64,000 nt of DNA, taken from the NCBI GenBank assembly GCA_944325835.1, contig CALVBO010000005.1:1-64000 (forward strand), in the 5' to 3' direction. The DNA is from Candidatus Gastranaerophilales bacterium (lineage in GTDB: Bacteria; Cyanobacteriota; Vampirovibrionia; Gastranaerophilales; Gastranaerophilaceae). Made by a program: the position numbers and the translations under genes. Shown here one piece after another: positions 1-64,000 of this stretch. Under the pieces are notes generated by a model that saw only the letters and a program-made list of their open reading frames with translations, had not been told where the DNA came from and made no database searches. Every line of letters begins with the position of its first letter. Within the stretch, counting starts at the first letter, position 1.

Positions 1-1269
1 TTCACCCTGTGGAAGCTCAAGTTTTATGCGGTTTTTGTCCTCATCTGTGAGGGTAATGCCGTCTTGTGAAATTTCAACATCTACAGTGATTTTTCGGAGA
101 AATTTTGCGCTCTGTATTTCTTTTTCGTACTGTGAATCAAAATTTCGGTAAATAATATCACCCGTTTTGAGTGCCGGCATGCGGTTAGGGAAGATTTTGC
201 GCCCTATAACTTTGTTTACCATAAAGCCTTCTAAATCCTCGCGCATAAAACAAAGTCCGTCCTGAGCGTTAACCTGAATGCTGCTGTCGAGTTCAAAGAA
301 ATCTTTGCCCGTGCTTTTAACTTTTCCAAGTTTTTCTCCGAGAGATTTCGGGGTGTTGAAGTTGAAGCATTTTTCGCGTCCTGTGAGAAAATATTCAGTA
401 AATCCGCGGTTAAAACTCTTTTCTAATACCGGTTTAAAATCTGTCATCACCCTGCCGGAAGAGGTTTTTGAGGAATATTTGTCGAGTTCCTTGCGGTAGT
501 AGCTGACAACGGTTTTTATGTAAGTTTCATCTTTTAAACGTCCTTCAATTTTAAAGGATTTAACACCTATTTCACAAAGTTTTTTCAACTGTTTTGAGGC
601 GTTAAAGTCTTTTAGCGAAAGAAGATGTTTATTTTTTGCCAGATAATTCCCGTTTTCATCAACCAGCGAGTATTTTTTGCGGCACGGCTGCGCGCATTCG
701 CCTCTGTTTGCGGAACGCCCGCCGATGAATTGGCTCAGGTAACACTGCCCGCTGTAGCTTACGCACAGCGCCCCGTGGACAAAAACTTCTATTTCTGTAT
801 TTTTAAGTTTTTTTGTAATTTCGCGGATTTGTTCAAGCGAAAGTTCGCGTGCAAGAATAACACGTTTAAGCCCGAGTTCTTTAAAGAAAATGACTTTTTC
901 AAGAGTTCTGTTATCGCACTGCGTGCTGGCATGGAGCGGAATAGGCGGAAGCTCGCCGTTTTTTGCCAGTTCCAAAATCCCGAAATCCTGAATAATCAGG
1001 GCGTCAACACCTATTTCATAGAGTTTCCGGATAAGTTCTTTTGCCTCTTGAAGTTCGTTGTCTGTGAGAATTGTGTTCAGGGTTACAAAAACTTTTACAT
1101 AGAATTTATGCGCATAATCGACAATTTCTTTTATATCATCAAGGGAATTCGGGGCATTTTTTCTTGCACCGAAATTTGAAGCGCCGATATAAACGGCATC
1201 AGCGCCGCAATTAATTGCCGTGATTGCGGTTTGCTTATTTTTGGCAGGTGCAAGAAGTTCTGTTTTCAT
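1..1269 (-). CDS. Peptidase U32 family protein (RlhA/TrhP-like), 3' end cut by window
   Basis: About 423 N-terminal residues are visible, reading leftward from an ATG at 1267-1269; the C-terminus lies outside the window. The N-terminal half is TIM-barrel-like (LLAPAKN start, then [18 protein letters not shown]). The U32 signature follows at about residues 175-210: [19 protein letters not shown], then four cysteines in [17 protein letters not shown]. Characterised U32 proteins of this type hydroxylate RNA: RlhA acts on 23S rRNA C2501 and TrhP on tRNA wobble uridine. Others were first described as collagenases. The extra C-terminal domain after residue 330 fits the longer RlhA-like branch better than TrhP. 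Two tRNA-Arg genes lie directly upstream in the same direction. The family call is firm; the exact RNA target is inferred. Confidence 0.9.
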
Positions 1270-1278
1270 AGCTTTATT

Positions 1279-1352
1279 TGGGCCCGGCGAGAGTCGAACT
1301 CGCGATCTCCGGTTTAGGAAACCGTTGCTCTATCCTACTGAGCTACGAGCCC
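1279..1352 (-). tRNA. tRNA-Arg (anticodon CCU)
   Basis: The reverse complement folds into a full cloverleaf: acceptor GGGCTCG/CGGGCCC, D arm GCTC..GAGC, anticodon loop TTCCTAA giving CCU, and T arm GCGAG TTCGACT CTCGC. The discriminator is A and CCA is not encoded. It sits 6 bp from a second tRNA-Arg, so the two are probably co-transcribed. Confidence 0.95.
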
Positions 1353-1358
1353 GCAATT

Positions 1359-1432
1359 CGTGCCTGACGGGACTCAAACCCGTGACCTTTGGCTTCGGAG
1401 ACCAACGCTCTATTCGACTGAGCTACAGGCAC
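1359..1432 (-). tRNA. tRNA-Arg (anticodon CCG)
   Basis: The reverse complement forms acceptor GTGCCTG/CAGGCAC, D arm GCTC..GAGC, anticodon stem TTGGT/GCCAA with loop CTCCGAA (anticodon CCG), and T arm ACGGG TTTGAGT CCCGT. CCA is not encoded. It is first in a two-tRNA cluster with tRNA-Arg(CCU). Confidence 0.95.
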
Positions 1433-1566
1433 TTGACTTTCTCTAACTATTGTACTACAGAACACTAAAATGGCAAGCCTTATGTAAAACCGGCTTGACC
1501 GCCGGCGCCGGGCCCATATTTATATACCATTAATCGTAAATTTTACACAAAAATATTAATATTCTA

Positions 1567-1596
1567 TTGACTAGGTGGCTAAAATAGTGTTATAAT
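1567..1596 (+). promoter_or_regulatory. Sigma70-type promoter of the first prepilin gene
   Basis: TTGACT at 1567-1572 and a perfect TATAAT at 1591-1596 are separated by 18 bp, and the start codon is 37 bp downstream. A closely similar stretch, sharing the run CTATTGACTA, precedes the second prepilin gene near 54326, so the two pilin loci appear to have descended with their promoters. Confidence 0.75.
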
Positions 1597-1632
1597 AAAT
1601 GTGGTATTATTTATTACGAGGGTATATTAAAG

Positions 1633-2604
1633 ATGAAAAACATTTTCTCAAAAGCGTTCGGCGCGTTCACCATGGCGGAAATTCTTTTGTCCTTAACAAT
1701 TATTGGTGTCGTTGCCGCAATTACATTACCGTCCTTGACCGGTAATATTAACGAAAGAACCTGGGCTACTCAAAAGAAAGCTCTCTATGCTCGTATGTCA
1801 CAAGCTATCCCGCTGTTGGATTCCATTAACACATACGATGACGCAGAATCATTTATTGCAGGTGCTCTGAACACAGTTACAAAAATCAACAACGTTTGCT
1901 CTCAGGCAAACCTTGAAGACTGCGGTATCAGCACGAGCATGTTCGCAAGATTGGCAGACGGTACAACTTCAACCTTCCCTGAAACATGGTCTGATTTAGG
2001 TATTGATCACGAATTCTCTTATGAATCAGCTTCAGGGGATACTGCAAGTGTTGCAGCATCAAAACAGGCAGATGCTAACAAAGCTCAAGTCGCTGCATTT
2101 GAAACAGGTAACGGTGAATCAATCGTATTATTCTACAACCCTGACTGTACTCCGGATCAGGAAGAATCTCCTAGCAGTATTGAAGGTGAAGCAGATGGTA
2201 TTGATATGTTCAGCCATATTTGTATGAATATGATTTATGACTTGAACTCTAACAAAGGTCCAAACTCTGTTGGTAAAGATATCGGCTTTATGACTGTATT
2301 CTATCCGTCCGACTCTAACGTTGTATCACCTATTCCTTACGTACAATCAACAAATCTTTCTTCCACGGCTTCCTGTGATTCAGAATACAGGGTTCCGAAC
2401 AGATTTGAAGCTGCGGCAATGGCTTTGAACGGAAACTTGATTAAAGACGGCGGTGAAGGTGATGCGTACCTGACTTCTACTAAGGGCGCAACCAGTGCAA
2501 CAACTTATACTTACTGGCAAGATGAAATTTCAAGCGGTGAGCTTAAAACTTACACAGAAGAAGGCAGTGTTACTACCGGCTTTACACGTTGCGTAAAACG
2601 TTAG
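1633..2604 (+). CDS. Prepilin-type N-terminal cleavage/methylation domain protein (large pseudopilin)
   Basis: A 323-aa secreted or surface type IV pilin-like protein. The 13-residue leader MKNIFSKAFGAFT... runs into a class III signal: cleavage between A and F of GA|FTMAE, with Glu at +5, then a hydrophobic helix (ILLSLTIIGVVAAITLP). The rest is a large globular domain rich in Ser, Thr and Asp. It ends in the CVKR motif, whose Cys may pair with an upstream Cys in the CDSEYRVP segment. It has its own promoter and terminator, so it is monocistronic. The N-terminal 45 residues and the segment IYDLN.NKGPN.VGKDIGFM are almost identical in the protein encoded at 54421-55463. Whether it is a filament subunit, minor pilin or DNA-uptake pseudopilin cannot be told from sequence. 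Confidence 0.9.
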   Translation: MKNIFSKAFGAFTMAEILLSLTIIGVVAAITLPSLTGNINERTWATQKKALYARMSQAIPLLDSINTYDDAESFIAGALNTVTKINNVCSQANLEDCGISTSMFARLADGTTSTFPETWSDLGIDHEFSYESASGDTASVAASKQADANKAQVAAFETGNGESIVLFYNPDCTPDQEESPSSIEGEADGIDMFSHICMNMIYDLNSNKGPNSVGKDIGFMTVFYPSDSNVVSPIPYVQSTNLSSTASCDSEYRVPNRFEAAAMALNGNLIKDGGEGDAYLTSTKGATSATTYTYWQDEISSGELKTYTEEGSVTTGFTRCVKR

Positions 2605-2628
2605 TATTTGGCTTTATTTCAAAAACTA

Positions 2629-2656
2629 AAAAGCCGATCCGTAAGGGTCGGCTTTT
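2629..2656 (+). terminator. Rho-independent terminator after prepilin gene
   Basis: An AAAGCCGATCC / GGGTCGGCTTTT hairpin with a four-base loop ends in a short T run, 25 bp after the stop codon. Confidence 0.85.
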
Positions 2657-2711
2657 GTATTTCTATTTACAAATATAAATTAATGATGTAAAATTTTAAC
2701 AGAGGGTTTTT

Positions 2712-4436
2712 ATGGTAAAAGCTTGTGAGAAGAATAGGAAAGATATTTTAAAAATTATTTCTCTCTTGACTGATAGAGAGGCGGGTGAGGCACTGGCTGC
2801 TATAAAAGTGCTCTCTGATGATTTGCACGAAAGAAATTGTAATGATTTAAATTCCGAATGTATGAGTTTAATGGGGTTTGCAAATTATCTTGCGGATAAA
2901 AATAATTTTAAATCTGCGCTGGAAACGATTAATGAAGCGGGTTTCCTTGCTGATTATAACAATAATATTTCCGCAAAACTTCTTAACGAGTTCGTTCTGG
3001 GTGAGTTGAATTTCGCGGAAGGCGATTCTAAAGTTGCGCTTAAACATTATATGAATGCAAAAGAACTTTCCTCCGCTGACGGCATTGAATACGATATTTC
3101 AGATATGTTAACTATACGCATAAGCCAGATTAATAACGGACTTGATTTTTCGCACCCGGTGAAAGCCGATCCGCTTGTGTCGCTGGTTAAAATCGGGCGT
3201 TCTATCACGGCGCTGACTGATATAAAAGTGCTGTTGAAAGTTATTGCCGAAGAAACAAAAAATGCTATTCAGGCTGACAGATGTACGGTGTTTTTATGGG
3301 ATAAGGAAACAGACGAACTCTGGTCAATGGTCGCGCTCGGTATGGACAGCGAAGAAATTCGTTTCCCTGCAACAAAGGGGCTTGCCGGATATGTCGCCAA
3401 AACCGGTGAAAGCATAAATATTAAAGACGCATATAACGATGAGCGTTTCAATCCTGATGTTGACCTTAAAACAGGATATAAAACGCATACAATATTATGC
3501 CTTCCTATCAAAAATAATAATCAGGAAATTATCGGTGTATTTCAGGTTCTGAATAAGTTAAAAGGCTGTTTTACTAAGAGTGATGAAGATTTGCTCGTTG
3601 CAATCGGCGGAAGCGCCAGTATTGCACTTGAAAATGCCCAGTTATTCGCGAAGCAGGAACAGCTTTATAAAGAGCAAAAAGAATTATTTGAAAGTTTTAT
3701 TGATACGCTTGCGGCCTCTGTCGATGCGCGTGATAAGATTACGGCAGGTCATTCTACCCGTGTGAAGCTTTATTCGGTTCTGATTGCGCGCAAAATGGGG
3801 CTTTCTGATAAAGATATCGGGATTATTGAAAAGGCGGCGATTCTCCATGATATCGGCAAAATCGGGATTATGGATTCTGTTTTGCAAAAAGAAGGCAAGC
3901 TTACGCCGGAAGAGTATGCCCATATTCAGGAGCATGCAAGAATTACGCACGATATTCTGGATAAAATTCACATGTCAAAGGACTTTAAGCTTATTACGGA
4001 AATTGCCTGCTCGCATCACGAAAAGTATGACGGAACGGGATACTACAGAGGGCTTAAGGGTGAAGAAATTACGCTTGGCGGACGGATTTTGGCTGTTGCG
4101 GATGTTTTTGACGCAATAACCTCCAAGCGTCACTATCGTGACAGAATGCCGATTTTGAATGTAATAAATATTTTGTTGAAGGATTCCGGAACACACTTTG
4201 ATAAGTCAATTGTAGATGTTTTTCTGGCGATCCCTCTTGTCGAGCTGGTTCAGGTATTCCTGAGCGAAAGCCCCGAAAAAATGCTTATGGCAAAAGATAT
4301 TAAAGTCCTGAGCGACAGTTGTCTTATGGATGTTTACAGCGCGCTTAGCAGCGAAAAAATAACTAAAAAACAGCAAAAACTTGTTGATATTTTCGAGTTT
4401 TATTATGCGTGTAAAAATGGAGCGGGGAAAGAATAG
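2712..4436 (+). CDS. GAF and HD-GYP domain protein, probable cyclic di-GMP phosphodiesterase
   Basis: A 574-aa cytoplasmic signalling protein. Residues 1-140 are helical and TPR-like. A GAF sensor spans about 160-310 (DRCTVFLWD, GLAGYVAKTGESINI, LCLPI). A linker coiled coil leads into an HD-GYP domain at about 325-480. The metal-binding HD pair is H379-D380 in LHDIGKIGI, followed by H435-H436. The GYP signature is altered to DGTGYYRGLKG (residues 440-450): the usual Pro is Tyr445. HD-GYP proteins hydrolyse cyclic di-GMP; the metal ligands look intact, so activity is likely but not assured. An AGAGGG ribosome site precedes the ATG. The gene heads an operon with a TPR protein (3-bp gap) and two response regulators. 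Confidence 0.9.
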   Translation: MVKACEKNRKDILKIISLLTDREAGEALAAIKVLSDDLHERNCNDLNSECMSLMGFANYLADKNNFKSALETINEAGFLADYNNNISAKLLNEFVLGELNFAEGDSKVALKHYMNAKELSSADGIEYDISDMLTIRISQINNGLDFSHPVKADPLVSLVKIGRSITALTDIKVLLKVIAEETKNAIQADRCTVFLWDKETDELWSMVALGMDSEEIRFPATKGLAGYVAKTGESINIKDAYNDERFNPDVDLKTGYKTHTILCLPIKNNNQEIIGVFQVLNKLKGCFTKSDEDLLVAIGGSASIALENAQLFAKQEQLYKEQKELFESFIDTLAASVDARDKITAGHSTRVKLYSVLIARKMGLSDKDIGIIEKAAILHDIGKIGIMDSVLQKEGKLTPEEYAHIQEHARITHDILDKIHMSKDFKLITEIACSHHEKYDGTGYYRGLKGEEITLGGRILAVADVFDAITSKRHYRDRMPILNVINILLKDSGTHFDKSIVDVFLAIPLVELVQVFLSESPEKMLMAKDIKVLSDSCLMDVYSALSSEKITKKQQKLVDIFEFYYACKNGAGKE

Positions 4437-4439
4437 GTA

Positions 4440-5942
4440 ATGAAGAGATTTTTAGCGTTAAGTTTGATATTTATTACCGCAGCGCCGGCGCTGGCTGAGG
4501 ATTTGTATTCCCAGTTGAAGTTTGTCGATCCTGTTATGCAAAATGTTTTGAACCTTACGCAGGAAACTCCCCGAAAAGTCACTATCAGCTATGACAGCCC
4601 GTTTTCATTGTATAACATTGCATTTGAACGGTTCAAAAACAGCAATATAAAACCGGCTTATGACGACTTTAAAAATCTTTTTGAAAATGCTGGCGCCAAT
4701 GATTATTTCTATATGAAAATGGCGGAAGAAATGGCGCATATAGGCTTTTTCTCTCTGTCTGATCTTGCTATGAGCAAGATTAAGGAAAAAGAAATTGCCA
4801 ATATTGTCGTTGAAGATATAAAACATTACTATTTTCCGGCGCAGCCAATGCGTTTGAAAAAGGAACTTTATCTGGCGGAACTCTATTCTAATATCGTTTA
4901 TAACGAGCAAACCTCCGAGGTTATTAGCGAATTAAATCAGGGGGACGGCTCACTCGACGGGGTGGATTATGCTAATTATCTGCAAGCTTTTGCCTTAGTG
5001 CAAAATAACGATTTCGCTAATGCAAAAACCTACATCGACAGAGCAATAGCTCTTAATCCGGATAATTTGAATTATCAGTCGCTTCTGGTCGAAATCCTTG
5101 CCGAAACTAACCAGCCAAAAGAAGCGCTCAAGGTGATTAACAAACTTAAAAAACAGCAGATTTATTCCATAACCTTCACAAATAAAATTAATTCTCTGGA
5201 AGAATATGTTCAGTATAAACTTGCTAAAAAAGAATCAGTTAAGAATTATCACCTCGGATACTACTATTACTGGGAAAAGGCTTATGAAAAAGCTATCAGG
5301 ACACTTTTAGGCATCGAAAAGAAAAATAAAGAAGTTAATGCGCTTCTGGCAAGAGTTTATTATGATTCAGAGGATTTTGACAAAGCCTTCGGGTTTGCCT
5401 CAAAAGCAAAAGGGTCTGCTGTCGCAAATGAAGTTCTCGGGGATTGTTATTCCGATAAAGAGGATTACACCTCCGCTGTAAAATATTACTCCAAAGCCTC
5501 CAGAATGGATAAAAAAAGGCTTCAATACCGCGAAAAACTTGCGCAGGCGTATCTGGCAACTGGAGAAATCACTAAGGCTAAAACTTTATTTGAAAGTGTT
5601 ATAATGGTTTCAAATAATGCGTATCTTTCATACTATAATCTGGCAAAGCTTGATACTACTAAGGAAATGCCTTATCTCAGAAAAGCCGTTGCAATTAATA
5701 TGAATTTCGTTGACGGCTGGCTTGCCCTTGCCGATTGTGAAATGAAAAAAGAAAATCTTGACAGCGCAGGCAAGTATTTAAAAATAGTAAAATCTATTGA
5801 CGAAAATAATTATAAATATTATTATTATCTGGGGTTATTATGCAATAAGCAGGGTCAGAAAAATGACGCACAACAGAATTTTCAAAAATCTCTGCTGCTA
5901 AACCCCGGGTTTAAACCGGCAAAAGAGGCATTGAATATATGA
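4440..5942 (+). CDS. Exported tetratricopeptide-repeat protein
   Basis: 500 aa. The N-terminus MKRFLALSLIFITAAPALAED is a good Sec signal peptide with cleavage near residue 19, so the protein is probably periplasmic. The remainder is TPR repeats, clearest at about residues 175-240 (YANYLQAFALVQNNDFANAKTYIDRAIALNPDN in two pieces) and 330-500, ending with KSLLLNPGFKPAKEAL. TPR proteins are binding scaffolds. The gene follows the HD-GYP gene after 3 bp. Its stop overlaps the next start (ATGA, 5939-5942), which indicates translational coupling to the response regulator. The partner protein is unknown. Confidence 0.85.
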   Translation: MKRFLALSLIFITAAPALAEDLYSQLKFVDPVMQNVLNLTQETPRKVTISYDSPFSLYNIAFERFKNSNIKPAYDDFKNLFENAGANDYFYMKMAEEMAHIGFFSLSDLAMSKIKEKEIANIVVEDIKHYYFPAQPMRLKKELYLAELYSNIVYNEQTSEVISELNQGDGSLDGVDYANYLQAFALVQNNDFANAKTYIDRAIALNPDNLNYQSLLVEILAETNQPKEALKVINKLKKQQIYSITFTNKINSLEEYVQYKLAKKESVKNYHLGYYYYWEKAYEKAIRTLLGIEKKNKEVNALLARVYYDSEDFDKAFGFASKAKGSAVANEVLGDCYSDKEDYTSAVKYYSKASRMDKKRLQYREKLAQAYLATGEITKAKTLFESVIMVSNNAYLSYYNLAKLDTTKEMPYLRKAVAINMNFVDGWLALADCEMKKENLDSAGKYLKIVKSIDENNYKYYYYLGLLCNKQGQKNDAQQNFQKSLLLNPGFKPAKEALNI

Positions 5943-6592
5943 AGTTAAATATTTTAATTGTTGAAGATCACGAATTAACACGTTTTGGCTTGAAAACAAC
6001 CTTTGAAGGTGTTGATTATGTCAATGAAATTTTTGAGGCGGAATCTGCGGAAAAAGCGCTTGAAATTTTTGATGCAAACAATATTGACGTGATAATTATG
6101 GATCTGGGGCTTCCCGGCATGAACGGGATTGAGGCAACCCAGAAAATCCGCGCACGCAAAAAAGATGTTAAAGTTATTATGCTGACCTCGCACAATGACG
6201 AAAAAGAGGTTATAAGCAGCCTTAAAGCCGGCGCAAATGCGTATTGCTCCAAAGAAATTAACCCGCAAAGACTTATTGCAGTCGTTCAATCCGTTGCGGA
6301 CGGCGCCGCGTGGTTTGACCCGAGTATTGCGCATATCGTGCTTAAAGCAAGCTGTCAGGCGCAGGTGCAGGAGGATAATTCCGCTGATAACGCTAAAAAA
6401 TATGACCTCACCGCGCGTGAATCACAGATTCTTAAACTTATGACAGAAGGCTACAGCAATATGGAAATCGCTCAAATCCTTGTTATAAGTATTAACACTA
6501 CAAAAGCTCACGTTGCAAATATTTTACAAAAACTGGAAGTTGATGACAGGCTTCAGGCCGCACTTAAAGCTCTTAAAAATAAAATTGTGTAA
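5939..6592 (+). CDS. Response regulator, NarL/FixJ family (REC plus LuxR-type HTH)
   Basis: A 217-aa DNA-binding regulator. The receiver domain spans about residues 1-120, with acidic residues D10-E12 region, phospho-acceptor D55 (VIIMDLGLPG), T83 and K105. The LuxR/GerE helix-turn-helix is at about 150-215 (LTARESQILKLMTEGYSNMEIA, then TTKAHVANILQKL). The start overlaps the upstream TPR stop. No histidine kinase is encoded nearby, so the partner kinase is elsewhere or the regulator is an orphan. The operon places it with an HD-GYP protein, suggesting a c-di-GMP-linked surface or motility response; that is inference. Confidence 0.92.
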   Translation: MKLNILIVEDHELTRFGLKTTFEGVDYVNEIFEAESAEKALEIFDANNIDVIIMDLGLPGMNGIEATQKIRARKKDVKVIMLTSHNDEKEVISSLKAGANAYCSKEINPQRLIAVVQSVADGAAWFDPSIAHIVLKASCQAQVQEDNSADNAKKYDLTARESQILKLMTEGYSNMEIAQILVISINTTKAHVANILQKLEVDDRLQAALKALKNKIV

Positions 6593-6603
6593 GTTGTGAA
6601 ATT

Positions 6604-7191
6604 ATGACAAAAGTTTTGCTTGTTGATGATAATTCAAAATACTTAAACGATGCGCTGCCGTTTTACGGCTATGAAGTTGTTTGTGCGTCCGACGGGGTTC
6701 AGGCTTTAAAAATACTTGCAAAAAATTCTGATTTTGATATTATACTTTTAGACGTAATGATGCCGAATATGAACGGGTGGGAAACTCTGCGTAATATAAG
6801 GCGGAATTCATTGACGGAACACTTGCCGGTAATAATGCTCACAGCCGTAAATGACGAGCAAAAAATGGTTCTCGGATTGAAAAACGGGGCTGATGATTAT
6901 ATAATAAAACCCTTCATTCTGCCAAATCTTCTGGCCCGTATGGAAGCGGTTCTCAGACGCGCTAAGCCTAAATCCGTAACAATTAAAAACTTAACCGTTG
7001 AAAAGCTGACCGGTAAAGAAAAAGAAGTTCTTGCAATGCTTGCAAAAGGCGCCAGCAATAAAGAAATAGCCGACAAAATGGTCGTTAAAGAGGTCACTGT
7101 TAAAACCCATTTGAATTCAATTTATAAAAAACTCAATGTAACAGGCAGAACTCAGGCAATTTTGACCGCTATGAATACAAATTTAGTATAA
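6604..7191 (+). CDS. Response regulator with LuxR-type HTH
   Basis: 195 aa. The receiver domain spans about 1-120, with D8-D9, phospho-acceptor D50 (IILLDVMMPNMNGW) and K102 in IIKPF. A short linker joins a C-terminal LuxR-type HTH (LTGKEKEVLAMLAKGASNKEIA, VTVKTHLNSIYKKL). The receiver resembles the OmpR/PleD type (KPF after the lysine) while the output is LuxR type. It begins 11 bp after the preceding regulator and ends the run; the two are diverged and not a recent duplication. Confidence 0.92.
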   Translation: MTKVLLVDDNSKYLNDALPFYGYEVVCASDGVQALKILAKNSDFDIILLDVMMPNMNGWETLRNIRRNSLTEHLPVIMLTAVNDEQKMVLGLKNGADDYIIKPFILPNLLARMEAVLRRAKPKSVTIKNLTVEKLTGKEKEVLAMLAKGASNKEIADKMVVKEVTVKTHLNSIYKKLNVTGRTQAILTAMNTNLV

Positions 7192-7213
7192 ATTTTAAAA
7201 GGAGAAATTTTAG

Positions 7214-7750
7214 ATGATAGATTATACAAGAGAAGAATTAGTTGAATTGTTGAAAAAGAATCCTGACAGATTTAACGAATGGAAGGCTGAACAGGGTGAT
7301 GAAGAAATTAATTTAAGCGAAATGGATTTTTCCGGTCTTACTCTTAATGAAATTGATTTCAGCAATATTAATCTTAATTCAAGTTCGTTTGCTGATTGCA
7401 GTCTGTCATTGATTAATTTTACCAATACAGATTTGACTTCTGTTGATTTTACGCGTTCTCATATCATTGAATGCGATTTCACGGAAAGTCTTATGACCGG
7501 AACTGATTGCAGCTATTCAGTCGTTAGCTACTGTAACTTTACGGATACTGACCTTGCGGGATGTATTTTCTCGGAAGCTGATTTGAGTAATTCGGATTTC
7601 TCCTCTTCCGTAAACCTGCACGCATCCAGATTTGATGAAGATACCGTATGGCCGGATCCTGAATACCTGCCGGAAGATTTTGACGCGGTTTACAGCAAAG
7701 ACCTTTCTTCTCTGGAAGATGAAGATGATACTGTAATTTCAGATTACTAG
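7214..7750 (+). CDS. Pentapeptide-repeat protein
   Basis: 178 aa. After a helical N-terminus (about 1-35) come at least a dozen A(D/N)LXX-type pentapeptides, approximately residues 36-140: LNEIDFSNINLNSSSFADC, FTNTDLTSVDFTRSH, FTDTDLAGCIFSEADLSNSDF. These fold as a right-handed quadrilateral beta-helix. The acidic C-terminus ends SSLEDEDDTVISDY. A strong AAAGGAGAAAT ribosome site lies 22 bp after the preceding regulator, so it may be part of the same transcript. No partner or target can be named; a gyrase-mimic role is known for some pentapeptide proteins but nothing here supports it. Confidence 0.85.
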   Translation: MIDYTREELVELLKKNPDRFNEWKAEQGDEEINLSEMDFSGLTLNEIDFSNINLNSSSFADCSLSLINFTNTDLTSVDFTRSHIIECDFTESLMTGTDCSYSVVSYCNFTDTDLAGCIFSEADLSNSDFSSSVNLHASRFDEDTVWPDPEYLPEDFDAVYSKDLSSLEDEDDTVISDY

Positions 7751-7802
7751 GTAGCAAATTATTTTTTCAGCAGTTTTATAAAGTTCTAAAAGGTGCTGAA
7801 AA

Positions 7803-8621
7803 ATGAAAATTAACTCGATTAATAACTACCCGTATAAATTTTACAATAACCATTCTACGTTCAGCAGACCGGAGAATGGTTATTATTATAATAAAATTCA
7901 ACAAAAGCCGGCGGCAGCAGACAGTCTGCGGCAGGTTAATTTTTGCTCAAAGAACTTGAATAAAGTGCTTTGCCCCGATATATGGCAGAATGATGTTTTG
8001 AAACCCGAGGTGGCTAAAAAGCTTAACCTTGTTGCAGATATCTTTCAGCAGACGCTTGCTCTGCCGTTTGAACGTAAAGATTTAGTTCTTGTCGGCTCAA
8101 TGGCAAGCCATAATTACGGAAAATTTTCGGACATAGATTTGCACCTTGTGACTGATTTCAGCAAGTATAACACTGATGAAAGACTTCTGGCTGATTATTT
8201 TAAGTCGAAACGTGATATGTTTAATTACACAAACAGTTTTATGATGTACGGGCATCCGGTTGAGGTCAGCGTTGAGGATGTAGCAAGAAAAGCGCGTTCT
8301 CAAGGACGATATTCTATAATGAGCGGACAATGGCTTAAAAAACCCCTGTATGATGAAAATTTTGTAATTCCGGATGTGACTAATTCAGAAAAATATCTTA
8401 ATCTTAAAAAATCTCTGGATGAATGTCTGGCTAACAATGATTTTAAGAAAATAACGCCTCTTTTTCAGGAAATTTATAAGTTGCGCGAAGCAGGACTCTC
8501 AACCGGCGGTGAGCTTTCAAAAGAAAATTTGATATTTAGAAGGCTGCGAAATGAAGGTTATCTGAAAAAGTTGATTGATCTTTCTTATAATGCGCTCAGT
8601 AATTTAATCTCTCTTAAATAG
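7803..8621 (+). CDS. Nucleotidyltransferase-domain protein
   Basis: 272 aa. The core shows a pol-beta-type nucleotidyltransferase motif: GS at residues 98-99, then SDIDLHLV with D110 and D112 as likely metal ligands, and a third acidic residue in the VEVSVEDV strand. Residues 1-50 are Asn/Tyr-rich and end in VNFCSKN; similar Asn-rich starts ending in a KF/NF dipeptide occur on two other unrelated proteins here (33568 leftward, 45839). Substrate is unknown; minimal MNT enzymes modify proteins, RNA or small molecules. An AAAGGTG ribosome site precedes the ATG. Confidence 0.7.
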   Translation: MKINSINNYPYKFYNNHSTFSRPENGYYYNKIQQKPAAADSLRQVNFCSKNLNKVLCPDIWQNDVLKPEVAKKLNLVADIFQQTLALPFERKDLVLVGSMASHNYGKFSDIDLHLVTDFSKYNTDERLLADYFKSKRDMFNYTNSFMMYGHPVEVSVEDVARKARSQGRYSIMSGQWLKKPLYDENFVIPDVTNSEKYLNLKKSLDECLANNDFKKITPLFQEIYKLREAGLSTGGELSKENLIFRRLRNEGYLKKLIDLSYNALSNLISLK

Positions 8622-8650
8622 TTGAAATATGTAACAAAATTATTAAGTAT

Positions 8651-8679
8651 TTGTTATCGTGTCTGTGGCAGGTTAAAAT
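8651..8679 (+). promoter_or_regulatory. Promoter of the flagellar export operon
   Basis: TTGTTA (8651-8656) and TAAAAT (8674-8679) with a 17-bp spacer lie 36 bp before the first gene of the fliN/M-O-P-Q-R run. It matches the vegetative sigma consensus, not a sigma28 or sigma54 flagellar promoter. Confidence 0.55.
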
Positions 8680-8715
8680 AATATCGGGAGAGTTTGTCTT
8701 GACGACAGGTGACGA

Positions 8716-9888
8716 ATGAGTACTCAAAGCGCTAATGTAGTAACAACTAATGAATTATCCTATCAGTACGACTGGTATCAAAAAACATTTCCGCCGGTCG
8801 TGCAGGAGGTTTTTGACGATTTTTTCGCGGAAGATTTTACGTTTACCCTGCTGGGTGTTTGTAAAAATATAAACACTCTTGCCGATAAAGATTCCTATTT
8901 CGTTACCAAGGTAAAGATAGACAAGCAGCATGATATTTTTTTCAGGCTGTCGGAAACCGCTATCGGGCTTGTGCTTGATAAGGTTCTGGGCAAAGCGGGT
9001 AAAAAAATAGATTTAAATAAGCTTACGGAGCTTGAAACAAAGATAATTACAACCTTCAATGACTGTATGTACCGTTCGGTTGTGAAGTTTTTAAAACCCG
9101 CTCCGCCAACGCTTACCAGAACAAATTTTGATGTCGTATATTTAGGGTTTGTTCTCACGGACGGTTCAACCGGAAAGTCGGGGAGATTTGTTATAACCCT
9201 GCCGGATGTGCTTGTTCAGCCGGAGGAAATTCAAATGAGCGAAAGCTTCCCTATTGACAGATTTGAAAAAAGTACGATTTCTGTCAGTATGGAGGTCGGG
9301 AAAACAACATTTTCACTGTATGATGTGAAACATCTGGAAGTGGAAGATATGGTTGTTTTTGAGTCAAGTAATACGGATAAGATGAAGTTGAAATTCCGTG
9401 ATTACGAAACGGATGTGTTATTGAAGCCGAACTTGAGTTTGGTTGTACCAATTGATAATGATGGAGGTTCTGAGGTGTCAGAAAAAGATATAAATATTTG
9501 GGATAGTATTGAAGTTGAAATGGTTGCGAATTTTGATGCTGTCGATATAACGCTTGGTGAGTTGAAGAAAATTCAGGCCGGCATGGTTGTGGATTTGACT
9601 TCGATTTATCAAAACCGTGTTACATTAACTGTTGAAGATAAGCCGATTGCCAGCGGGGAACTTGTTATAGTTAATGACAAATACGGTGTTAAGATTACGG
9701 AAGTTCTGGCGCCGAAAGCTCCGGAAGAAACTTATTTGCAGCAGCAGGCTCCTGCGCCGGCGGCTCAGCCGGCAGACGGTGAAATCCCTGCTGATATGCC
9801 TGATGTACCGGGTGTTGAAGCCAGTGCCGGCGGCGGTGATGACGAAGAATTCGATTACAGCGATTTTGATCTTGAGGAGGATATTTAG
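8716..9888 (+). CDS. Flagellar motor switch / SctQ-like protein with two SpoA domains
   Basis: A 390-aa cytoplasmic C-ring component. Residues 1-180 are a FliM-middle-like region. A first SpoA (surface presentation of antigens) domain is at about 185-245 and a second at about 260-332 (DSIEVEMVANFDAVDITLG, ASGELVIVNDKYGVKITEV, typical of FliN). Residues 335-390 form a low-complexity Pro/Ala/Gln tail ending acidic (DDEEFDYSDFDLEEDI). Having two SpoA domains in one protein resembles SctQ of injectisomes or a FliM-FliN arrangement. FliO, FliP, FliQ and FliR follow directly, placing it at the export gate. It could be named fliN, fliM or fliY; the sequence does not decide. Confidence 0.8.
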   Translation: MSTQSANVVTTNELSYQYDWYQKTFPPVVQEVFDDFFAEDFTFTLLGVCKNINTLADKDSYFVTKVKIDKQHDIFFRLSETAIGLVLDKVLGKAGKKIDLNKLTELETKIITTFNDCMYRSVVKFLKPAPPTLTRTNFDVVYLGFVLTDGSTGKSGRFVITLPDVLVQPEEIQMSESFPIDRFEKSTISVSMEVGKTTFSLYDVKHLEVEDMVVFESSNTDKMKLKFRDYETDVLLKPNLSLVVPIDNDGGSEVSEKDINIWDSIEVEMVANFDAVDITLGELKKIQAGMVVDLTSIYQNRVTLTVEDKPIASGELVIVNDKYGVKITEVLAPKAPEETYLQQQAPAPAAQPADGEIPADMPDVPGVEASAGGGDDEEFDYSDFDLEEDI

Positions 9889-10388
9889 TGACTTCTTATA
9901 TTTTAACTTTTACTGTTTATACGACTGCAATGATTGGCGCAATTTTCCTTGCGTTATTCGTCTATAAGAAGTGCTCTGTTAACAACAGCCGCGTTTCAGC
10001 GTCAAAATTCCTTGAGATAGAAGATTGTGTATCTTTAGGGGTTCGTAAGCAATTGTACGTTGTAAGAGCAGGCAGTGAAAAGTTTTTAATCGCATCTGAT
10101 GCGGAAAGAACCACTTTCCTTTCTAAATTGCAGGGAGGAGAAGTGGCGCCTCAAACTTTGCCGGAGCACAGACCGGAAATTAACCGTGCACGGGATATTG
10201 AATTTGATATGGAAAATTTATATTCCGGCGCTGAAGTTGTAAGAAAAGATTCAACTACCATACTCAGAAATATAATCAGCAGCCCGAGAAAATTTCGCGA
10301 AGAGCGAAATTTTGGAGTGGCAGGTGAGACAGCGAAGCCGGGCATGGTTCAGGGTTCAGGGGGCCGTGACGGCGAAGAACTGCTTTAG
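9888..10388 (+). CDS. fliO: Flagellar biosynthetic protein FliO
   Basis: 166 aa from a GTG that overlaps the upstream TAG by one base, with GAGGAGG just before it. There is one N-terminal membrane helix (about residues 5-27). The short cytoplasmic FliO domain follows: LEIEDCVSLGVRKQLYVVRAG, then KFLIASDAERTTFLSKL. FliO assists assembly of the FliP-FliR export gate. The C-terminal 90 residues are variable. Its position between a SpoA protein and FliP supports the call; FliO is poorly conserved, so the name rests partly on context. Confidence 0.8.
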   Translation: MTSYILTFTVYTTAMIGAIFLALFVYKKCSVNNSRVSASKFLEIEDCVSLGVRKQLYVVRAGSEKFLIASDAERTTFLSKLQGGEVAPQTLPEHRPEINRARDIEFDMENLYSGAEVVRKDSTTILRNIISSPRKFREERNFGVAGETAKPGMVQGSGGRDGEELL

Positions 10389-10400
10389 GGGATAGAAGAA

Positions 10401-11042
10401 ATGGATAGCGTGATAAAAGATATAAATCCTGTTTTACAGCTGCTTATCGTGATGACGGTATTTTCACTGATTCCGTTTATCTTTTGCTGTATGACAAGTT
10501 TTTTGCGGTTTGCAATAGTGTTTTCCATGTTGAAAACGGCTATGGGTACCCAGCAGGTGCCGCCGAGTATTGTTATCATAGGGCTTTCGATGGTTTTAAC
10601 CTTTTATACAATGGGCGGAACATTCTCAAAAATGTATGAAATGGGTTCTGTTCCATATCAAAAAAATCAGAATATCGTTGAAGCGATAAGTGAGGGTTCC
10701 AAGCCGTTGAAAGAGTTTATGATGAAGCAGACGCGGGAAAGCGATCTGGCATTTTTTATTGAAATGTCGCAGAAAACTCCGCCGAAAGATCCTGATGAAA
10801 TTACAATCTGGCAGGTGGCGCCGGCGTATATTATGAGTGAATTAAAAACCGCGTTTGAAATCGGGTTTATAATTTTTGTACCGTTTATTGTACTGGATCT
10901 TGTTGTTGCAAACATTTTGCTGGCACTTGGTATGTTTATGCTGTCGCCGACGATTATTTCGCTGCCGTTTAAACTGTTAATATTTATTGCGGTTGACGGC
11001 TGGGGGCTAATTGTTCAGGGTCTGGTAACGAGTTATAACTAA
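10401..11042 (+). CDS. fliP: Export gate protein FliP (SctR family)
   Basis: 213 aa, an integral membrane component of the type III export gate. Hallmarks are SFLRFAIVFSMLKTAMGTQQVPPS near residues 33-58, the periplasmic loop at 80-140, and ELKTAFEIGFIIFVPFIVLDLV with MFMLSPTIISLPFKLLIFIAVDGW at the C-terminus. Flagellar FliP is usually about 245 aa with a cleavable signal peptide; this one starts directly at the first membrane helix and has the length of injectisome SctR. It is 12 bp after fliO and 20 bp before fliQ. Confidence 0.93.
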   Translation: MDSVIKDINPVLQLLIVMTVFSLIPFIFCCMTSFLRFAIVFSMLKTAMGTQQVPPSIVIIGLSMVLTFYTMGGTFSKMYEMGSVPYQKNQNIVEAISEGSKPLKEFMMKQTRESDLAFFIEMSQKTPPKDPDEITIWQVAPAYIMSELKTAFEIGFIIFVPFIVLDLVVANILLALGMFMLSPTIISLPFKLLIFIAVDGWGLIVQGLVTSYN

Positions 11043-11062
11043 GAATGTGAGGGCGTTTAATT

Positions 11063-11557
11063 ATGGAACTTATGGTTGAATATTTAGCAAGGGGTTTTCT
11101 GGTAATGCTTTCTATCTCAATGCCGTGCGTACTTGTGGCCGCGGGAATTGGTCTGGTTGTCGGTATTTTGCAGGCTGTAACGCAGGTTCAGGAGCAAACC
11201 ATTGCTGCAGCGCCGAAGATTCTCGGGGTATTCCTTGTTATTATTATCGGCGGATATGCGTTTATGAATATGCTGAATAACTTTTTTATTCAGGGAATGG
11301 GGCTTGCGTTTAATGTTCTGCCTAAAAATGACAGCTTTGTTTTGTCCTCTGATTATTATAAATATACAACGCCGTTTCAAAAGGAAATGGAAATTGATAA
11401 ATTTAAAAATGTTCCTGATATCAACGAGATTATGAAAAATCCGGGTAAGGTTCCGTATATTGATAATTACGAAAAAACAAAATATTATCCGTCACGCAGA
11501 ACACCTATGCCGCGTCCTAACTTGATTGAAACAAACCAGATTATGAGAGGGCAGTAG
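11063..11557 (+). CDS. fliQ: Export gate protein FliQ with a C-terminal extension
   Basis: 164 aa; the family is normally 85-90 aa. Residues 1-88 are a standard FliQ/SctS: helix 1 with VLVAAGIGLVVGILQAVTQVQEQT, then helix 2 (PKILGVFLVIIIGGYAFMNML). Residues 90-164 are extra, hydrophilic, and rich in Lys, Pro and Tyr (KTKYYPSRRTPMPRPN), with no recognisable domain. The reading frame is continuous, so the extension is not a frameshift into fliR, which starts 17 bp later with its own ATG. The tail would lie next to the export pore; its role is unknown. Confidence 0.92.
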   Translation: MELMVEYLARGFLVMLSISMPCVLVAAGIGLVVGILQAVTQVQEQTIAAAPKILGVFLVIIIGGYAFMNMLNNFFIQGMGLAFNVLPKNDSFVLSSDYYKYTTPFQKEMEIDKFKNVPDINEIMKNPGKVPYIDNYEKTKYYPSRRTPMPRPNLIETNQIMRGQ

Positions 11558-11574
11558 GCTTCAGGAAGGTATAG

Positions 11575-12360
11575 ATGAACGGGTTTGACTTTTTGACAGA
11601 ACTGGTGAAGATTTTTCCGGAATTAAATGAACATTTAGTTGCGGGAATTCTGGTATTTTCGCGCCTGATAGGGTTTTCACGCTGGGCGCCGGTTTTGAAC
11701 AGAAAAGAAATTCCCGGCATGGTGAAGTTGTGTCTTGTATTTATTCTGACTGTTGTAATCACTATGGTTTTGAAACCTGAGGGAGAGTTGTTTAAGGATT
11801 CGCTGCTGTTGTCGATTGTTCTGAATTTCGTTGTCGGCGGGCTTTTAGGTTACGTTGCGCAGGTAATTCTAATCGCAATTGAGGCTGGTGCTGATATGAT
11901 TAATATGCAAATGGGGCTTTCATCAGCAATGGTTCTGGATCCTACAACGTCAAGTCAGGTATCAATTCTGGGGAAATTATTTTCTTTATTTGCATTGTGT
12001 ATTTTTATTCATATCGGCGGTGTTTACTGGATGATGAATGCTTTTATGAGAAGTTTTGAGGTTTTCCCTCTGTATGCGGTTTCGGTTCCGCTTGAGAAAA
12101 TTGTTAACCTTGATTATCTGGTGAAAATTACTTCAAATGTCCTGTATATGGGACTTCAACTGGCATCGCCCGTGCTTCTGGCAACTCTCGGGCAGGATAT
12201 AATTCTCGGGGTAATCTCAAAAACAGCTCCGCAGGTAAACGTATTCCAGTTAAGCTTTCTTTTCAAACCGGTTCTGGGAGCGGCAATAATGGTCTGGATT
12301 TTGCCGATGCTGTTTAATGTTATTCAGGATTATTTGACCTCATACAGCGGCATATTCTAA
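11575..12360 (+). CDS. fliR: Export gate protein FliR
   Basis: A 261-aa membrane protein of the SctT/FliR family with about six hydrophobic helices. Visible family features are LVAGILVFSRLIGFSRWAPVLNRKEIPGMVKL near the N-terminus and MQMGLSSAMVLDPTTSSQVSILGKL in the middle. It completes the FliP5Q4R1 gate with the two genes before it. The stop overlaps the stop of the convergent prenyltransferase gene by 4 bp, so no terminator separates the two transcription units. flhB, flhA and the filament genes are not in this window. Confidence 0.93.
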   Translation: MNGFDFLTELVKIFPELNEHLVAGILVFSRLIGFSRWAPVLNRKEIPGMVKLCLVFILTVVITMVLKPEGELFKDSLLLSIVLNFVVGGLLGYVAQVILIAIEAGADMINMQMGLSSAMVLDPTTSSQVSILGKLFSLFALCIFIHIGGVYWMMNAFMRSFEVFPLYAVSVPLEKIVNLDYLVKITSNVLYMGLQLASPVLLATLGQDIILGVISKTAPQVNVFQLSFLFKPVLGAAIMVWILPMLFNVIQDYLTSYSGIF

Positions 12361-13316
12361 GCGTCGAGAGTGATTGCCAAAATAAGAATTATTGCCATAT
12401 ACATCATAATGTTTCTGGATAAAAGAAGGCGAAAATAAAAGCTTTCGGCGCCGTCTTTAACTACCTGTTCCCAGTTGTCGAGCGGGAAATTTAGTTTGTT
12501 TATGCGCGGAATTACGGTTTTGTCACTATTAAACTGACGCAGTTCTTTAAAAAGCCAGATTATATAGGGGATGGTTAAAAATCCTGCAAGATAGAGGAAA
12601 TTCCCGCTCATAAAGGTTAGCGCACCAAGTGAAATAAACCCGATTGCAAAAAAAACAATAAGCAGAATAAGCGCTTTATTTTTGTCGCCAATGCGGCAGG
12701 CGAGAGTTTTTTTGTGCGAAATCATATCTCCGTCATAGTCAAGAACGGTGTGAGTGTAGAGGAATTGCTCGGAAAACATAACACTTGCGAGCGAAAGCAG
12801 TAGAACTTCCCACGAAAAACTTCCGGTCATAACGTAATAAGTGCCTTCAAAGAGCAGCGGGCCGTAGACGATACCAACTGCGAGTTCGCTGCAACCAATT
12901 AGAGAGCATTTTTGATAAAAAAGTACTGCCAAGGCCCCTATTGCCATTAGCCACCAGACGTGCGGGCCGCTTAGGAAAAACAACGTTATACCGATTAGTG
13001 TCGCGATTGAGCAAAGAATTATTATTGCAATCCCGATTTGCCTGTGGCTGATAATCCCCTGGCAAATTAGCCGGCATTTACCCTTTTGAACGGTGTTGTG
13101 AAAATTTTTGTCGCGGCAGATGATTTTGTAATCCAGATAATCGTCTACAAGGTTTGTCGCAAGGTGTGCAAGTTCAATCCCGATACCTGCAAGCAATCCG
13201 AGCCGGAGGTCGCCGCCCGCTTTAAGCCCGTATGCGAAAACCACAGCCCACGACATCACCGTAATAGGTATTGAATAGGCTCTTACGCACTCGAGCCAGT
13301 CCTTGATAGTGTTCAT
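12357..13316 (-). CDS. UbiA-family prenyltransferase, MenA-like
   Basis: A 319-aa integral membrane protein with about eight helices. The two Asp-rich motifs of UbiA enzymes are present: N55-L-V-D58-D59-Y-L-D62, and YDGDMISHKKT near residue 195. The GPLLFEGTYYVMTG segment resembles MenA (1,4-dihydroxy-2-naphthoate polyprenyltransferase of menaquinone synthesis) more than UbiA proper. The acceptor is not certain; no other quinone gene is in the window. Its ATG overlaps the stop of the upstream 72-aa gene by 4 bp, so the two are translationally coupled. Confidence 0.8.
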   Translation of the reverse strand: MNTIKDWLECVRAYSIPITVMSWAVVFAYGLKAGGDLRLGLLAGIGIELAHLATNLVDDYLDYKIICRDKNFHNTVQKGKCRLICQGIISHRQIGIAIIILCSIATLIGITLFFLSGPHVWWLMAIGALAVLFYQKCSLIGCSELAVGIVYGPLLFEGTYYVMTGSFSWEVLLLSLASVMFSEQFLYTHTVLDYDGDMISHKKTLACRIGDKNKALILLIVFFAIGFISLGALTFMSGNFLYLAGFLTIPYIIWLFKELRQFNSDKTVIPRINKLNFPLDNWEQVVKDGAESFYFRLLLSRNIMMYMAIILILAITLDA

Positions 13317-13531
13317 TTCAAAAGCCCTTCTTTACTTTTGACAGCCTCATAACTCGCGCCGGCTTCTAAAATTTCCTCTGCACTCAGCCCGAAAAGGGTG
13401 ATAAGATTGTCCGCATCACGATGGTTCTCTTCTAAAAGTTTTACAACGGTTTTGACCGCTTCTTCACGGCTGAGGCTGGAAAATTGGTTGTTAATTCCAA
13501 GCTGAAAACTCCTTTTTTTAGCTTTACCCAT
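13313..13531 (-). CDS. Small hypothetical protein (72 aa)
   Basis: A basic N-terminus (MGKAKKRSFQLG) is followed by two predicted helices, LSREEAVKTVVKLLEENHRDADNLITLFG and SAEEILEAGASYEAVKSKEG. The start chosen at 13531 has AGGAGA immediately upstream; a longer frame from 13561 lacks one. The stop overlaps the prenyltransferase start. I do not recognise the family. The second half could be a helical adaptor; nothing indicates enzymatic activity. Confidence 0.7.
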   Translation of the reverse strand: MGKAKKRSFQLGINNQFSSLSREEAVKTVVKLLEENHRDADNLITLFGLSAEEILEAGASYEAVKSKEGLLK

Positions 13532-13569
13532 TTTTTCTCCTAATTGTGACGATAATTGCAAGATACTCT

Positions 13570-14454
13570 TTATTGGTTGGCGAGTAGTTTCTCCAGTGCA
13601 AGAAGTCCCGCACCAATCATTCCGGAGTAGTTGCCGGCGGTCGCTTTGCGGATTTTCAACGGCTGGGTGACGATTTCCCTGTTAACTTCGCGCTCAAGGT
13701 AGTCGTAATCCACAAATTCTGCCATTGAGCCTGAAATAACGATTACATCCGGGTCAAATAGGTTTGCAAGTCCTATAAGTCCTGCCAGAATATCCTCCTG
13801 CCACCGGTTAAGGATATTTTTCATTGCAATATCACCCTTTTGCGCGCCGCCGACGACATCATAAGTTGTTATATCAGGGTTCCCGCTCATTTCTTCTGCC
13901 GTAAGCTTTAAACCTGTACCGGAGGCGTAGATTTCAAAACAGTCCCACGAACCGCAGGTGCATTGACGGTGTTTATCTGTCCGCATTTTAAAGTGCATTT
14001 CTCCTGCTGCACCGCTTTTGCCTTTGTATAGCTTGTTATTTATTATAATTCCGCCGCCGACACCTGTTCCGAGCGTTACCATAACGGAGTATGCACATCC
14101 CTTTGAGGCTCCGATTTCGTGCTCTGCCCAGGCTGCTGCGTTGGCGTCATTTTCAACAAAAACGCGTTTTTTAGATAGTGATTGAAAATCCATATCCGGA
14201 TAGCCGGCGGCAATGTTGCCGGTAGAACCGATTATACCTGTGTTTTCGTTGTTTACGGAACCGCAGGTGGAAATCCCGATAATATCAACATTCTCTTCAT
14301 GCTTTTTCACAATTTCTTCTAAAGTTGATTTTATTTCTGCAAATGTTTTTGGCGTGTGATGCTTTTCTATATCCGCGATAATCTCGCCGTTTTCGTTGAT
14401 AATCGTGTTATAAATTTTTGTTCCGCCAATATCAATAACCAGTGCTGTACGCAT
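13570..14454 (-). CDS. ROK-family sugar kinase, probable N-acetylmannosamine kinase or glucokinase
   Basis: 294 aa. ATP-binding DIGGTK is at residues 8-13, the catalytic ENDANAAAWAE lies near 120, and the ROK zinc site CTCGSWDCFE near 190. Length and motifs are complete. The gene begins 3 bp after nanE, which makes ManNAc kinase (NanK, giving ManNAc-6-P for NanE) the best functional guess. Generic ROK glucokinases have the same motifs, so substrate specificity is inferred from context. Confidence 0.85.
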   Translation of the reverse strand: MRTALVIDIGGTKIYNTIINENGEIIADIEKHHTPKTFAEIKSTLEEIVKKHEENVDIIGISTCGSVNNENTGIIGSTGNIAAGYPDMDFQSLSKKRVFVENDANAAAWAEHEIGASKGCAYSVMVTLGTGVGGGIIINNKLYKGKSGAAGEMHFKMRTDKHRQCTCGSWDCFEIYASGTGLKLTAEEMSGNPDITTYDVVGGAQKGDIAMKNILNRWQEDILAGLIGLANLFDPDVIVISGSMAEFVDYDYLEREVNREIVTQPLKIRKATAGNYSGMIGAGLLALEKLLANQ

Positions 14455-14457
14455 CTA

Positions 14458-15144
14458 TTATAAACCCCTATTTTGAACAAAGCGTTTTGTAATCAATTGC
14501 GGGCGTGTTATTGCAGAGCCTATAACAACGCAGTGAGCGCCGAGTTTAAAAGCTTCCTGTACATGTTCGGGCGTCCAGATTCTGCCCTCAAGAACGACCG
14601 GCGCTTTGACGTTTTCGACAAGGCTTTTCAGTAATTCAAAATCCGGTCCGTCGCTTTCATTTGGAGAATTTTGCGTATAGCCCGAAAGCGTTGTTGAAAT
14701 CATGTCCGCCCCCGCTTTTTCCGCCAGAATACCTTCTTCAAGTGTAGAAATATCCGCCATTGCGATGCGTTTGTTGATATGAATATATTTGATAATTTCA
14801 TCAATGGTACAGTCGTCATGCGGGCGCTGGGTTCCGTCGAATGCAACAATATCCGCACCGGCTTTTATAAGCTCAAGCGTGTCTTTAATTGACGGTGTGA
14901 TATAAACTATTTCTTTCCAATTCGCGGGAATTACAGGCGGTTTCGTTAACCCGATAACAGGAACATCAAAAAGCCCTTTTGCATTCCTTACATCCCTTGC
15001 CCCTGCAACCCTTAAACCGCCGGCACCGCCTTTTACAACCGATTTCATCATCGCAATCATGCACATCTCGTTATAAAACGGCTCGTTTGGCATTGCCTGG
15101 CAGGATACAATAACTTTATTTTTCAAACGATTAATAATGCCCAT
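14458..15144 (-). CDS. nanE: N-acetylmannosamine-6-phosphate 2-epimerase
   Basis: A 229-aa TIM-barrel enzyme converting ManNAc-6-P to GlcNAc-6-P in sialic-acid or amino-sugar use. Visible are VIVSCQAMPNEP, GGAGGLRVAGARDV, the catalytic-region lysine in VIGLTKP, DGTQRPH, ADISTLEEG and VVLEGRIWTPE. I start it at 15144: the longer frame to 15162 would place the start inside a TATAAT box. That box lies only 8 bp before this ATG, so the message may be leaderless. The gene is divergent from the M16 peptidase and forms a pair with the ROK kinase. Confidence 0.9.
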   Translation of the reverse strand: MGIINRLKNKVIVSCQAMPNEPFYNEMCMIAMMKSVVKGGAGGLRVAGARDVRNAKGLFDVPVIGLTKPPVIPANWKEIVYITPSIKDTLELIKAGADIVAFDGTQRPHDDCTIDEIIKYIHINKRIAMADISTLEEGILAEKAGADMISTTLSGYTQNSPNESDGPDFELLKSLVENVKAPVVLEGRIWTPEHVQEAFKLGAHCVVIGSAITRPQLITKRFVQNRGL

Positions 15145-15209
15145 TCGTAAATTATAATCCAAAAGTTTTTGTTTGGGTTATAATATTGTTAATTGTAAAG
15201 GAAGTTTTT

Positions 15210-16535
15210 ATGAAAAAAAGTTTTGTTGAATATCCGTACCTGACAGAGAAAGTTGAAGTTTACGAGCGCGAAAACGGGCATAAAATTATTCTGGCGCACA
15301 AAGAGGGCGAACTCGTTAATGTTTCAAGCTGGGTTAAGACCGGCTCTATTAACGAGGACGACACAAATAACGGAATTTCGCATTTTCTTGAACACCTTAT
15401 GTTTAAAGGTACAGAAAGATTCAAGGTCGGAGAGTTCGACAGAATTCTGGAGGCAAAAGGCGGGATTGTAAACGCTGCGACCTGGAAGGATTATACCTTT
15501 TATTACGTAACGCTTCCAAAGGGCGAAAATGATGAAAACCTTTATCTTGCGATTGATTTACACGCTGATATGATGACCGGAGCGATTTTGCCGGAAGTCG
15601 AAATCGGCGCGCCGTTTGACCTTAACGACACAACCGTAACCGATAAACGCGAACGCCACGTCGTTATTGAAGAAATCAGAATGCGCAAAGACCAGAATTG
15701 GACGAAAGTTTATAACGCCTGCAACTTCAACATGTACACTCAACACCCTTATAAGCGTGATGTTATCGGGACTCCGGAAATTATCTCGCAGGTTACGCGC
15801 GAACAGATTATGGATTACTACAAAACCCACTATACACCGGAAAATATTACAACGATTGTCGTCGGCGATTTTGATAAGGAAAAAGTTCTTGATGCTGTTA
15901 TAAAAGGTTTTGACTTCCACGGCACAAAAAAAGCTCCGCAGCGCGAAAATAAAATCGATTCACCCGTTTCTGAAACAAAAGTCGTTGAAAATACAACCGT
16001 TGCTAACACTGGTTATGTAATGTTCGGTTTTCTCGGCCCGAAAGCGCGCGAATTAAAAGAAAATATTACCCTTGATTTAATCAGTATAATCCTTGGCGAA
16101 GGCACAAGTTCACGCCTTTACCGGAATTTAATTGAAAAACAGGCGGAACCGGTTGTTAATTACGTTGATTCAACTCACTATCAATTTAAAGACGGCAACA
16201 ATTTCTTTATTCAGGCAAACTTCCGCCCTGAAAAGAAAGATACTGTGATTGAGATGATTAAGGCGGAACTGGCTAAACTTTTGAGTGAAAAGATTACCGC
16301 AGATGAACTGATGAAGGCGAAGAAGAAAACGAAATCACGTTTTGCTGAAAACGCTGAAACGGTAAGCGAAATCGGCGAAACAATCGGGTATTATATGACG
16401 GTCTGCGGGGATTTGAAACTCGTTGAAGAATACCTGCGCGATTTGGAAAATATTACTGTTGAGGATCTTGAGGACTCAGTACGTAAATATTTAAACATTA
16501 ATAACGCCGTAATTTCTTTATTAATGCCGGCATAA
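15210..16535 (+). CDS. M16-family zinc metallopeptidase (processing peptidase type)
   Basis: 441 aa. The inverted zinc motif H58-F-L-E61-H62 (HFLEHLMFKG) marks an active M16 subunit; the downstream Glu is in the VVIEEIRMRKD segment. The C-terminal M16 domain follows (TGYVMFGFLGP, ISIILGEGTSSRLYRNLIEK). Bacterial members degrade or process peptides in the cytoplasm or periplasm; no signal peptide is seen here. The start at 15210 has AAAGGAAG upstream; a longer frame from 15186 lies in the leader. Downstream is a 0.6-kb repeat-rich gap. Confidence 0.9.
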   Translation: MKKSFVEYPYLTEKVEVYERENGHKIILAHKEGELVNVSSWVKTGSINEDDTNNGISHFLEHLMFKGTERFKVGEFDRILEAKGGIVNAATWKDYTFYYVTLPKGENDENLYLAIDLHADMMTGAILPEVEIGAPFDLNDTTVTDKRERHVVIEEIRMRKDQNWTKVYNACNFNMYTQHPYKRDVIGTPEIISQVTREQIMDYYKTHYTPENITTIVVGDFDKEKVLDAVIKGFDFHGTKKAPQRENKIDSPVSETKVVENTTVANTGYVMFGFLGPKARELKENITLDLISIILGEGTSSRLYRNLIEKQAEPVVNYVDSTHYQFKDGNNFFIQANFRPEKKDTVIEMIKAELAKLLSEKITADELMKAKKKTKSRFAENAETVSEIGETIGYYMTVCGDLKLVEEYLRDLENITVEDLEDSVRKYLNINNAVISLLMPA

Positions 16536-16544
16536 TATATGGTG

Positions 16545-16616
16545 CTCCCGTGATGCCGCACTGCGACTACACCGGCTTACGCATTGCACCTCGCATAAAA
16601 CGCCACCGCTCGCGCT
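16545..16616 (+). repeat. 72-bp direct repeat, copy 1
   Basis: Identical over 72 bp to 16719-16790, 174 bp downstream. It begins CTCCCGTGATGCCGC and ends CACCGCTCGCGCT. It corresponds to the right-hand part of the structured element at 16631-16756 plus about 34 bp beyond it, so it looks like a partial tandem copy of that element. It starts 9 bp after the M16 stop codon. Confidence 0.95.
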
Positions 16617-16630
16617 AGCCAAATTCACTT

Positions 16631-16756
16631 GGCTCCTGACAAAATTTAAGCTAGTGTTATCAACACTAGCAAATTTTGAAACGTCGCAATCGTAGTGTTC
16701 CGTCGCCTGCCGTCATCACTCCCGTGATGCCGCACTGCGACTACACCGGCTTACGC
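16631..16756 (+). repeat. Structured intergenic element, copy 1 (two conserved hairpins)
   Basis: It begins GGCTCCTGACA and ends CTACACCGGCTTACGC. Hairpin I is at 16641-16677: outer AAAATTT/AAATTTT and inner GCTAGTGTT/AACACTAGC. A conserved single-stranded block follows (TGAAACGTCGC..CGTAGTGTTCCG). Hairpin II has outer GTCGC/GCGAC and inner CATCAC/GTGATG around TCCC. The second copy (56781-56904, minus strand) has the same blocks but different bases in all hairpin stems, still pairing. Both copies lie just downstream of a protein gene in the same orientation. It could be a structured RNA in 3' untranslated regions, a REP-like element or a small non-autonomous mobile element; no terminal inverted repeats were found. 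Confidence 0.7.
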
Positions 16757-16790
16757 ATTGCACCTCGCATAAAACGCCACCGCTCGCGCT
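16719..16790 (+). repeat. 72-bp direct repeat, copy 2
   Basis: Identical to 16545-16616. Its first 38 bp form the end of the structured element copy 1; the remainder (from ATTGCACCTCGC) extends beyond the part shared with the 56.8-kb copy. Confidence 0.95.
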
Positions 16791-16870
16791 TGCGGTCAAA
16801 AACGCGGTTTTAACCGTTGCGCGCTCGACTCTACGCAAGGCAAGCCTTGCTTCGTGGCTCTGCTCGATGC

Positions 16871-16896
16871 AAAAAAAAACTTGCCTAAACGGCAAG
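16871..16896 (-). terminator. Leftward Rho-independent terminator
   Basis: On the minus strand CTTGCC-gttta-GGCAAG is followed by nine T. The DJ-1-like gene to its right already has its own terminator at 17111-17141, so this one implies another leftward transcript. Confidence 0.7.
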
Positions 16897-17040
16897 CATT
16901 AAATAAACACGAGGATATTAAGAGAGAGAGAGTATAAAAAACTTTCTTTCAATTCCGTTCCTATAACTATCAAGAACCTGAACTATTTTCCTATTTTTTA
17001 ATATCCAATTTAATAACTTCGATTAAATTTCCCTTTACAC
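16871..17040 (-). ncRNA. Candidate small RNA with own promoter-like motif and terminator
   Basis: Reading leftward, a 17-bp motif (CAAAATACTTTATATAA on the minus strand, 17041-17057) occurs identically upstream of the microprotein operon (56226-56242), where a promoter is expected. About 165 bp further on is a good intrinsic terminator: CTTGCC/GGCAAG stem followed by nine T. Between them the only open frame is about 24 codons from a TTG. Transcription is inferred from these two signals only. Confidence 0.3.
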
Positions 17041-17110
17041 TTATATAAAGTATTTTGTTACGGAAGAATTGCCTTTTGTATTTTAAATGTTACAAATTTT
17101 TAACAATTCA

Positions 17111-17141
17111 TAAGAAAGCCCCGATTTTCGGGGCTTTCTTA
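17111..17141 (-). terminator. Terminator of the DJ-1-like gene
   Basis: A perfect 14-bp stem (TAAGAAAGCCCCGA / TCGGGGCTTTCTTA) with a 3-base loop begins 3 bp after the stop codon at 17145; the T-rich arm makes it usable in either direction. Confidence 0.9.
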
Positions 17142-17144
17142 CAA

Positions 17145-17864
17145 CTATTTGGATAAGTATTTGATAATGGCGTCTGTAAAGGCTTTTGCCGACTGGTAAT
17201 TCTGTCCTGTTATCAGGTTTCCGTCTTCGACAATATTTACAACGCCCACACCCTCTTTAACAAACTCTGCACCGGCGGTTTTTAGGGCGTCCTCGAGGTA
17301 AAATGGCAGCAGATCTTGTTTCTTTGCCGCGATTTCTTCATCATTTGTAAAGCAGGTTAAGCGTCTGCCATTTACGAATGCAACACCGTCTTTTACGGCA
17401 GGAAGAAGCCCTGCCGGCCCGTGGCAAATTGCTGCAATAAGTTTATTTTGTGTGGCAAAGTAGTTGATAATTTTACCTAAAGTTTCGTCTTTTGCCAAAT
17501 CCATCATAGGCCCGTGACCACCCGGTAGTACTATTGCGTCAAATACCATATAATCTACGGTATTGAGTTTTAGAGGTGCATTCAGGGCTTTTTTTGCCTG
17601 TGACCATTTTACATCGTTAATCAAATTTTCGCTTGCCGGATCTATAGGTGCCGGATCGCCAATTGGTGATGCAACCGTTACTTCATAGCCCTGTTCTAAA
17701 AATCCCAGATACGGCACGGCGAATTCTTCAAACCAGACGCCTGTTCGCTGCCCGTTTGCCCCGCGGGTTGCATTTGTTACTACCATTAAAATCTGTTTTG
17801 GAAACTCAAAACTACATATCTCTTCTGTGCATTTCTGTCCCTGAACTTCTATTTCGTCTGTCAT
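17145..17864 (-). CDS. DJ-1/PfpI (Hsp31-like) family protein
   Basis: 239 aa with the class I glutamine amidotransferase-like fold. The nucleophile elbow is AAICHGPAGLL with C147-H148, preceded by VLPGGHGPMMDL. TGVWFEEFAVPY (residues 41-52) carries the Glu that activates the Cys in Hsp31-type enzymes. Family members act as glyoxalase III / protein deglycase or chaperone in the cytoplasm. The translation signal is odd: the start codon is preceded, after three bases, by a run of nine G that must serve as the Shine-Dalgarno site. It is monocistronic with its own terminator. Confidence 0.9.
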   Translation of the reverse strand: MTDEIEVQGQKCTEEICSFEFPKQILMVVTNATRGANGQRTGVWFEEFAVPYLGFLEQGYEVTVASPIGDPAPIDPASENLINDVKWSQAKKALNAPLKLNTVDYMVFDAIVLPGGHGPMMDLAKDETLGKIINYFATQNKLIAAICHGPAGLLPAVKDGVAFVNGRRLTCFTNDEEIAAKKQDLLPFYLEDALKTAGAEFVKEGVGVVNIVEDGNLITGQNYQSAKAFTDAIIKYLSK

Positions 17865-17867
17865 ATT

Positions 17868-17876
17868 CCCCCCCCC
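17868..17876 (-). repeat. G9 homopolymer in the ribosome-binding site of the DJ-1-like gene
   Basis: Nine C on the plus strand, so nine G on the coding strand, ending 3 bases before the ATG at 17864. Length changes here would alter Shine-Dalgarno strength and spacing but not the reading frame. Confidence 0.9.
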
Positions 17877-18003
17877 TTACTATTGAGTAAAACCGATTTT
17901 GACAAATTTTCCATTGCACCGGCGGGGAATTTTTATAAATAACTTTACATATTAACAAAAATTTTTGTGTTAATATATTATAAAATTATGAAAGGGATTT
18001 GTT

Positions 18004-19254
18004 ATGCCAATAGATTTTAATACACATTTTATATTTTTTAGTTCAAACAAACCTGTGAAACCGGTGATTGCAAGACAAATGACAACTCCGGCAAGTGAAC
18101 TTAAACAGGATACCTTTGAAAAACAAGTGGAAGTAAAAAATGCTGATATCAATCCTGAGTTTGACGGGATGAAAATAGCGCAAAAATCTTTCGGAAAACT
18201 CAAAGACGGGCAGGAAGCCACACTTTATACAATAACCAATAAAAACGGCGCGAGCGTTGATTTGTCAACCTTCGGGGCTTCAATCATCTCAATCAAAATT
18301 CCTGATAAGACTGGAAAACTCGTTGATGTTACGCAGGGATATGATTCCGTAACCCCTTATGAAAATTCGCCAATCGGGCATGCCGGCGGCACGATAGGGC
18401 CTTGCGCAAATAAAATTAATAACGGCACATTTACTTTAAATGATAAAGAATATCAACTTGAATGCAACAAAGACGGAGGTAAAACCCACTCCCACGGCGG
18501 TTCACAGGGGTTTGATGTCAAAAACTGGAATGCCGAAATTATAAAAGACGGAATTAAATTTACCTACAATAAAAAAGATATGGAAAGCGGCTATCCGGCG
18601 AACGTTCAGGCCGCAGTTACATATAAATTTGACAACGACAACCAGCTTCACATAATCTATGAAGCACAAAGTGATGCGGATACAATTTTGAATATGACAA
18701 ACCATTCATATTTTAACCTTGACGGTGCCGAAAACGCTCAGGAAAATTCTGTATATGAGCATATTGTAGAACTTCCGAACTCCTCAACTTTTACCGTAAA
18801 TAATGAACTTGCAGTTCCGACGGGTGAAATCGCCTCTGTTGAGGGTACTCCGTTTGATTTTAGAGGGGCAAAAAAGATAAAAGATGTTATTGAAACGGAA
18901 AATGAACAGATTAAAATAGGTTCCGGATTTGACCAGAATTTCTGTATTGACGGTTATGACGGCGAAAAAATGATTGATATTGCAAAAGTTACCTCTGATA
19001 AAACCGGTATAACAATGCATGTTTCGACTAATTTGCCGGGATTTCAGTTCTATACGGCAAACCACCTTGGCAAAGACGCACAGCCGGCAGGAAAAGATGG
19101 CAAAAAATATGAAAAACGTTCAGCTTTTTGTATAGAGCCGCAGTTTTTCCCTGATGCAATAAATACGTTTGATGAAAAACCAATTTTGAAAAAGAACGCA
19201 ACTTACAGAAGAGAAATAATTTATTCTTTTAGCACAGATGATAGTAATAACTAA
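18004..19254 (+). CDS. galM: Aldose 1-epimerase (galactose mutarotase)
   Basis: 416 aa. The mutarotase domain starts near residue 58 (KSFGKLKDGQEATLYTITN). The catalytic His is in NHSYFNLDG, the other His in THSHGGSQGFDVKNW, and the catalytic Glu in CIEPQFFPDAIN. It interconverts alpha and beta anomers of aldohexoses. The first 57 residues are extra compared with ordinary GalM, contain no signal peptide and are of unknown function. AAGGGA precedes the ATG. An interrupted palindrome (ATTAAC...GTTAAT, 17951-17974) lies in its promoter region and could be an operator. An MFS sugar porter (28465) may be a functional relative but is not linked. Confidence 0.9.
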   Translation: MPIDFNTHFIFFSSNKPVKPVIARQMTTPASELKQDTFEKQVEVKNADINPEFDGMKIAQKSFGKLKDGQEATLYTITNKNGASVDLSTFGASIISIKIPDKTGKLVDVTQGYDSVTPYENSPIGHAGGTIGPCANKINNGTFTLNDKEYQLECNKDGGKTHSHGGSQGFDVKNWNAEIIKDGIKFTYNKKDMESGYPANVQAAVTYKFDNDNQLHIIYEAQSDADTILNMTNHSYFNLDGAENAQENSVYEHIVELPNSSTFTVNNELAVPTGEIASVEGTPFDFRGAKKIKDVIETENEQIKIGSGFDQNFCIDGYDGEKMIDIAKVTSDKTGITMHVSTNLPGFQFYTANHLGKDAQPAGKDGKKYEKRSAFCIEPQFFPDAINTFDEKPILKKNATYRREIIYSFSTDDSNN

Positions 19255-19265
19255 AAGGGGGTATT

Positions 19266-20465
19266 ATGTCTGAAACATCTGCGAAACAGAAAAGTACAAA
19301 ACTTAAAAAGTTTTATACGATTCTTTGTACACTGTTGATACTTTTAATTCCGATACTGTTTTTGTACGGGATTGTAGAAGATCGTTCTAATTATGAGCGT
19401 GATGCCGAGCGCAAAGTTGAAACGTCGTGGGCTTCTTCCCAGACAATCACCGCACCGGTTCTGGCGATTCCGACAAATGATACCAAAAATCCGTATAAAT
19501 ATTTTACTCTCAACGATTACGATGTGGATGTATATATTACAACCGAATTACGTAAAAAGGGTATTTTTAAAGTCCCTGTTTACACCGCAAACGTTGAAGT
19601 AAAAGGGAATTTTAAGAATGACTATGCTCCTTTGAAAAACCAGCCGGTAGAATTTTCCTTCAATGTTTCTGATTCAAAGGGATTTGTTTCATCTCCGCAG
19701 TTTAAGCTAATGGATAATGAATTTATTCAAAGCCATGATACGATTTACAAGAAAAAGTTAACAACTTCTGCGCAATTGATACCGTTTGAAATAACTTATA
19801 AACTCCGCGGTTCAAAAGAGATTTATGTCAAGCCTGAAGGTCTGATGAATAAAATTGAGATAGAAGGTGATTGGAATAATCCTAGTTTTGAAGGTGATTT
19901 TCTGCCGGCAGAAAGAGAAGTTACGCAGGATCATTTTGAAGGAGAATGGGAAATCCCTTATATCGCGGTAAGTTCGCAAAAAGATGCACGGCTGGGAGTT
20001 TCGCTGCTTATGCCTGTTGATACTTACAGAATGGCTACAAGAGCGCTTAAATATTCGTTCTTATTTTTGTCGTTAACCTTCCTCTCGTATTTTATTTTTG
20101 AAATTACGTCAAAAGAGGATAAAAGAATTCACCCGCTTCAATATATGATGATGGGGGCGGCAATGTTGATTTTCTACCTGCTTCTGGTTTCGATGTCTGA
20201 ATTTATTCCGTTCGGTGCTGCATATTTGATAGCAGGCATAATGACGGTTGCATTGATAGGCGCATATACGTATTTTATTTTGACGAAAAGACAAAATCTT
20301 AAATTCGCATTGTTGATTTCGGCAATAATGACGGTATTATATCTGTTCTTCTATACATTGCTGGTAATTCAGGACTTTTCGTTAATCATTGGCAGCTTTG
20401 TTCTGTTCCTGATAATAAGTCTTGTTATGTACACAACGCGCAACGTTGAATGGTATAATGATTAA
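19266..20465 (+). CDS. creD: CreD-family inner membrane protein
   Basis: 399 aa. There is one N-terminal membrane helix (about 18-38), a large extracytoplasmic region opening with SWASSQTITAPVLAIP (compare the SWG..Q.I.GP.L..P motif of CreD), and then at least four helices from about residue 258. CreD is a membrane protein of the CreBC regulon whose biochemical role is unsettled. Length is somewhat shorter than in enterobacteria. It starts 11 bp after galM with AAAAGGGGG, so the two are co-transcribed. The stop overlaps that of the convergent XRE gene by 4 bp (TTAA). Confidence 0.8.
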   Translation: MSETSAKQKSTKLKKFYTILCTLLILLIPILFLYGIVEDRSNYERDAERKVETSWASSQTITAPVLAIPTNDTKNPYKYFTLNDYDVDVYITTELRKKGIFKVPVYTANVEVKGNFKNDYAPLKNQPVEFSFNVSDSKGFVSSPQFKLMDNEFIQSHDTIYKKKLTTSAQLIPFEITYKLRGSKEIYVKPEGLMNKIEIEGDWNNPSFEGDFLPAEREVTQDHFEGEWEIPYIAVSSQKDARLGVSLLMPVDTYRMATRALKYSFLFLSLTFLSYFIFEITSKEDKRIHPLQYMMMGAAMLIFYLLLVSMSEFIPFGAAYLIAGIMTVALIGAYTYFILTKRQNLKFALLISAIMTVLYLFFYTLLVIQDFSLIIGSFVLFLIISLVMYTTRNVEWYND

Positions 20466-20680
20466 AGCTCTTTATTATTAATAATACCCAGATTTAAGTC
20501 TAAAACCTCTGCGATTTTGTAGAGGTTTTTTAGCGTGATATTGCCGACCCCGCGTTCAAGTTTTGTGACTGTACTCATGCCGACATCAGCTAGTTCGGCC
20601 AGTTTTTCTTGGGAAAGTCCTTTTTTATCACGCGCATATTTTATTTTATATGCCAGTTTTAGAAGTTCGTCTTTGTTCAT
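20462..20680 (-). CDS. XRE-family HTH transcriptional regulator
   Basis: 72 aa, essentially one HTH_3 domain: IKYARDKKGLSQEKLAELADVGMSTVTKLERGVGNITLKNLYKIAEVL. A single-domain Cro/CI-type DNA-binding protein, probably a dimer. The start at 20680 is preferred: TATAAT lies 6 bp upstream with TTGTAG 17 bp before it, so transcription would begin at or next to the ATG (leaderless). A longer frame would start inside that promoter. It is divergent from the 61-aa gene at 20779, which it may control; that is inference. Confidence 0.85.
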   Translation of the reverse strand: MNKDELLKLAYKIKYARDKKGLSQEKLAELADVGMSTVTKLERGVGNITLKNLYKIAEVLDLNLGIINNKEL

Positions 20681-20778
20681 TTTTTTATTATAAAGTATTG
20701 ACAAACTCTCTACAAGTTCATATAATACTAATATTGTTCATATAAGAATAAAAATGGTATTATAAAAAGGAGAAATAA

Positions 20779-20964
20779 ATGCAGCCAAATTTAGTTGAGA
20801 TAGAAAATTTAGCACGAAAAATACACAATGTAAGCATTGTTGCCAATGAGTATTGCAGACAAAACGAAGATGAAGATATTGAGAAGATATCACCACTTAT
20901 TGAGGTTGTATATAAAGAGTCTGACAAATTATTATGCAAACTTTGTGAGTATTGTGATGATTAA
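20779..20964 (+). CDS. Small Cys-rich-tail hypothetical protein (61 aa)
   Basis: A strong AAAAGGAGAAATAA ribosome site and a promoter (TTGTTC, 18 bp, TATTAT ending about 14 bp before it) support a real gene. The protein is helical and acidic (ENLARKIHNVSIVANEYCRQNEDEDIEK) and ends LLCKLCEYCDD, with three Cys in seven residues that could bind metal. It is divergent from an XRE regulator. I do not recognise the family. It overlaps the stop of the next convergent gene by 4 bp. Confidence 0.7.
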   Translation: MQPNLVEIENLARKIHNVSIVANEYCRQNEDEDIEKISPLIEVVYKESDKLLCKLCEYCDD

Positions 20965-21482
20965 GATTTATCGTTCAGGGCTTTTACAAGTTCCAGAGCC
21001 TTGACTTTTAAACTTTCATAATCAGAGTCGTTATGGACAACAAAGTCCCAATCTTTGATGTTATCCAGTTCAGTTTCGGTTGAATCGTTTTCACTCACAA
21101 GTTTCCCGCGCTGCGCTCTTATTTCGCGCGGCGCTTCAACTCTTATTGATTTTGCACCGGCTTTTTTAAAAACTTCGTATTCGTGCATTTTTCTGACGTC
21201 TGTCACAAAAATGTCGCCGTCCTGCGAAACTATTTTCTTTAACCAGTAATCGGGATCCTGTTTCCTGCCCCAGTCGCCTAGTTTTATGAGTTCCGGGCGG
21301 TAGAGAGGCTTGTTTGCTTCAACTTCGGCAACGGTTATGCCCTTTTGTTTTGCAAAAGTATCCTTGATTACGTCCCCCATGGCGAAACGTCTGAAAGTCG
21401 GCATTTTTTCAAGCATTATTTTGGCAAGTGTATCTTTGCCGGAAAACTGTTTACCTGAAAAAATTACGATACGGTTTGTCAT
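20961..21482 (-). CDS. P-loop nucleoside/nucleotide kinase-like protein
   Basis: 173 aa. The Walker A motif is GKQFSGKDTLAK (residues 10-21). LGDWGRKQDPDYWLKKI and the C-terminal DWDFVVHNDSDYESL resemble deoxynucleoside-monophosphate kinases of phage origin and the phosphomevalonate-kinase-like P-loop group. The substrate cannot be named. It starts 2 bp after the FlhA-domain gene ends and is probably co-transcribed with it. Confidence 0.75.
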   Translation of the reverse strand: MTNRIVIFSGKQFSGKDTLAKIMLEKMPTFRRFAMGDVIKDTFAKQKGITVAEVEANKPLYRPELIKLGDWGRKQDPDYWLKKIVSQDGDIFVTDVRKMHEYEVFKKAGAKSIRVEAPREIRAQRGKLVSENDSTETELDNIKDWDFVVHNDSDYESLKVKALELVKALNDKS

Positions 21483-21484
21483 TT

Positions 21485-22957
21485 TTATAATTCCTCAAAG
21501 ATTTCAACGGGTGCGTAGAAGGAAATTTCTTCGCGTGCAAGCACCGCAACTTCATTAAAATAGCTCGAAAGCATTTTGAAAAGCAGATGTCTGAATTCAA
21601 GCGGTGCGATAACGGTCTTACAGTCATACTTTTTCATAAGTTTTTCAATCTTTTTGGCTAATTGATCCGCGTAGTGAGCGTCAATTTTTATTATCTCTTC
21701 GTCTTCTTCAACGCTTGTTTCGCACACATTCATCAGTGAATCTTCCGTTATTTCGATTGCCTGAATTACACCATCCTCATTAACGTAGTTTTTGGCAATC
21801 TGACGTCCGATTGAAAGACGCAGTTTGCGTAAAATATCTGATTTATCATAGTCGTTGGCAAAATCGTTTATTTTTTCTAAGATAAAGGTGATATCTTTTA
21901 TAGAAACCCGCTCATTAATAAGGCTTGTCAGGATATATCTTAAATCTGCGAGGCTTAGAAATTCCGGGATAAGGTTTTCAATCAGGTAGGAGTTATTTTC
22001 GTCAACTACTTCGATATAGTTATCAAGTTCCTTATAGTCAAGGATTTCATCGACAAATTTTACCGCAATAAATTCCAGTGCGCGGGTTATGCACTGTGCA
22101 CCGGAGATCCCTTTTTCCCAGAAATCTTTGCATTTTTCTTTCGGAACCCAAACGATTTTTTTACCCGTGATTTCGTCTGTATCGTAAATTGCGTCCTTCA
22201 TCTTTTTCGTGGTCAAAAGACTGTCGGTGAAAAACATCAGGTAATTAGGATAGACCGTACCTCTGAATACCTCAAACCCACGGATTTTGATTGAATATTC
22301 ATACGGATTCAGGGTTTCATCATCTTTGAAAATAATCTTCGGGATAACATAGCCGAGTTCTTCGGTGAGTTTTAATCTCAAACGGACAGTTTCTGCAACC
22401 AGTTCCTCTTCATCAATGTCCTGCTCTGCATCAATATAGCCCAAAATTTCTTCACTCAGTGATATAGCCAGTTTGTCCTCGCGGAGTTTTTTATACATAC
22501 CGTCAGGGGAAGTTGTTTCTGCAAGCTGACGTTTGAGTTCGTCAAGTTCCCGCAGACCGGAGGAAATCCTGTCGTTAAGCCTTTTTCTGCCCAAAGATGC
22601 CGGCGCTTCGTTCTCAAGCTCTTTTTTGGCTTTTGCAATTTTATTTTTTACTTCCTTGATTTTTTGTTGAATTTCAATGCAGGCTTCATAAGGAGTAAGT
22701 TTTGGCGAAAGAAGCTTTTCCATCTGGCTTTTGAAGTTGGAGATGTTAATTTCATCCGTATTGTGAGTGTAATTTTCGTCCTCTGCTTCCTTCATAAAAA
22801 TGCAGTTATACTGATAACCGTCGTCAACTTCGACCTCGTTAATAGTGTAAAGTTCCCAGCCGTTCATGGACATTTCGTTTAAGAGGTTTTGCAGTGCCTG
22901 CGTGTCCTCGCTGGAACAGGTTTTGATAACATATTGCATTTTCTTGTTTTTAAACAT
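21485..22957 (-). CDS. Soluble FlhA/SctV cytoplasmic-domain protein with novel N-terminus
   Basis: 490 aa. From about residue 155 to the end it follows the C-terminal cytoplasmic domain of FlhA: LGYVIPKIIFKDDETLNPYEYSIKIRG in two segments, WVPKEKCKDFWEKGISG, ALEFIAVKFVDEILDYKELDNYIE, IPEFLSLADLRYILTSLINERVSIKDI, LRLSIGRQIAKNYV and FRHLLFKMLSSYFNEVAVL. The eight membrane helices that make up the first half of FlhA are absent. In their place are residues 6-55, resembling the DUF4177 fold (MNGWELYTINEVEVDDGYQY), and a charged coiled coil (90-150). A GGGAGTAAG site supports the start. FlhA-C forms the nonameric docking ring for export substrates; a free ring could be a chaperone platform or decoy. 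It is not a truncation by frameshift: the N-terminal half is a different domain. Confidence 0.85.
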   Translation of the reverse strand: MFKNKKMQYVIKTCSSEDTQALQNLLNEMSMNGWELYTINEVEVDDGYQYNCIFMKEAEDENYTHNTDEINISNFKSQMEKLLSPKLTPYEACIEIQQKIKEVKNKIAKAKKELENEAPASLGRKRLNDRISSGLRELDELKRQLAETTSPDGMYKKLREDKLAISLSEEILGYIDAEQDIDEEELVAETVRLRLKLTEELGYVIPKIIFKDDETLNPYEYSIKIRGFEVFRGTVYPNYLMFFTDSLLTTKKMKDAIYDTDEITGKKIVWVPKEKCKDFWEKGISGAQCITRALEFIAVKFVDEILDYKELDNYIEVVDENNSYLIENLIPEFLSLADLRYILTSLINERVSIKDITFILEKINDFANDYDKSDILRKLRLSIGRQIAKNYVNEDGVIQAIEITEDSLMNVCETSVEEDEEIIKIDAHYADQLAKKIEKLMKKYDCKTVIAPLEFRHLLFKMLSSYFNEVAVLAREEISFYAPVEIFEEL

Positions 22958-23106
22958 ATCTTACTCCCTTTTTTATCATTATAACATGCTTTTTAAAACG
23001 CGTATAGAGGGGCAATTTTAAATATCCTTTTTACAAAAATTAACAAACTTGACGCGCAATAAATTTTTTTAGCTGTTTTTGGTATAATGAAAAACAAGGA
23101 AGTTTT

Positions 23107-23958
23107 ATGGCAGCAGATAAATCTATTATGGAAAAAGTTAGTTTGTTATCAGCAGAAAAGGCATTAAAGAACACACATGATGTGATTTCTCATGTTTTAC
23201 CGTTTGAACTTTTCAGAAAACATGAAGAAATGAAATCTCTTTTAAAATATAATTCATCAATTGACAATCCGGTTTTTGTTTCTTTGAAATCGGATTTTTT
23301 GTATAAAATGCAGCGCCTCTTAAAGCAGGATCGCCCGATTATGGTTGCGATTACCGGCGAGAGCGCGAGCGGAAAGTCGTGTTTTACGCAGAATTTAAAG
23401 CAGTTTATCCTTGATATGGGGATTGATTGCTCTTTCATAAGCTGTGATAACTTTTATCAGGATATTTCCTGCTACTATGAAAAATACGGCAACTACGGAA
23501 ATGCCCTTGCGGCAGGTGTAGATTTGGAAGGCCCGGGTGCGTTTGATCTGGAAGAACTTGCTAAAGCTCTGGATGATATCTCGCAGGGCAAAGAAATTTG
23601 TATCCCGAAAATGAATTTAAGCAACGGCGTTTGTATTAAAAACCAGACACCGGTTAAAAGCGCAAAAGTTATCCTTGTTGAAGGGATTGCTTCTATGTGG
23701 AACGGGCTGGATAAAAAGTTTGATGTGACAATTTATGTGGATTTGGACGAAGAAACACGTAAAACCCGCCATGTTGAGCGCGCCGCAAGCCGCAATAAGT
23801 CAAAAGAAGAGGCGCTTCAAATGTGGAAATATATGTGCGCTTCTGCGGAACTTCACATCAAACCGCACAAGGAAAAAGTCGATATAGTACTGAATGGTAA
23901 TTACTACAAAGAAGATTTATTTTCTATGTTTGCAAAAATGCGCCATGTTTTTGCGTAA
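23107..23958 (+). CDS. Uridine kinase / phosphoribulokinase-family protein
   Basis: 283 aa. A helical N-terminal extension (1-75) precedes a PRK/Udk P-loop domain: Walker A GESASGKSCF (about 84-93), SCDNFYQDISCYYEKYGNYGN (D plus the Y..Y region), LEGPGAFDLEELA, and VILVEGIASMWNG followed by FDVTIYVDLDEETRKTRHVERAASR. It probably phosphorylates uridine/cytidine or a related pentose compound; specificity is unclear because of the extension and the missing typical DHP motif. TATAAT lies 22 bp upstream and AAGGAAG before the ATG. Confidence 0.8.
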   Translation: MAADKSIMEKVSLLSAEKALKNTHDVISHVLPFELFRKHEEMKSLLKYNSSIDNPVFVSLKSDFLYKMQRLLKQDRPIMVAITGESASGKSCFTQNLKQFILDMGIDCSFISCDNFYQDISCYYEKYGNYGNALAAGVDLEGPGAFDLEELAKALDDISQGKEICIPKMNLSNGVCIKNQTPVKSAKVILVEGIASMWNGLDKKFDVTIYVDLDEETRKTRHVERAASRNKSKEEALQMWKYMCASAELHIKPHKEKVDIVLNGNYYKEDLFSMFAKMRHVFA

Positions 23959-24083
23959 AATTAATGCTTCTTAATATTTTAGCGTTTAGTGTTTCTTTTG
24001 TCGTATAATAGGTATGTTTCGGATATTATGTCCGGTGATTAGGGATTAATTAAGAGGCCGCCGTTCGGGCGGGTGAGGTAATT

Positions 24084-24983
24084 ATGGAATACAGAATTGA
24101 TGCAGGCGAAATTATTACCGCAATGGTAACACCGTTTAACTCTAAAAGAGAAATTGATTATGATAAAACAACAGCTCTGGTCAAGCATTTGATGGATAAC
24201 GGCAGTGATGCCATACTGGTAGCCGGAACTACCGGCGAAAGCCCGACTCTTACACATGATGAGGAAATAGAACTTTTAAGTACCGTTAAAAGAGCTTCTG
24301 CAAATGCTTGCAAGGTTATAATGAATGCCAGCTCCAATTGTACAAAAACAGCCTGTAGAACTGCAAAACTTGCGCAAAAAGAAGATGTTGATGCACTTTT
24401 ATCTGTCGTGCCGTATTACAATAAACCTAATCAGGAAGGAATGTTTGAACACTTTTCCGCAATCGCTGAAAGCACTGATTTACCTGTGATTTTATATAAC
24501 ATTCCGGGGCGGACAGGTGTTAATATGCTTCCACAGACAGTTGCAAAGCTCGCAAATAAATATTCCAATATCGTTGCGATTAAGCAAAGCTGCGGCGATA
24601 TGGATGCGATTAGTGAAATGAAATGCCTTTGCCCTGAAGATTTTGTTATATATTCGGGTGATGACAGTCTGACACTTCCAATGCTGGCGCTTGGTGCGCA
24701 GGGCGTTATTTCCGTTGCGTCACACGTGTTCGGGTGCGAAATGAAATCTATGATTAGAAATTTCAAAACAGGGAATTTAAATGTCGCGCAAAATATGCAC
24801 AGAAAACTTTTCCCTTGCTTCAAAAAATTGTTTATGGCGCCGAACCCTATTCCGGTCAAGGCTGTTCTTGCACATAAAGGTATTATTGAAGAATATGTAA
24901 GACGTCCGCTCGTTGAATTGTCTGACGAGGCTAAAAAAGAATTGTTCGCTGTTATAGATGCGTTTTATGAGGATGAACTATAG
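24084..24983 (+). CDS. dapA: 4-hydroxy-tetrahydrodipicolinate synthase
   Basis: 299 aa. It condenses pyruvate with aspartate semialdehyde in lysine/diaminopimelate synthesis. GTTGESPTL (48-56), the Tyr138 region YNIPGRTGVN with R143, and Schiff-base K167 in VAIKQSCGD are present. KQSCGD replaces the common KEASGD, a mild variation. Other members of the superfamily (N-acetylneuraminate lyase) share the fold, but the GTTGES and R143 pattern favours DapA. A short hairpin (CCGCC/GGCGG, 24058-24072) lies just before the GAGGT ribosome site and might affect translation. Confidence 0.92.
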   Translation: MEYRIDAGEIITAMVTPFNSKREIDYDKTTALVKHLMDNGSDAILVAGTTGESPTLTHDEEIELLSTVKRASANACKVIMNASSNCTKTACRTAKLAQKEDVDALLSVVPYYNKPNQEGMFEHFSAIAESTDLPVILYNIPGRTGVNMLPQTVAKLANKYSNIVAIKQSCGDMDAISEMKCLCPEDFVIYSGDDSLTLPMLALGAQGVISVASHVFGCEMKSMIRNFKTGNLNVAQNMHRKLFPCFKKLFMAPNPIPVKAVLAHKGIIEEYVRRPLVELSDEAKKELFAVIDAFYEDEL

Positions 24984-25005
24984 TCTTTCGGGCTATAGTT
25001 TTATC
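24976..25005 (+). terminator. Terminator after dapA
   Basis: AACTATAG / CTATAGTT stem with a 9-base loop, followed by TTTTATCTTT. The stem includes the dapA stop codon. Confidence 0.65.
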
Positions 25006-25049
25006 TTTAGGAATATGTTTAAGATTATTAGTAAAAGAGGAATAAAAAA

Positions 25050-26357
25050 GTGAAAAACAAATTGATTATGTTCTGGGTGATTATGGCAATAACTATTGCA
25101 TCTATTGTCGTAATCTGCCTGAATCCGCCAAAACTCGGGCTGGATTTAATCGGAGGCTCCAGACTGACACTGGAAGCCAAGACAACTGATACTCTGGCAA
25201 AAATTACACCTGAGGTTATGGATAGATTGAAATTCGCTATCGAAAACCGTGTTAACAAACTTGGTGTTGCCGAAACTGTTGTTCAGCAGGTTGGTGAAAA
25301 ACGTTTGCTGGTTGAAATCCCTAACGTTTCTGACCTTAAAGAAGCAAAAGCATTTATCGGTGATACCGCTGAATTGGAATTCAAAAAAGAAAACGGTATT
25401 GACGCAAACGGCAATCAGATTTGGGAATCTACAGGCCTTACCGGTAAAGATCTTTCAAAATCTACTCTGTCAACAGACAGCGCCGGTAAGTGGGTTGTAG
25501 ATCTGGAATTTAACGGAGAAGGTACTAAAAAGTTTGCACAATTAACAACTGAATTGGTCGGTAAACAAATGGCAATCTTCTTCGGCGGAGATTTGCAGTC
25601 TGCGCCTGTTATCCGTGAGCCGATTTTACTCGGTCGCGCGCAAATCTCAGGCAGCGACGGGTTCGCGTATGAAGAAGCAGACAGAATGGTTAAACTCCTT
25701 AATGCAGGAGCATTGCCTGTTCCGGCTGAAATCGTTGAAGAAAATATCGTAGGACCGACTCTCGGTGCAGACAGTTTGGAAAAATCAAAATTCGCAGGAC
25801 TTGTCGGTTTAAGCCTTGTAATGCTGTTTATGCTTGTTTACTACCGTGTTCCGGGCATGATTGCAAACATTGCGTTGATTATCTATAGTTTAATCCTGTT
25901 TGCACTGTTCGTAACTATTCCGGTAACACTTACACTCGCCGGTATCGCAGGTTTCATCCTGAGTATTGGTATGGCGGTGGATGCGAATATTCTTATCTTT
26001 GAACGTACAAAAGAAGAACTGCGGGCTGGCAGAAACCTCTATACCGCAATTAACTCCGGTTTTGACAGAGCGTTTACAAGTATTTTCGACTCAAATATGA
26101 CAACAATTATCACCTGCGCAATCCTCTACTTCTGGGGTACAAGTATTGTTAAAGGATTTGCTTTAACACTGGCTCTCGGGGTAATGGTTTCTATGTTCAG
26201 TGCAATAACGATTACCAAAAACTTTATGCACCTGATTTTCGGAACAGGTGAGTTGAAATACCCTCAAATGTTCGGCTTGAGTAAGGAAGATATTGATTCG
26301 GCTTATACCGCAAGCGAAACTAAACGTGAAAAAGCCCGTTTCGGTATTTTGGACTAG
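25050..26357 (+). CDS. secD: Protein translocase subunit SecD
   Basis: 435 aa from a GTG with AAGAGGA upstream. The order is one membrane helix, the D1 motif GLDLIGGSRLTLEA, a periplasmic P1 region with the SecDF head (ELEFKKENGIDANGNQIW, GRAQISG), and five further helices with GPTLGADSLEKSKFAGLVGL and GMAVDANILIFERTKEELRAG. SecD uses the proton gradient to help complete export through SecYEG. It is shorter than E. coli SecD (about 615 aa) but similar in length to many other bacteria. It is followed 78 bp later by secF. Confidence 0.96.
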   Translation: MKNKLIMFWVIMAITIASIVVICLNPPKLGLDLIGGSRLTLEAKTTDTLAKITPEVMDRLKFAIENRVNKLGVAETVVQQVGEKRLLVEIPNVSDLKEAKAFIGDTAELEFKKENGIDANGNQIWESTGLTGKDLSKSTLSTDSAGKWVVDLEFNGEGTKKFAQLTTELVGKQMAIFFGGDLQSAPVIREPILLGRAQISGSDGFAYEEADRMVKLLNAGALPVPAEIVEENIVGPTLGADSLEKSKFAGLVGLSLVMLFMLVYYRVPGMIANIALIIYSLILFALFVTIPVTLTLAGIAGFILSIGMAVDANILIFERTKEELRAGRNLYTAINSGFDRAFTSIFDSNMTTIITCAILYFWGTSIVKGFALTLALGVMVSMFSAITITKNFMHLIFGTGELKYPQMFGLSKEDIDSAYTASETKREKARFGILD

Positions 26358-26435
26358 ACCGCGGATATTTGACGGGAACTGAATAGACGCGCCTAAAATA
26401 AATGGCGCCTGGAAAATGCTTTTAAGGAGAATAAA

Positions 26436-27410
26436 ATGAGTAATAAACATATAGTTCATATAGTTAAATACAGATGGGTGTGGATGATTTTGTCTGCGCT
26501 GCTTCTGTTACCGGGGCTTATTGCGATGGGCTATTCCATGGCAACATACCCGAATCACGCACCGCTTAAAGTCGGTATTGATTATACAGGCGGTACTATT
26601 TCACAGTATGCTGTGGCTGAAAAAGTTAGAATTGACGACAAAGATCAGCTTGCCGAACTCCGTGACGGCTTGAGTAAGGCGGATATTGAAAACCCTTATA
26701 TCCAAATCTTAGGCGTCAACCCGACCGCTGAAAACAAAAATGTTGAAACAATTATTTCTATCAGAACGAAATTTATTGATAAAGATTCTCAGGATTTGGA
26801 CAAAATAACTTCTGTTATGAAACAGGAATTTCCTTCTTCTGAACTTGTTTCTGTAAGTTCTGTCGGCCCTACGCTGGGTAATGAATTGTTTAAACATTCG
26901 TTTATTGTTCTGGCACTGGCGTTTCTTGGCATAGTAGCTTATCTTTCTGTAAGGTTTAGATTTGACTATGCTCTGGCTGCAATTCTGGGTGTCGGGCATG
27001 ATGTCCTTTTTGTTGTAGGTGTATTCTCAATACTTGGCTTACTCTTCAACGTTCAAATTGACGGATTATTTATTACGGCTGTGTTGACGGTAATCGGTTT
27101 CTCTGTTCACGATACAATCGTTACTTTCGACAGAATCCGTGAAAATTTGAGATACTACTCTAAGAAAATGACATTTGGCGAAATCGTTGACGCCTCTGTT
27201 AACCAGACACTGGCAAGAAGTATTAATACTTCACTTACAACATTGTTGACACTTCTTGCACTGTACTTCTTTGGCGGAGTTACAACAAAAGATTTCGTTC
27301 TTGCAATGATTTTAGGTATTGCAATCGGTACTTATTCCAGTATCTTCTTCTGCTCAATGCTTATTGAGTTCTGGAACGATAAGAAAAATAAACCGGTTAA
27401 AGCTGCGTAA
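26436..27410 (+). CDS. secF: Protein translocase subunit SecF
   Basis: 324 aa, six membrane helices. GIDYTGGTISQY (the D1 motif), SVGPTLGNELFKHSF, IGFSVHDTIVTFDRIRENLR and NTSLTTLLTLLALYFFGG are all present. It partners SecD in the SecDF complex. AAGGAGA precedes the ATG. The intergenic gap to secD contains a GCGCC/GGCGC hairpin (about 26389-26409). Confidence 0.96.
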   Translation: MSNKHIVHIVKYRWVWMILSALLLLPGLIAMGYSMATYPNHAPLKVGIDYTGGTISQYAVAEKVRIDDKDQLAELRDGLSKADIENPYIQILGVNPTAENKNVETIISIRTKFIDKDSQDLDKITSVMKQEFPSSELVSVSSVGPTLGNELFKHSFIVLALAFLGIVAYLSVRFRFDYALAAILGVGHDVLFVVGVFSILGLLFNVQIDGLFITAVLTVIGFSVHDTIVTFDRIRENLRYYSKKMTFGEIVDASVNQTLARSINTSLTTLLTLLALYFFGGVTTKDFVLAMILGIAIGTYSSIFFCSMLIEFWNDKKNKPVKAA

Positions 27411-27424
27411 GATTTAAAAATTGG

Positions 27425-27457
27425 AAATAGGGGCTTGCTAATGGCAAGCCCCTATTT
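27425..27457. terminator. Bidirectional terminator between secF and the EamA transporter
   Basis: A perfect 14-bp stem AAATAGGGGCTTGC / GCAAGCCCCTATTT with a 5-base loop; A and T runs on both sides allow it to serve both convergent genes. Confidence 0.92.
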
Positions 27458-27460
27458 TAT

Positions 27461-28348
27461 TTATCTATGTTTATCTTTCGCAAGAATTATCATTAAGACG
27501 GCGGTTAGGATTGTTATAATTCCGGTGATGATTCTTGGCGTGAGTTGTTCGTGGAACACTACGACACCGAAAAACAGGGCCGTAACAGGCTCTAATGCCC
27601 CGAGCACCGCAGCAGGTGTTGAACCTATAAGCTTTATTGAAATAGTCATTGCTTCAAGTGATACAATTGTCGGAAGGATTGAAAGTGCAATTGCACTGAG
27701 CCATAATACAGGCGTGTGTATGAACTGTAATTCTGTGCAGAATTTCAGGTTGATAACGTATACCAGAAGCCCGAATAACATTACGTAAAAAGAGAGTTTC
27801 GCGGTATTTATATGTTTTATTGCCGGAATATTTTTTACGCCTATGATGTAAATTGCGTAAGTCAGAGCAGATAAAAATACAAGAATAACTCCCGTGAGGT
27901 TTAAACTTTGGCCCAGCTTGCCGTTATATAAAAGTCCTATGCCTATGGTTGTCAGAAGGATTGAGAGGATTGCGCTAAAACACAACCTTTCTTTAAAGAA
28001 AATTGCCATAAGAACGGCAACCAGTACCGGATAGATAAAAAGTATTGTAGAAGCAATTCCGGCGTCAATATAAGTGTAACTCATAAACAAAGTTAAGGAA
28101 GATAGCGAAAACATAATCCCCATTATGAAAAGCAGAAAAAATTCTTTCAATGTTATTTTTAGCGAGATTTTTTTGAAGAATTTTACCCAGATTCCGAAGA
28201 TAATAACCGCAAAAACGTATCTGTAAAAAAGAACAGAATTGACGCCAATGCCGTTATTTATTAACGGAAGGGCAAAAAGCGGGTTCATCCCGTAACAGGC
28301 TGCCGCAGCTGCTCCATATAATCCGCCGGTAAGTTTTCGTCTTATCAT
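27461..28348 (-). CDS. EamA-family (DMT) transporter
   Basis: 295 aa with about ten hydrophobic helices arranged as two EamA repeats (GAAAAACYGMNPLFALPLI at the start of the first; TGVILVFLSALTYAIYIIGVKNI at the start of the second). PVLVAVLMAIFFKERL and EPVTALFFGVVVFHEQLTPR are the paired helix-4 signatures. Drug/metabolite-type exporter or importer in the cytoplasmic membrane; the substrate is not predictable. It stands alone, convergent with secF. Confidence 0.9.
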   Translation of the reverse strand: MIRRKLTGGLYGAAAAACYGMNPLFALPLINNGIGVNSVLFYRYVFAVIIFGIWVKFFKKISLKITLKEFFLLFIMGIMFSLSSLTLFMSYTYIDAGIASTILFIYPVLVAVLMAIFFKERLCFSAILSILLTTIGIGLLYNGKLGQSLNLTGVILVFLSALTYAIYIIGVKNIPAIKHINTAKLSFYVMLFGLLVYVINLKFCTELQFIHTPVLWLSAIALSILPTIVSLEAMTISIKLIGSTPAAVLGALEPVTALFFGVVVFHEQLTPRIITGIITILTAVLMIILAKDKHR

Positions 28349-28406
28349 TATTCTATAATCTCCTGTGCAACAGAATAATCTAAAAGAAATAAAAAATCAA
28401 AATTTG

Positions 28407-28434
28407 TTGAAAACCTTTAAAAATACGTTATAAT
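28407..28434 (+). promoter_or_regulatory. Promoter of the sugar porter gene
   Basis: TTGAAA and TATAAT separated by 16 bp, 31 bp before the ATG of the MFS transporter. Confidence 0.6.
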
Positions 28435-28464
28435 ATTAATAGGCATTCTAATGGAAAGGGAGTT

Positions 28465-29829
28465 ATGGATACAAAATATATTTTGCTGTATATTATTGCT
28501 GTAATTGCATCTCTGGGCGGTTTGTTGTCCGGTTATGACACGGGTGTAATCTCTGGCGCGCTGTTATTTATTAACGATTCATGGAATTTGTCGGATTCCC
28601 TGCAAGGGATTCTGGTTAGTTCCGTTTTAATCGGTGCGGTAATCGGCGCTGCTACAAACGGGGTTCTTGCAGATTTATTCGGCAGAAAGAAAATTATTAT
28701 TGCAACGGCAATAATTTTTATTCTGGGTTCAATTGCCTGTGCTTTTGCTCCGAATATTTATGTACTTATACTTTCGCGATTGTTCGTAGGCTTTGCCGTT
28801 GGAATTGTCAATTTCGTTGTTCCGCTGTATCTCTCGGAGGTTTCGCCAAAACATCTTAGAGGAACTCTGGTATCGCTTTATCAATGGGCAATTACATCAG
28901 GTATTTTGTTCTCGTACCTGATAAATGCGATTTTTGCGCACGCTGTATATAACTGGCGCTGGATGCTTTTTGCCGGCGTTGTTCCGGGCACGATACTTCT
29001 GGTGGGAATGCTGTTTTTATCAGATACGCCGCGCTGGCTTGTAAGTAAAGGCAGAGAGGATGAGGCAAGAAAGGTATTTAAGAAAATTGAGCCGGATGCG
29101 GATGTCGATGCTGAAATAGAACAGGTTAAAGCAAATATTGCGCAGGCTGAAACTACTGACAAAAAATTCCGTTTCCGCAAATGGATGATTATGCCGTTTG
29201 TTGTTGGCATCGGGATTATGTTTGCGCAAATTTGTACCGGTATAAATACGATTATTTATTATGCCCCTACAATATTTAAAACTGCGGGATTTGATTCAAA
29301 TCTTGGCGCGATTTACGCAACAACAGGAATTGGAGTGGTAAACTTTTTGATGACAATTGTTGCTATATATTTTACGGACCGACTCGGGCGCAAACCGCTT
29401 TTATATTTCGGGCTTGCAGGTGTAATGTTAAGCTTATTTGCTCTGGGTTCGGCCTTCCAGTTTGAAGCGATTTTGGGGGATAACCTTAAATGGGTTGCGG
29501 TCGGAAGTCTGGTAACTTATATTGTATGTTTTGCAATGAGTTTAGGGCCAATTGGCTGGATCCTCGTATCGGAAGTGTTCCCGCTCAAAATCCGCGGGAT
29601 TGCAATGAGTATCTGTACGGTTTCAAACTTCGCGTTTAACTTTTTTGTTGTCGCAAGTTTTCCGATACTACTGCACAGAATCGGCGGTGCGTTTACATTC
29701 TGGATGTTCGGTGTCGTATCATTCATTTGCATTCTGTTCGTTTACTTCTTCGTCCCTGAAACAAAAGGAATTTCTCTGGAACAGATAGAGCGCAACTGGT
29801 TGAAAGGCGTTAATCCCAGAGATTTTTAG
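28465..29829 (+). CDS. MFS sugar:proton symporter (sugar porter family)
   Basis: 454 aa, 12 membrane helices. Sugar-porter signatures are complete: GYDTGVISGALLFI, LADLFGRKKIII, RLFVGFAVGIVNFVVPLYLSEVSP, TPRWLVSKGR at the end of the first half, QICTGINTIIYYAPTIF, DRLGRKPLL, and PETKGISLEQIE at the C-terminus. Related to XylE/GalP/GlcP; it imports a hexose or pentose with protons. AAAGGGAG precedes the ATG. A short GCGGTT/AACCGC hairpin follows the stop (29838-29852). Confidence 0.93.
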   Translation: MDTKYILLYIIAVIASLGGLLSGYDTGVISGALLFINDSWNLSDSLQGILVSSVLIGAVIGAATNGVLADLFGRKKIIIATAIIFILGSIACAFAPNIYVLILSRLFVGFAVGIVNFVVPLYLSEVSPKHLRGTLVSLYQWAITSGILFSYLINAIFAHAVYNWRWMLFAGVVPGTILLVGMLFLSDTPRWLVSKGREDEARKVFKKIEPDADVDAEIEQVKANIAQAETTDKKFRFRKWMIMPFVVGIGIMFAQICTGINTIIYYAPTIFKTAGFDSNLGAIYATTGIGVVNFLMTIVAIYFTDRLGRKPLLYFGLAGVMLSLFALGSAFQFEAILGDNLKWVAVGSLVTYIVCFAMSLGPIGWILVSEVFPLKIRGIAMSICTVSNFAFNFFVVASFPILLHRIGGAFTFWMFGVVSFICILFVYFFVPETKGISLEQIERNWLKGVNPRDF

Positions 29830-29890
29830 CTTGTAGTGCGGTTGCAAACCGCGTGGAATCCATTGAGTTCGGGATTATAAATGATGCTTA

Positions 29891-31336
29891 TTAACCGAAA
29901 GTCTTAAATCCGCTTTCAACAGCTTTTTCAATAACCTTTGAAACAGCATCTTTTTCATTTGAAACCGCATTGTGTTCGGTGTCGAGCTGTTTAAGACGCA
30001 ATTCAAGGTTTTTATCTTCAGATTGGATTATTTCAATTTTGGCATTGATTTCTTCAATGGATTGATCGTAGGATGCTTTGTCGTATTCATACTGGTTCAT
30101 AGCATCTTCGTAGGCATCCTGATCTGTTACAGTATTGGTAGACAACGCATAATCTTTACCGTCAATCGTAATCTTTATGTAGCGGCCTGTGGAATCCCGT
30201 TCCAGTTCAACTCCGTCAACGCCCTTAACTTCTTCAATGCGTTCGGCAGAACCGAGTTTGTAAGCACCTATGAATGATTGGGAATTGTTTTTACCATCCC
30301 AGACCGCACCGGTTACTTCATCAGCTTTGTAGTAGACTCCTTCATATTCGCCTGTGGAAGTGTTTTGAACGTATCTCACAAACCATTGACCGGTTTGATC
30401 GCCGTTATTTAATTCGTCGTTCAACAGTTTTAAAATAGCCTTTTCTTCCTCAACGGTCTGCGTGACTTGATCCGGACTTAATGTGCTAAGGTATGGATCG
30501 TTCGCTACATCATTATAAATCGTAATGCTGTTGATTTCATCTGTAGTTAAATATCTTTTATTGGTGTTGACGATATCTGCTTCTTTGCTATAAGTGTTAT
30601 CTGCATTCTTTTGAACGAGAGTGACCGCTTTATCCGGATCTGTCTGGGTGTCATCATAAAGACACATAATTAAATCATCTTCGGTTAATCCGGCTTGAGT
30701 AACTTTTGTACCGTCATCTGCCAGAGTATAGAAAGAACCGTCTGTATCTTTGTAAACCCTTTCGGCCGCGCTGTAATCAGCATTAAATTTGTAATATTCA
30801 AGATTAGCGACTTCCTGTGCAGTACAAACTTTTAAACCGCGGGTTGTAGTTTCTTCGTTAATATAATAGCCGCCGGTATCATTATTGACAGTGTAGGTTG
30901 TTCCGTCTATGTTGATTGAGTTACCGACGGTTGTACCGCCTCCGACCTGTCCTAAAAGTCTGAGTTTAGTCCCGCCGATATTATAAGTTCCGCCGCCCAT
31001 ATTTGTGACAATACTCGGAGATGCGGAAACAATAGAAAAATCATCAGTCCAGGATCTGATGTAGCTAACTTTGTATGTACCGGGGTTTGCCGGATCTGAA
31101 ATCAGAGAAGTTATTTGATTAGTTAAAGCCCCGTCGTTAAAGGAATAGACTGTCTGGGTAAATTCTTCAACAGAAGGCGCGGTCGGCACATCCATACCCA
31201 GAAGATCTGTGTAGTATGAAGCAGATTTATTTGAAAGGGCAGTTCTTTGTTGGTTAATTTGCTGTCCTTCAAATTCTAAGTTATTCATTCTTGCCGTCAA
31301 ACCCAGAAACCGGGCTTGAGATGCTGCCATACCCAT
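29891..31336 (-). CDS. Coiled-coil protein with MGMAASQ N-terminus, possible secreted protein
   Basis: 481 aa. The N-terminal 45 residues (MGMAASQARFLGLTARMNNLEF...) and the C-terminal 90 residues (DASYDQSIEEINAKIEII, then NLELRLKQLDTEHNAVSNEKDAVSKVIEKA in parts) form helices that could pair, as in flagellin-like or type III-secreted rods. The middle is a Thr/Asp/Gly-rich variable region. There is no signal peptide. The start at 31336 is preferred: GAGGAAA lies 8 bp upstream, whereas the longer frame would use a TTG inside that site. The 106-aa protein at 56457 has a similar N-terminus. I suspect export through the flagellar/type III apparatus, but this is inference. Confidence 0.75.
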   Translation of the reverse strand: MGMAASQARFLGLTARMNNLEFEGQQINQQRTALSNKSASYYTDLLGMDVPTAPSVEEFTQTVYSFNDGALTNQITSLISDPANPGTYKVSYIRSWTDDFSIVSASPSIVTNMGGGTYNIGGTKLRLLGQVGGGTTVGNSINIDGTTYTVNNDTGGYYINEETTTRGLKVCTAQEVANLEYYKFNADYSAAERVYKDTDGSFYTLADDGTKVTQAGLTEDDLIMCLYDDTQTDPDKAVTLVQKNADNTYSKEADIVNTNKRYLTTDEINSITIYNDVANDPYLSTLSPDQVTQTVEEEKAILKLLNDELNNGDQTGQWFVRYVQNTSTGEYEGVYYKADEVTGAVWDGKNNSQSFIGAYKLGSAERIEEVKGVDGVELERDSTGRYIKITIDGKDYALSTNTVTDQDAYEDAMNQYEYDKASYDQSIEEINAKIEIIQSEDKNLELRLKQLDTEHNAVSNEKDAVSKVIEKAVESGFKTFG

Positions 31337-31434
31337 TGTTGATTTCCTCAAAATAATACTATCATGATTGATATCGGCATTTTGAGGTATATCTTTAGTA
31401 ATAAGGATAAAATGTTACAGAATTTTACGACAAT

Positions 31435-32775
31435 TTATGCGTAGTCGCCGTAAGTCCACCATTTCCAACCCGGAACGGGTTCTTTTTCATCTTCGCTGAC
31501 TATACCATCTCCGTTAAGGTCTGCATTTTCTACGTTATTGTAGTAAGTATCAATGTGCGTGTTAATAGAATTCTGTTCGTCAGAACCGCTCCATTGACCG
31601 CATGCAATACTGTCGAGGTAATCTTCTTCTGTCTGGTATGCAACATACTCGCCCCATGTTTCTCCAGTGCCGCGAACAAAGGCTGTGGCGTGTGTGAGTT
31701 CATGTACAAGTGTTCCAACTAAATCATACCATTGGATAGATGGTTGTGTATAGTATGTTTCATCTAAGAATAACCCGCCCTGATCAAAGTATGCTTGCAG
31801 AGGATTGCCATCGGCATCGTAAGCATAGGTATACCAGCAATCGTCATCTGTATAATAGGAACCGTCATTATTTGTTAAGCTTATATACGCTCCTAAATTC
31901 CATGGAATGTTTCCGCTAAGATAATCATCAAAGTCAGAACCGGAGTTTAAGTCTTTGAATCCTATTTTATTTTCTGCAATAAGCCTGTTTAATGCTTGAA
32001 TTTGGTCTGTCATACCGGTCTGTTCAAAATATTCTCTTGCTTTTTCAATCGCGAAATCCAGTTTTTGCTGTGCGGTCATATTATTAAAATCTTTTTGAAG
32101 TTCATTTGAATATTCTTGAACTTTATTCAGATAATCAGAAACGGTAGCCATTTCATCCCCGACGAAATCGGAGATTTCTTCATAAGATAGAACACCGTCG
32201 TTGTCGGTATCTATGAGGTTAAACCCGTGGTTCATTATACCGAAGAAGCTGTTGTTGTTTCGTTCCCAATCGTCACGCTGGGTTAACTGCCACAGAGCAT
32301 TACCGTCAAGTCCGGTTTCTTTTGTGACGGTCGGATCAATCGTGTTAATATAATTAAACATTTCATCAACATCGTCGAAGTCATGCATAAACCCGATTTG
32401 TCCGGCAGGCGTTTCGCCGGTATCCGGTGTCGTTCCGGGGCCAGGCGTAGTTGTCGGGTGGTGTAAATCATAAATTACCTGCTTAATACGCGAAATTTCT
32501 GCGGCAGAAAGCGAGGAAATAGTAACAGCGTTAGTGTTTACCGTCAAAATGTTAGAGGTCGCTGCGGCGATTTTCTGACTTTCGTTAAAATTATTCATAG
32601 CAAAATCATTGGCGATTTCATAATCCGCCGAAGTCAGGGTAGTACTAACAGTACTACCGGCAGAGCCGGTGACGACCGGGTCTGCCGAAGCATCGCTTTG
32701 TAGAATATTTTTATTTTGTTCGCTCTGCGCTTTTTTGTATAAAAGCAGCTGGAGCATCGGTTCGCCTATTTGCAT
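31435..32775 (-). CDS. Zinc metalloprotease-like protein with two EF-hand loops
   Basis: 446 aa. A zincin motif H358-E-L-T-H362 (LVHELTHATAF) is followed by GETWGEYVAYQTEEDYLD, where a Glu or Asp could be the third ligand. Two calcium-binding EF-hand/dockerin-type loops flank it: DTDNDGVLSYEE (189-200) and DLNGDGIVSEDE (419-430). Residues 25-125 are a Ser/Thr- then Pro/Thr/Gly-rich linker. There is no Sec signal; the N-terminus (MQIGEPMLQLLLYKKAQSEQ) is amphipathic, as in type III-secreted proteins. AAGGAG precedes the ATG. It shares direction with the coiled-coil gene downstream (98 bp). Probably extracellular, substrate unknown. Confidence 0.75.
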   Translation of the reverse strand: MQIGEPMLQLLLYKKAQSEQNKNILQSDASADPVVTGSAGSTVSTTLTSADYEIANDFAMNNFNESQKIAAATSNILTVNTNAVTISSLSAAEISRIKQVIYDLHHPTTTPGPGTTPDTGETPAGQIGFMHDFDDVDEMFNYINTIDPTVTKETGLDGNALWQLTQRDDWERNNNSFFGIMNHGFNLIDTDNDGVLSYEEISDFVGDEMATVSDYLNKVQEYSNELQKDFNNMTAQQKLDFAIEKAREYFEQTGMTDQIQALNRLIAENKIGFKDLNSGSDFDDYLSGNIPWNLGAYISLTNNDGSYYTDDDCWYTYAYDADGNPLQAYFDQGGLFLDETYYTQPSIQWYDLVGTLVHELTHATAFVRGTGETWGEYVAYQTEEDYLDSIACGQWSGSDEQNSINTHIDTYYNNVENADLNGDGIVSEDEKEPVPGWKWWTYGDYA

Positions 32776-32852
32776 TGCCGCTCCTTATAAAAGGAGTGTC
32801 GACAATTTAGAAGTTATTCTTTATGTTTGCAGTAAGAAAATTTACAAAAATT

Positions 32853-32888
32853 AATAGTATATATCACTTGAGATGAAAGTTATTTAGT
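32853..32888 (+). repeat. 36-bp direct repeat, left copy
   Basis: Matches 35109-35144 at 35 of 36 positions (one A/G difference). On the minus strand it encodes the same last residues, NNFHLK-stop, as the XRE gene at the other copy. It follows the stop of the 210-aa gene. Confidence 0.9.
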
Positions 32889-32935
32889 ATCCGAGAATGT
32901 TCTGCGATATGGAATTTAGATAGCCGAGATTTGCT

Positions 32936-33568
32936 TTATTCGTTCGGATTAAAAATTTTATTTTGTATCTTTTCTAATTGTATCAACGCATTCTCATATA
33001 ATTTTTTTTGTATTCTGAAAGCCATGCCTAGCATTTTATTATGTATTAGAGTATCCCGTGAGTTGAGGTTCTGCATTTTTGTTATCATCGGGTTTATAAG
33101 GTCAAGTTCTTGCTCTGTTAGCTCTTCAGAATAAAATTTTTTTTGAAATCTTTCCTCGGCAAAATCTATTATACTTCGCTCCATAAAGTCTTCATCCTTC
33201 AAGGCTTCATTAATGGGTGTTTTGTAATATTGCTCTAACTCAAACTCACATTGTAGTTCCTCTGTAATATAATTGCTTGCTACTTTTTCTTTATTTACAA
33301 AGATATCTGTACCTGTCGGACTCTTATATAAAATACCTGTATTTTCTGTTTTTTCAAACTGGATAACATCATCTTTTGAATCATTTAAAATAGCATTAAG
33401 TGCTTTAATAAGGCTTCTACAATAACCTGCTTCTTCGTCGTATATTGTTGCATTTTTGATTGTGTGTGATATTGTGTTTTTCAGGCTTTGTGTGGGTATA
33501 ATGCGTGATTCAAATTTTATAGAATGTTGATTATTAAAATTATTTTGCGCTGTATTAATAGTAATCAT
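32936..33568 (-). CDS. Hypothetical protein (210 aa)
   Basis: Not recognised. Residues 1-35 are Asn/Gln-rich and run into IKFESRIIPTQSLKNTISHTIKNAT; the rest is a mixed alpha-beta then helical, acidic region (EELTEQELDLINPMITKMQNL, YENALIQLEKIQNKIFN). The translation start is well supported (TAAGGAGATTTTCT before ATG). The gene is AT-rich and lies inside the block bounded by 36-bp repeats, divergent from the Fic gene. The N-terminus resembles that of two other unrelated proteins here in ending its Asn-rich stretch with a KF dipeptide. Confidence 0.7.
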   Translation of the reverse strand: MITINTAQNNFNNQHSIKFESRIIPTQSLKNTISHTIKNATIYDEEAGYCRSLIKALNAILNDSKDDVIQFEKTENTGILYKSPTGTDIFVNKEKVASNYITEELQCEFELEQYYKTPINEALKDEDFMERSIIDFAEERFQKKFYSEELTEQELDLINPMITKMQNLNSRDTLIHNKMLGMAFRIQKKLYENALIQLEKIQNKIFNPNE

Positions 33569-33669
33569 AGAAAATCTCCTTACTATAAGTGTAATATAAA
33601 TGCTTTATTTATATAGCGTTTGTAAAGATTTGTGAAAATTGCATTAAATGTAGATAAAATTTTTAGTTT

Positions 33670-33809
33670 ACGTAAATAATTTTTCAATCCAACGTAAATA
33701 AAAATTTTTAGTTTAATTTTAAACTTTAATTATTGTAATGGTTTTAGGCTTTTCTACGTAAATAAATTCTTGCATTAACGTAAATAATATGTTATATTGA
33801 TGTAAATAA
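33670..33809 (+). promoter_or_regulatory. Five phased ACGTAAATAA repeats (operator array) before the Fic gene
   Basis: Copies of ACGTAAATAA begin at 33670, 33692, 33756, 33778 and 33800; the last reads ATGTAAATAA. Steps are 22, 64, 22 and 22 bp, so neighbours lie about two helical turns apart on the same face. The last three copies bracket the promoter. This fits cooperative binding of a regulator, possibly the winged-helix end of the Fic protein itself. Confidence 0.7.
33770..33798 (+). promoter_or_regulatory. Promoter of the Fic gene
   Basis: TTGCAT (33770-33775), 17 bp, TATATT (33793-33798). Repeat 3 lies just upstream of the -35, repeat 4 inside the spacer and repeat 5 immediately after the -10, so bound protein would block RNA polymerase. 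Confidence 0.6.
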
Positions 33810-33821
33810 CCGGAGAACATT

Positions 33822-34961
33822 ATGTGTGATAAATTAAATTTAAAATTACCTCAAATATCATTTGATAGTAATTTGGTAGAACTTATTATGCAACTTGAAG
33901 TTTTACGAAATCAAATTGCTCCATTAGAGATTAATCCAAGATTATTTACGCAGGTAAAAGAAATTTTTCACATGATTGAAAGCTTGCAGTCAGCAAGGAT
34001 TGAGGGTAACAGAACAACTATTTCTGATTATGTTACATATAAATTTGAAGAAAACAAAGAATTTGAAAACATAAAAGAGATTGAAAATATTGAAATTGCA
34101 ATAAACTATGTGAACACCTGTTTTGATGGAGATAAAGAGTTTAAAATATCAAATAAGTTTCTAAAAGAATTACATTATTTGATTACCAAAGGTTTAAAAA
34201 ACGAGGGAAGTAATGAAAGCGGAAGTTACAGAACTTGTTATGTTAAAATAAATAAGGCTATACATACTCCGCCAAATCCTACAGCTGTTCCGGGTTTTAT
34301 GCAGGAACTTATTGAATGGATAAATAAAGATGATAAAATGCAAATGCAATTGTTAAAGGTTGCGATTGCACACCATTGCTTTACCTGGATACACCCGTTC
34401 GATAATGGTAACGGCAGAATGTCAAGAATTTTGACATATTCAATGCTGCGTCAATACGGTTTTGATATGGCATATCTTCTAAACTCTACCGCTGTTTTTT
34501 GTATAGATAGAAACAAGTATTTTGAAATGTTACAAGTGGCAGATGAAAATACAGATGAAAGCAAAGCCATTTGGTGTGAATATGTTCTTAGCGGTTTGCA
34601 CAAAGAAATGTCGAAAGTTTCTAAACTTATGAACAAACAATTTTTTGCAGAACGTATTGTTATGCCGGCAATAAATAAAGCACTTGAATTACATTTTATA
34701 AATAACGATTACAAGAAAGTTTTAGAATTGGCATTGAATAAAACTGAGGGTATTGTTAAATCAAAAGATGTTCAAGGGGCATTGCCGGAAAAGACCCCGC
34801 GCCAGATAAATTTGTTAATAACCAAAATGGTTGAACTCGGGTTATTGCAACGTACTGAACCTAATGCACGCACATACGTTATCAATTTAATCTGCAAAGA
34901 CCTTACAAGAGGTATCATAGAAACACTTTATAGAGAACAATTCATTAGTGTTGAGGAATAA
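33822..34961 (+). CDS. Class II Fic-domain protein (probable AMPylase) with C-terminal winged helix
   Basis: 379 aa. The Fic active-site motif HPFDNGNGRMSR is at 191-202 with all catalytic residues (His191, the GNGR loop, Arg202). The inhibitory helix motif (S/T)xxxE(G/N) is intact: S57-A-R-I-E61-G62, placing it N-terminal as in class II self-inhibited Fic proteins. Residues about 300-370 form a winged-helix domain (KTPRQINLLITKMVELGLLQRTE). Such enzymes transfer AMP from ATP to a protein hydroxyl; targets are unknown. GGAGA precedes the ATG. Strongly AT-rich; regulated by the repeat array upstream; bounded by 36-bp direct repeats, suggesting transfer. Confidence 0.93.
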   Translation: MCDKLNLKLPQISFDSNLVELIMQLEVLRNQIAPLEINPRLFTQVKEIFHMIESLQSARIEGNRTTISDYVTYKFEENKEFENIKEIENIEIAINYVNTCFDGDKEFKISNKFLKELHYLITKGLKNEGSNESGSYRTCYVKINKAIHTPPNPTAVPGFMQELIEWINKDDKMQMQLLKVAIAHHCFTWIHPFDNGNGRMSRILTYSMLRQYGFDMAYLLNSTAVFCIDRNKYFEMLQVADENTDESKAIWCEYVLSGLHKEMSKVSKLMNKQFFAERIVMPAINKALELHFINNDYKKVLELALNKTEGIVKSKDVQGALPEKTPRQINLLITKMVELGLLQRTEPNARTYVINLICKDLTRGIIETLYREQFISVEE

Positions 34962-35108
34962 ATGTAATTTCCTCCTTTTTTAAAAACAAAATACAGGGTA
35001 AATGTAGTGCTAATGAAAACCGTCTTTAAAGCGGTTGTATGTATAATGTTGCAACTAAATTTACTCCTAAAATATTTGAGTGTCAAGTATAAATTAATAA
35101 ATAATTTG

Positions 35109-35144
35109 AATAGTATATATCACTTGAGGTGAAAGTTATTTAGT
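35109..35144 (+). repeat. 36-bp direct repeat, right copy
   Basis: 35 of 36 identical to 32853-32888. It overlaps the last codons and stop of the XRE gene, a position typical of integration sites that restore a gene end. The span between the copies is about 2.2 kb and contains no integrase. Confidence 0.9.
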
Positions 35145-35461
35145 TCGTATAAAAGTTTATACGCCAGTTTCAACTTTGTAGAATCCATAGTGTTTAACAA
35201 TTCTATAATATCATCCTGAATTTTTTCTGATTTGTTATTTCTTTTGTCAAAGATAAATAACTGATAGGGTTTTATGTCTAATGCATTGCAAAGTTTTGGA
35301 ACTTTGTTAAGAGCAATGTAGTTATGACCATTTTCAAGCAATGAAATAGATTTCGTATTGAAGTCCATAAGTTCAGCCAATTGTTCTTGAGTTAAACCTT
35401 TTAGCTTTCTATAACTTTTTATTCTATTGCCAATTTCCTTTTTGAAAGACTTATCGTTCAT
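35120..35461 (-). CDS. XRE-family HTH transcriptional regulator
   Basis: 113 aa. HTH_3 domain at residues about 10-65 (IKSYRKLKGLTQEQLAELMDFNTKSISLLENGHNYIALNKVPKLCNALDI in pieces), then a helical C-terminal tail (DDIIELLNTMDSTKLKLAYKLLYEL) likely for dimerisation. GATAAT lies 6 bp before the ATG, so the message may be leaderless. The gene end forms the right 36-bp repeat. It could regulate the neighbouring Fic cassette or be the native gene at whose 3' end the cassette inserted. Confidence 0.85.
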   Translation of the reverse strand: MNDKSFKKEIGNRIKSYRKLKGLTQEQLAELMDFNTKSISLLENGHNYIALNKVPKLCNALDIKPYQLFIFDKRNNKSEKIQDDIIELLNTMDSTKLKLAYKLLYELNNFHLK

Positions 35462-35624
35462 AACAATATTATCATTTATTGCTGTTAAGATAACCAGTAA
35501 GTATTTAATAATAAATATGTACTTTTACACCTAAAAATAGTTTAAATGGTTTATTTACAAAGCAAATAGCAATGGTAATATATTTAATATAAATAGTTAA
35601 TTAAAATTTCGTATAGGAGGAAAT

Positions 35625-36119
35625 ATGAAGAAGATATTTATTTTAGCGGCGTTATTATTTTTTGCAAGTCCTGTATTTGCGGCACCTTGGGATGATAGCG
35701 ACACGCACAAATGTGTCGTCTTAAATGCCTCTATTTGGGAGGTTGAGCAAACTGTCACGGATTTAATAAAAGCGTATGACGGAGTCGTAACGCCACGGGA
35801 AATGGATGGTAGCAGGCATGTTTATACTGTTGATTATAATGACCTTTCATTACTTGGTTACTGGGGTGGGGGTGAAAATTGGGCAACCTCTCGGTTTGCA
35901 AAAGCTACATTTTCAGTTTCTTTAAAACCCTTGGGGCAGGATGTTCTAATTACTTCGCGTTATCACGCATATAAAAATTTGCCGGTTTTTAGGCATTACA
36001 AAAAAGTATACCGTGAATTAAAATTTAATAATAAGAAAATTGTAAGTTATAAAAGATATAAAAATATGCCGCGCAGACAATATTCTAGTCCTATAGAACG
36101 GGGTTATCGCACATTATAA
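35625..36119 (+). CDS. Hypothetical exported protein (164 aa)
   Basis: A clear signal peptide, MKKIFILAALLFFASPVFA, ends at an AxA site before APWDD. The mature part (about 145 aa) is mixed alpha-beta with LLGYWGGGENWATSRFAKATFSVSLKPLG and a basic Arg/Tyr-rich C-terminus. A near-consensus AGGAGG lies 5 bp before the ATG and a strong terminator follows, so it is a well-expressed single gene. I do not recognise the family. Confidence 0.8.
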   Translation: MKKIFILAALLFFASPVFAAPWDDSDTHKCVVLNASIWEVEQTVTDLIKAYDGVVTPREMDGSRHVYTVDYNDLSLLGYWGGGENWATSRFAKATFSVSLKPLGQDVLITSRYHAYKNLPVFRHYKKVYRELKFNNKKIVSYKRYKNMPRRQYSSPIERGYRTL

Positions 36120-36152
36120 ACCACAACGTATTTATAATATAAAATATTTAAT

Positions 36153-36181
36153 AAAAAGCAAGGGACAAGCCCTTGCTTTTT
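36153..36181 (+). terminator. Rho-independent terminator
   Basis: A perfect 12-bp stem AAAAAGCAAGGG / CCCTTGCTTTTT with a 5-base loop, after the exported-protein gene. Confidence 0.92.
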
Positions 36182-36194
36182 ATTATCTTTTAAA

Positions 36195-36269
<75 letters not shown>

Positions 36270-36324
36270 AAGCTCCTCGCTACAGTTCCCAATATATCAT
36301 CAACAACTTCAAAAATCAAGTACG

Positions 36325-36927
36325 TTATTTCTTCTCAATGATTACCAGATTTCTCTCATAAACTTCTTCAAGCGGAAGCCGGTATTCTATTATATCAACG
36401 ATTTTCCCCCCGAGCCGTTTGATAGTTCTTCTGCCTTCTTCAATTTCTTCCGATACTTTTTTTGATTTGTAGGCGATAAAATATCCGCCCTCCTTCAGTA
36501 GTGGAAGCGCGTATGTGCTGATTTTATCCAGCTTCGCAACCGCGCGGGATGTTATAAAATCGTATTCACCTTTTATATTCTCAGCGCGTTCGCAAAGCGT
36601 TTTGAGGTTCGTTATCTTCAACTCTCCGGCAATATTCTCTATCGCAGTGAGTTTTTTTCGTATACTATCAAGAGCCGTTACATTAAGTTCAGGGTACCTG
36701 ATTGCAAGCGGCACGGCCGGAAATCCGCCGCCGGTTCCAATATCAAGAAGGCTTTTCCCTTCCGGCTGTATTCCGTATTTCTCAAAAAATAATTCAAGCG
36801 AAAGGCTGTCAAATACGTGTTTTTCCCATAAAAACTTTTCCTCATTTTGGGAAATAAGGTTTATTTTTGCATTTTCTTTCAAAAAACGCGTCATATAATC
36901 TGCGTATAATTCTTTATTGTTCATCAT
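36325..36927 (-). CDS. rsmG: 16S rRNA (guanine527-N7)-methyltransferase RsmG
   Basis: 200 aa. NLIS.NEE..LWEKHVFDSL at the N-terminus, SAM-binding LLDIGTGGGFPAVPLAI (about 61-77), ALDSIRKKLTAIE and the catalytic-region SRAVAKLD are all family hallmarks. It methylates G527 of 16S rRNA. Its first 14 bases overlap the end of the upstream ATPase gene, indicating coupled translation. Confidence 0.95.
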   Translation of the reverse strand: MMNNKELYADYMTRFLKENAKINLISQNEEKFLWEKHVFDSLSLELFFEKYGIQPEGKSLLDIGTGGGFPAVPLAIRYPELNVTALDSIRKKLTAIENIAGELKITNLKTLCERAENIKGEYDFITSRAVAKLDKISTYALPLLKEGGYFIAYKSKKVSEEIEEGRRTIKRLGGKIVDIIEYRLPLEEVYERNLVIIEKK

Positions 36928-39355
36928 AGTTAAACTCTTTTGCTTTTTTCTTAAAAACTTCTTCGCTCACGCGGTATTTAACGTCTAAAATCCGTCTTTC
37001 AAGTGTCTGGATATTTTCCTTGATAAAGTTATTTTTTGCAAGTGTGCGGGCTGTAAAGTATTTTTCAAGCGCTTCGATAAGTCGCGTTTTCCCGTATAGG
37101 AAGTCACCGTAAGCGATAAGTGCGGAAATCGTATAGAAATTGTCTTTCAATTCTCCGGCAAATTTAAGCGCATTTTCATAATATCCGCAGACTGCTGCAG
37201 CATCAGCGTCAGGAGCATTTAATTCTGCCAGTTTAATATATGAATTATAAAGACCTTCGGCGTTGTTGGTTGTAATGCTTATTTCCAGCGCTTTTTGGCA
37301 GTATTGCTTTGCAAGTTCAATGTTATCCGTTTCTGTGTATAGGGTTGTCAGATTTGAATAAATTTGTTGCAGAAATTTGTTTGTATTCGGGTCATTATTG
37401 AATTTAATTGCTCTTTCGTAGGCTTCAATTGCGCGGTAGTTATTATTTCTGGATTCCAAAATTACGCCGCATTTGAAAAGCAGTTCGCAGATTGTTTGCG
37501 GCTCCTGAGTTTTGTCTGCAAGCTTCATTGTGGCTTTGCAAACGTCAAAGGCTTTGTCCTCGTCCCCTTCTTCCATATAAATGTCAAAAAGAAGCAGATT
37601 CGATTTAATCTGTAGGCTTTTAGACATGTTTTCGCTCATATTCTCTGCCAGAACTTTTTTTGCTTCTGTACGTTTGAACATTAAATAATTCATTTTTGCT
37701 ATGTAAAAATTCGTTTCAATAAGATTTTGGATATCGTTTAATTTTTGATAGAGTTCTTTTGCGCTTGAAAAGTGTTTAAGAGCATTGTAAGCATCAGAAA
37801 GATTAGCAAATGAAATTGCAATTTTACTGTTTATATAAGCTTGCAAGGCGGTTTGACCTTCACTTTTTAACAGAATTTTTTCGCATAAGGAAATTACGCG
37901 TTTGTAATCATATCCGGCTTCGGCTTCTTTAACGAGATTTAGAAGTTCGTCAGTATTCATTTCCAACTCGGCGGTTTCCTGTGCCCGTGCTTCTGCCAGA
38001 AACTCATTTATAGAAGATGCAATGTTTGCAAGAAGAGAATTTTCTTCTTCTTCATTAAATACGAACAGGATATCTTTAAGCTCTTTTTTCTTAGGCGGAG
38101 CCGGCGGAGTAACAGTTTTTTTAGTTTCCGGTGTGGAAGTTTTTGCCGGCGGCTCCGCCTGCTTAAACATTAGGGCCTGTGCATTATAAACTTCGACGCT
38201 TTGTGTATGTTCGACTTTTTTCGGTATAAAAAGGTTATGGTATTCAATTTCCTGCCTGATTGTACGTCGGGAGATAAGCAAATCTCGTTCTTCCGGTTTG
38301 CGAGGAAGCTGCATTTCATAAAGTTCCGCGCAGGCTCTGTGAAGTTTTACGAGAATATTATCCGGGATTTCGCCTTCTGTAATGTCTTTGTAGTAATCCT
38401 TCAAATAAATATTGCCGTGGTCAACTTCAATAATATAACTTGCCGCATATCTTTGCAGCCGGACTTCATCGTAAAGATTTAGAGATTGGAGTAATTTTGT
38501 GTTAACCGGATATCTTATAACGGTTAAAAATCTGATAAGGTGTCCGCCGGCAGGGTCGACCATTGACAAAAATTCACGGAAAAGAAATTCTCTGAGCGAC
38601 AAAAAGCTGTTGGCGTGTTTTTGAATTAAATCTATAGGTGAAAGCTTTTGAGCGTTCATTATTATCAGGGCGAGGGTTGTATAAAAATAGTAGCCTTTTG
38701 TAAGTTTATAAAATTCTTCAAAAACAGGCCCGTGAATACGGATTTTATTCGCGGTAATATACTTTTGGAAAAGCTCTTTATCGAGGGCTTTGAAGTTTAT
38801 TTTTTCAAATTTAATTTCAGGTTTAAGGTTTTCAGTGTTGAAGTTTCTGGAGATAATAATTGTTTTGATTTTTGCGAATTCGCTCAAATGTCCGATGAAA
38901 TCCAGCAATAATTTTGCGTTGTCAGGCAGCAGCGCCTGATAAGAATTAAGGACAATTACTATCGGTTTTGAAATTGAGTAGAAGTAAGCGTTAATTCTTT
39001 GTGAGAAGTTTTCAAATTTTGCCTGCGGAACTTTTATTATATTGTGTGATGCAAGGTGCTTAAACTCTTCAAAGAATTCAAGAAAAATATCGTCAAGGTT
39101 TGTTGACTCATAGCAGTTTGCCCATAGCAGAACGCAATTTTCACTCAAAGCCCCCAGACATTTTTGAATAACTGAAGTTTTGCCGGTTCCGAGAAAACCG
39201 GTGGCAAGTAAAACCGAATTATCCGACTTGAAAAAGTCAAAAATTTTATTAATCTGTGCCCTGTTGTTTTCAAGCAAAATGGAAGAGCTTATATCTTCTG
39301 CATTTTCGATAATTGCATCGGGTGTAATATTTTCCTGCAAAAACTGATATTTCAT
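36914..39355 (-). CDS. STAND-type P-loop ATPase with C-terminal TPR repeats
   Basis: 813 aa. The N-terminal AAA/STAND ATPase (about 25-340) has Walker A GFLGTGKTS (53-61), Walker B-like KPIVIVLNSY, an SRNF sensor-like segment and a winged-helix region. A Pro/Lys/Thr-rich linker (395-430) joins a long helical TPR array (about 475-800: YNALKHFSSAKELYQKLND, AIEAYERAIKFNNDPN, LAKQYCQKALEIS). STAND proteins are ligand-triggered oligomerising switches used in regulation and in some antiviral defence. No effector domain is fused here. The 14-base overlap with rsmG suggests a housekeeping transcript, not an isolated defence gene. Confidence 0.8.
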   Translation of the reverse strand: MKYQFLQENITPDAIIENAEDISSSILLENNRAQINKIFDFFKSDNSVLLATGFLGTGKTSVIQKCLGALSENCVLLWANCYESTNLDDIFLEFFEEFKHLASHNIIKVPQAKFENFSQRINAYFYSISKPIVIVLNSYQALLPDNAKLLLDFIGHLSEFAKIKTIIISRNFNTENLKPEIKFEKINFKALDKELFQKYITANKIRIHGPVFEEFYKLTKGYYFYTTLALIIMNAQKLSPIDLIQKHANSFLSLREFLFREFLSMVDPAGGHLIRFLTVIRYPVNTKLLQSLNLYDEVRLQRYAASYIIEVDHGNIYLKDYYKDITEGEIPDNILVKLHRACAELYEMQLPRKPEERDLLISRRTIRQEIEYHNLFIPKKVEHTQSVEVYNAQALMFKQAEPPAKTSTPETKKTVTPPAPPKKKELKDILFVFNEEEENSLLANIASSINEFLAEARAQETAELEMNTDELLNLVKEAEAGYDYKRVISLCEKILLKSEGQTALQAYINSKIAISFANLSDAYNALKHFSSAKELYQKLNDIQNLIETNFYIAKMNYLMFKRTEAKKVLAENMSENMSKSLQIKSNLLLFDIYMEEGDEDKAFDVCKATMKLADKTQEPQTICELLFKCGVILESRNNNYRAIEAYERAIKFNNDPNTNKFLQQIYSNLTTLYTETDNIELAKQYCQKALEISITTNNAEGLYNSYIKLAELNAPDADAAAVCGYYENALKFAGELKDNFYTISALIAYGDFLYGKTRLIEALEKYFTARTLAKNNFIKENIQTLERRILDVKYRVSEEVFKKKAKEFNYDEQ

Positions 39356-39406
39356 AAAGTTATATTAATAGATTTTGTTATTTTTTGCAAATTTATTTAG
39401 AAATAA

Positions 39407-39435
39407 TTGCACTTTTTGTGTGTTTCAGGTAAAAT
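39407..39435 (+). promoter_or_regulatory. Promoter of the envelope operon
   Basis: TTGCAC (39407-39412), 17 bp, TAAAAT (39430-39435), 24 bp before the ATG of the 34-aa membrane peptide. Confidence 0.6.
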
Positions 39436-39459
39436 CTATATTACTAAGGGGGATTTTGT

Positions 39460-39564
39460 ATGGAATTTTTCAGAAAAAATCAGAAAATAATAATATTTGT
39501 GATAGCATTGACTTTCATTGCCTGGACGCTTGGCTTGCTTTTGTTACCTGTATTGTTTTCTTAA
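39460..39564 (+). CDS. Single-pass membrane peptide (34 aa)
   Basis: Reads MEFFRKNQK, then a hydrophobic helix of about 22 residues (IIIFVIALTFIAWTLGLLLLP) and stops. AAGGGGG lies 8 bp upstream and a promoter 24 bp upstream. The positive-inside N-terminus suggests Nin-Cout topology. It is the first gene of the run leading to an M23 peptidase and an LptD-like protein (30-bp gap), so a role in envelope biogenesis is plausible; the family is not recognised. Confidence 0.65.
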   Translation: MEFFRKNQKIIIFVIALTFIAWTLGLLLLPVLFS

Positions 39565-39594
39565 GAAACAGTCTTATAACCGGATTTGTGGAAT

Positions 39595-40710
39595 ATGAAA
39601 AATTTTTTAAAGATTTTTATACTGGCAGCTTTTATATTTACCTTTGTCCCGTTCTCGTACGGGGCGCCTTCTCAGCAGCAGGTTGTTAATAAAAAACTCA
39701 AAAACGTTAACCAGAAAATTAAAGATATTAAAGTTTTGGAGGGTTTGGAAAAAAACAGGCTGCATAGAAACCAACAACAGCTTGAAACAACTGCCAGAAA
39801 TCTTGCAAAATCCCAGAATACTTACAATATTCTTAAATCCGAACTTTCTGATGCCGAAAAAGATTATGATGTTGCTATGCAGGAATACAACATCGCTGTT
39901 ACCGATTTTAACAATAAAATCCGGTTTATTTATAAAACCCAAAGAACGGGTATGCTTCAACTATTATTCTCTGCCAAGGATTTAACCTCTTTTCTGGATA
40001 CTATTTATTATGAAAAAATTATCCTGAAAAAAGATGTTAATAAAATTATGTCGGTAAAAACTAAAGCACAGAAAGTCGTTATGATGAAGCGCAGTATTCA
40101 GTTAAGACGAAATTATCTGGCAAAATCCATAAAAAATATTCACTCTCAAAAAGAATCGTTAAGACGTGCAATCGCAGCTAATGAAAAGAAAATTAATAAG
40201 CTAAAAACCGACAGACGGGCGTACGAAAGAGCTGAACGCGAACTTATGGGACAGTCCAATAAATTGCAGCACATGCTCAATAACAAGGGTTCTAATGCAA
40301 AACTGGTAAATTCCAGCTTTATAAGACCAATCTCGGGCAGGATATCCTCGCCTTTCGGAATGCGTACACACCCGATATTTAAAAGTAAGTCTTTCCACTC
40401 CGGTGTTGATATCGCCGGCCCTAATGCAGGTAATATTATTGCATCTAATGACGGCAAGGTTATATATGCCGGCTGGTACGGCGGTTACGGTAAAGTCGTA
40501 ATTATTGACCACGGTAATGTTAATAATTCTCCGATTACAACATTATATGCGCACATGTCATCAATCAATGTAACCAACGGGCAGTCCGTTAAAAAAGGTC
40601 AGGTTATAGGAAAAGAAGGCTCGACCGGATATAGTACCGGCCCGCATTGTCACTTTGAAGTGAGAGTTAACGGCAAGCCTAATAATCCTACAAATTATGT
40701 TCTCTTCTAA
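39595..40710 (+). CDS. M23 family murein endopeptidase with N-terminal coiled coil (EnvC/NlpD-like)
   Basis: 371 aa. A signal peptide (MKNFLKIFILAAFIFTFVPFSYG) precedes long coiled coils (about 28-235). The C-terminal LytM/M23 domain follows: RISSPFGMRTHPIFKSKSFHSGVDIAGP with zinc ligands in HxxxD, and GPHCHFEVRV with the HxH. An intact zinc site suggests active cleavage of peptidoglycan cross-links in the periplasm, or amidase activation as in EnvC. The start at 39595 is chosen for the signal peptide; the longer frame begins at a TTG. It is co-transcribed with the LptD-like gene 14 bp downstream. Confidence 0.9.
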   Translation: MKNFLKIFILAAFIFTFVPFSYGAPSQQQVVNKKLKNVNQKIKDIKVLEGLEKNRLHRNQQQLETTARNLAKSQNTYNILKSELSDAEKDYDVAMQEYNIAVTDFNNKIRFIYKTQRTGMLQLLFSAKDLTSFLDTIYYEKIILKKDVNKIMSVKTKAQKVVMMKRSIQLRRNYLAKSIKNIHSQKESLRRAIAANEKKINKLKTDRRAYERAERELMGQSNKLQHMLNNKGSNAKLVNSSFIRPISGRISSPFGMRTHPIFKSKSFHSGVDIAGPNAGNIIASNDGKVIYAGWYGGYGKVVIIDHGNVNNSPITTLYAHMSSINVTNGQSVKKGQVIGKEGSTGYSTGPHCHFEVRVNGKPNNPTNYVLF

Positions 40711-40724
40711 AAAGGTAATTATAA

Positions 40725-43124
40725 TTGAAAAAGTTTATAATCATATCCTTAATAGCGATTTCTTTTTCTACGGCAGGCGCATTTGCCGCGGAGGCCGGTA
40801 TGTTCGGCGCATTTGATGCGATGGGCGGATATGATATGTTCCCTGAAAATGCATTTCCGGAAGCTACACTTATAAAAGAGAAAAAAGAGAAATTTGTGCC
40901 GGAAGAACAACAAATTGATATGCAGGAAGGGCTTTTTAACGGAGATGAAACGGTTCAGTCTGTTATATATAATTCTGTGATGACACAGGATCCCAGAACA
41001 ATGCACATGGGCGGCATCCCGAAAAATAAAGTATATGATTCTAAAAATATTCCGGTTTTCAAAAGGACAAGAATTAAGTTATTTAACTGGCTGCGCAATA
41101 AAGAACACGAATCTTATTTGAAAGATCTGGAAAAAGAAAAGAAACAGCTTGAACAATTTGAAAAAGATTTAGAAAAAGAAAAACTTATTAACGATATTTT
41201 TTATTCCTCAAAGGAAGAAAAAGAGGCTGCTGAAAAATCACTCGAAGCACCTGCCGTTGATGATGTGAAGATTGAAGATCCACAGGCTGCACCGGATAAG
41301 CCGGATACTTCGGAAGCATCTAAGCCGGTTAAACTCAAAGGAAAATTGAAGCAAAATAAAGGCGAAAATCTGGTTGTTCTGGATGCAAAAAATATCTATT
41401 ATGTTGAGGAAAATGATGAAATAATTGCAGAAAATAACGCTGTCGTTAAGTTTCCGAAACAAAAAATTACAATGAAGGCTGATAGGTTTGTTTATATCAA
41501 TGCGGCAAACATCGTCAAAGCTATCGGTAATGTAAGGATTAATCACAGCGGCAGAGAAATTTTTTGTGATTATGTTCAGGTCAACGTTAACGAAGAAGAA
41601 ATCTCTTTTGAAAATATGAACGCTGAGTTCACTGGCACATCTGTCAAGGCGGAAAACGGTGTTTCCAGAAATAATACGTTATATCTTTATAACGGATATT
41701 TAAGTTCTGACGGCAGCAAGCGTATCGGGCTTCCATCCAGAAGACTTAAAGGTTTTAAGCCGGATGATTTGATGCCGATTAGTGAAGATGATAAATTCTT
41801 TATTCAACCTTATCTTTCAAAAGATGACACTGTTCACTTTGACACAGATAGGATTATCATTAATTCCAAGCAGGATCACGATGTTATAACCTTAAAAGAT
41901 ACTAAGATTCATTACGGGAATAATAAAGTTTTTAGAATTCCGTCTTTGACTGCATATATGGATAAGCAGCATAAGAGTTTTGAGGCTAATTATCCTGAAT
42001 TCGGCAGTATTGCACGTTTAGGTATGTTTATCGGACCCGGTATAGTCCTTGAAGTTCCGCGTGCCGGCACATTAAAATTTATTCCGTTTCTTAACTACAG
42101 AAAAGATGAACTCGGGGTCGGCGGTTCCCTGCGTTATCACGGTGCAAATAATATTACGGAATTGTCTTACGGTTCCGTATCAGATATTTTTGTAATGAAA
42201 GGGCATCAACAACTTGATGATAAACTTTCTCTTGAATACGGTATGAACTATTTCTTTGATCAGTGGTTCCTCGGCGGGATGATGCCTAAATATGCTCTGG
42301 AATTATTGTATAAAGATAGTTACCGGATACCGAGTACTTTCCGCAAGGGGCTGGATATGACGTATCAGCACCGTGCGTCTTTTGGTTATTATCACAACTC
42401 TATGTACAATATGTATGCTGAACGGTTTAAATCAGGTAATATCGGTACTTTTAGAGGCCGTTATATGGCACAAATTGAACAGGATTTGTATAAGCACATG
42501 GATGAAGAACACTTTAGAACATTCACCCTGAGTGCATTAATGCAGGGCAGTGCGGCATTATATGGTACCGGAGATACGCAGATTATCGGTCGTATGGGCT
42601 TACGTGCACATTCACAATATAAATACTGGATGCAGGATATTTCGTATTTCTTGACCGCGTGGGATGATAATACTCCTATGCAAAGATTTGATGCTTACAG
42701 ATACGGTACGTCAAGTTTACAAATCAGGGAAGCTCTGAAACTTTGTAAGTTTCTTTCTGTTGCCTGGAGCGGAACTATGTCGTTGTCTGATGACGCTTCA
42801 AACCAGAAGCTATTTCAGGAAAACGCTTTTCTGATTATTCTCGGGCCGGAGGATTTTAAATTGACTTTCGGTTATGATTTCCTGCGTAAAAGAACGTATC
42901 TCACCGTTGGTTTTTCTCTGAATACTACAGGGGCTACTTTAAAATATAAAACTCTGGAGATAAAAAATCCGGATAAGCTATCAGGCGATGACGGCGAACA
43001 GATTGTTGAACTGCAGCCGGAATTCTGGCTTATTCCGCATGAAAAAAAAGTAAAAGCTGAACCGCTGCAATATGCGCAGGTAATTAATATTAGTGAAGAT
43101 GATAACAGGGAAAGAATAGATTAA
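40725..43124 (+). CDS. LptD-like outer-membrane LPS assembly protein
   Basis: 799 aa from a TTG (MKKFIIISLIAISFSTAGAFAAE signal peptide; AAAAGG 9 bases upstream). Residues 25-210 are an unusual acidic, coiled-coil-rich insertion (SYLKDLEKEKKQLEQFEKDLEKEK). An OstA/LptA-type beta-jellyroll spans about 215-320 (LDAKNIYYVEENDEIIAENNAVVKF, KADRFVYINAANIVKAIGNVRI in parts). The remainder is beta-strand-rich, consistent with the LptD barrel. LpxI and LpxB follow in the same run, which supports a role in lipopolysaccharide export. The barrel is weakly conserved, so the name is a family-level call. Confidence 0.78.
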   Translation: MKKFIIISLIAISFSTAGAFAAEAGMFGAFDAMGGYDMFPENAFPEATLIKEKKEKFVPEEQQIDMQEGLFNGDETVQSVIYNSVMTQDPRTMHMGGIPKNKVYDSKNIPVFKRTRIKLFNWLRNKEHESYLKDLEKEKKQLEQFEKDLEKEKLINDIFYSSKEEKEAAEKSLEAPAVDDVKIEDPQAAPDKPDTSEASKPVKLKGKLKQNKGENLVVLDAKNIYYVEENDEIIAENNAVVKFPKQKITMKADRFVYINAANIVKAIGNVRINHSGREIFCDYVQVNVNEEEISFENMNAEFTGTSVKAENGVSRNNTLYLYNGYLSSDGSKRIGLPSRRLKGFKPDDLMPISEDDKFFIQPYLSKDDTVHFDTDRIIINSKQDHDVITLKDTKIHYGNNKVFRIPSLTAYMDKQHKSFEANYPEFGSIARLGMFIGPGIVLEVPRAGTLKFIPFLNYRKDELGVGGSLRYHGANNITELSYGSVSDIFVMKGHQQLDDKLSLEYGMNYFFDQWFLGGMMPKYALELLYKDSYRIPSTFRKGLDMTYQHRASFGYYHNSMYNMYAERFKSGNIGTFRGRYMAQIEQDLYKHMDEEHFRTFTLSALMQGSAALYGTGDTQIIGRMGLRAHSQYKYWMQDISYFLTAWDDNTPMQRFDAYRYGTSSLQIREALKLCKFLSVAWSGTMSLSDDASNQKLFQENAFLIILGPEDFKLTFGYDFLRKRTYLTVGFSLNTTGATLKYKTLEIKNPDKLSGDDGEQIVELQPEFWLIPHEKKVKAEPLQYAQVINISEDDNRERID

Positions 43125-43747
43125 TGGATTATAAAAAGACGGTTTCTGAATTAATATATTACGGAAAGCTTGCCGGTGAGAAAAATTTTACTCCGGGGTA
43201 TTCCGGAAATTTTTCTGCGAGGTACGGTGAAAATATAATTATCACAGCCTCGGGAACCGCAAACGGGTATTTGACGGAAGAGGATTTTGTTGTCATTGAT
43301 TTTGACGGAAATCTTATAGAGGGGAATGGTAAACCTTCCAGCGAAAAATTTTTGCATCTGGAATTTTATAAAAAACGGCCGGATGTAAATTATATTATAC
43401 ATGTTCATCCGGTGTATTTAAGCGCATTTGCGTCAAGCGGGCGGGATTTAACAGCGCCTGTTATGCCGGAAAATGTGTTTTATTTCGGAGAAATTCCGCT
43501 TGCAGAATACGGGCTTCCCGGTTCCGGCGATTTAGTTGAAAAAACAGCAAGATTTTTCAGCACCCACGACGCGGTTTTAATGGCAAATCACGGCGTAATT
43601 ATAGGCTCTGCGACCCTGCGGGATGCTTATATGAAGCTTGAACTGGCAGAGTCTTACGCGCAAACTATTGCGGTTTGTGAAGTTTTAGGCGGGGCAAAGT
43701 ACTTGACAAATGAACAAGTTAAAGAGATTATTGCATTAAAGAGTTAG
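43124..43747 (+). CDS. Class II aldolase/adducin family protein (FucA/AraD-like)
   Basis: 207 aa. GYSGNFSARYGENIIITASG, KPSSEKFLHLEFYKKRPDVNYIIHVHP with zinc ligands H93 and H95, and NHG with H156 are present, and the catalytic Glu is E74. Fuculose-phosphate and ribulose-phosphate aldolases and MtnB dehydratase share these residues, so the substrate is open. Its ATG overlaps the LptD-like stop (TAATG), and LpxI and LpxB follow, so it may serve sugar supply for the envelope; this is inference from context. Confidence 0.85.
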   Translation: MDYKKTVSELIYYGKLAGEKNFTPGYSGNFSARYGENIIITASGTANGYLTEEDFVVIDFDGNLIEGNGKPSSEKFLHLEFYKKRPDVNYIIHVHPVYLSAFASSGRDLTAPVMPENVFYFGEIPLAEYGLPGSGDLVEKTARFFSTHDAVLMANHGVIIGSATLRDAYMKLELAESYAQTIAVCEVLGGAKYLTNEQVKEIIALKS

Positions 43748-43831
43748 AAGACAGCTTGGCCGCGGGCTGGTAAGCGGTGTTTGCCAGAGGCAGACGGCGG
43801 GAACTGTTTTTCAGGAGGCATAAAAAATATT

Positions 43832-44647
43832 ATGGCAATTACATTAGATAGTAAACAAGGTTTAATAGCCGGCGACGGGCATCTGCCTGTTGAAGTGGCA
43901 AGATGCGCAAAAGAAAACGGATGTGAAGTTGTTTGTATTTCGCTTGCGGATGATAATGTTCATCAGTTGAAAAAATACTGTTCAAAAATTTATTCCTGTC
44001 ATCCGGGAGAGATTAATAAAATTGAAAAAATTTTAAAAGATGAAGGTATTAAACAGCTGACGTTTATCGGTAAAGTTCATAAACGTGTGCTTTTGCAGCT
44101 GCATAAGTTTGATTCGCGCGCCATTGAACTCCTTAAGGAAGTTGCAAGACTTAATGACGATCAGGTAATGCTTTTGATTATTCAAGAGCTTGATAAGCTG
44201 GGGATTACGGTGCTGGATCAGACGATTTTCATAAAAAATCTTATGATACCGGCAGGGGTTTTAGGCGATGTAAAACCTACAGAAGCGCAAATGCAGGATG
44301 TAAATTACGGTTTCTGGCTGGCAAAAGAAATGGGTAAAATTGATGTCGGGCAGTCGGTTGTTATTAAAGATAAAATGATTATGGCCGTAGAGGCAATTGA
44401 AGGAACGGACGTTTGTATCAAACGCGGCTGTAAGCTTGCCAAAAAAGGCGCTTCCGTAATTAAAGTTTCCAAACCGTCACAGGATAAGCGTTTTGACATC
44501 CCTGCAATCGGGTTAAGGACTTTAAAGACAATGAATAAATACAAAGCTTCTTTGATTGCGGTTGAGGCGAACGAAACTATTATTGTTAACCAGCAGGAAG
44601 TAATTGATTACGCAAATAAACACAATATTGTAATTATGGCGGTTTAA
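43832..44647 (+). CDS. lpxI: UDP-2,3-diacylglucosamine pyrophosphatase LpxI
   Basis: 271 aa. GLIAGDGHLPVEVARCAKENG at the N-terminus, IGKVHKR, the Asp-rich DDQVMLLI region, AVEAIEGTDVCIKRG and VSKPSQDKRFDIPAIGLRTL are LpxI hallmarks. It hydrolyses UDP-diacylglucosamine to lipid X in lipid A synthesis and replaces LpxH. LpxB follows 3 bp later. I start at the ATG at 43832; AGGAGG is 13 bases upstream, an unusually long spacing. The 84 bp before it are GC-rich and uninterpreted. Confidence 0.92.
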   Translation: MAITLDSKQGLIAGDGHLPVEVARCAKENGCEVVCISLADDNVHQLKKYCSKIYSCHPGEINKIEKILKDEGIKQLTFIGKVHKRVLLQLHKFDSRAIELLKEVARLNDDQVMLLIIQELDKLGITVLDQTIFIKNLMIPAGVLGDVKPTEAQMQDVNYGFWLAKEMGKIDVGQSVVIKDKMIMAVEAIEGTDVCIKRGCKLAKKGASVIKVSKPSQDKRFDIPAIGLRTLKTMNKYKASLIAVEANETIIVNQQEVIDYANKHNIVIMAV

Positions 44648-44650
44648 TTT

Positions 44651-45772
44651 ATGGTGAAACGGATTTTTATCGTAACGGGTGAACATTCAGGCGATATGCA
44701 TGCTGCAAAGGTCGTAGAAAATTTGCGCAATTCCGGCATGGATATTGAAGTTGAAGCAATTGGCGGAGAGGCGCTTGCATCTCAAGGTGTAAAACTTTTT
44801 GCAACACACGATAAAATGTCTGCAATGGGGCTTACGCCTAAAATCATTCTTGACCACCTGTTACTGGGTAAAAGGCTTGTTGATTATCTTGAAAAAGAGT
44901 ATAAGCCGGATCTGGTGCTTCTGATTGACTATGGCGCGTTTAATCTTAATATTGCAAAGTTTCTTCACCATGCAGGGATAAAGGTTTTCTATTACATTCC
45001 GCCTCAGGTCTGGGCGAGCAGAAAATGGCGCTTGAATACCATTAAAAAATATATTGATAAAGTTCTTTGTATTTTCCCGTTTGAGAAGAAAATGTATGAA
45101 GAAAAAGGAATTTCTGTTGAATACTGCGGGCATCCGCTGGTATCACAATTGCCGGCAAAAGCTGACAGAAAAGCTTTTTTTGAACGACACGGCTTTGACC
45201 CTGCAAAGAAACTTGTTTCTATTTTTCCGGGGTCAAGAACTTTTGAATTAAAGCAGCTTATGGATGTTTTTGTCGCCTCGGCAAAAGAATTGCAGCGCCT
45301 GCATCCGGATTTGCAGTTTTGTATTTCGCACGCGCCTAATTTGAAGGATGAAGTTTATAATAAGTATCTGCACGGTACGGAATTTAAAGTGATTAAGGGT
45401 GAAAACCAACAGCTGCTGAGTGTTTCGGATGCGTTAATTCTTGCCTCCGGAACGGTTGCGCTTGAGGCCGCGATTTATCAGACCCCGATGTTAATTGCCT
45501 ATCGCGGGCCGTGGTTTTTCTATCTTGTTTACCTGCTTGTACGCTGTATTAAAAGGGTTTCGCTCCCGAATATTATTGTTGATAAAGAAATCGTCAGAGA
45601 AATTATTCAGGGAAAAGTTTCTGTTCACAATATCGTTGCCGAAACAGAAAAACTTCTCTACGATAATGAATACCGGACTAATCATATCAATGATTTAGAA
45701 AAAATTAAATCTCAGCTTTCTGAAAAAATTTCTTCTGAAGAAGTTGCAAAGATTATTATTAAGAATTTGTAA
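44651..45772 (+). CDS. lpxB: Lipid-A-disaccharide synthase
   Basis: 373 aa. TGEHSGDMHAAKVV (the SGD motif), IGGEALASQGVKL, VLLIDYGAFNLNIA, YYIPPQVWASRKWR, YCGHPLV, SIFPGSRTFELKQL and ASGTVALEAA are all LpxB signatures. It couples UDP-diacyl-GlcN with lipid X at the inner membrane. With LpxI directly upstream and an LptD-like protein in the run, this shows a lipid A-bearing outer membrane. Confidence 0.96.
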   Translation: MVKRIFIVTGEHSGDMHAAKVVENLRNSGMDIEVEAIGGEALASQGVKLFATHDKMSAMGLTPKIILDHLLLGKRLVDYLEKEYKPDLVLLIDYGAFNLNIAKFLHHAGIKVFYYIPPQVWASRKWRLNTIKKYIDKVLCIFPFEKKMYEEKGISVEYCGHPLVSQLPAKADRKAFFERHGFDPAKKLVSIFPGSRTFELKQLMDVFVASAKELQRLHPDLQFCISHAPNLKDEVYNKYLHGTEFKVIKGENQQLLSVSDALILASGTVALEAAIYQTPMLIAYRGPWFFYLVYLLVRCIKRVSLPNIIVDKEIVREIIQGKVSVHNIVAETEKLLYDNEYRTNHINDLEKIKSQLSEKISSEEVAKIIIKNL

Positions 45773-45838
45773 TAAAAACGTCTTACATTCATTCTGCATA
45801 AGCAATTGCACGGAATTTTATGTTTTTATATCAGTAGT

Positions 45839-47503
45839 ATGGTAGTAAATCAGGTTAGTAATAATTTGAATACAACTTCCACTGTGAAGTTTAGCGAATT
45901 TAAGCAGCCGCAATACGGCTACTATATTCAGCCTGAGCTGAATCCGGATGATAAAATCGACAAGAAAAAACTCTGGATGAAAATCGGGTTCGGGGTTTTA
46001 ATTGCCGGTTTGACCAGTTTTGGTATAGTTAAAGCTATGCCTAAAAGCGTTATAAAGAAGTTTGATAAATTTAAAATATTCCTTGAAAAAAAGATAGAAG
46101 AAGAGTCAACAAATTCAAAAGCTGCCATATTTTACCGGACATTACTCAAAACCTCTCTAAAGGCCGGCGAAAAGTTTCAGGGAATAAATAACCTTGTGTC
46201 CTTTAAAGATTTGTGGTTTAAGCATCAGGTAACAGACAGGGTTCCTGTTGTTAAAAAAGCTTGCAATTCTATTACCGGCTGCTTTGACGATATAAGTAAA
46301 TTTACCGTTAAAGTTTATTATAATTCAATGAACAAAAAGTTTAAAAATTTGAATGAATTTTTATCTAACGTTGAACGCGAACTCGTTTTAAAAGATAAGA
46401 ACGCCTTTGTTACGGTTAACGGTCAAACAAAAACCGTAGGCGAATGGATTAAAATTCTCGGACTTAAACGTGAATCTGTAAACGGCAAGCTTAGTGAAAA
46501 CTTTTCTATGCAAAAGGTTAAAGAGCGCCGTGGAACGATGTCAGAGATAATGTCTGATCTGGAAGATAAAGTCTGGGGCGCAAGTTTTGGCAATAAAAAT
46601 AATTTCACCAAGAAAGACACCTATTTCACCTTTATTGCAGATAAATTCCTTGCGATTGATAAGGCTAATTTAGTGCAGGGCATACATAAACTAAGAAGTG
46701 AAATTTCATATAATATGTATGATAAGATTAAATCCGCTACAGACTACGTAATTCTGAATAAGCGTATGATTAACCCGAAAGATGTTGTGTCTGAAAAACT
46801 GTTCAGAGAACTTAATAAACAGCTTTCCGAACTTAAAAGTTGCGATGTCAATTCTGTCCGGTTTGAAAAACTTAAAGGAGAAATATTCGCAAATCTTGAT
46901 GCATTTAAAGAAAGTGTCACTATGGCTAAAGATGTTTATAAATATGATGATAAAATCATCGGAGCTGTCAGTGAACACAACCGTATTATAAAAGAAGTTC
47001 TTAATTCTAAGCAAAAAGGCACGCTTGATGAAATGCTTGAAATTTATAAACAACTGCTTCCGGAAAAAGAATTTAATAAACTGCAAAAAGAAATTCGCAC
47101 TGCCGTAAAATCACTTGATACCACTATTAAAATTGAAGGTGTTGAATACTTTGATAAACTCAGGGATTTAACTTTAGGCTCTGCGCCTACCGACCTTTTG
47201 ACAATATTACTGGGATTCGGGTCACTTGGTATCGGGCTTGCAAGCACAGAAGATAAAGATACACAGGCTTCTATTGCACTGAAATACGGTATCCCTGCTA
47301 TTGGAGGCATGCTGACATCAATGGTTGTGACTTCAATGCTTGTATCGGGGTTAAAATCTCATTTTGTAGGGTTTATATCCGGCTTATTGCTGAATAAAGC
47401 CGGAACATATACCGATAAACTGCGCAGAGATTATAACGCAAAACAGGCGGCTCAGCATAACCAGCAGGAACAGCAGAATAACGAACAGAAAAAAGTTTGT
47501 TAA
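45839..47503 (+). CDS. Large hypothetical membrane-associated protein (554 aa)
   Basis: Not recognised. The Asn/Ser/Thr-rich start (MVVNQVSNNLNTTSTVKFSEFKQ) is followed by one membrane helix (about 48-68, IGFGVLIAGLTSFGIV), a long basic helical region (70-440) and two Gly-rich hydrophobic helices near the C-terminus (APTDLLTILLGFGSLGIGLAS, GIPAIGGMLTSMVVTSMLVSG), ending in a Gln/Asn tail. The layout, hydrophobic hairpin near the end plus helical body, is that of translocator- or pore-like proteins, but no homology is claimed. The start at 45839 is preferred over a TTG at 45806; no strong ribosome site is seen. It follows lpxB by 66 bp. Confidence 0.65.
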   Translation: MVVNQVSNNLNTTSTVKFSEFKQPQYGYYIQPELNPDDKIDKKKLWMKIGFGVLIAGLTSFGIVKAMPKSVIKKFDKFKIFLEKKIEEESTNSKAAIFYRTLLKTSLKAGEKFQGINNLVSFKDLWFKHQVTDRVPVVKKACNSITGCFDDISKFTVKVYYNSMNKKFKNLNEFLSNVERELVLKDKNAFVTVNGQTKTVGEWIKILGLKRESVNGKLSENFSMQKVKERRGTMSEIMSDLEDKVWGASFGNKNNFTKKDTYFTFIADKFLAIDKANLVQGIHKLRSEISYNMYDKIKSATDYVILNKRMINPKDVVSEKLFRELNKQLSELKSCDVNSVRFEKLKGEIFANLDAFKESVTMAKDVYKYDDKIIGAVSEHNRIIKEVLNSKQKGTLDEMLEIYKQLLPEKEFNKLQKEIRTAVKSLDTTIKIEGVEYFDKLRDLTLGSAPTDLLTILLGFGSLGIGLASTEDKDTQASIALKYGIPAIGGMLTSMVVTSMLVSGLKSHFVGFISGLLLNKAGTYTDKLRRDYNAKQAAQHNQQEQQNNEQKKVC

Positions 47504-47531
47504 AATTTATTTTTTCGTATAAAATTAGTAT

Positions 47532-49079
47532 ATGGTAATTAAGATTAATACTGCAAGCGTAATCGGTCTGGAAGCGTTCAAAGTAGATGTTGAAATTGAT
47601 ATTGTAAACGCAATGCAGCAGGGCATTGTTATTGTCGGCCTGCCGGATACCGCAATAAATGAGGCGGCGTCACGCGTGAAATCCGCGATTAAAAATTCTG
47701 ATCTGGCGTTTCCGTCTAAAAAAATTATTGTCAACCTCGCGCCGGCGGATTTGAAAAAAGTCGGAACCCATTTTGACTTGCCCATAGCGGTCGGAATTCT
47801 GGGTGAAGAGGACGTTATTGAAAAAGAAAAATTAAAAGGTTATGCCTTTATCGGCGAACTTTCGCTTGACGGCGCTTTGAGGGGCGTTCGGGGCGTTTTG
47901 CCGCTCGTTATGGGCTTAAAAAATTTTGGAATTGAAAATGTAATCGTGCCGCAGGATAATGTAAATGAGGCGGCTCTTGTTGACGGCGTTAATATTTTTG
48001 GCGCAGCTTCTTTAAATGAGGTTGTGCACCATTTCCTTGATGAGCCGATTGCCAAAACGCAGGTGAATTTGGATAATTACTTGCAAGACGCCGCGGAAGA
48101 AGATTTCTTTTATGATTTTAAAGATGTAAAAGGCCAGCAAAAAGCCAAACGTGCAATGGAAATTGCAGCAGCCGGCGCGCATAATATGCTTATGGTCGGC
48201 TCCCCGGGTGCCGGTAAAACTCTGCTTGCCAAGTGCTTTGAATCTATTTTGCCGCCTCTGTCGCGTCAGGAAGCGCTGGAACTTACCAAAATTTATAGTA
48301 TTGCGGGGCTTTTGAGTGAGAAAAAACCGCTTATGACAAAGCGTCCGTTCAGAACTGTTCACCATACCGCGTCTGCCAACGGGATTATTGGCGGCGGGTC
48401 TAACCCTAAACCCGGAGAGATTACGCTCGCACATAGAGGTGTACTTTTCCTTGATGAAATGGTTGAATTCCCGCGTTCTGTGCTTGAAGTCCTCCGCCAG
48501 CCGCTTGAGGATTCTAAAATTGTAATCTCCCGTGCACAACATTCTGTTACCTATCCCGCAAAATTTATACTTCTTGGCGCAATGAACCCTTGTCCTTGCG
48601 GCTTTCTGGGCGATAAAGAAAAACAGTGCACCTGCTCTGAATTTCAAATAAGCCGTTATCTCTCTCGTCTATCGGGGCCGCTTCTTGACAGAATTGATTT
48701 GCAGGTAGATGTTACACGGCTTACCTCGGATGAGTTGTTGAATATGGCGCCGGCAAAAGAAACGTCTGCCGATATCCGTGCACGCGTTGTGAACGCAAGA
48801 AAAATTCAGGCTGAAAGATATAAAAATGACGGAATTTTGACCAATTCCGAACTTGATACAAAGCTAATTCGCAAATACTGTCAATTAGATAAGCAGGGGC
48901 AGGAACTGCTTAAATCCGCGGTTATAAAATATCAGCTTTCGGGCAGAAAGTATGACCGTGTTTTGAAACTTGCAAGAACAATTGCAGATCTGGACAATTC
49001 GCAGGATATCCGTACCACACACCTTATGCAGGCTTTGCAATATAGAATTTCAGAGGTCACGGAACTCGCAAATAGATAA
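47532..49079 (+). CDS. comM: YifB/ComM family Mg-chelatase-like AAA ATPase
   Basis: 515 aa, full length. The N-terminal ChlI domain (VIGLEAFKVDVEIDIV, GLPDTAINEAASRVKSAI) is followed by the AAA core with Walker A GSPGAGKT, Walker B FLDEM, HTASANGIIGGGSNPKPGEITLAHRGVLFLDE (in parts), a Cys cluster MNPCPCGFLGDKEKQCTC and a C-terminal helical domain. ComM is a branch-migration helicase that promotes recombination during natural transformation; with the type IV pilin-like genes here this is compatible with DNA uptake, though it is widespread in non-competent bacteria too. Confidence 0.94.
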   Translation: MVIKINTASVIGLEAFKVDVEIDIVNAMQQGIVIVGLPDTAINEAASRVKSAIKNSDLAFPSKKIIVNLAPADLKKVGTHFDLPIAVGILGEEDVIEKEKLKGYAFIGELSLDGALRGVRGVLPLVMGLKNFGIENVIVPQDNVNEAALVDGVNIFGAASLNEVVHHFLDEPIAKTQVNLDNYLQDAAEEDFFYDFKDVKGQQKAKRAMEIAAAGAHNMLMVGSPGAGKTLLAKCFESILPPLSRQEALELTKIYSIAGLLSEKKPLMTKRPFRTVHHTASANGIIGGGSNPKPGEITLAHRGVLFLDEMVEFPRSVLEVLRQPLEDSKIVISRAQHSVTYPAKFILLGAMNPCPCGFLGDKEKQCTCSEFQISRYLSRLSGPLLDRIDLQVDVTRLTSDELLNMAPAKETSADIRARVVNARKIQAERYKNDGILTNSELDTKLIRKYCQLDKQGQELLKSAVIKYQLSGRKYDRVLKLARTIADLDNSQDIRTTHLMQALQYRISEVTELANR

Positions 49080-49081
49080 TG

Positions 49082-49660
49082 TTAAGTATTGCTATTCGTT
49101 AATTCTTGAAATATTCCGTCGTTATAATAACTATCAATTGCGCTGAATGGAAGTACCTCGCCGCCGAATTCTTTTCTTACCTTCGCCAGAACTCCCTGAA
49201 TTTTTGAGCGCGGAACATAATCAATTTTTGTCACAACTGTCATTACCGGCAGGTTATACGCCATAACCCATTCACGCATTTGCCGGTCATTATTTTGAAC
49301 CCCATGCCGTCCGTCAACAAGCTGTATAAGGCTTTTTATCTGTTTTCGCTCAAGCAGATATTCTTCCAGATATTTCTGCCACCTGTTTTGTGCTTCTTTG
49401 GAAACTTTTGCGTAACCGTACCCCGGAAGATCCGCTATCATAAATGTATCTGAAAAGTTAAAAAAGTTAATAAGACGCGTTTTGCCGGGCGTGTTAGAGG
49501 TTTTTGCAAGTTTTTTTTGATTGGCAAGCCCGTTAATAAACGAGGATTTCCCGACATTTGAACGCCCTAAAAGCGCAAACTCCGGTAAATCCGTTTCCGG
49601 ACATTGTGAGAGCATTTCAGCGCTTTTTAAAAATTTTGCCTGCATGAATTTCTGTGTCAT
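49082..49660 (-). CDS. engB: Ribosome biogenesis GTPase EngB/YsxC
   Basis: 192 aa. G1 GRSNVGKSSF, G2 TPGKTRLINFF, G3 DLPGYGYAKV, G4 TKID and G5 FSAID are intact. It binds GTP and assists 50S subunit assembly. It converges on comM with 2 bp between stops. A small gene (86 aa) lies 11 bp upstream in the same direction. Confidence 0.95.
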   Translation of the reverse strand: MTQKFMQAKFLKSAEMLSQCPETDLPEFALLGRSNVGKSSFINGLANQKKLAKTSNTPGKTRLINFFNFSDTFMIADLPGYGYAKVSKEAQNRWQKYLEEYLLERKQIKSLIQLVDGRHGVQNNDRQMREWVMAYNLPVMTVVTKIDYVPRSKIQGVLAKVRKEFGGEVLPFSAIDSYYNDGIFQELTNSNT

Positions 49661-49671
49661 TCATCCCCGTC

Positions 49672-49932
49672 TTATTTTGATTTCAATGCTTTTGATTGCT
49701 TTTCTTTTATACGTTTTTTATGGAGAACTGTCTGGAATAAATTGTACATTCTTTCGCTGTCAACAACGGTAATTTGAGCCTTTTTTTCAACAATATCAAC
49801 ATTTACAGAGGGCTTACTGCCAAAAATATTTGACTGAATATTTACAAGTTTAAAGAGTCCTTCTGTCAAGATACTCAGTGGTTCACGCCAAAAAAGGTCA
49901 AATGATTTATTTACATCAAATTTTTTATTCAT
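49672..49932 (-). CDS. Small hypothetical protein (86 aa)
   Basis: GGAGTAA precedes the ATG. The sequence has an aromatic N-terminal half (FDLFWREPLSILTEGLFKLVNIQSNIFG), a beta segment (SVNVDIVEKKAQITVVDSERMYNLFQ) and a very basic tail (HKKRIKEKQSKALKSK). Probably a nucleic-acid- or membrane-surface-binding protein by charge, but I recognise no family. It is probably co-transcribed with engB. Confidence 0.65.
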   Translation of the reverse strand: MNKKFDVNKSFDLFWREPLSILTEGLFKLVNIQSNIFGSKPSVNVDIVEKKAQITVVDSERMYNLFQTVLHKKRIKEKQSKALKSK

Positions 49933-50020
49933 TTACTCCTTAGCTCCTTACAAATATTTGCAACTGTTATAAAACAATTGCAAATACTGTATGTTTATTA
50001 ATATCTCTTTGGCAGCCTCA

Positions 50021-51961
50021 TTATTTTTTCTTTTTCTTATTGGTTTTATCGGTCTTATCGGTTGTTTGCTGCGGCTGTATTTGCTGCTGCTGAGCTTGAG
50101 GCTGCGGGATTGCTGTAGCTCCCGGCTGTATATGAGCTTTGAATTTACTGATTTTTGCAGTAATTTCATTTTTATCAGCGGCATTAGGGTTCATTGACAG
50201 ATATTGAATATAGTATTTTGTTGCACCTTGATAATTCAATTCTGCTTCATAAGCCATTGCTTTCAGCTTCGCGATATCTGCGCTGTTGTGGTAGAAGTCG
50301 ATAGCTTTGTTGCAGTATTCAATAGTTGATGCGTAGTTGCCTTCTTTGTACTGTCTTTTGGCGATATCAAAGAATTCATTTGATTTGATTTCGCAAAGAT
50401 CAATATATGCAACGCCGTCAAGTGCTACAATATTTGTCGGTTCGCTTGCAAGAACTTTTTGGAAAGTTGTTCTTGCGGTTCTGAACTGTTTATTGTGAAC
50501 CATAATTTCTGCAAGATATAAGTCATCTTTTACGCTTTTTGAGAAATCTCTTGCGCTTTCAAATGTATAAACAGCATCCTGTTCTCTGCCAAGTGCAAGG
50601 TAAGCTTCCGCTTTTAATACAGAACCCATTACGCTGTCGTCAGCAGACTGGATAATGTAGTTTAAGCTTTGTTTTGACATATCTGTAGGGTCTTTGTGAA
50701 CAAGACGTGATAATTTGATTTTTGCAAGGTGCAATTGAAGTGCGTTAGGGCATTTTTCAAGCGCCTTGTTTATGTAATCGTAAGCAAGATATAAGTCTTG
50801 ATTTGTGGTGAAGTTTCCGTTGTCGCCGGAATCTTTTGCCATTTCATAGTATGTGTTTGCAATACCTATAACCGCATCATCGTTGTAAGTTTCGTTGCCA
50901 AGAAGCATTGTGTAATAATCAAGTGCCTGCTGGTATTTTCTCAATTGTAGCGACATATCTGCTATTCTCATTTTTGCAGCGTTGTCGTCTGTAACAGTTA
51001 ACATAGTTTTTAACTGTTCAACAGCCATTTCAAAGTCAACTCTGTCCTCATAAACTTTTGATAAGTTCATATAAGAAGGAGTGTATTCAGGTTTAACGAC
51101 TTCTGCTTTTTTGAAAGAGTTGATTGCAGCGGCGTGGTTACCCTGTCTTAAATAGAGTTCGCCCTGTAAGTTAAGCGCCGGTGCGCAATTAGGGTGAATG
51201 TGAAGTGAGTGGTTCAGCCAGGTCAAAGCTGCCGAGTTGTTACCGCGCAGTGATTCAACAATACCGAGGTGATACATTGCAGAAGGGTTATGTGAGTTGC
51301 ATCTTAGTGCTTCTTTAAAATATTTTTCCGCTTCGTCAAGATTTTGTTCGTGAACTTCAAGCAGACCTAAGTTATCATAACCGTTTGCATAGTTAGGATT
51401 AATCTTGACAGAAATTTTGAATAAATCTCTTGCATCTTCAATGTTGCCTTTTTTGAGTGTTGCAACGCCGAGTGCGGAATATATAGGATAATTGTTGGAG
51501 TCAAGGTTAATTGCTTCTACAAATTCTTTGATAGCTCCGTCAAGGAGTTTATCTCTTCCGTTGATGTATTCAACATCAGAAGATGCCAGTCTCATCATGT
51601 AAACCATACCTTGTGCGTAGTGCAGGATAGGGTTATTCGGATTAGAAGGCATTAATTTGTTAATTTCGTTTTGTGCAGGAGCCAGTTTGTATTGTTTTGC
51701 GTAGGCTAAGGCTCTAAGAGCAAGTGCATCAACATCATTCGGGGTTTTATTAATTATTTCTCTAAGTTTTTTTTCTGCGTCTGCATAATGATTGTATTCA
51801 ATCATCGTTGCAATTTCAGTATATTTACCGGCTTGATTATTAGTTGCTGTCGCATCATTTTTGGAAACCTGAGCTTGCAAACCGGCAGCCTGAACTGCAT
51901 TTGCGCTAAGCATTAATCCAGCCATAAGAATTGATGCAATTAAAACTTTACGATAATTCAT
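50021..51961 (-). CDS. Exported TPR-repeat protein (646 aa)
   Basis: The start at 51961 has TAGGAGAAAT upstream and gives a clean signal peptide (MNYRKVLIASILMAGLMLSANAVQA); a longer frame would begin upstream of that site. The mature protein is about 15 tandem TPRs from residue 45 to 600, the clearest at NIEDARDLFKISVKINPNYANGYDNLGLLEVHEQNLDEAEKYFKEALR (in pieces) and HAAAINSFKKAEVVKPEY. The C-terminus is Gln/Pro-rich then Lys-rich (QPQAQQQQIQPQQ, ending NKKKKK). Likely a periplasmic or membrane-surface scaffold; partner unknown. It is divergent from the Xer recombinase. Confidence 0.85.
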   Translation of the reverse strand: MNYRKVLIASILMAGLMLSANAVQAAGLQAQVSKNDATATNNQAGKYTEIATMIEYNHYADAEKKLREIINKTPNDVDALALRALAYAKQYKLAPAQNEINKLMPSNPNNPILHYAQGMVYMMRLASSDVEYINGRDKLLDGAIKEFVEAINLDSNNYPIYSALGVATLKKGNIEDARDLFKISVKINPNYANGYDNLGLLEVHEQNLDEAEKYFKEALRCNSHNPSAMYHLGIVESLRGNNSAALTWLNHSLHIHPNCAPALNLQGELYLRQGNHAAAINSFKKAEVVKPEYTPSYMNLSKVYEDRVDFEMAVEQLKTMLTVTDDNAAKMRIADMSLQLRKYQQALDYYTMLLGNETYNDDAVIGIANTYYEMAKDSGDNGNFTTNQDLYLAYDYINKALEKCPNALQLHLAKIKLSRLVHKDPTDMSKQSLNYIIQSADDSVMGSVLKAEAYLALGREQDAVYTFESARDFSKSVKDDLYLAEIMVHNKQFRTARTTFQKVLASEPTNIVALDGVAYIDLCEIKSNEFFDIAKRQYKEGNYASTIEYCNKAIDFYHNSADIAKLKAMAYEAELNYQGATKYYIQYLSMNPNAADKNEITAKISKFKAHIQPGATAIPQPQAQQQQIQPQQTTDKTDKTNKKKKK

Positions 51962-52058
51962 GAATTTATTTCTCCTACGATATATCCTTTTTCTTAAAAA
52001 CATTGTATAATAAGGAAATAAAAAAAGCAACATGCTTACATTATATGGATTACAAATT

Positions 52059-52961
52059 ATGTTGAATAAAGATTTACTTGAACAGTTCAGAGCTTATCTT
52101 CTGGTTGAGAAAAATTTCTCGCAGTATACGGCAAAGGCTTATACCTCAGACGTTATGAGCTTTTTAATCTGGCTTGAGGATACTGATGTAAGCTCGGTTG
52201 ATTATAATAAAATCCGTGAATATTTGAGATTTATATATAAATATAATTATAAAAAGACAACTGTGGCGCGTAAAATTTCGGCGTTGAGGACGTTTTACAA
52301 GTATCTCTACCGGGAACGTGTGGTAGAGGCAAATCCCGTAGCCGGCGTATCGGCGCCCAAAAAGACCAAAAGTCTGCCAAAATTTTTGGATAAAGAAGAA
52401 ATTGAACAAATATTAAATAATGTTAACATTGAAAGCCCTTCCGGTTTTAGAAACCGCGCGATTTTAGAACTTCTCTGGGCAACGGGAATGCGGATTTCAG
52501 AACTCAGCGGTTTGAATTTCGGGGATTTGAATCTGGAACACAACGAAATAAAGGTTTTCGGTAAAGGTTCAAAAGAACGGATTGTCCTGATTTCCGAGCG
52601 GGCAAAACAATATCTGGAAAGATATATTCATACAGCGCGCAGGCTGGTAGCAAAAGACTTCCCCCCGCCGCCGCAGGAGGAAAATTCTCCTGTATTTATC
52701 AACAACACCGGCTACAGGCTTAACCCGAAAACAATTCGCAACGTGATAAATTCTATCGTTGAAAAAATTAGTCTGCCCCAAAAAGTCACCCCCCACATGT
52801 TCAGACACAGTTTTGCAACTTACTTGATAGAAAACGGGGCTGATTTAAGAGTCGTTCAGGAACTTTTAGGGCATGCCAGCATCTCCAATACCCAAATTTA
52901 TACCCATATTTCCACTAAACACCTGACCGATACTTACAATAAGGCACATCCTAGAGCTTGA
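52059..52961 (+). CDS. Tyrosine recombinase XerC/XerD-like
   Basis: 300 aa, the usual Xer length. N-terminal SAM-like DNA-binding domain (FRAYLLVEKNFSQYTAKAYTSDVMSFL) and catalytic domain with Arg in ATGMRISELSGL, Lys in GKGSKERIV, HMFRHSFATYL (HxxR), LGHASISNTQIYTHIS with the nucleophilic Tyr. Xer recombinases resolve chromosome dimers at dif. The ATG at 52059 aligns with the normal Xer start; another in-frame ATG at 52032 is possible, and neither has a strong ribosome site. XerC or XerD cannot be distinguished. No dif-like site was found nearby. Confidence 0.88.
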   Translation: MLNKDLLEQFRAYLLVEKNFSQYTAKAYTSDVMSFLIWLEDTDVSSVDYNKIREYLRFIYKYNYKKTTVARKISALRTFYKYLYRERVVEANPVAGVSAPKKTKSLPKFLDKEEIEQILNNVNIESPSGFRNRAILELLWATGMRISELSGLNFGDLNLEHNEIKVFGKGSKERIVLISERAKQYLERYIHTARRLVAKDFPPPPQEENSPVFINNTGYRLNPKTIRNVINSIVEKISLPQKVTPHMFRHSFATYLIENGADLRVVQELLGHASISNTQIYTHISTKHLTDTYNKAHPRA

Positions 52962-53009
52962 CAAAATTTCTTGACTGATTATTATTAGTGTTATGCTTTA
53001 GTATATAAT
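52958..53009 (+). promoter_or_regulatory. Promoter region of tuf
   Basis: TTGACA at 52958-52963 (overlapping the Xer stop codon) pairs with TATTAT at 52980-52985 over 16 bp; a second perfect TATAAT is at 53004-53009 with only a weak -35. Either or both could drive tuf. Confidence 0.5.
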
Positions 53010-53054
53010 AAAGTAAGTTAGTATAAACACAAGAAAAAGAAGGAGATTAATCTC

Positions 53055-54263
53055 ATGGCACGTGAAAAGTATGAACGCACGAAACCGCACGTTAACATTG
53101 GTACTATTGGCCACGTTGACCACGGTAAAACAACATTAACAGCCGCTATTACAGGTGTTATGGCTGCTGCCGGAAAAGCTCAAGCAAAGAAATTTGATGA
53201 AATCGATGCTGCTCCGGAAGAAAAAGCAAGAGGTATTACCATCTCTACAGCTCACGTAGAATACGAAACAGATGCAAGACACTATGCACACGTTGACTGC
53301 CCGGGCCACGCTGACTATGTTAAAAACATGATTACAGGTGCAGCTCAAATGGACGGCGCAATCCTCGTTGTTGCTGCTACTGACGGTGCAATGCCTCAAA
53401 CTCGTGAACACATCCTTCTTGCTAGACAGGTTGGTGTTCCTAACCTTGTTGTATTCTTGAACAAATGCGACATGGTTGATGATCCTGAATTGTTAGAATT
53501 AGTTGAAATGGAAGTTAGAGAACTTCTTTCTTCTTACGAATTCGACGGCGACAACATTCCATTCATCCACGGTTCAGCATTAAAAGCTCTTGAAGCTGTT
53601 CAAGCTAATCCGAAAATCCAACGCGGCGAAGATAAATGGGTTGATAAAATCTGGGAATTAATGGATGCAGTTGATTCTTACTTCCCAACTCCTGTTCGTG
53701 ATTTAGACAAACCGTTCTTGATGCCGGTTGAAGACGTATTCTCTATCACCGGTCGTGGTACAGTTGCTACAGGTAGAGTAGAACGTGGCGTTGTTAAAGT
53801 TGGTGACGAAGTTGAATTAGTTGGTTTAGGCGAAACTAAGAAAACAACTGTTACCGGTGTTGAAATGTTCAGAAAATCTCTTGACCAAGGTCAAGCAGGT
53901 GACAACATTGGTGCATTGCTTCGTGGTATCGACAAAACTGAAATCCAACGCGGTCAAGTTTTGGCAAAACCTGGTTCAATCCACCCACACACTAAATTCA
54001 CAGCTAACGTATACGTTTTAACAAAAGAAGAAGGCGGACGTCACACTCCATTCTTCCCTGGTTACAGACCACAATTCTACATCAGAACAACAGACGTTAC
54101 CGGTTCAATCAAATTTGATGGCGAAATGGTAATGCCTGGTGATAACGTTGTAATGGAAGTTGAATTGATCGCACCTGTCGCTATTGAAGAAGGTATGAGA
54201 TTCGCTATCCGTGAAGGCGGTAGAACAGTTGGTGCTGGTGTTGTTGACAAAATTATTGAATAA
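53055..54263 (+). CDS. tuf: Translation elongation factor Tu
   Basis: 402 aa. G1 GHVDHGKTT, switch I with [20 protein letters not shown] (G3), NKCDMVDD (G4) and SALKALE (G5), then domains II and III ([29 protein letters not shown]). Delivers aminoacyl-tRNA to the ribosome. AGAAGGAGATT precedes the ATG. Codons look more biased than in neighbours, as expected of a highly expressed gene. It stands alone, not in the str operon, between its own promoter and terminator. Confidence 0.99.
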
Positions 54264-54290
54264 TTAAGTCCACGTCATACTGATAAGTTT

Positions 54291-54321
54291 AAAAAGCTCT
54301 CACTTATGTGAGAGCTTTTTT
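54291..54321 (+). terminator. Terminator of tuf
   Basis: AAAAAGCTCTCAC / GTGAGAGCTTTTTT with a 4-base loop. Confidence 0.93.
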
Positions 54322-54325
54322 GCTA

Positions 54326-54354
54326 TTGACTAAATAGTTAAAATGTTACATAAT
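54326..54354 (+). promoter_or_regulatory. Promoter of the second prepilin gene
   Basis: TTGACT (54326-54331), 17 bp, CATAAT (54349-54354). The surrounding bases resemble the promoter of the first prepilin gene at 1567-1596. Confidence 0.65.
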
Positions 54355-54420
54355 AAATATGTGTCATAAAATGGCATTTATAAATAGAACGGGGTAAAAA
54401 CCCCAGAAAGGATAGAAATT

Positions 54421-55463
54421 ATGAAGAACAAAAGTGTAAGTATTTATGCAGGGGGGGGGGGGGGCCGGCTGAGCCGGTGCCATATTTGGTTCCGAGCGAT
54501 TGGACCACGAAAAATCTGAGAGAGGGAGTGTTGGCGTTTAACGCGAAGGGCGGAGTGCCGTCTGGATTTACCATGGCAGAGATATTGTTATCCCTCACCA
54601 TAATCGGGGTTGTCGCGGCAATAACACTTCCGAGCCTTACCGGAAACATTAATGAGCGAACATGGAATACACAAAGAAAAGCGTTATTCGCAAGATTTTC
54701 ACAGGCTATACCATTGATTGATAGCCTTAATACGTATGCCAACGGGGAAACTTTTGTTACTGGAGAGTTAAGTAAAGTCCTCAAAATTAACAATATCTGT
54801 GATAAAGAGCATTTAGCTGATTGCGGTATTGTTTCAAAATTTACTACTTTGAACGCGGGGACTAAAAGTACTCCTAAAACACTCGGAGAACTTAATATTA
54901 AAATGACTAATCTGTTGTATTCGGATGTTTATATGGGTTCAAGCAGAACATTTTCTTATTCTCAAGAGGATAGTGATGCTGTCGCATTCGAAACTCAGAA
55001 TGGTGAGAGCGTAATAATGTACTATAATCCGCGATGCGCTTCTGATATGAATAATACCTCCAATTATTATGCCCAGAACAGAGTTTGTTTAAATTTTATT
55101 TATGACTTGAACGGTAATAAAGGGCCGAATACTGTCGGTAAAGATATTGGCTTTATGTCTGCAATTTATCCGAGTGATAGCAAAGTCGTAGCGCCATATC
55201 CGGCTATTAATAATGCCGGTTCCGGAGCACAAAACGATGCTTCCGGATTGTGTACGCAGTACGATGATTCTTACAGAATTCCTTCAAGGGAAGAATTGCT
55301 ATCTATGTTTGTAAATATGGAATTAATGGGCTTAACCGGCGGTATGTTCTGGTCGAGTTCAGTAGCTTCATCAAACTCTGCCTGGCTGCAGTCCTTTAAT
55401 ATTGGTATGCAGGAGGTTCAGCCGCGCAGCAATAATATGCTGGTCAGATGTGTTAAACGTTAA
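54421..55463 (+). CDS. Second large prepilin, reading frame interrupted at a G14 tract
   Basis: The best start is the ATG at 54421, with AAAGGAT 8-9 bases before it and a promoter upstream. It codes MKNKSVSIYA, then enters 14 G (54451-54464); in this frame translation stops at 54517-54519 after 32 residues. The pilin body is open in another frame, through the tract to 55463: ...PAEPVPYLVPSDWTTKNLREGVLAF..., then PSG|FTMAEILLSLTIIGVVAAITLP and a 280-residue domain ending LVRCVKR. Fifteen or twelve G would join the two. A GTG at 54477 could start the body alone but has no ribosome site. The N-terminal helix is nearly identical to that of the 1633-2604 protein. Phase-variable gene, decayed gene or a miscounted homopolymer are the options. 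Confidence 0.8.
54451..54464 (+). repeat. G14 homopolymer within the prepilin leader
   Basis: Fourteen consecutive G immediately after codon 10, followed by CCGGCTGAGCCGG, which can fold as a CCGG/CCGG hairpin. Tracts of this kind slip readily during replication. Confidence 0.9.
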
Positions 55464-55473
55464 AATAATACAA

Positions 55474-55502
55474 AACGCGGGACTATTATATAGTCCCGCG
55501 TT
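55474..55502 (+). terminator. Hairpin terminator after the second prepilin
   Basis: A perfect 12-bp stem AACGCGGGACTA / TAGTCCCGCGTT with a 5-base loop starts 10 bp after the stop; the T run is short. Confidence 0.8.
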
Positions 55503-55555
55503 ACAATTCATTAACCATTTCCCCAAATTAGATTTAGCTGGTTCTCAAATTTTCC

Positions 55556-55735
55556 CTACGAATTGTGCACCTGTTCAGCCTGTTTTAGTACATCGTATTT
55601 CGATTTTTCTTTGCTGGCTTTAAGATACTTTACCAATGATTTAGCGATGATTTGTGAATTTTTTTCCGTTTGTTTGTCCAAAATATCAAAATATTCTTCA
55701 ATACTGGACATCATATACTTGCTGTTATTTTCCAT
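55556..55735 (-). CDS. Microprotein (59 aa), paralogue of the protein at 56044-56187
   Basis: Starts MENNSKYMMSSIEEYFDILDK, then QTEKNSQIIAKSLVKYLKA and a basic tail. About half of residues 5-44 match the 47-aa protein two genes upstream (KY..., IxEYF, KQT..NSQI.AKSLVKYL). GGGGGAAAAT lies before the ATG. It is third in a leftward operon: microprotein, RHH protein, microprotein. Function unknown; too short for an enzyme, helical and amphipathic. Confidence 0.75.
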   Translation of the reverse strand: MENNSKYMMSSIEEYFDILDKQTEKNSQIIAKSLVKYLKASKEKSKYDVLKQAEQVHNS

Positions 55736-55807
55736 ATTTTCCCCCGATGGAATTTTTCCCTTATTACATTTCCCGATTTTGATTATACTACTAAAATTCT
55801 TTTTTGT

Positions 55808-55996
55808 CTATTCGAGTAAGCTTTCTAAAATTGCTGCGTTATTTTGTGCCTTTTGGGTATTGCGTACTCTGTTACGATTCATATATGTTCGGAGTGCTTC
55901 CCTGATTAATTCTGAACGAGTACGGTTTTCGTTCTCTGCTACTTCGTCAATCTCGTCTAAAAATCTTTCGGGCATTGAAATTAGTACTCTTGCCAT
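55808..55996 (-). CDS. Ribbon-helix-helix (CopG/Arc-type) DNA-binding protein
   Basis: 62 aa. The beta-strand RVLISMPERFLDEIDEVAENENRTRSELIREALRTYM (in pieces) is a textbook RHH_1 domain: strand, helix, Gly-less turn, helix. Such proteins repress their own operon, often as antitoxins. TAAGGAGATAAAG precedes the ATG. It lies between two paralogous microprotein genes, so it is probably their regulator. No recognisable toxin (RelE, PIN, MazF) is adjacent. Confidence 0.88.
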   Translation of the reverse strand: MARVLISMPERFLDEIDEVAENENRTRSELIREALRTYMNRNRVRNTQKAQNNAAILESLLE

Positions 55997-56043
55997 AACT
56001 TTATCTCCTTATATTTTCCCTGTCTAATTACTTACTAAATAGA

Positions 56044-56187
56044 TTAAGCTGCCAGTGCTTGTTGTTCCTTTTTGTTTCTTAAGTACTTAACTAACGATTT
56101 TGCAACGATTTGTGAATTTGTTCCGGTTTGTTTTTCAATAGCGTTGAAGTATTCTACGATAGTTAAAGTCACATACTTTGTGTTCAT
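56044..56187 (-). CDS. Microprotein (47 aa), paralogue of the protein at 55556-55735
   Basis: Starts MNTKYVTLTIVEYFNAIEK, then QTGTNSQIVAKSLVKYLRNKKE and an Ala/Gln tail. The shared core with the 59-aa neighbour (EYF...KQT..NSQI.AKSLVKYL) despite silent and replacement changes shows it is translated and selected. It is first in the leftward operon; a CAAAATACTTTATATAA motif about 40 bp upstream is a likely promoter part. Confidence 0.75.
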   Translation of the reverse strand: MNTKYVTLTIVEYFNAIEKQTGTNSQIVAKSLVKYLRNKKEQQALAA

Positions 56188-56456
56188 AATTCCCGCCTTT
56201 ACAATTCCCATTGTTTCCTCTGTATTTATATAAAGTATTTTGAGTTTAAAAAATTGCTAAAAAAAGATGTAATTTTTATAAAAAATTTATTTATTGTTAC
56301 ATTAAAGAATACATACTTTTGATATAACCCTTGTGTTGGCTGGTTTTTATGATATTTGTTACGAATTGTAACAAAAAACACCTTTTGTGAAATCGAAAAC
56401 TTTTATTTGTTTTTATATAGGTAAGAGAGCAATTTATAAACAAGGAGAGATGAGAT

Positions 56457-56777
56457 ATGTCGTTCTTAGCTATGGCATCACAGAAAAGTTTATTCACACT
56501 GCAAAAAAGTCAACTTGAGTATGAATATACGATTTTGATGAGCAGGACAAATGTTATTACAAGTCAAATGGCGGATTATGCACAGGCAAAAGAAGATGAA
56601 GACTTGGATGAAGATCCGTTTTACATTGCGTTAGAAAAGACGAGTGAATATCTTCAAACCGAGGCAGAATCTGTTAAGTCGCAGATTGACGTTATGGAGC
56701 AAGAGATTAACTCATTAAAGACAATGGTTAACAATGGTATTAAGAATACCTGCTCGCTTAACCTCATCGGCGGCTAG
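56457..56777 (+). CDS. Small helical protein (106 aa), relative of the coiled-coil protein at 29891-31336
   Basis: ACAAGGAGAGATGAGAT precedes the ATG, a strong ribosome site. The protein is nearly all helix: MASQKSLFTLQKSQLEYEYTILMSRTN, then KTSEYLQTEAESVKSQIDVMEQEINSLKT (in parts), ending NTCSLNLIGG. The opening resembles MAASQARFLGLTARMNNLEFE of the 481-aa protein at 31336 leftward. No signal peptide. Probably a small secreted or structural rod-like subunit, by analogy; not a named family. Confidence 0.72.
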   Translation: MSFLAMASQKSLFTLQKSQLEYEYTILMSRTNVITSQMADYAQAKEDEDLDEDPFYIALEKTSEYLQTEAESVKSQIDVMEQEINSLKTMVNNGIKNTCSLNLIGG

Positions 56778-56780
56778 ATA

Positions 56781-56904
56781 GCGTAAGCCGGTGTAGCGCC
56801 GGAGCTGGCACACGTGAGTGTGGCAGGCAGGGCGCGGAACACTACGTGAGCGACGTTTCAATTTTCGACGAGATTGTTATCTCGGAAGAAAATTGTCAGG
56901 AGCC
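56781..56904 (-). repeat. Structured intergenic element, copy 2
   Basis: Minus-strand counterpart of 16631-16756. It opens GGCTCCTGACA 6 bp after the folD stop. Hairpin I is AATTTTC/GAAAATT plus CGAGAT/ATCTCG; then TGAAACGTCGC..ACGTAGTGTTCCG; hairpin II has outer GCGCC/GGCGC and inner CACAC/GTGTG around TCAC; it closes CTACACCGGCTTACGC. Stems differ in sequence from copy 1 yet pair, while loops and joining blocks are the same. Confidence 0.7.
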
Positions 56905-56910
56905 TTTACA

Positions 56911-57756
56911 TTATCTGATATTTTGTGCGAGATACAAGTCGAGCAGGTTATACATCAGGGCAGTCACGGTCATCGGGCCTACGCCGCCCGGAACCGGCGA
57001 GATGTATGATGCAACTTGTGACGCACTTTCAAATTCCACATCCCCGCTGATTTTACCTTCCGGGGTACGGAATATTCCAACATCTACTACTACACTATTT
57101 TTTTTCAATATTTTCCCATTTACAATTTTTTCCCCTACGGCTGAAACGACAATATCAGCCGTTTTTATTATGCTTTCAAGATTTTCGGTTTTTGAATGGC
57201 AGGTTGTAACCGTGGCGTTTTCAAATAAGAAAGCCTGTGCTGTCGGTTTGCCGACAAGATTGGAACGTCCTATGACGACTACGTGTTTGCCTTCTATTTC
57301 AATATTATATTCTTTAAGAAGCATAATTATTCCGCGGGTAGTGCAGGGAATTGCATACGGTTCCTGACCGGTATAAAAAAGTCCGGAATTGTAGGCTGTC
57401 AGCCCGTCTACATCTTTAATCGGATCAATTGAATTTAGAATAATGTTTTTATTAATCTCTTTAGGTAAAGGCAGTTGAACAAGAATTCCGTTGATATTGG
57501 GATCATTGTTCCATTCTTTGATATTTGCAATGATTTCTTTTTCTGTGACATTGGAAGTAAGTTGTTTTAGTATGGCTTTGAAGCCGATGCTTTCGGCTTT
57601 TTTAAGTTTTGCATTGACATAAATCAAGCTTGCCGGATTTTCGCCGACGAGCATAATTGCAAGAACCGGTTTTTTAGCAAGAGTGCTTACTTCTTGCTGC
57701 AATTTTTCCAGCAGTTTTTGACTTGTCTTTTTACCATCAAGAATTTCGGCTGTCAC
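56911..57756 (-). CDS. folD: Methylenetetrahydrofolate dehydrogenase / cyclohydrolase FolD
   Basis: 281 aa. Catalytic Lys in SLIYVNAKLKKAESIGF (YxxxK), ILVQLPLPKEIN, DPIKDVDGLTAYNSG, VIGRSNLVGKPTAQAF (NADP site) and PVPGGVGPMTVTALMYN are complete. It interconverts methylene-, methenyl- and formyl-tetrahydrofolate in the cytoplasm. The structured element lies directly downstream. Confidence 0.97.
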   Translation of the reverse strand: MTAEILDGKKTSQKLLEKLQQEVSTLAKKPVLAIMLVGENPASLIYVNAKLKKAESIGFKAILKQLTSNVTEKEIIANIKEWNNDPNINGILVQLPLPKEINKNIILNSIDPIKDVDGLTAYNSGLFYTGQEPYAIPCTTRGIIMLLKEYNIEIEGKHVVVIGRSNLVGKPTAQAFLFENATVTTCHSKTENLESIIKTADIVVSAVGEKIVNGKILKKNSVVVDVGIFRTPEGKISGDVEFESASQVASYISPVPGGVGPMTVTALMYNLLDLYLAQNIR

Positions 57757-57818
57757 AGTTTGCTCCTTTTTTAATAAGATTATTATACTTACTGATTGTA
57801 ATATGTAAATATCAGGAG

Positions 57819-58556
57819 CTACTGCGGCAGATTCAGGCGTACGAAAAATTGTTCGATTGCTTCTTGAACGGGTGCAGAATTGCGTGTTAGCTGTTCAATA
57901 TTTTCATCTTTTGGAATAACGCCGAGTATATCCAGATCATACTTCTTCAGAAGGGTGTATAGTTCTTCTAAGTTGTGATTTTCGACTTTGTTGATAACAA
58001 CACCCATTTGTCCGCCGATAGCGTATTTTGCGCTGAATTCTTCAATCCGTTTTGCCAGATGCGCGGATTCTTCGGTCGGGTTGGCTATTATAAGCGTAAG
58101 ATCTATGTCGGTATCGACAAGCTGGTTAAAGTATTTGAGGTCAAATTCGCAGTCAATAATTACGAAATCGTAGCGCGCGATTAACTTTTTCAGCGCTTCA
58201 TTAAGCTGACCGGTTATAGGGCAGCGGCAGTCTTTGGAGCCGACAAACCATGTTACCAGAATATCAACATTTTCGTTAAGCGGGTATAGAATGTCTTCCA
58301 GCGCCCATTCAATGTATTCCTGTTTTGTCATGTTTTCCGGAATTCCGGTTTTGTATTCGTGTTTTCCGCTTCTGATACCGTAAACGGTGTTGCGGATATC
58401 AAGCCCGTAAGAGTGTCCGAGTTCACCTGTTAGATCGTTATCTATAAGCAGAAAAGTTTTATCCGGAAACTTGCTGCTTAAAATGTTTAAAAAAGCTTTT
58501 GTAATCGTTGTTTTGCCGCTTCCGCTTTTCCCTGTAATTGCAATTTTTGTAGTCAA
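57819..58556 (-). CDS. CooC-like MinD/ParA-family ATPase
   Basis: 245 aa. P-loop GKSGSGKTT (residues 9-17), LLIDNDLTGELGHSYGL after it, CxC motif C110-R-C112, and YDFVIIDCEFDLKYFNQ as Walker B region, followed by LTLIIANPTEESAHLAKRI and GVVINKVEN. CooC inserts nickel into carbon monoxide dehydrogenase and uses a CxC pair for metal and dimer formation. The start is a TTG at 58556, with AGGGAGAGA upstream; the longer frame to 58718 has no support and runs into the atp terminator. No dehydrogenase is in the window, so the client is unknown. Confidence 0.8.
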   Translation of the reverse strand: MTTKIAITGKSGSGKTTITKAFLNILSSKFPDKTFLLIDNDLTGELGHSYGLDIRNTVYGIRSGKHEYKTGIPENMTKQEYIEWALEDILYPLNENVDILVTWFVGSKDCRCPITGQLNEALKKLIARYDFVIIDCEFDLKYFNQLVDTDIDLTLIIANPTEESAHLAKRIEEFSAKYAIGGQMGVVINKVENHNLEELYTLLKKYDLDILGVIPKDENIEQLTRNSAPVQEAIEQFFVRLNLPQ

Positions 58557-58626
58557 ATAATCTCTCTCCCTTTTACTATATGTTTTAATAATAGCATAGA
58601 GTTTATAAAGTTCAAAAATGTTACAA

Positions 58627-58655
58627 AAAAAGACGGTTTTCAAAACCGTCTTTTT
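58627..58655 (-). terminator. Terminator of the ATP synthase operon
   Basis: AAAAAGACGGTTTT / AAAACCGTCTTTTT hairpin 3 bp after the gamma-subunit stop, with T runs usable on the minus strand. Confidence 0.9.
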
Positions 58656-58657
58656 GA

Positions 58658-59587
58658 TTATCCAATTTGGGCATTTGCGCCGGATACGACTTCCACAATC
58701 TCTTGCGTAATCGCCCATTGACGCGATTTGTTGTATTCAATAGATAATGTATTGAGCATTTTTTCGGCATTGCTTGTTGCCGCAGACATTGCTGTCATAC
58801 GGGAAGCCAGTTCACTTGCCTGAGCTTCCAGCAGTGCCTGATAAACTATATTTGTCAAATACATCGGAATAATTTGCTGCAATATATGGTGGCGATCCGG
58901 TTCAAATTCCATTAAAGATTCAACCACGCCGTCAAATTTATTGTCTGCGTTAATATCCTGAAGCGGTAAAATCGTCCAGTTTTCAACAAAATAGCTCATC
59001 ATGTTCTTGAAACGCGTTGTTATCAGTTCAATTTTATCAATCTCGCCTTTAACGTATAGTGTTGCAATATCATCTATGACAATGCCGGAATTTGTTGCAT
59101 TAGGGTTATCTATAATATTCAGGTAGGTATTGATTATCTCAACGCCCAGTTCTTTTGCTTTTTTCTTTAATGCTGAAATCCCTTTTTGTCCGATGATAAA
59201 GAGTTTTACACCTATCCCTTGAGCCTGATAGTCGCGGATTGTTTTTAGTGTGCGCTTAACTATGTTGGCATTGTATGCTCCGGCAAGCCCCTTATTTGAT
59301 GAAATAAGCAAAAGTCCTACCGCTTTAACATCGCGTCTTTCAAGGAGTTTAGGGTAATTCTCTATTGCATGTTCAACTTTGAGCGTGAATGAACTGTAAT
59401 TCCCGCCTACACTTGAGAGCATTTTTTCAAGCATATTCACCATTTCACGTGTAAACGGACGTGATGCTTTTACTGTTGATTCGGCTTTTTTAACTTTTGC
59501 GGCCGCAACCATTTTCATTGCACGGGTGATTTTTTTTGTGCTTTGAACGCTCTGTATTCTGTTTTTTATATCTTTTAAGTTTGCCAT
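58658..59587 (-). CDS. atpG: F1 ATP synthase subunit gamma
   Basis: 309 aa. N-terminal helix MANLKDIKNRIQSVQSTKKITRAMKMVAAAKVKKAE and C-terminal ASRMTAMSAATSNAEKMLNTLSIEYNKSRQWAITQEIVEVVSGA (in parts) form the rotating coiled-coil shaft. The light-regulated Cys insert typical of plant chloroplast gamma is not seen. Last gene of the cluster; beta and epsilon are not downstream. Called atpC in cyanobacterial nomenclature. Confidence 0.97.
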   Translation of the reverse strand: MANLKDIKNRIQSVQSTKKITRAMKMVAAAKVKKAESTVKASRPFTREMVNMLEKMLSSVGGNYSSFTLKVEHAIENYPKLLERRDVKAVGLLLISSNKGLAGAYNANIVKRTLKTIRDYQAQGIGVKLFIIGQKGISALKKKAKELGVEIINTYLNIIDNPNATNSGIVIDDIATLYVKGEIDKIELITTRFKNMMSYFVENWTILPLQDINADNKFDGVVESLMEFEPDRHHILQQIIPMYLTNIVYQALLEAQASELASRMTAMSAATSNAEKMLNTLSIEYNKSRQWAITQEIVEVVSGANAQIG

Positions 59588-59597
59588 TGTTTGTTAC

Positions 59598-61112
59598 CTA
59601 TGAGAAACTTTTCTTAAATGTTTCGATATTGCTTCTTAACGCGGTTTTGTCCTCATCAGAAAGTGCAGCGCCTTCATCAAGCTTTTTAGCAAGGTCTTTC
59701 ATATTGGCGTTGAAATATTTAAACCATTCAGTTTTGAAGTTTTGAATATTTTTGTTGTCAACGTCATCCAGCAGACCTTCGTTAGCCGCGAAAAGGATAC
59801 TTACCTGTTCAGCAACGCTGAGCGGGTTGTATTGCGGTTGTTTAAGAACTTCTGTAAGCTTTTGACCTCTCAGAAGCTGGTTTTTGGTTGCCTGATCGAG
59901 ATCAGATGCGAACTGTGCGAAGGATTCAAGTTCTCTAAACTGGGCGAGGTCAAGTCTTAACTTACCTGCGACCTGCTTAATCCCTTTAGTTTGCGCCGCA
60001 CCGCCGACACGGGAAACAGAAATCCCCGCGTTAATTGCCGGGCGGACACCACTGTTAAAGAGGTTACTTTCAAGGAAGATTTGACCGTCAGTGATTGAGA
60101 TAACGTTGGTCGGGATGTATGCGGAAACGTCGCCGGCTTGTGTTTCAATAATCGGTAACGCTGTAATACTTCCGCCGCCAAGTTTGTCGTTCAATTTTAC
60201 CGCACGTTCAAGAAGTCTTGAGTGAAGGTAGAAAACATCCCCCGGATAAGCTTCACGTCCCGGCGGTCTTTTAAGAAGCAAACTCATTGCACGATAGGCC
60301 TGAGCGTGTTTTGAAAGGTCATCATAGATAATCAAAACATCTTTGCCTTGTTCCATAAATTCTTCACCGATAGTGACACCTGCAAACGGAGCAATGTATT
60401 GAAGCGGAGCCGGTTCGTTTGCGGCTGCGGAAACTATAATAGAGTATTCCATAGCGCCTTTTTCTTCCAGAGTTTTTGCAAGCTGTGCAACAGTTGACGT
60501 TTTTTGACCGATTGCAACGTAAATACAGATTACGTTTTTGCCTTTCTGGTTGATAATTGTGTCGATTGCAATTGCTGTTTTACCGGTTTGGCGGTCGCCG
60601 ATGATAAGTTCACGTTGTCCGCGGCCGATTGGTGTAAGCGCATCAATCGCAGTCAGGCCTGTTTGAAGCGGCTGGTGAACGGATCTTCTTGCAACGATAC
60701 CCGGTGCAACACGTTCAATCGGACGAACTTTTGAATATTCATATTCGCCTTTGCCGTCAATAGGTTTGCCGGTAGGGTTGATAATTCTTCCGATTAATGC
60801 ATCGCCTACAGGAACAGAGGCAATTTCGCCGGTCGTTTTAACCGTCATGCCTTCTTTAATGTGGGTGTAATCGCCTACAATTACGACCCCGACGTTATCT
60901 TCTTCAAGGTTCATTGTGATACCCAGTGTGCCCTGACCGTCCTCAAATTTTACAAGTTCGCTTGCCATAACGTTACGAAGTCCGTAGATACGTGCGATAC
61001 CGTCACCTACTTCAATAACGGAACCTGTGTTTGCGACTTCTGTTTTCAGTTCGTAATTTTCTATTTTGCTCCGGATTATAGAGCTGATTTCATCAGGTTT
61101 AATCGTTGTCAT
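59598..61112 (-). CDS. atpA: F1 ATP synthase subunit alpha
   Basis: 504 aa. Walker [16 protein letters not shown] near residue 170, [10 protein letters not shown] equivalent, [14 protein letters not shown] and the arginine-finger segment [14 protein letters not shown] are present. Non-catalytic nucleotide-binding subunit of F1. It is 10 bp upstream of the gamma gene. Confidence 0.98.
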
Positions 61113-61124
61113 ATTTTTTCACCT

Positions 61125-61646
61125 TTATATTATGTTTTTTCCAATACTTTCTACTTTATTTCTGATGCTTGTGTCGACGACATCATCGCCTATTTTGAAC
61201 ACAAGACCGGAAATTATTTCTCTGTCGATTTTCCATTCCGGAACAATCTTTTTGTTAAGTTTTTCGCTTAATTTATTCAAAATTTTTGTTTTAAAATCCT
61301 CATTAAGTTCAATTGCCGAGGTTATTTCAACCAGCTTTACGCCGTTTTCGTCATTAACTTTTTCTTTGTAAGCCGCGAGGATTTGTTCAAATTCTCCGAG
61401 GCGGTTTTTTTCTGTGAGAATTTTGACGAATTGAAGAACTTTTTCATCAATTTTATCTTTAAAAATTTCGTCAAGTATGGAGTATTTAACGTTCAAATCT
61501 ATTGCAGGATTGGACATTATGTGCATAAAATCCGCGGAAGTTGTCATAACCGTACTGATTAATTCAAGATCAGACGAGAAGGTTTGACCTGATTCAAATA
61601 AGGCTTCTGCGTAATTTTGTGCTGAATATGTTATTATATTATCCAT
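61125..61646 (-). CDS. atpH: F1 ATP synthase subunit delta
   Basis: 173 aa. YAEALFESG at the N-terminus and the C-terminal AIELNEDFKTKILNKLSEKLNKKIVPEWKIDREIISGLVFKIGDDVVDTSIRNKVESI (in parts) are typical of delta/OSCP. It joins F1 to the peripheral stalk. One base separates it from the b subunit. Confidence 0.95.
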   Translation of the reverse strand: MDNIITYSAQNYAEALFESGQTFSSDLELISTVMTTSADFMHIMSNPAIDLNVKYSILDEIFKDKIDEKVLQFVKILTEKNRLGEFEQILAAYKEKVNDENGVKLVEITSAIELNEDFKTKILNKLSEKLNKKIVPEWKIDREIISGLVFKIGDDVVDTSIRNKVESIGKNII

Positions 61647-61647
61647 T

Positions 61648-62148
61648 TTATAATTTAATCCTATCTAAAGTTTCGATTGCATCGTTGATATGTTTTTCGT
61701 GTAGTTCCGGATTTTTCTCAAACATTTCTTTGAGCCTTGCGGTTGCAAGGTCTACTGCGCTGCCCGCTGTTGTTTGAGAAAGTTTTGTATTGATTTTTCT
61801 GGTTTCATTGTCAATGATTTTATCAACGTTTGCTTCAATTTTTTCAACGCTTTTTTGCGCCATTGATTGAATTTCGTCAAAAACATTTTGAGCCAGAACT
61901 TTTGATTTCTCTAATGTTTCTTTGATTTCTTCATCTAAATGTTCCACTGATTTTTTAGTATCCGTGAGGTGTTTTTCGGAAACTTCGCGTTCTTTTTTTG
62001 AATTTTCAATGAATTGGGCGATTTCCGTTTTCATCTTTTCTATAGCGGAAGAAATGTTTAATTTCTGATAAATAATCGCAAGTATTACAAGTAAGACAAT
62101 GAAGTTAAACGTGTTGCTGCGAACAATTAAATCCCAGAATTCAGCCAT
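61648..62148 (-). CDS. atpF: F0 ATP synthase subunit b
   Basis: 166 aa. One N-terminal membrane helix (FNFIVLLVILAIIYQKLNIS) and then a long charged helix for the peripheral stalk. It overlaps the upstream b'-type gene by 8 bp. With the b' subunit it would form a heterodimeric stalk, as in cyanobacteria and chloroplasts. Confidence 0.93.
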   Translation of the reverse strand: MAEFWDLIVRSNTFNFIVLLVILAIIYQKLNISSAIEKMKTEIAQFIENSKKEREVSEKHLTDTKKSVEHLDEEIKETLEKSKVLAQNVFDEIQSMAQKSVEKIEANVDKIIDNETRKINTKLSQTTAGSAVDLATARLKEMFEKNPELHEKHINDAIETLDRIKL

Positions 62149-62569
62149 TGAAACCTCCTTGTAAAACTTTATTTACAATTGTTTGTGCCAGATTTTCAAC
62201 GTGCGAATTCAGAATATTTTTAGCGTCAGCTTCTGAACGCAGAAGATCCTCTTTAAGTATTCCGACTTTTTCGTTTGATTTTGTTTTTGCATCGGCTACT
62301 TTGTTTTTGTAATCTTCGTTGGCTTCATTTGTCTTATCAACCATCATTTTACGGGATTGCTTTGCGGTTTCCGCCAGACGGTTTTCTTTATCTTTTGTAA
62401 TTTCTTCAGCTTCATGACGTGCTTGTCTTGAGTGTTCATAGTTATCATGTACAATATTTTCTCTTTCGTCAATGACTGTCGTCAGCGGCTTATAAAATAT
62501 TGCATTCATAATATACATGAACACAAGAAAGCTTACAATTGATACTAAAAATGTTGCGTTGAATTCCAT
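62141..62569 (-). CDS. F0 ATP synthase subunit b' (second b-type subunit)
   Basis: 142 aa. Membrane helix at residues 5-24 (FLVSIVSFLVFMYIMNAIFY), then KPLTTVIDERENIVHDNYEHSRQARHEAEEI, the KPL..IDER segment being diagnostic for b/b' subunits, and a charged coiled coil. Having b' and b in tandem is characteristic of Cyanobacteria. (atpG in cyanobacterial usage.) The 66-bp gap to atpE contains a CAGCC/GGCTG hairpin. Confidence 0.93.
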   Translation of the reverse strand: MEFNATFLVSIVSFLVFMYIMNAIFYKPLTTVIDERENIVHDNYEHSRQARHEAEEITKDKENRLAETAKQSRKMMVDKTNEANEDYKNKVADAKTKSNEKVGILKEDLLRSEADAKNILNSHVENLAQTIVNKVLQGGFNG

Positions 62570-62635
62570 TTTTTCCTCTTATATTTGCAAAAATTGAGAG
62601 CAGCCCCCGTGAAGGAGGGTTTGCGGCTGAGCCAC

Positions 62636-62881
62636 TTATTTACCCAACAGCTGCATTGCAACAACGAATGCATACAGTGCGCAAGCTTCTGATAATGCTG
62701 CACCGAGCAGGAAGAAACCGAATGCTTTGCCGGCAACTTCAGGCTGGCGTGAAACTGCATCCATCAAACCTTTTGTAGCAAAACCAATACCTAATCCGGC
62801 ACCGATTGCACCGAAACCGATTGCTAAACCTGCACCTAAGTGTGCCATGCTCAATCCTAGATTCATTACTTGTTCTTCCAT
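62636..62881 (-). CDS. atpE: F0 ATP synthase subunit c
   Basis: 81 aa, two membrane helices joined by the polar loop DAVSRQPEVAGK. The ion-carrying carboxylate is E65 (GAALSEACALY). The Gln at the position that marks sodium-coupled c subunits is Ile here (GIGFATKG), so proton coupling is likely. AAAGGAG precedes the ATG. Confidence 0.97.
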   Translation of the reverse strand: MEEQVMNLGLSMAHLGAGLAIGFGAIGAGLGIGFATKGLMDAVSRQPEVAGKAFGFFLLGAALSEACALYAFVVAMQLLGK

Positions 62882-62957
62882 GATTTTTTCTCCTTTTGAT
62901 TATTAAGTTATTCGTTACTTTTTATGTTGAGCCAATTATGGCTGTCGACTCCCTCGA

Positions 62958-63656
62958 CTAATGTTGTTCACTTGTTGCGGACGAAATATATGCAATCGTC
63001 AGCATCATAAATACTGTTGCCTGAATGAATGCAACCAGAATTTCAAAAAACATAACCGGCAGCGGCGCAAGATAAGCGCATGCTCCCAGAACCAGTGTTA
63101 CCAGAATTTCTCCTGCAAATACATTCGCAAAAAGACGGATTGCAAGGCTTAAAGGTCTTGTAACCATCTCTAAAAGCTCAACAAGCATCATTACAATACC
63201 GACAAATGAAAATTCATGCAGCAGGAATTTTCCTTTTTTCGCGATAATTCCGGCAGAAACATAGTAAACTAAAACTATTATTGCCAGAGCTGCGGTTAAG
63301 TTGATATCGTTTGTCGGGGATGCAAGTTCGCCCTGTTGGAGGTGAATTATTCTGAGCGGTAACTGTCCCATTAAATTTGCAAATAAAATAAACAAAAATA
63401 ATGACGCAACGAGCGGAACATGTTTCCTTGAGCCCTGCGGCATCATGGTATCCATTGTTCCCCAGAAAAATTTCAGAATATTTTCGCAAACAGCCTGAAA
63501 CCTGCCCGGTACAAGGCTCAGGTGTCTTGTTGCAAAGAAGGCGACTAGAATTAACACGCCCATTGCAAACCACATTGTGAAAATGGTGTCTAAATTGAAG
63601 GTGAAACTATTGTCTGCCAACGTTTTTGTCCATATCCAGTGGGTCATTTCACTCAT
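62958..63656 (-). CDS. atpB: F0 ATP synthase subunit a
   Basis: 232 aa, about five to six membrane helices. The essential Arg is in RPLSLAIRLFANVFAGE; N and H residues of the half-channels are in the following helices. The start at 63656 has AGGGAGAAAATT before it; a longer frame to 63827 runs through the promoter and the divergent birA start. First gene of the atp run a-c-b'-b-delta-alpha-gamma; no atpI precedes it. (atpI in cyanobacterial usage.). Confidence 0.96.
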   Translation of the reverse strand: MSEMTHWIWTKTLADNSFTFNLDTIFTMWFAMGVLILVAFFATRHLSLVPGRFQAVCENILKFFWGTMDTMMPQGSRKHVPLVASLFLFILFANLMGQLPLRIIHLQQGELASPTNDINLTAALAIIVLVYYVSAGIIAKKGKFLLHEFSFVGIVMMLVELLEMVTRPLSLAIRLFANVFAGEILVTLVLGACAYLAPLPVMFFEILVAFIQATVFMMLTIAYISSATSEQH

Positions 63657-63738
63657 AATTTTCTCCCTCTTACAAATTTTATTGTACAACCTAAAAAAAA
63701 AATCGCAAATATTTTTTTGTTTGATATAAAATAAAAAT

Positions 63739-64000
63739 ATGAAAGATAATTTGAGAGAGATTTTTTTAGAAAATATTGATTCTACTAATCTCTGGGCTAA
63801 AACTAATATTGAGGAATTGGAGGACAAAACAATTGTCTTTGCAGGGGCGCAAACTCAAGGACGGGGCAGGTTACAGCGTAAATGGGTTGATCTTGGCAAA
63901 GGAAATTTATTTATGTCCATAGTCCTTAAACCCGATAAAAACTATGAACACTACGCAAATCTCACCCAGTACCTCTCTGTTACGCTTTGTAAAACTCTTG
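63739..64000 (+). CDS. birA: Biotin--protein ligase BirA, 3' end beyond window
   Basis: 87 residues visible: IFLENIDSTNLWAK (biotin ligase start motif DSTN), FAGAQTQGRGRLQRKWVDLGKGNLFMSIVL, where GRGRLQRKW is the biotinyl-AMP loop. There is no N-terminal HTH, so it is the monofunctional type without repressor activity. It attaches biotin to carboxylase carrier proteins. Divergent from the atp operon, with overlapping promoter space of about 80 bp. Confidence 0.92.
   Translation, partial: MKDNLREIFLENIDSTNLWAKTNIEELEDKTIVFAGAQTQGRGRLQRKWVDLGKGNLFMSIVLKPDKNYEHYANLTQYLSVTLCKTL

Follow-up and report, generated by a model that had tools for sequence, protein, structure and literature searches.

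The window analysed here, a 64,000-nt stretch of a Gastranaerophilales genome, carries two copies of a short hairpin-bearing element that we call family A. Copy 1 spans 126 nt at 16631..16756 on the + strand (138 bits, E 8e-32) and consists of a left hairpin, a linker running from TGAAACGTCGC to CGTAGTGTTCCG, a right hairpin and the tail ACACCGGCTTACGC. Its left-end hairpin (hairpin I, 16640..16678, +) has 8 bp, a 2-nt bulge and an inner stem, and its right-end hairpin (hairpin II, 16696..16745, +) has conserved asymmetric internal loops; both are supported by the fold and by covariation. Copy 2 spans 124 nt at 56781..56904 on the - strand, with hairpin I at 56859..56895 and hairpin II at 56792..56841 (both -). 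An initial annotation of this DNA had proposed that the two copies share four sequence blocks separated by stems that differ in sequence and pair nonetheless. The four blocks were indeed located at 16631-16756 (+) and 56781-56904 (-), hairpins I and II fold as claimed in both copies, and the stems differ in just the way proposed. The surroundings of copy 1 are rearranged: a partial duplicate of the element's own 3' 38 nt, 100% identical, lies upstream (16545..16582, +) and is followed by part of repeat C (16583-16619), and an unrelated palindromic repeat, family C (16757..16866, +), adjoins the element downstream without being part of it. With up to 3 mismatches, CTACACCGGCTTACGC occurs three times in the window against 0.15 expected, the third occurrence (16567-16582) belonging to the partial duplicate. 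Family C (ATTGCACCTCGC...) has about 10 further matches in 840 kb of the same genome and many in congeners, including G005, a genome without family A.

Read on the strand used in the initial annotation, family A has the order (N)GCTCCTG, hairpin I, ACGTCGC, a short variable spacer, TGTT, hairpin II and ACACCGGCTTACGC; the left-end hairpin thus lies between GCTCCTG and ACGTCGC and the right-end hairpin between TGTT and ACACCGGCTTACGC. The elements are about 90-130 bp long and too short to code, with two subterminal hairpins and no terminal inverted repeats. Many copies have a short bulge at a fixed place in hairpin I, and the asymmetric internal loops of hairpin II also occupy fixed places. In other genera the unpaired segments are kept and the stems are swapped, GCTCC/GTCGC sometimes becoming the fully paired CCGCC/GGCGG or GCACC/GGTGC. 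The 3' tail is able to pair with a stretch at the 5' foot of the right hairpin. A hammerhead-like reading of CTGA..GAAAC was rejected, since the invariant G after CUGAN is an A here and the Rfam hammerhead models were unmatched; no attC-like R/L boxes were noticed by eye.

The element was presented as occurring twice; its copy number is in the dozens. Searching at the DNA level the genome to which the window belongs (G000; 1.95 Mb in 44 contigs) placed the element at 18 sites; about 43% of this genome, or 840 kb, was read as stretches, together with the loci around matches. A covariance model, R1, built from 11 own-genome copies gave 84 matches in that genome at E≤1 and about 60 at E<0.001, the best at 8e-32, well outside what chance would give, and 18-76 matches in each of five congeners; the sixth, G005, had none. 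The stems of the additional copies pair, so that the wider search left the proposed structure intact. At E≤1e-6, R1 matched 58 of 191 genomes and 18 of 41 genera across the sampled taxonomic family. An exact 22-letter A motif, searched among 84,980 species, was found only in records named Gastranaerophilus, Gastranaerophilales or Melainabacteria and in one labelled Fusobacterium sp.; viral contigs contained no A motif. The Fusobacterium record (JAMPIJ01; L256-L258, L264) carries family A and appears to be congener G003, so its label looks wrong. As far as searched, this repeat family of gut bacteria is restricted to Gastranaerophilales. Copies are in some cases arranged in tandem, in arrays that vary in length among close relatives. 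One array of alternating element types (G000 C4:32541-32896 and G002 C22:2616-3227, L181) comprises three units in one of these genomes and five in the second.

Family A is mobile. The site of copy 2 is filled in G000 and in its closest relative, G002, and is cleanly empty in G001, G003, G004 and G006, where the flanks join within a few bases and without target duplication. A copy in G001 (L057) faces an empty site in G000, and the site of another G001 copy (L069) is empty in G006 exactly between CAAA and AATTAGAACATC, again with no duplication. No empty site was readable for copy 1 because of its rearranged surroundings. With genes called as simple open reading frames, 19 copies lay in convergent, 17 in codirectional and 6 in divergent gaps, against 72:238:125 for all intergenic gaps, and copies lie near gene 3' ends (median 4 bp). 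Avoidance of divergent promoters explains this location, which would also be expected from purifying selection on insertions. The initial annotation had noted that both window copies lie downstream of a gene in its own orientation. This does not extend to the family, as the 36 placed copies were sense to the nearest gene end in 13 cases and opposite in 23 (p=0.13).

The differing stems that nevertheless pair are a real property of the family. RNAalifold found double compensatory changes at 21 of 33 pairs, and standard pairs made up 96.5% of the paired cells in 82 distinct A copies. Among these copies, 507 double-changed cells were observed against 132 in shuffles and 35-70 in slid structures. 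Because the copies are related to one another and their alignment was made to the model, significance is overstated by the shuffles; the slid controls, which preserve the relatedness, still fall far short. Covariation of this strength, together with conserved loops and asymmetric bulges, would be expected of a structured 3'-UTR or a small RNA in which selection on the transcript maintains the stems and which spread by unspecified means, and the enrichment of copies between convergent genes, near gene 3' ends, also fits such an element.

RNA under selection is expected to tolerate G·U over A·C. In 1981 stem cells of family A (conserved helix 3 left out), we counted 19 G·T and 17 A·C. For comparison, 276 cells in the acceptor and T stems of 23 tRNAs of these genomes contained 25 G·T and 2 A·C, a control somewhat favoured by a tRNA selection step that scores G·T as paired. 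G·T is thus about 10-fold rarer in A stems than in tRNAs and, unlike in tRNA stems, no commoner than A·C, so that the constraint on the A stems looks to act at the DNA level rather than at the RNA level. Moreover, the elements show no orientation preference relative to genes, their presence is polymorphic between species, and their location is accounted for by avoidance of divergent promoters. Family A matches no Rfam family either: in the window, Rfam (15) returned only tRNAs and sub-threshold chance matches, both at the gathering threshold and at E≤5. Finally, five single-copy orthologous pairs from G000 and G002 showed five one-sided stem changes and zero compensatory ones, albeit in small numbers. 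We therefore regard an RNA element, the 3'-UTR option of the initial annotation, as unlikely.

The lack of a G·T excess suggests either that the folded molecule is single-stranded DNA or that template switching during replication copies one arm from the other. On the second reading, the covariation would be mainly mutational, with replication keeping the arms identical and no selection acting on the fold. Template switching between palindrome arms is a documented mechanism (PMC8794818), nearly all paired cells are Watson-Crick, and the mismatches are strand-symmetric, as if the arms had been copied from each other. Yet asymmetric bulges and internal loops stay fixed amid freely varying stems, although bulges should disappear under template switching; the unpaired motifs are likewise conserved from genus to genus, and the few in-situ orthologues show breaks, not restorations. 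As the main cause this process is very unlikely; mutational maintenance of the palindromes is probably a contributor to the covariation and not the whole of it. The conservation of bulges at fixed places argues that the fold itself is recognised. Folded ends that are conserved while their stems change in pairs probably reflect recognition of folded single-stranded DNA by an enzyme, rather than production of a regulatory RNA.

A second family, B, has the form TGTCCGAGAAAG - hairpin - CTTTTGAGTGGCGTATTAGACAG - hairpin - GGAGAACTGCTTTATT and is present in 47 copies in the 840 kb read of the window's own genome. It is related to A by architecture, and not clearly by sequence. B elements are mostly 110-350 bp long, with two subterminal hairpins, and their 3' tail has the same capacity for pairing at the 5' side of the right hairpin. 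The stem of the left end covaries (ACT/AGT 16, GCT/AGC 13, TTT/AAA 10). B is polymorphic at three sites between G000 and G002, which are about 93-95% identical, with no target duplication. The five bases upstream of an insertion are nearly always A or T (98% at positions -5 and -4, 94% at -3), and little is fixed after the element's own CTTTATT. In the 840 kb, paired B end motifs were no more than about 420 bp apart and no long autonomous version was seen; a 16-nt B motif had 17 matches in viral contigs, all of them lacking the rest of B. A 96-nt short form of A is nested in B right hairpins and is multi-copy as part of B (L038-L041, L044, L045). A hairpin unit (CACTCTGCCGAG...CGAGAGG) occurs inside B elements and also inside an apparent duplicated tRNA copy (an insertion in G002 C1 opposite G000 C5:75387-75557).

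The orientation of B follows GC skew in 43 of 47 copies (p=3e-9), against 26 of 47 for agreement with the coding strand. With elements masked and other genomes added, 67 of 76 agreed with skew (p=4e-12), but G000 and G002 share some B insertions and the G000 count (43/47) is therefore the safer one. Orientation switches at the cumulative-skew minimum, C3:99307, between the Pfam-called DNA polymerase III beta clamp (dnaN) and RecF-like genes. The surrounding region (G000 C3:95488-102205, L170/L171) has its skew minimum between dnaN and the recF-like gene, and this is the likely position of a replication origin. Since B orientation follows the skew away from the dnaN-recF origin, the written strand of B corresponds to leading-strand sequence, that is, to the lagging-strand template. 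An A/T target, the absence of duplication and a skew-dependent orientation together are the mark of single-strand transposition of the IS200/IS605 style. In family A, orientation agreed with skew in 30 of 49 clusters, which was not significant (p=0.15), and the upstream A/T preference is weak. A is the older, family-wide repeat, and its strand bias may have been lost, or it may use another route.

We searched for an enzyme that could mobilise these elements. The Y1 transposase domain (PF01797) was absent from six of the seven genomes of the genus (G000, G001, G003-G006). The only Y1 gene of the genus, in G002, is RAYT-like and disrupted by a B insertion (L143 1382-1502), and it is flanked by different REPs, of the GTAGGTTGGG type. 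No TnpB scored above the cut-off, a single zinc-ribbon protein being found below it. Y1_Tnp, absent or broken in the genus, and TnpB, represented by the sub-threshold zinc ribbon only, were accordingly rejected as mobilisers of A and B. Across the family, 33 Y1 loci had no A or B ends beyond chance; A-bearing and Y1-bearing genomes overlapped in 19 of 191, as by chance (odds ratio 1.02, p=1). No Y1 or TnpB partner was found that would make an IS605-type parental transposon for the A and B ends.

These results bear on whether a RAYT (REP-associated Y1 transposase) moves A and B as a canonical REP/REPIN system. Both are extragenic palindromes in many copies, 20 of 40 distinct non-tandem A copies have a GTAG directly in front of hairpin II on its 5' side, and G002 does contain a RAYT-like gene. 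A tag present in half of the copies is nevertheless far from the >90% conservation of most REP families (PMC3733652), the A elements are double hairpins of 90-130 nt, and the G002 gene has different flanking repeats (GTAGGTTGGG...) and a B copy inside it. With no Y1 gene in the other members of the genus and no Y1 locus flanked by A or B, such a system is largely refuted, and we give it hardly any credence.

A reverse transcriptase (RVT_1) had at least one match in each of the seven genomes of the genus. Spread through RNA at replication forks, whether the reverse transcriptase is group II intron-like or of another kind, would also yield a lagging-strand bias and no target duplication, and an enzyme present in every genome is compatible with it, as is the strand bias of B. 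The reverse transcriptase of G002 (L253 1210-3248), however, carries an IGNLTSQ motif and has a bAvd-like neighbour, and judging from this motif and neighbour, both read in G002, the enzyme of the genus looks like that of a diversity-generating retroelement; RVT_1 was rejected as a mobiliser for this reason. The enzyme is also present in G005, which is without A, the stems lack G·U tolerance, and no domain V-like motif was seen. Spread by this route is scarcely likely at all. Candidate explanations for the enzyme that moves A and B are that it was lost, that it is supplied by a transient element, or that it is not of the Y1 kind. The last could take the form of a new class of single-stranded-DNA transposase, outside the Y1/IS200-IS605 group, that acts in trans on hairpin ends and has kept A mobile family-wide while compensated changes replaced its stems; we consider this conceivable but rather doubtful.

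Taken together, we think it likely that the two window copies arose by insertion of a mobile DNA repeat that is non-autonomous and transposase-free, resembles the PATEs described below and most likely moves by IS200/IS605-like single-strand transposition. The repeat family, its covariation, its mobility and its insertion without target duplication are direct observations, as are the A/T target and the replication-strand bias of B. Each element would be little more than two transposon ends. As the replication fork opens the lagging-strand template, the exposed strand would fold into two hairpins, and an HUH-type enzyme acting in trans would read the unpaired motifs and the hairpin shape, excise the strand and insert it 3' of a short A/T-rich sequence without duplicating the target. 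If only the fold and the unpaired motifs matter, the stem bases would be free to drift in matched pairs, and template-switch repair of the palindrome may help to keep the arms identical. Excised circles are predicted to join ...CTGCTTTATT to TGTCCGAGAAAG... in B and ...GGCTTACGC to NGCTCCTGAC... in A. That A takes the route of B, by means of an HUH-like enzyme working in trans, is something we infer; the single-stranded mechanism proposed for A leans in part on the architecture it shares with B, and this is the weakest step. The initial interpretation is thus partly supported: its alternative of a non-autonomous mobile repeat, or folded single-stranded DNA, agrees with the empty sites without target duplication, the dispersed copies, the hairpin ends and the target and strand bias of the sister family.

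Textbook covariation, usually taken as proof of a selected RNA, here comes from mobile DNA. Counting G·T against A·C tells the two apart, and the same count could be made for other covariance-model matches. For an uncultured cyanobacterial order, the results add a repeat system whose replication-strand bias can be measured and whose targets follow a rule, but which has no visible enzyme. They also turn the question of what moves transposase-free palindromic repeats, such as CGTC REPs and in part the PATEs of Haloquadratum, into a concrete search for genes common to genomes with recent insertions.

Among known systems, REPs and REPINs of the GTAG and CGTC superfamilies are extragenic palindromes that occur in high copy number, with variant stems and with conserved tags that are unpaired, and the CGTC REPs are without a dedicated transposase (PMC3733652). 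A and B share this style of palindrome and, with the CGTC REPs, the missing dedicated transposase. REPs are single hairpins of 20-40 bp with a tag at one end, whereas each A or B unit has two hairpins and several unpaired segments that are conserved, and the conserved tag of GTAG REPs compares with a GTAG in half of the A copies.

Members of the IS200/IS605 family (IS608, ISDra2) have subterminal hairpins, insert 3' of a short target, prefer the lagging-strand template and use a described guide/cleavage pairing (PMC6006769). A and B share the subterminal hairpins and, as seen in B, the position of the insertion 3' of a short target; B also shows the lagging-strand template preference (43/47, 67/76), which in A is not significant (30/49). 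The potential pairing of the A and B 3' tail with the foot of the right hairpin resembles the guide/cleavage pairing, a likeness that does not bear on cleavage itself. Unlike IS200/IS605 elements, A and B have no tnpA or tnpB gene, and their right hairpin is larger, with several internal loops.

The closest parallel is found in another phylum. The palindrome-associated transposable elements (PATEs) of Haloquadratum walsbyi (PMC3119063) are short, lack a transposase and terminal inverted repeats, and have palindromes near both ends; they insert without target duplication at a 4-5 nt target at the 5' end, and their insertions are strain-specific even though almost all resident TnpA genes are broken. 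PATEs are not known to show stem covariation of the kind measured here, and their ends match IS605-type transposons, whereas no parental transposon, TnpA or TnpB was found for A and B. A target like that of the PATEs is strong in B (98, 98 and 94% A/T at -5 to -3) and weak in A. Other small elements insert into the palindromes of PATEs, as they do in the families described here, and PATEs are the best match for A and B, with which they share near-terminal palindromes, the lack of terminal inverted repeats and insertion without target duplication.
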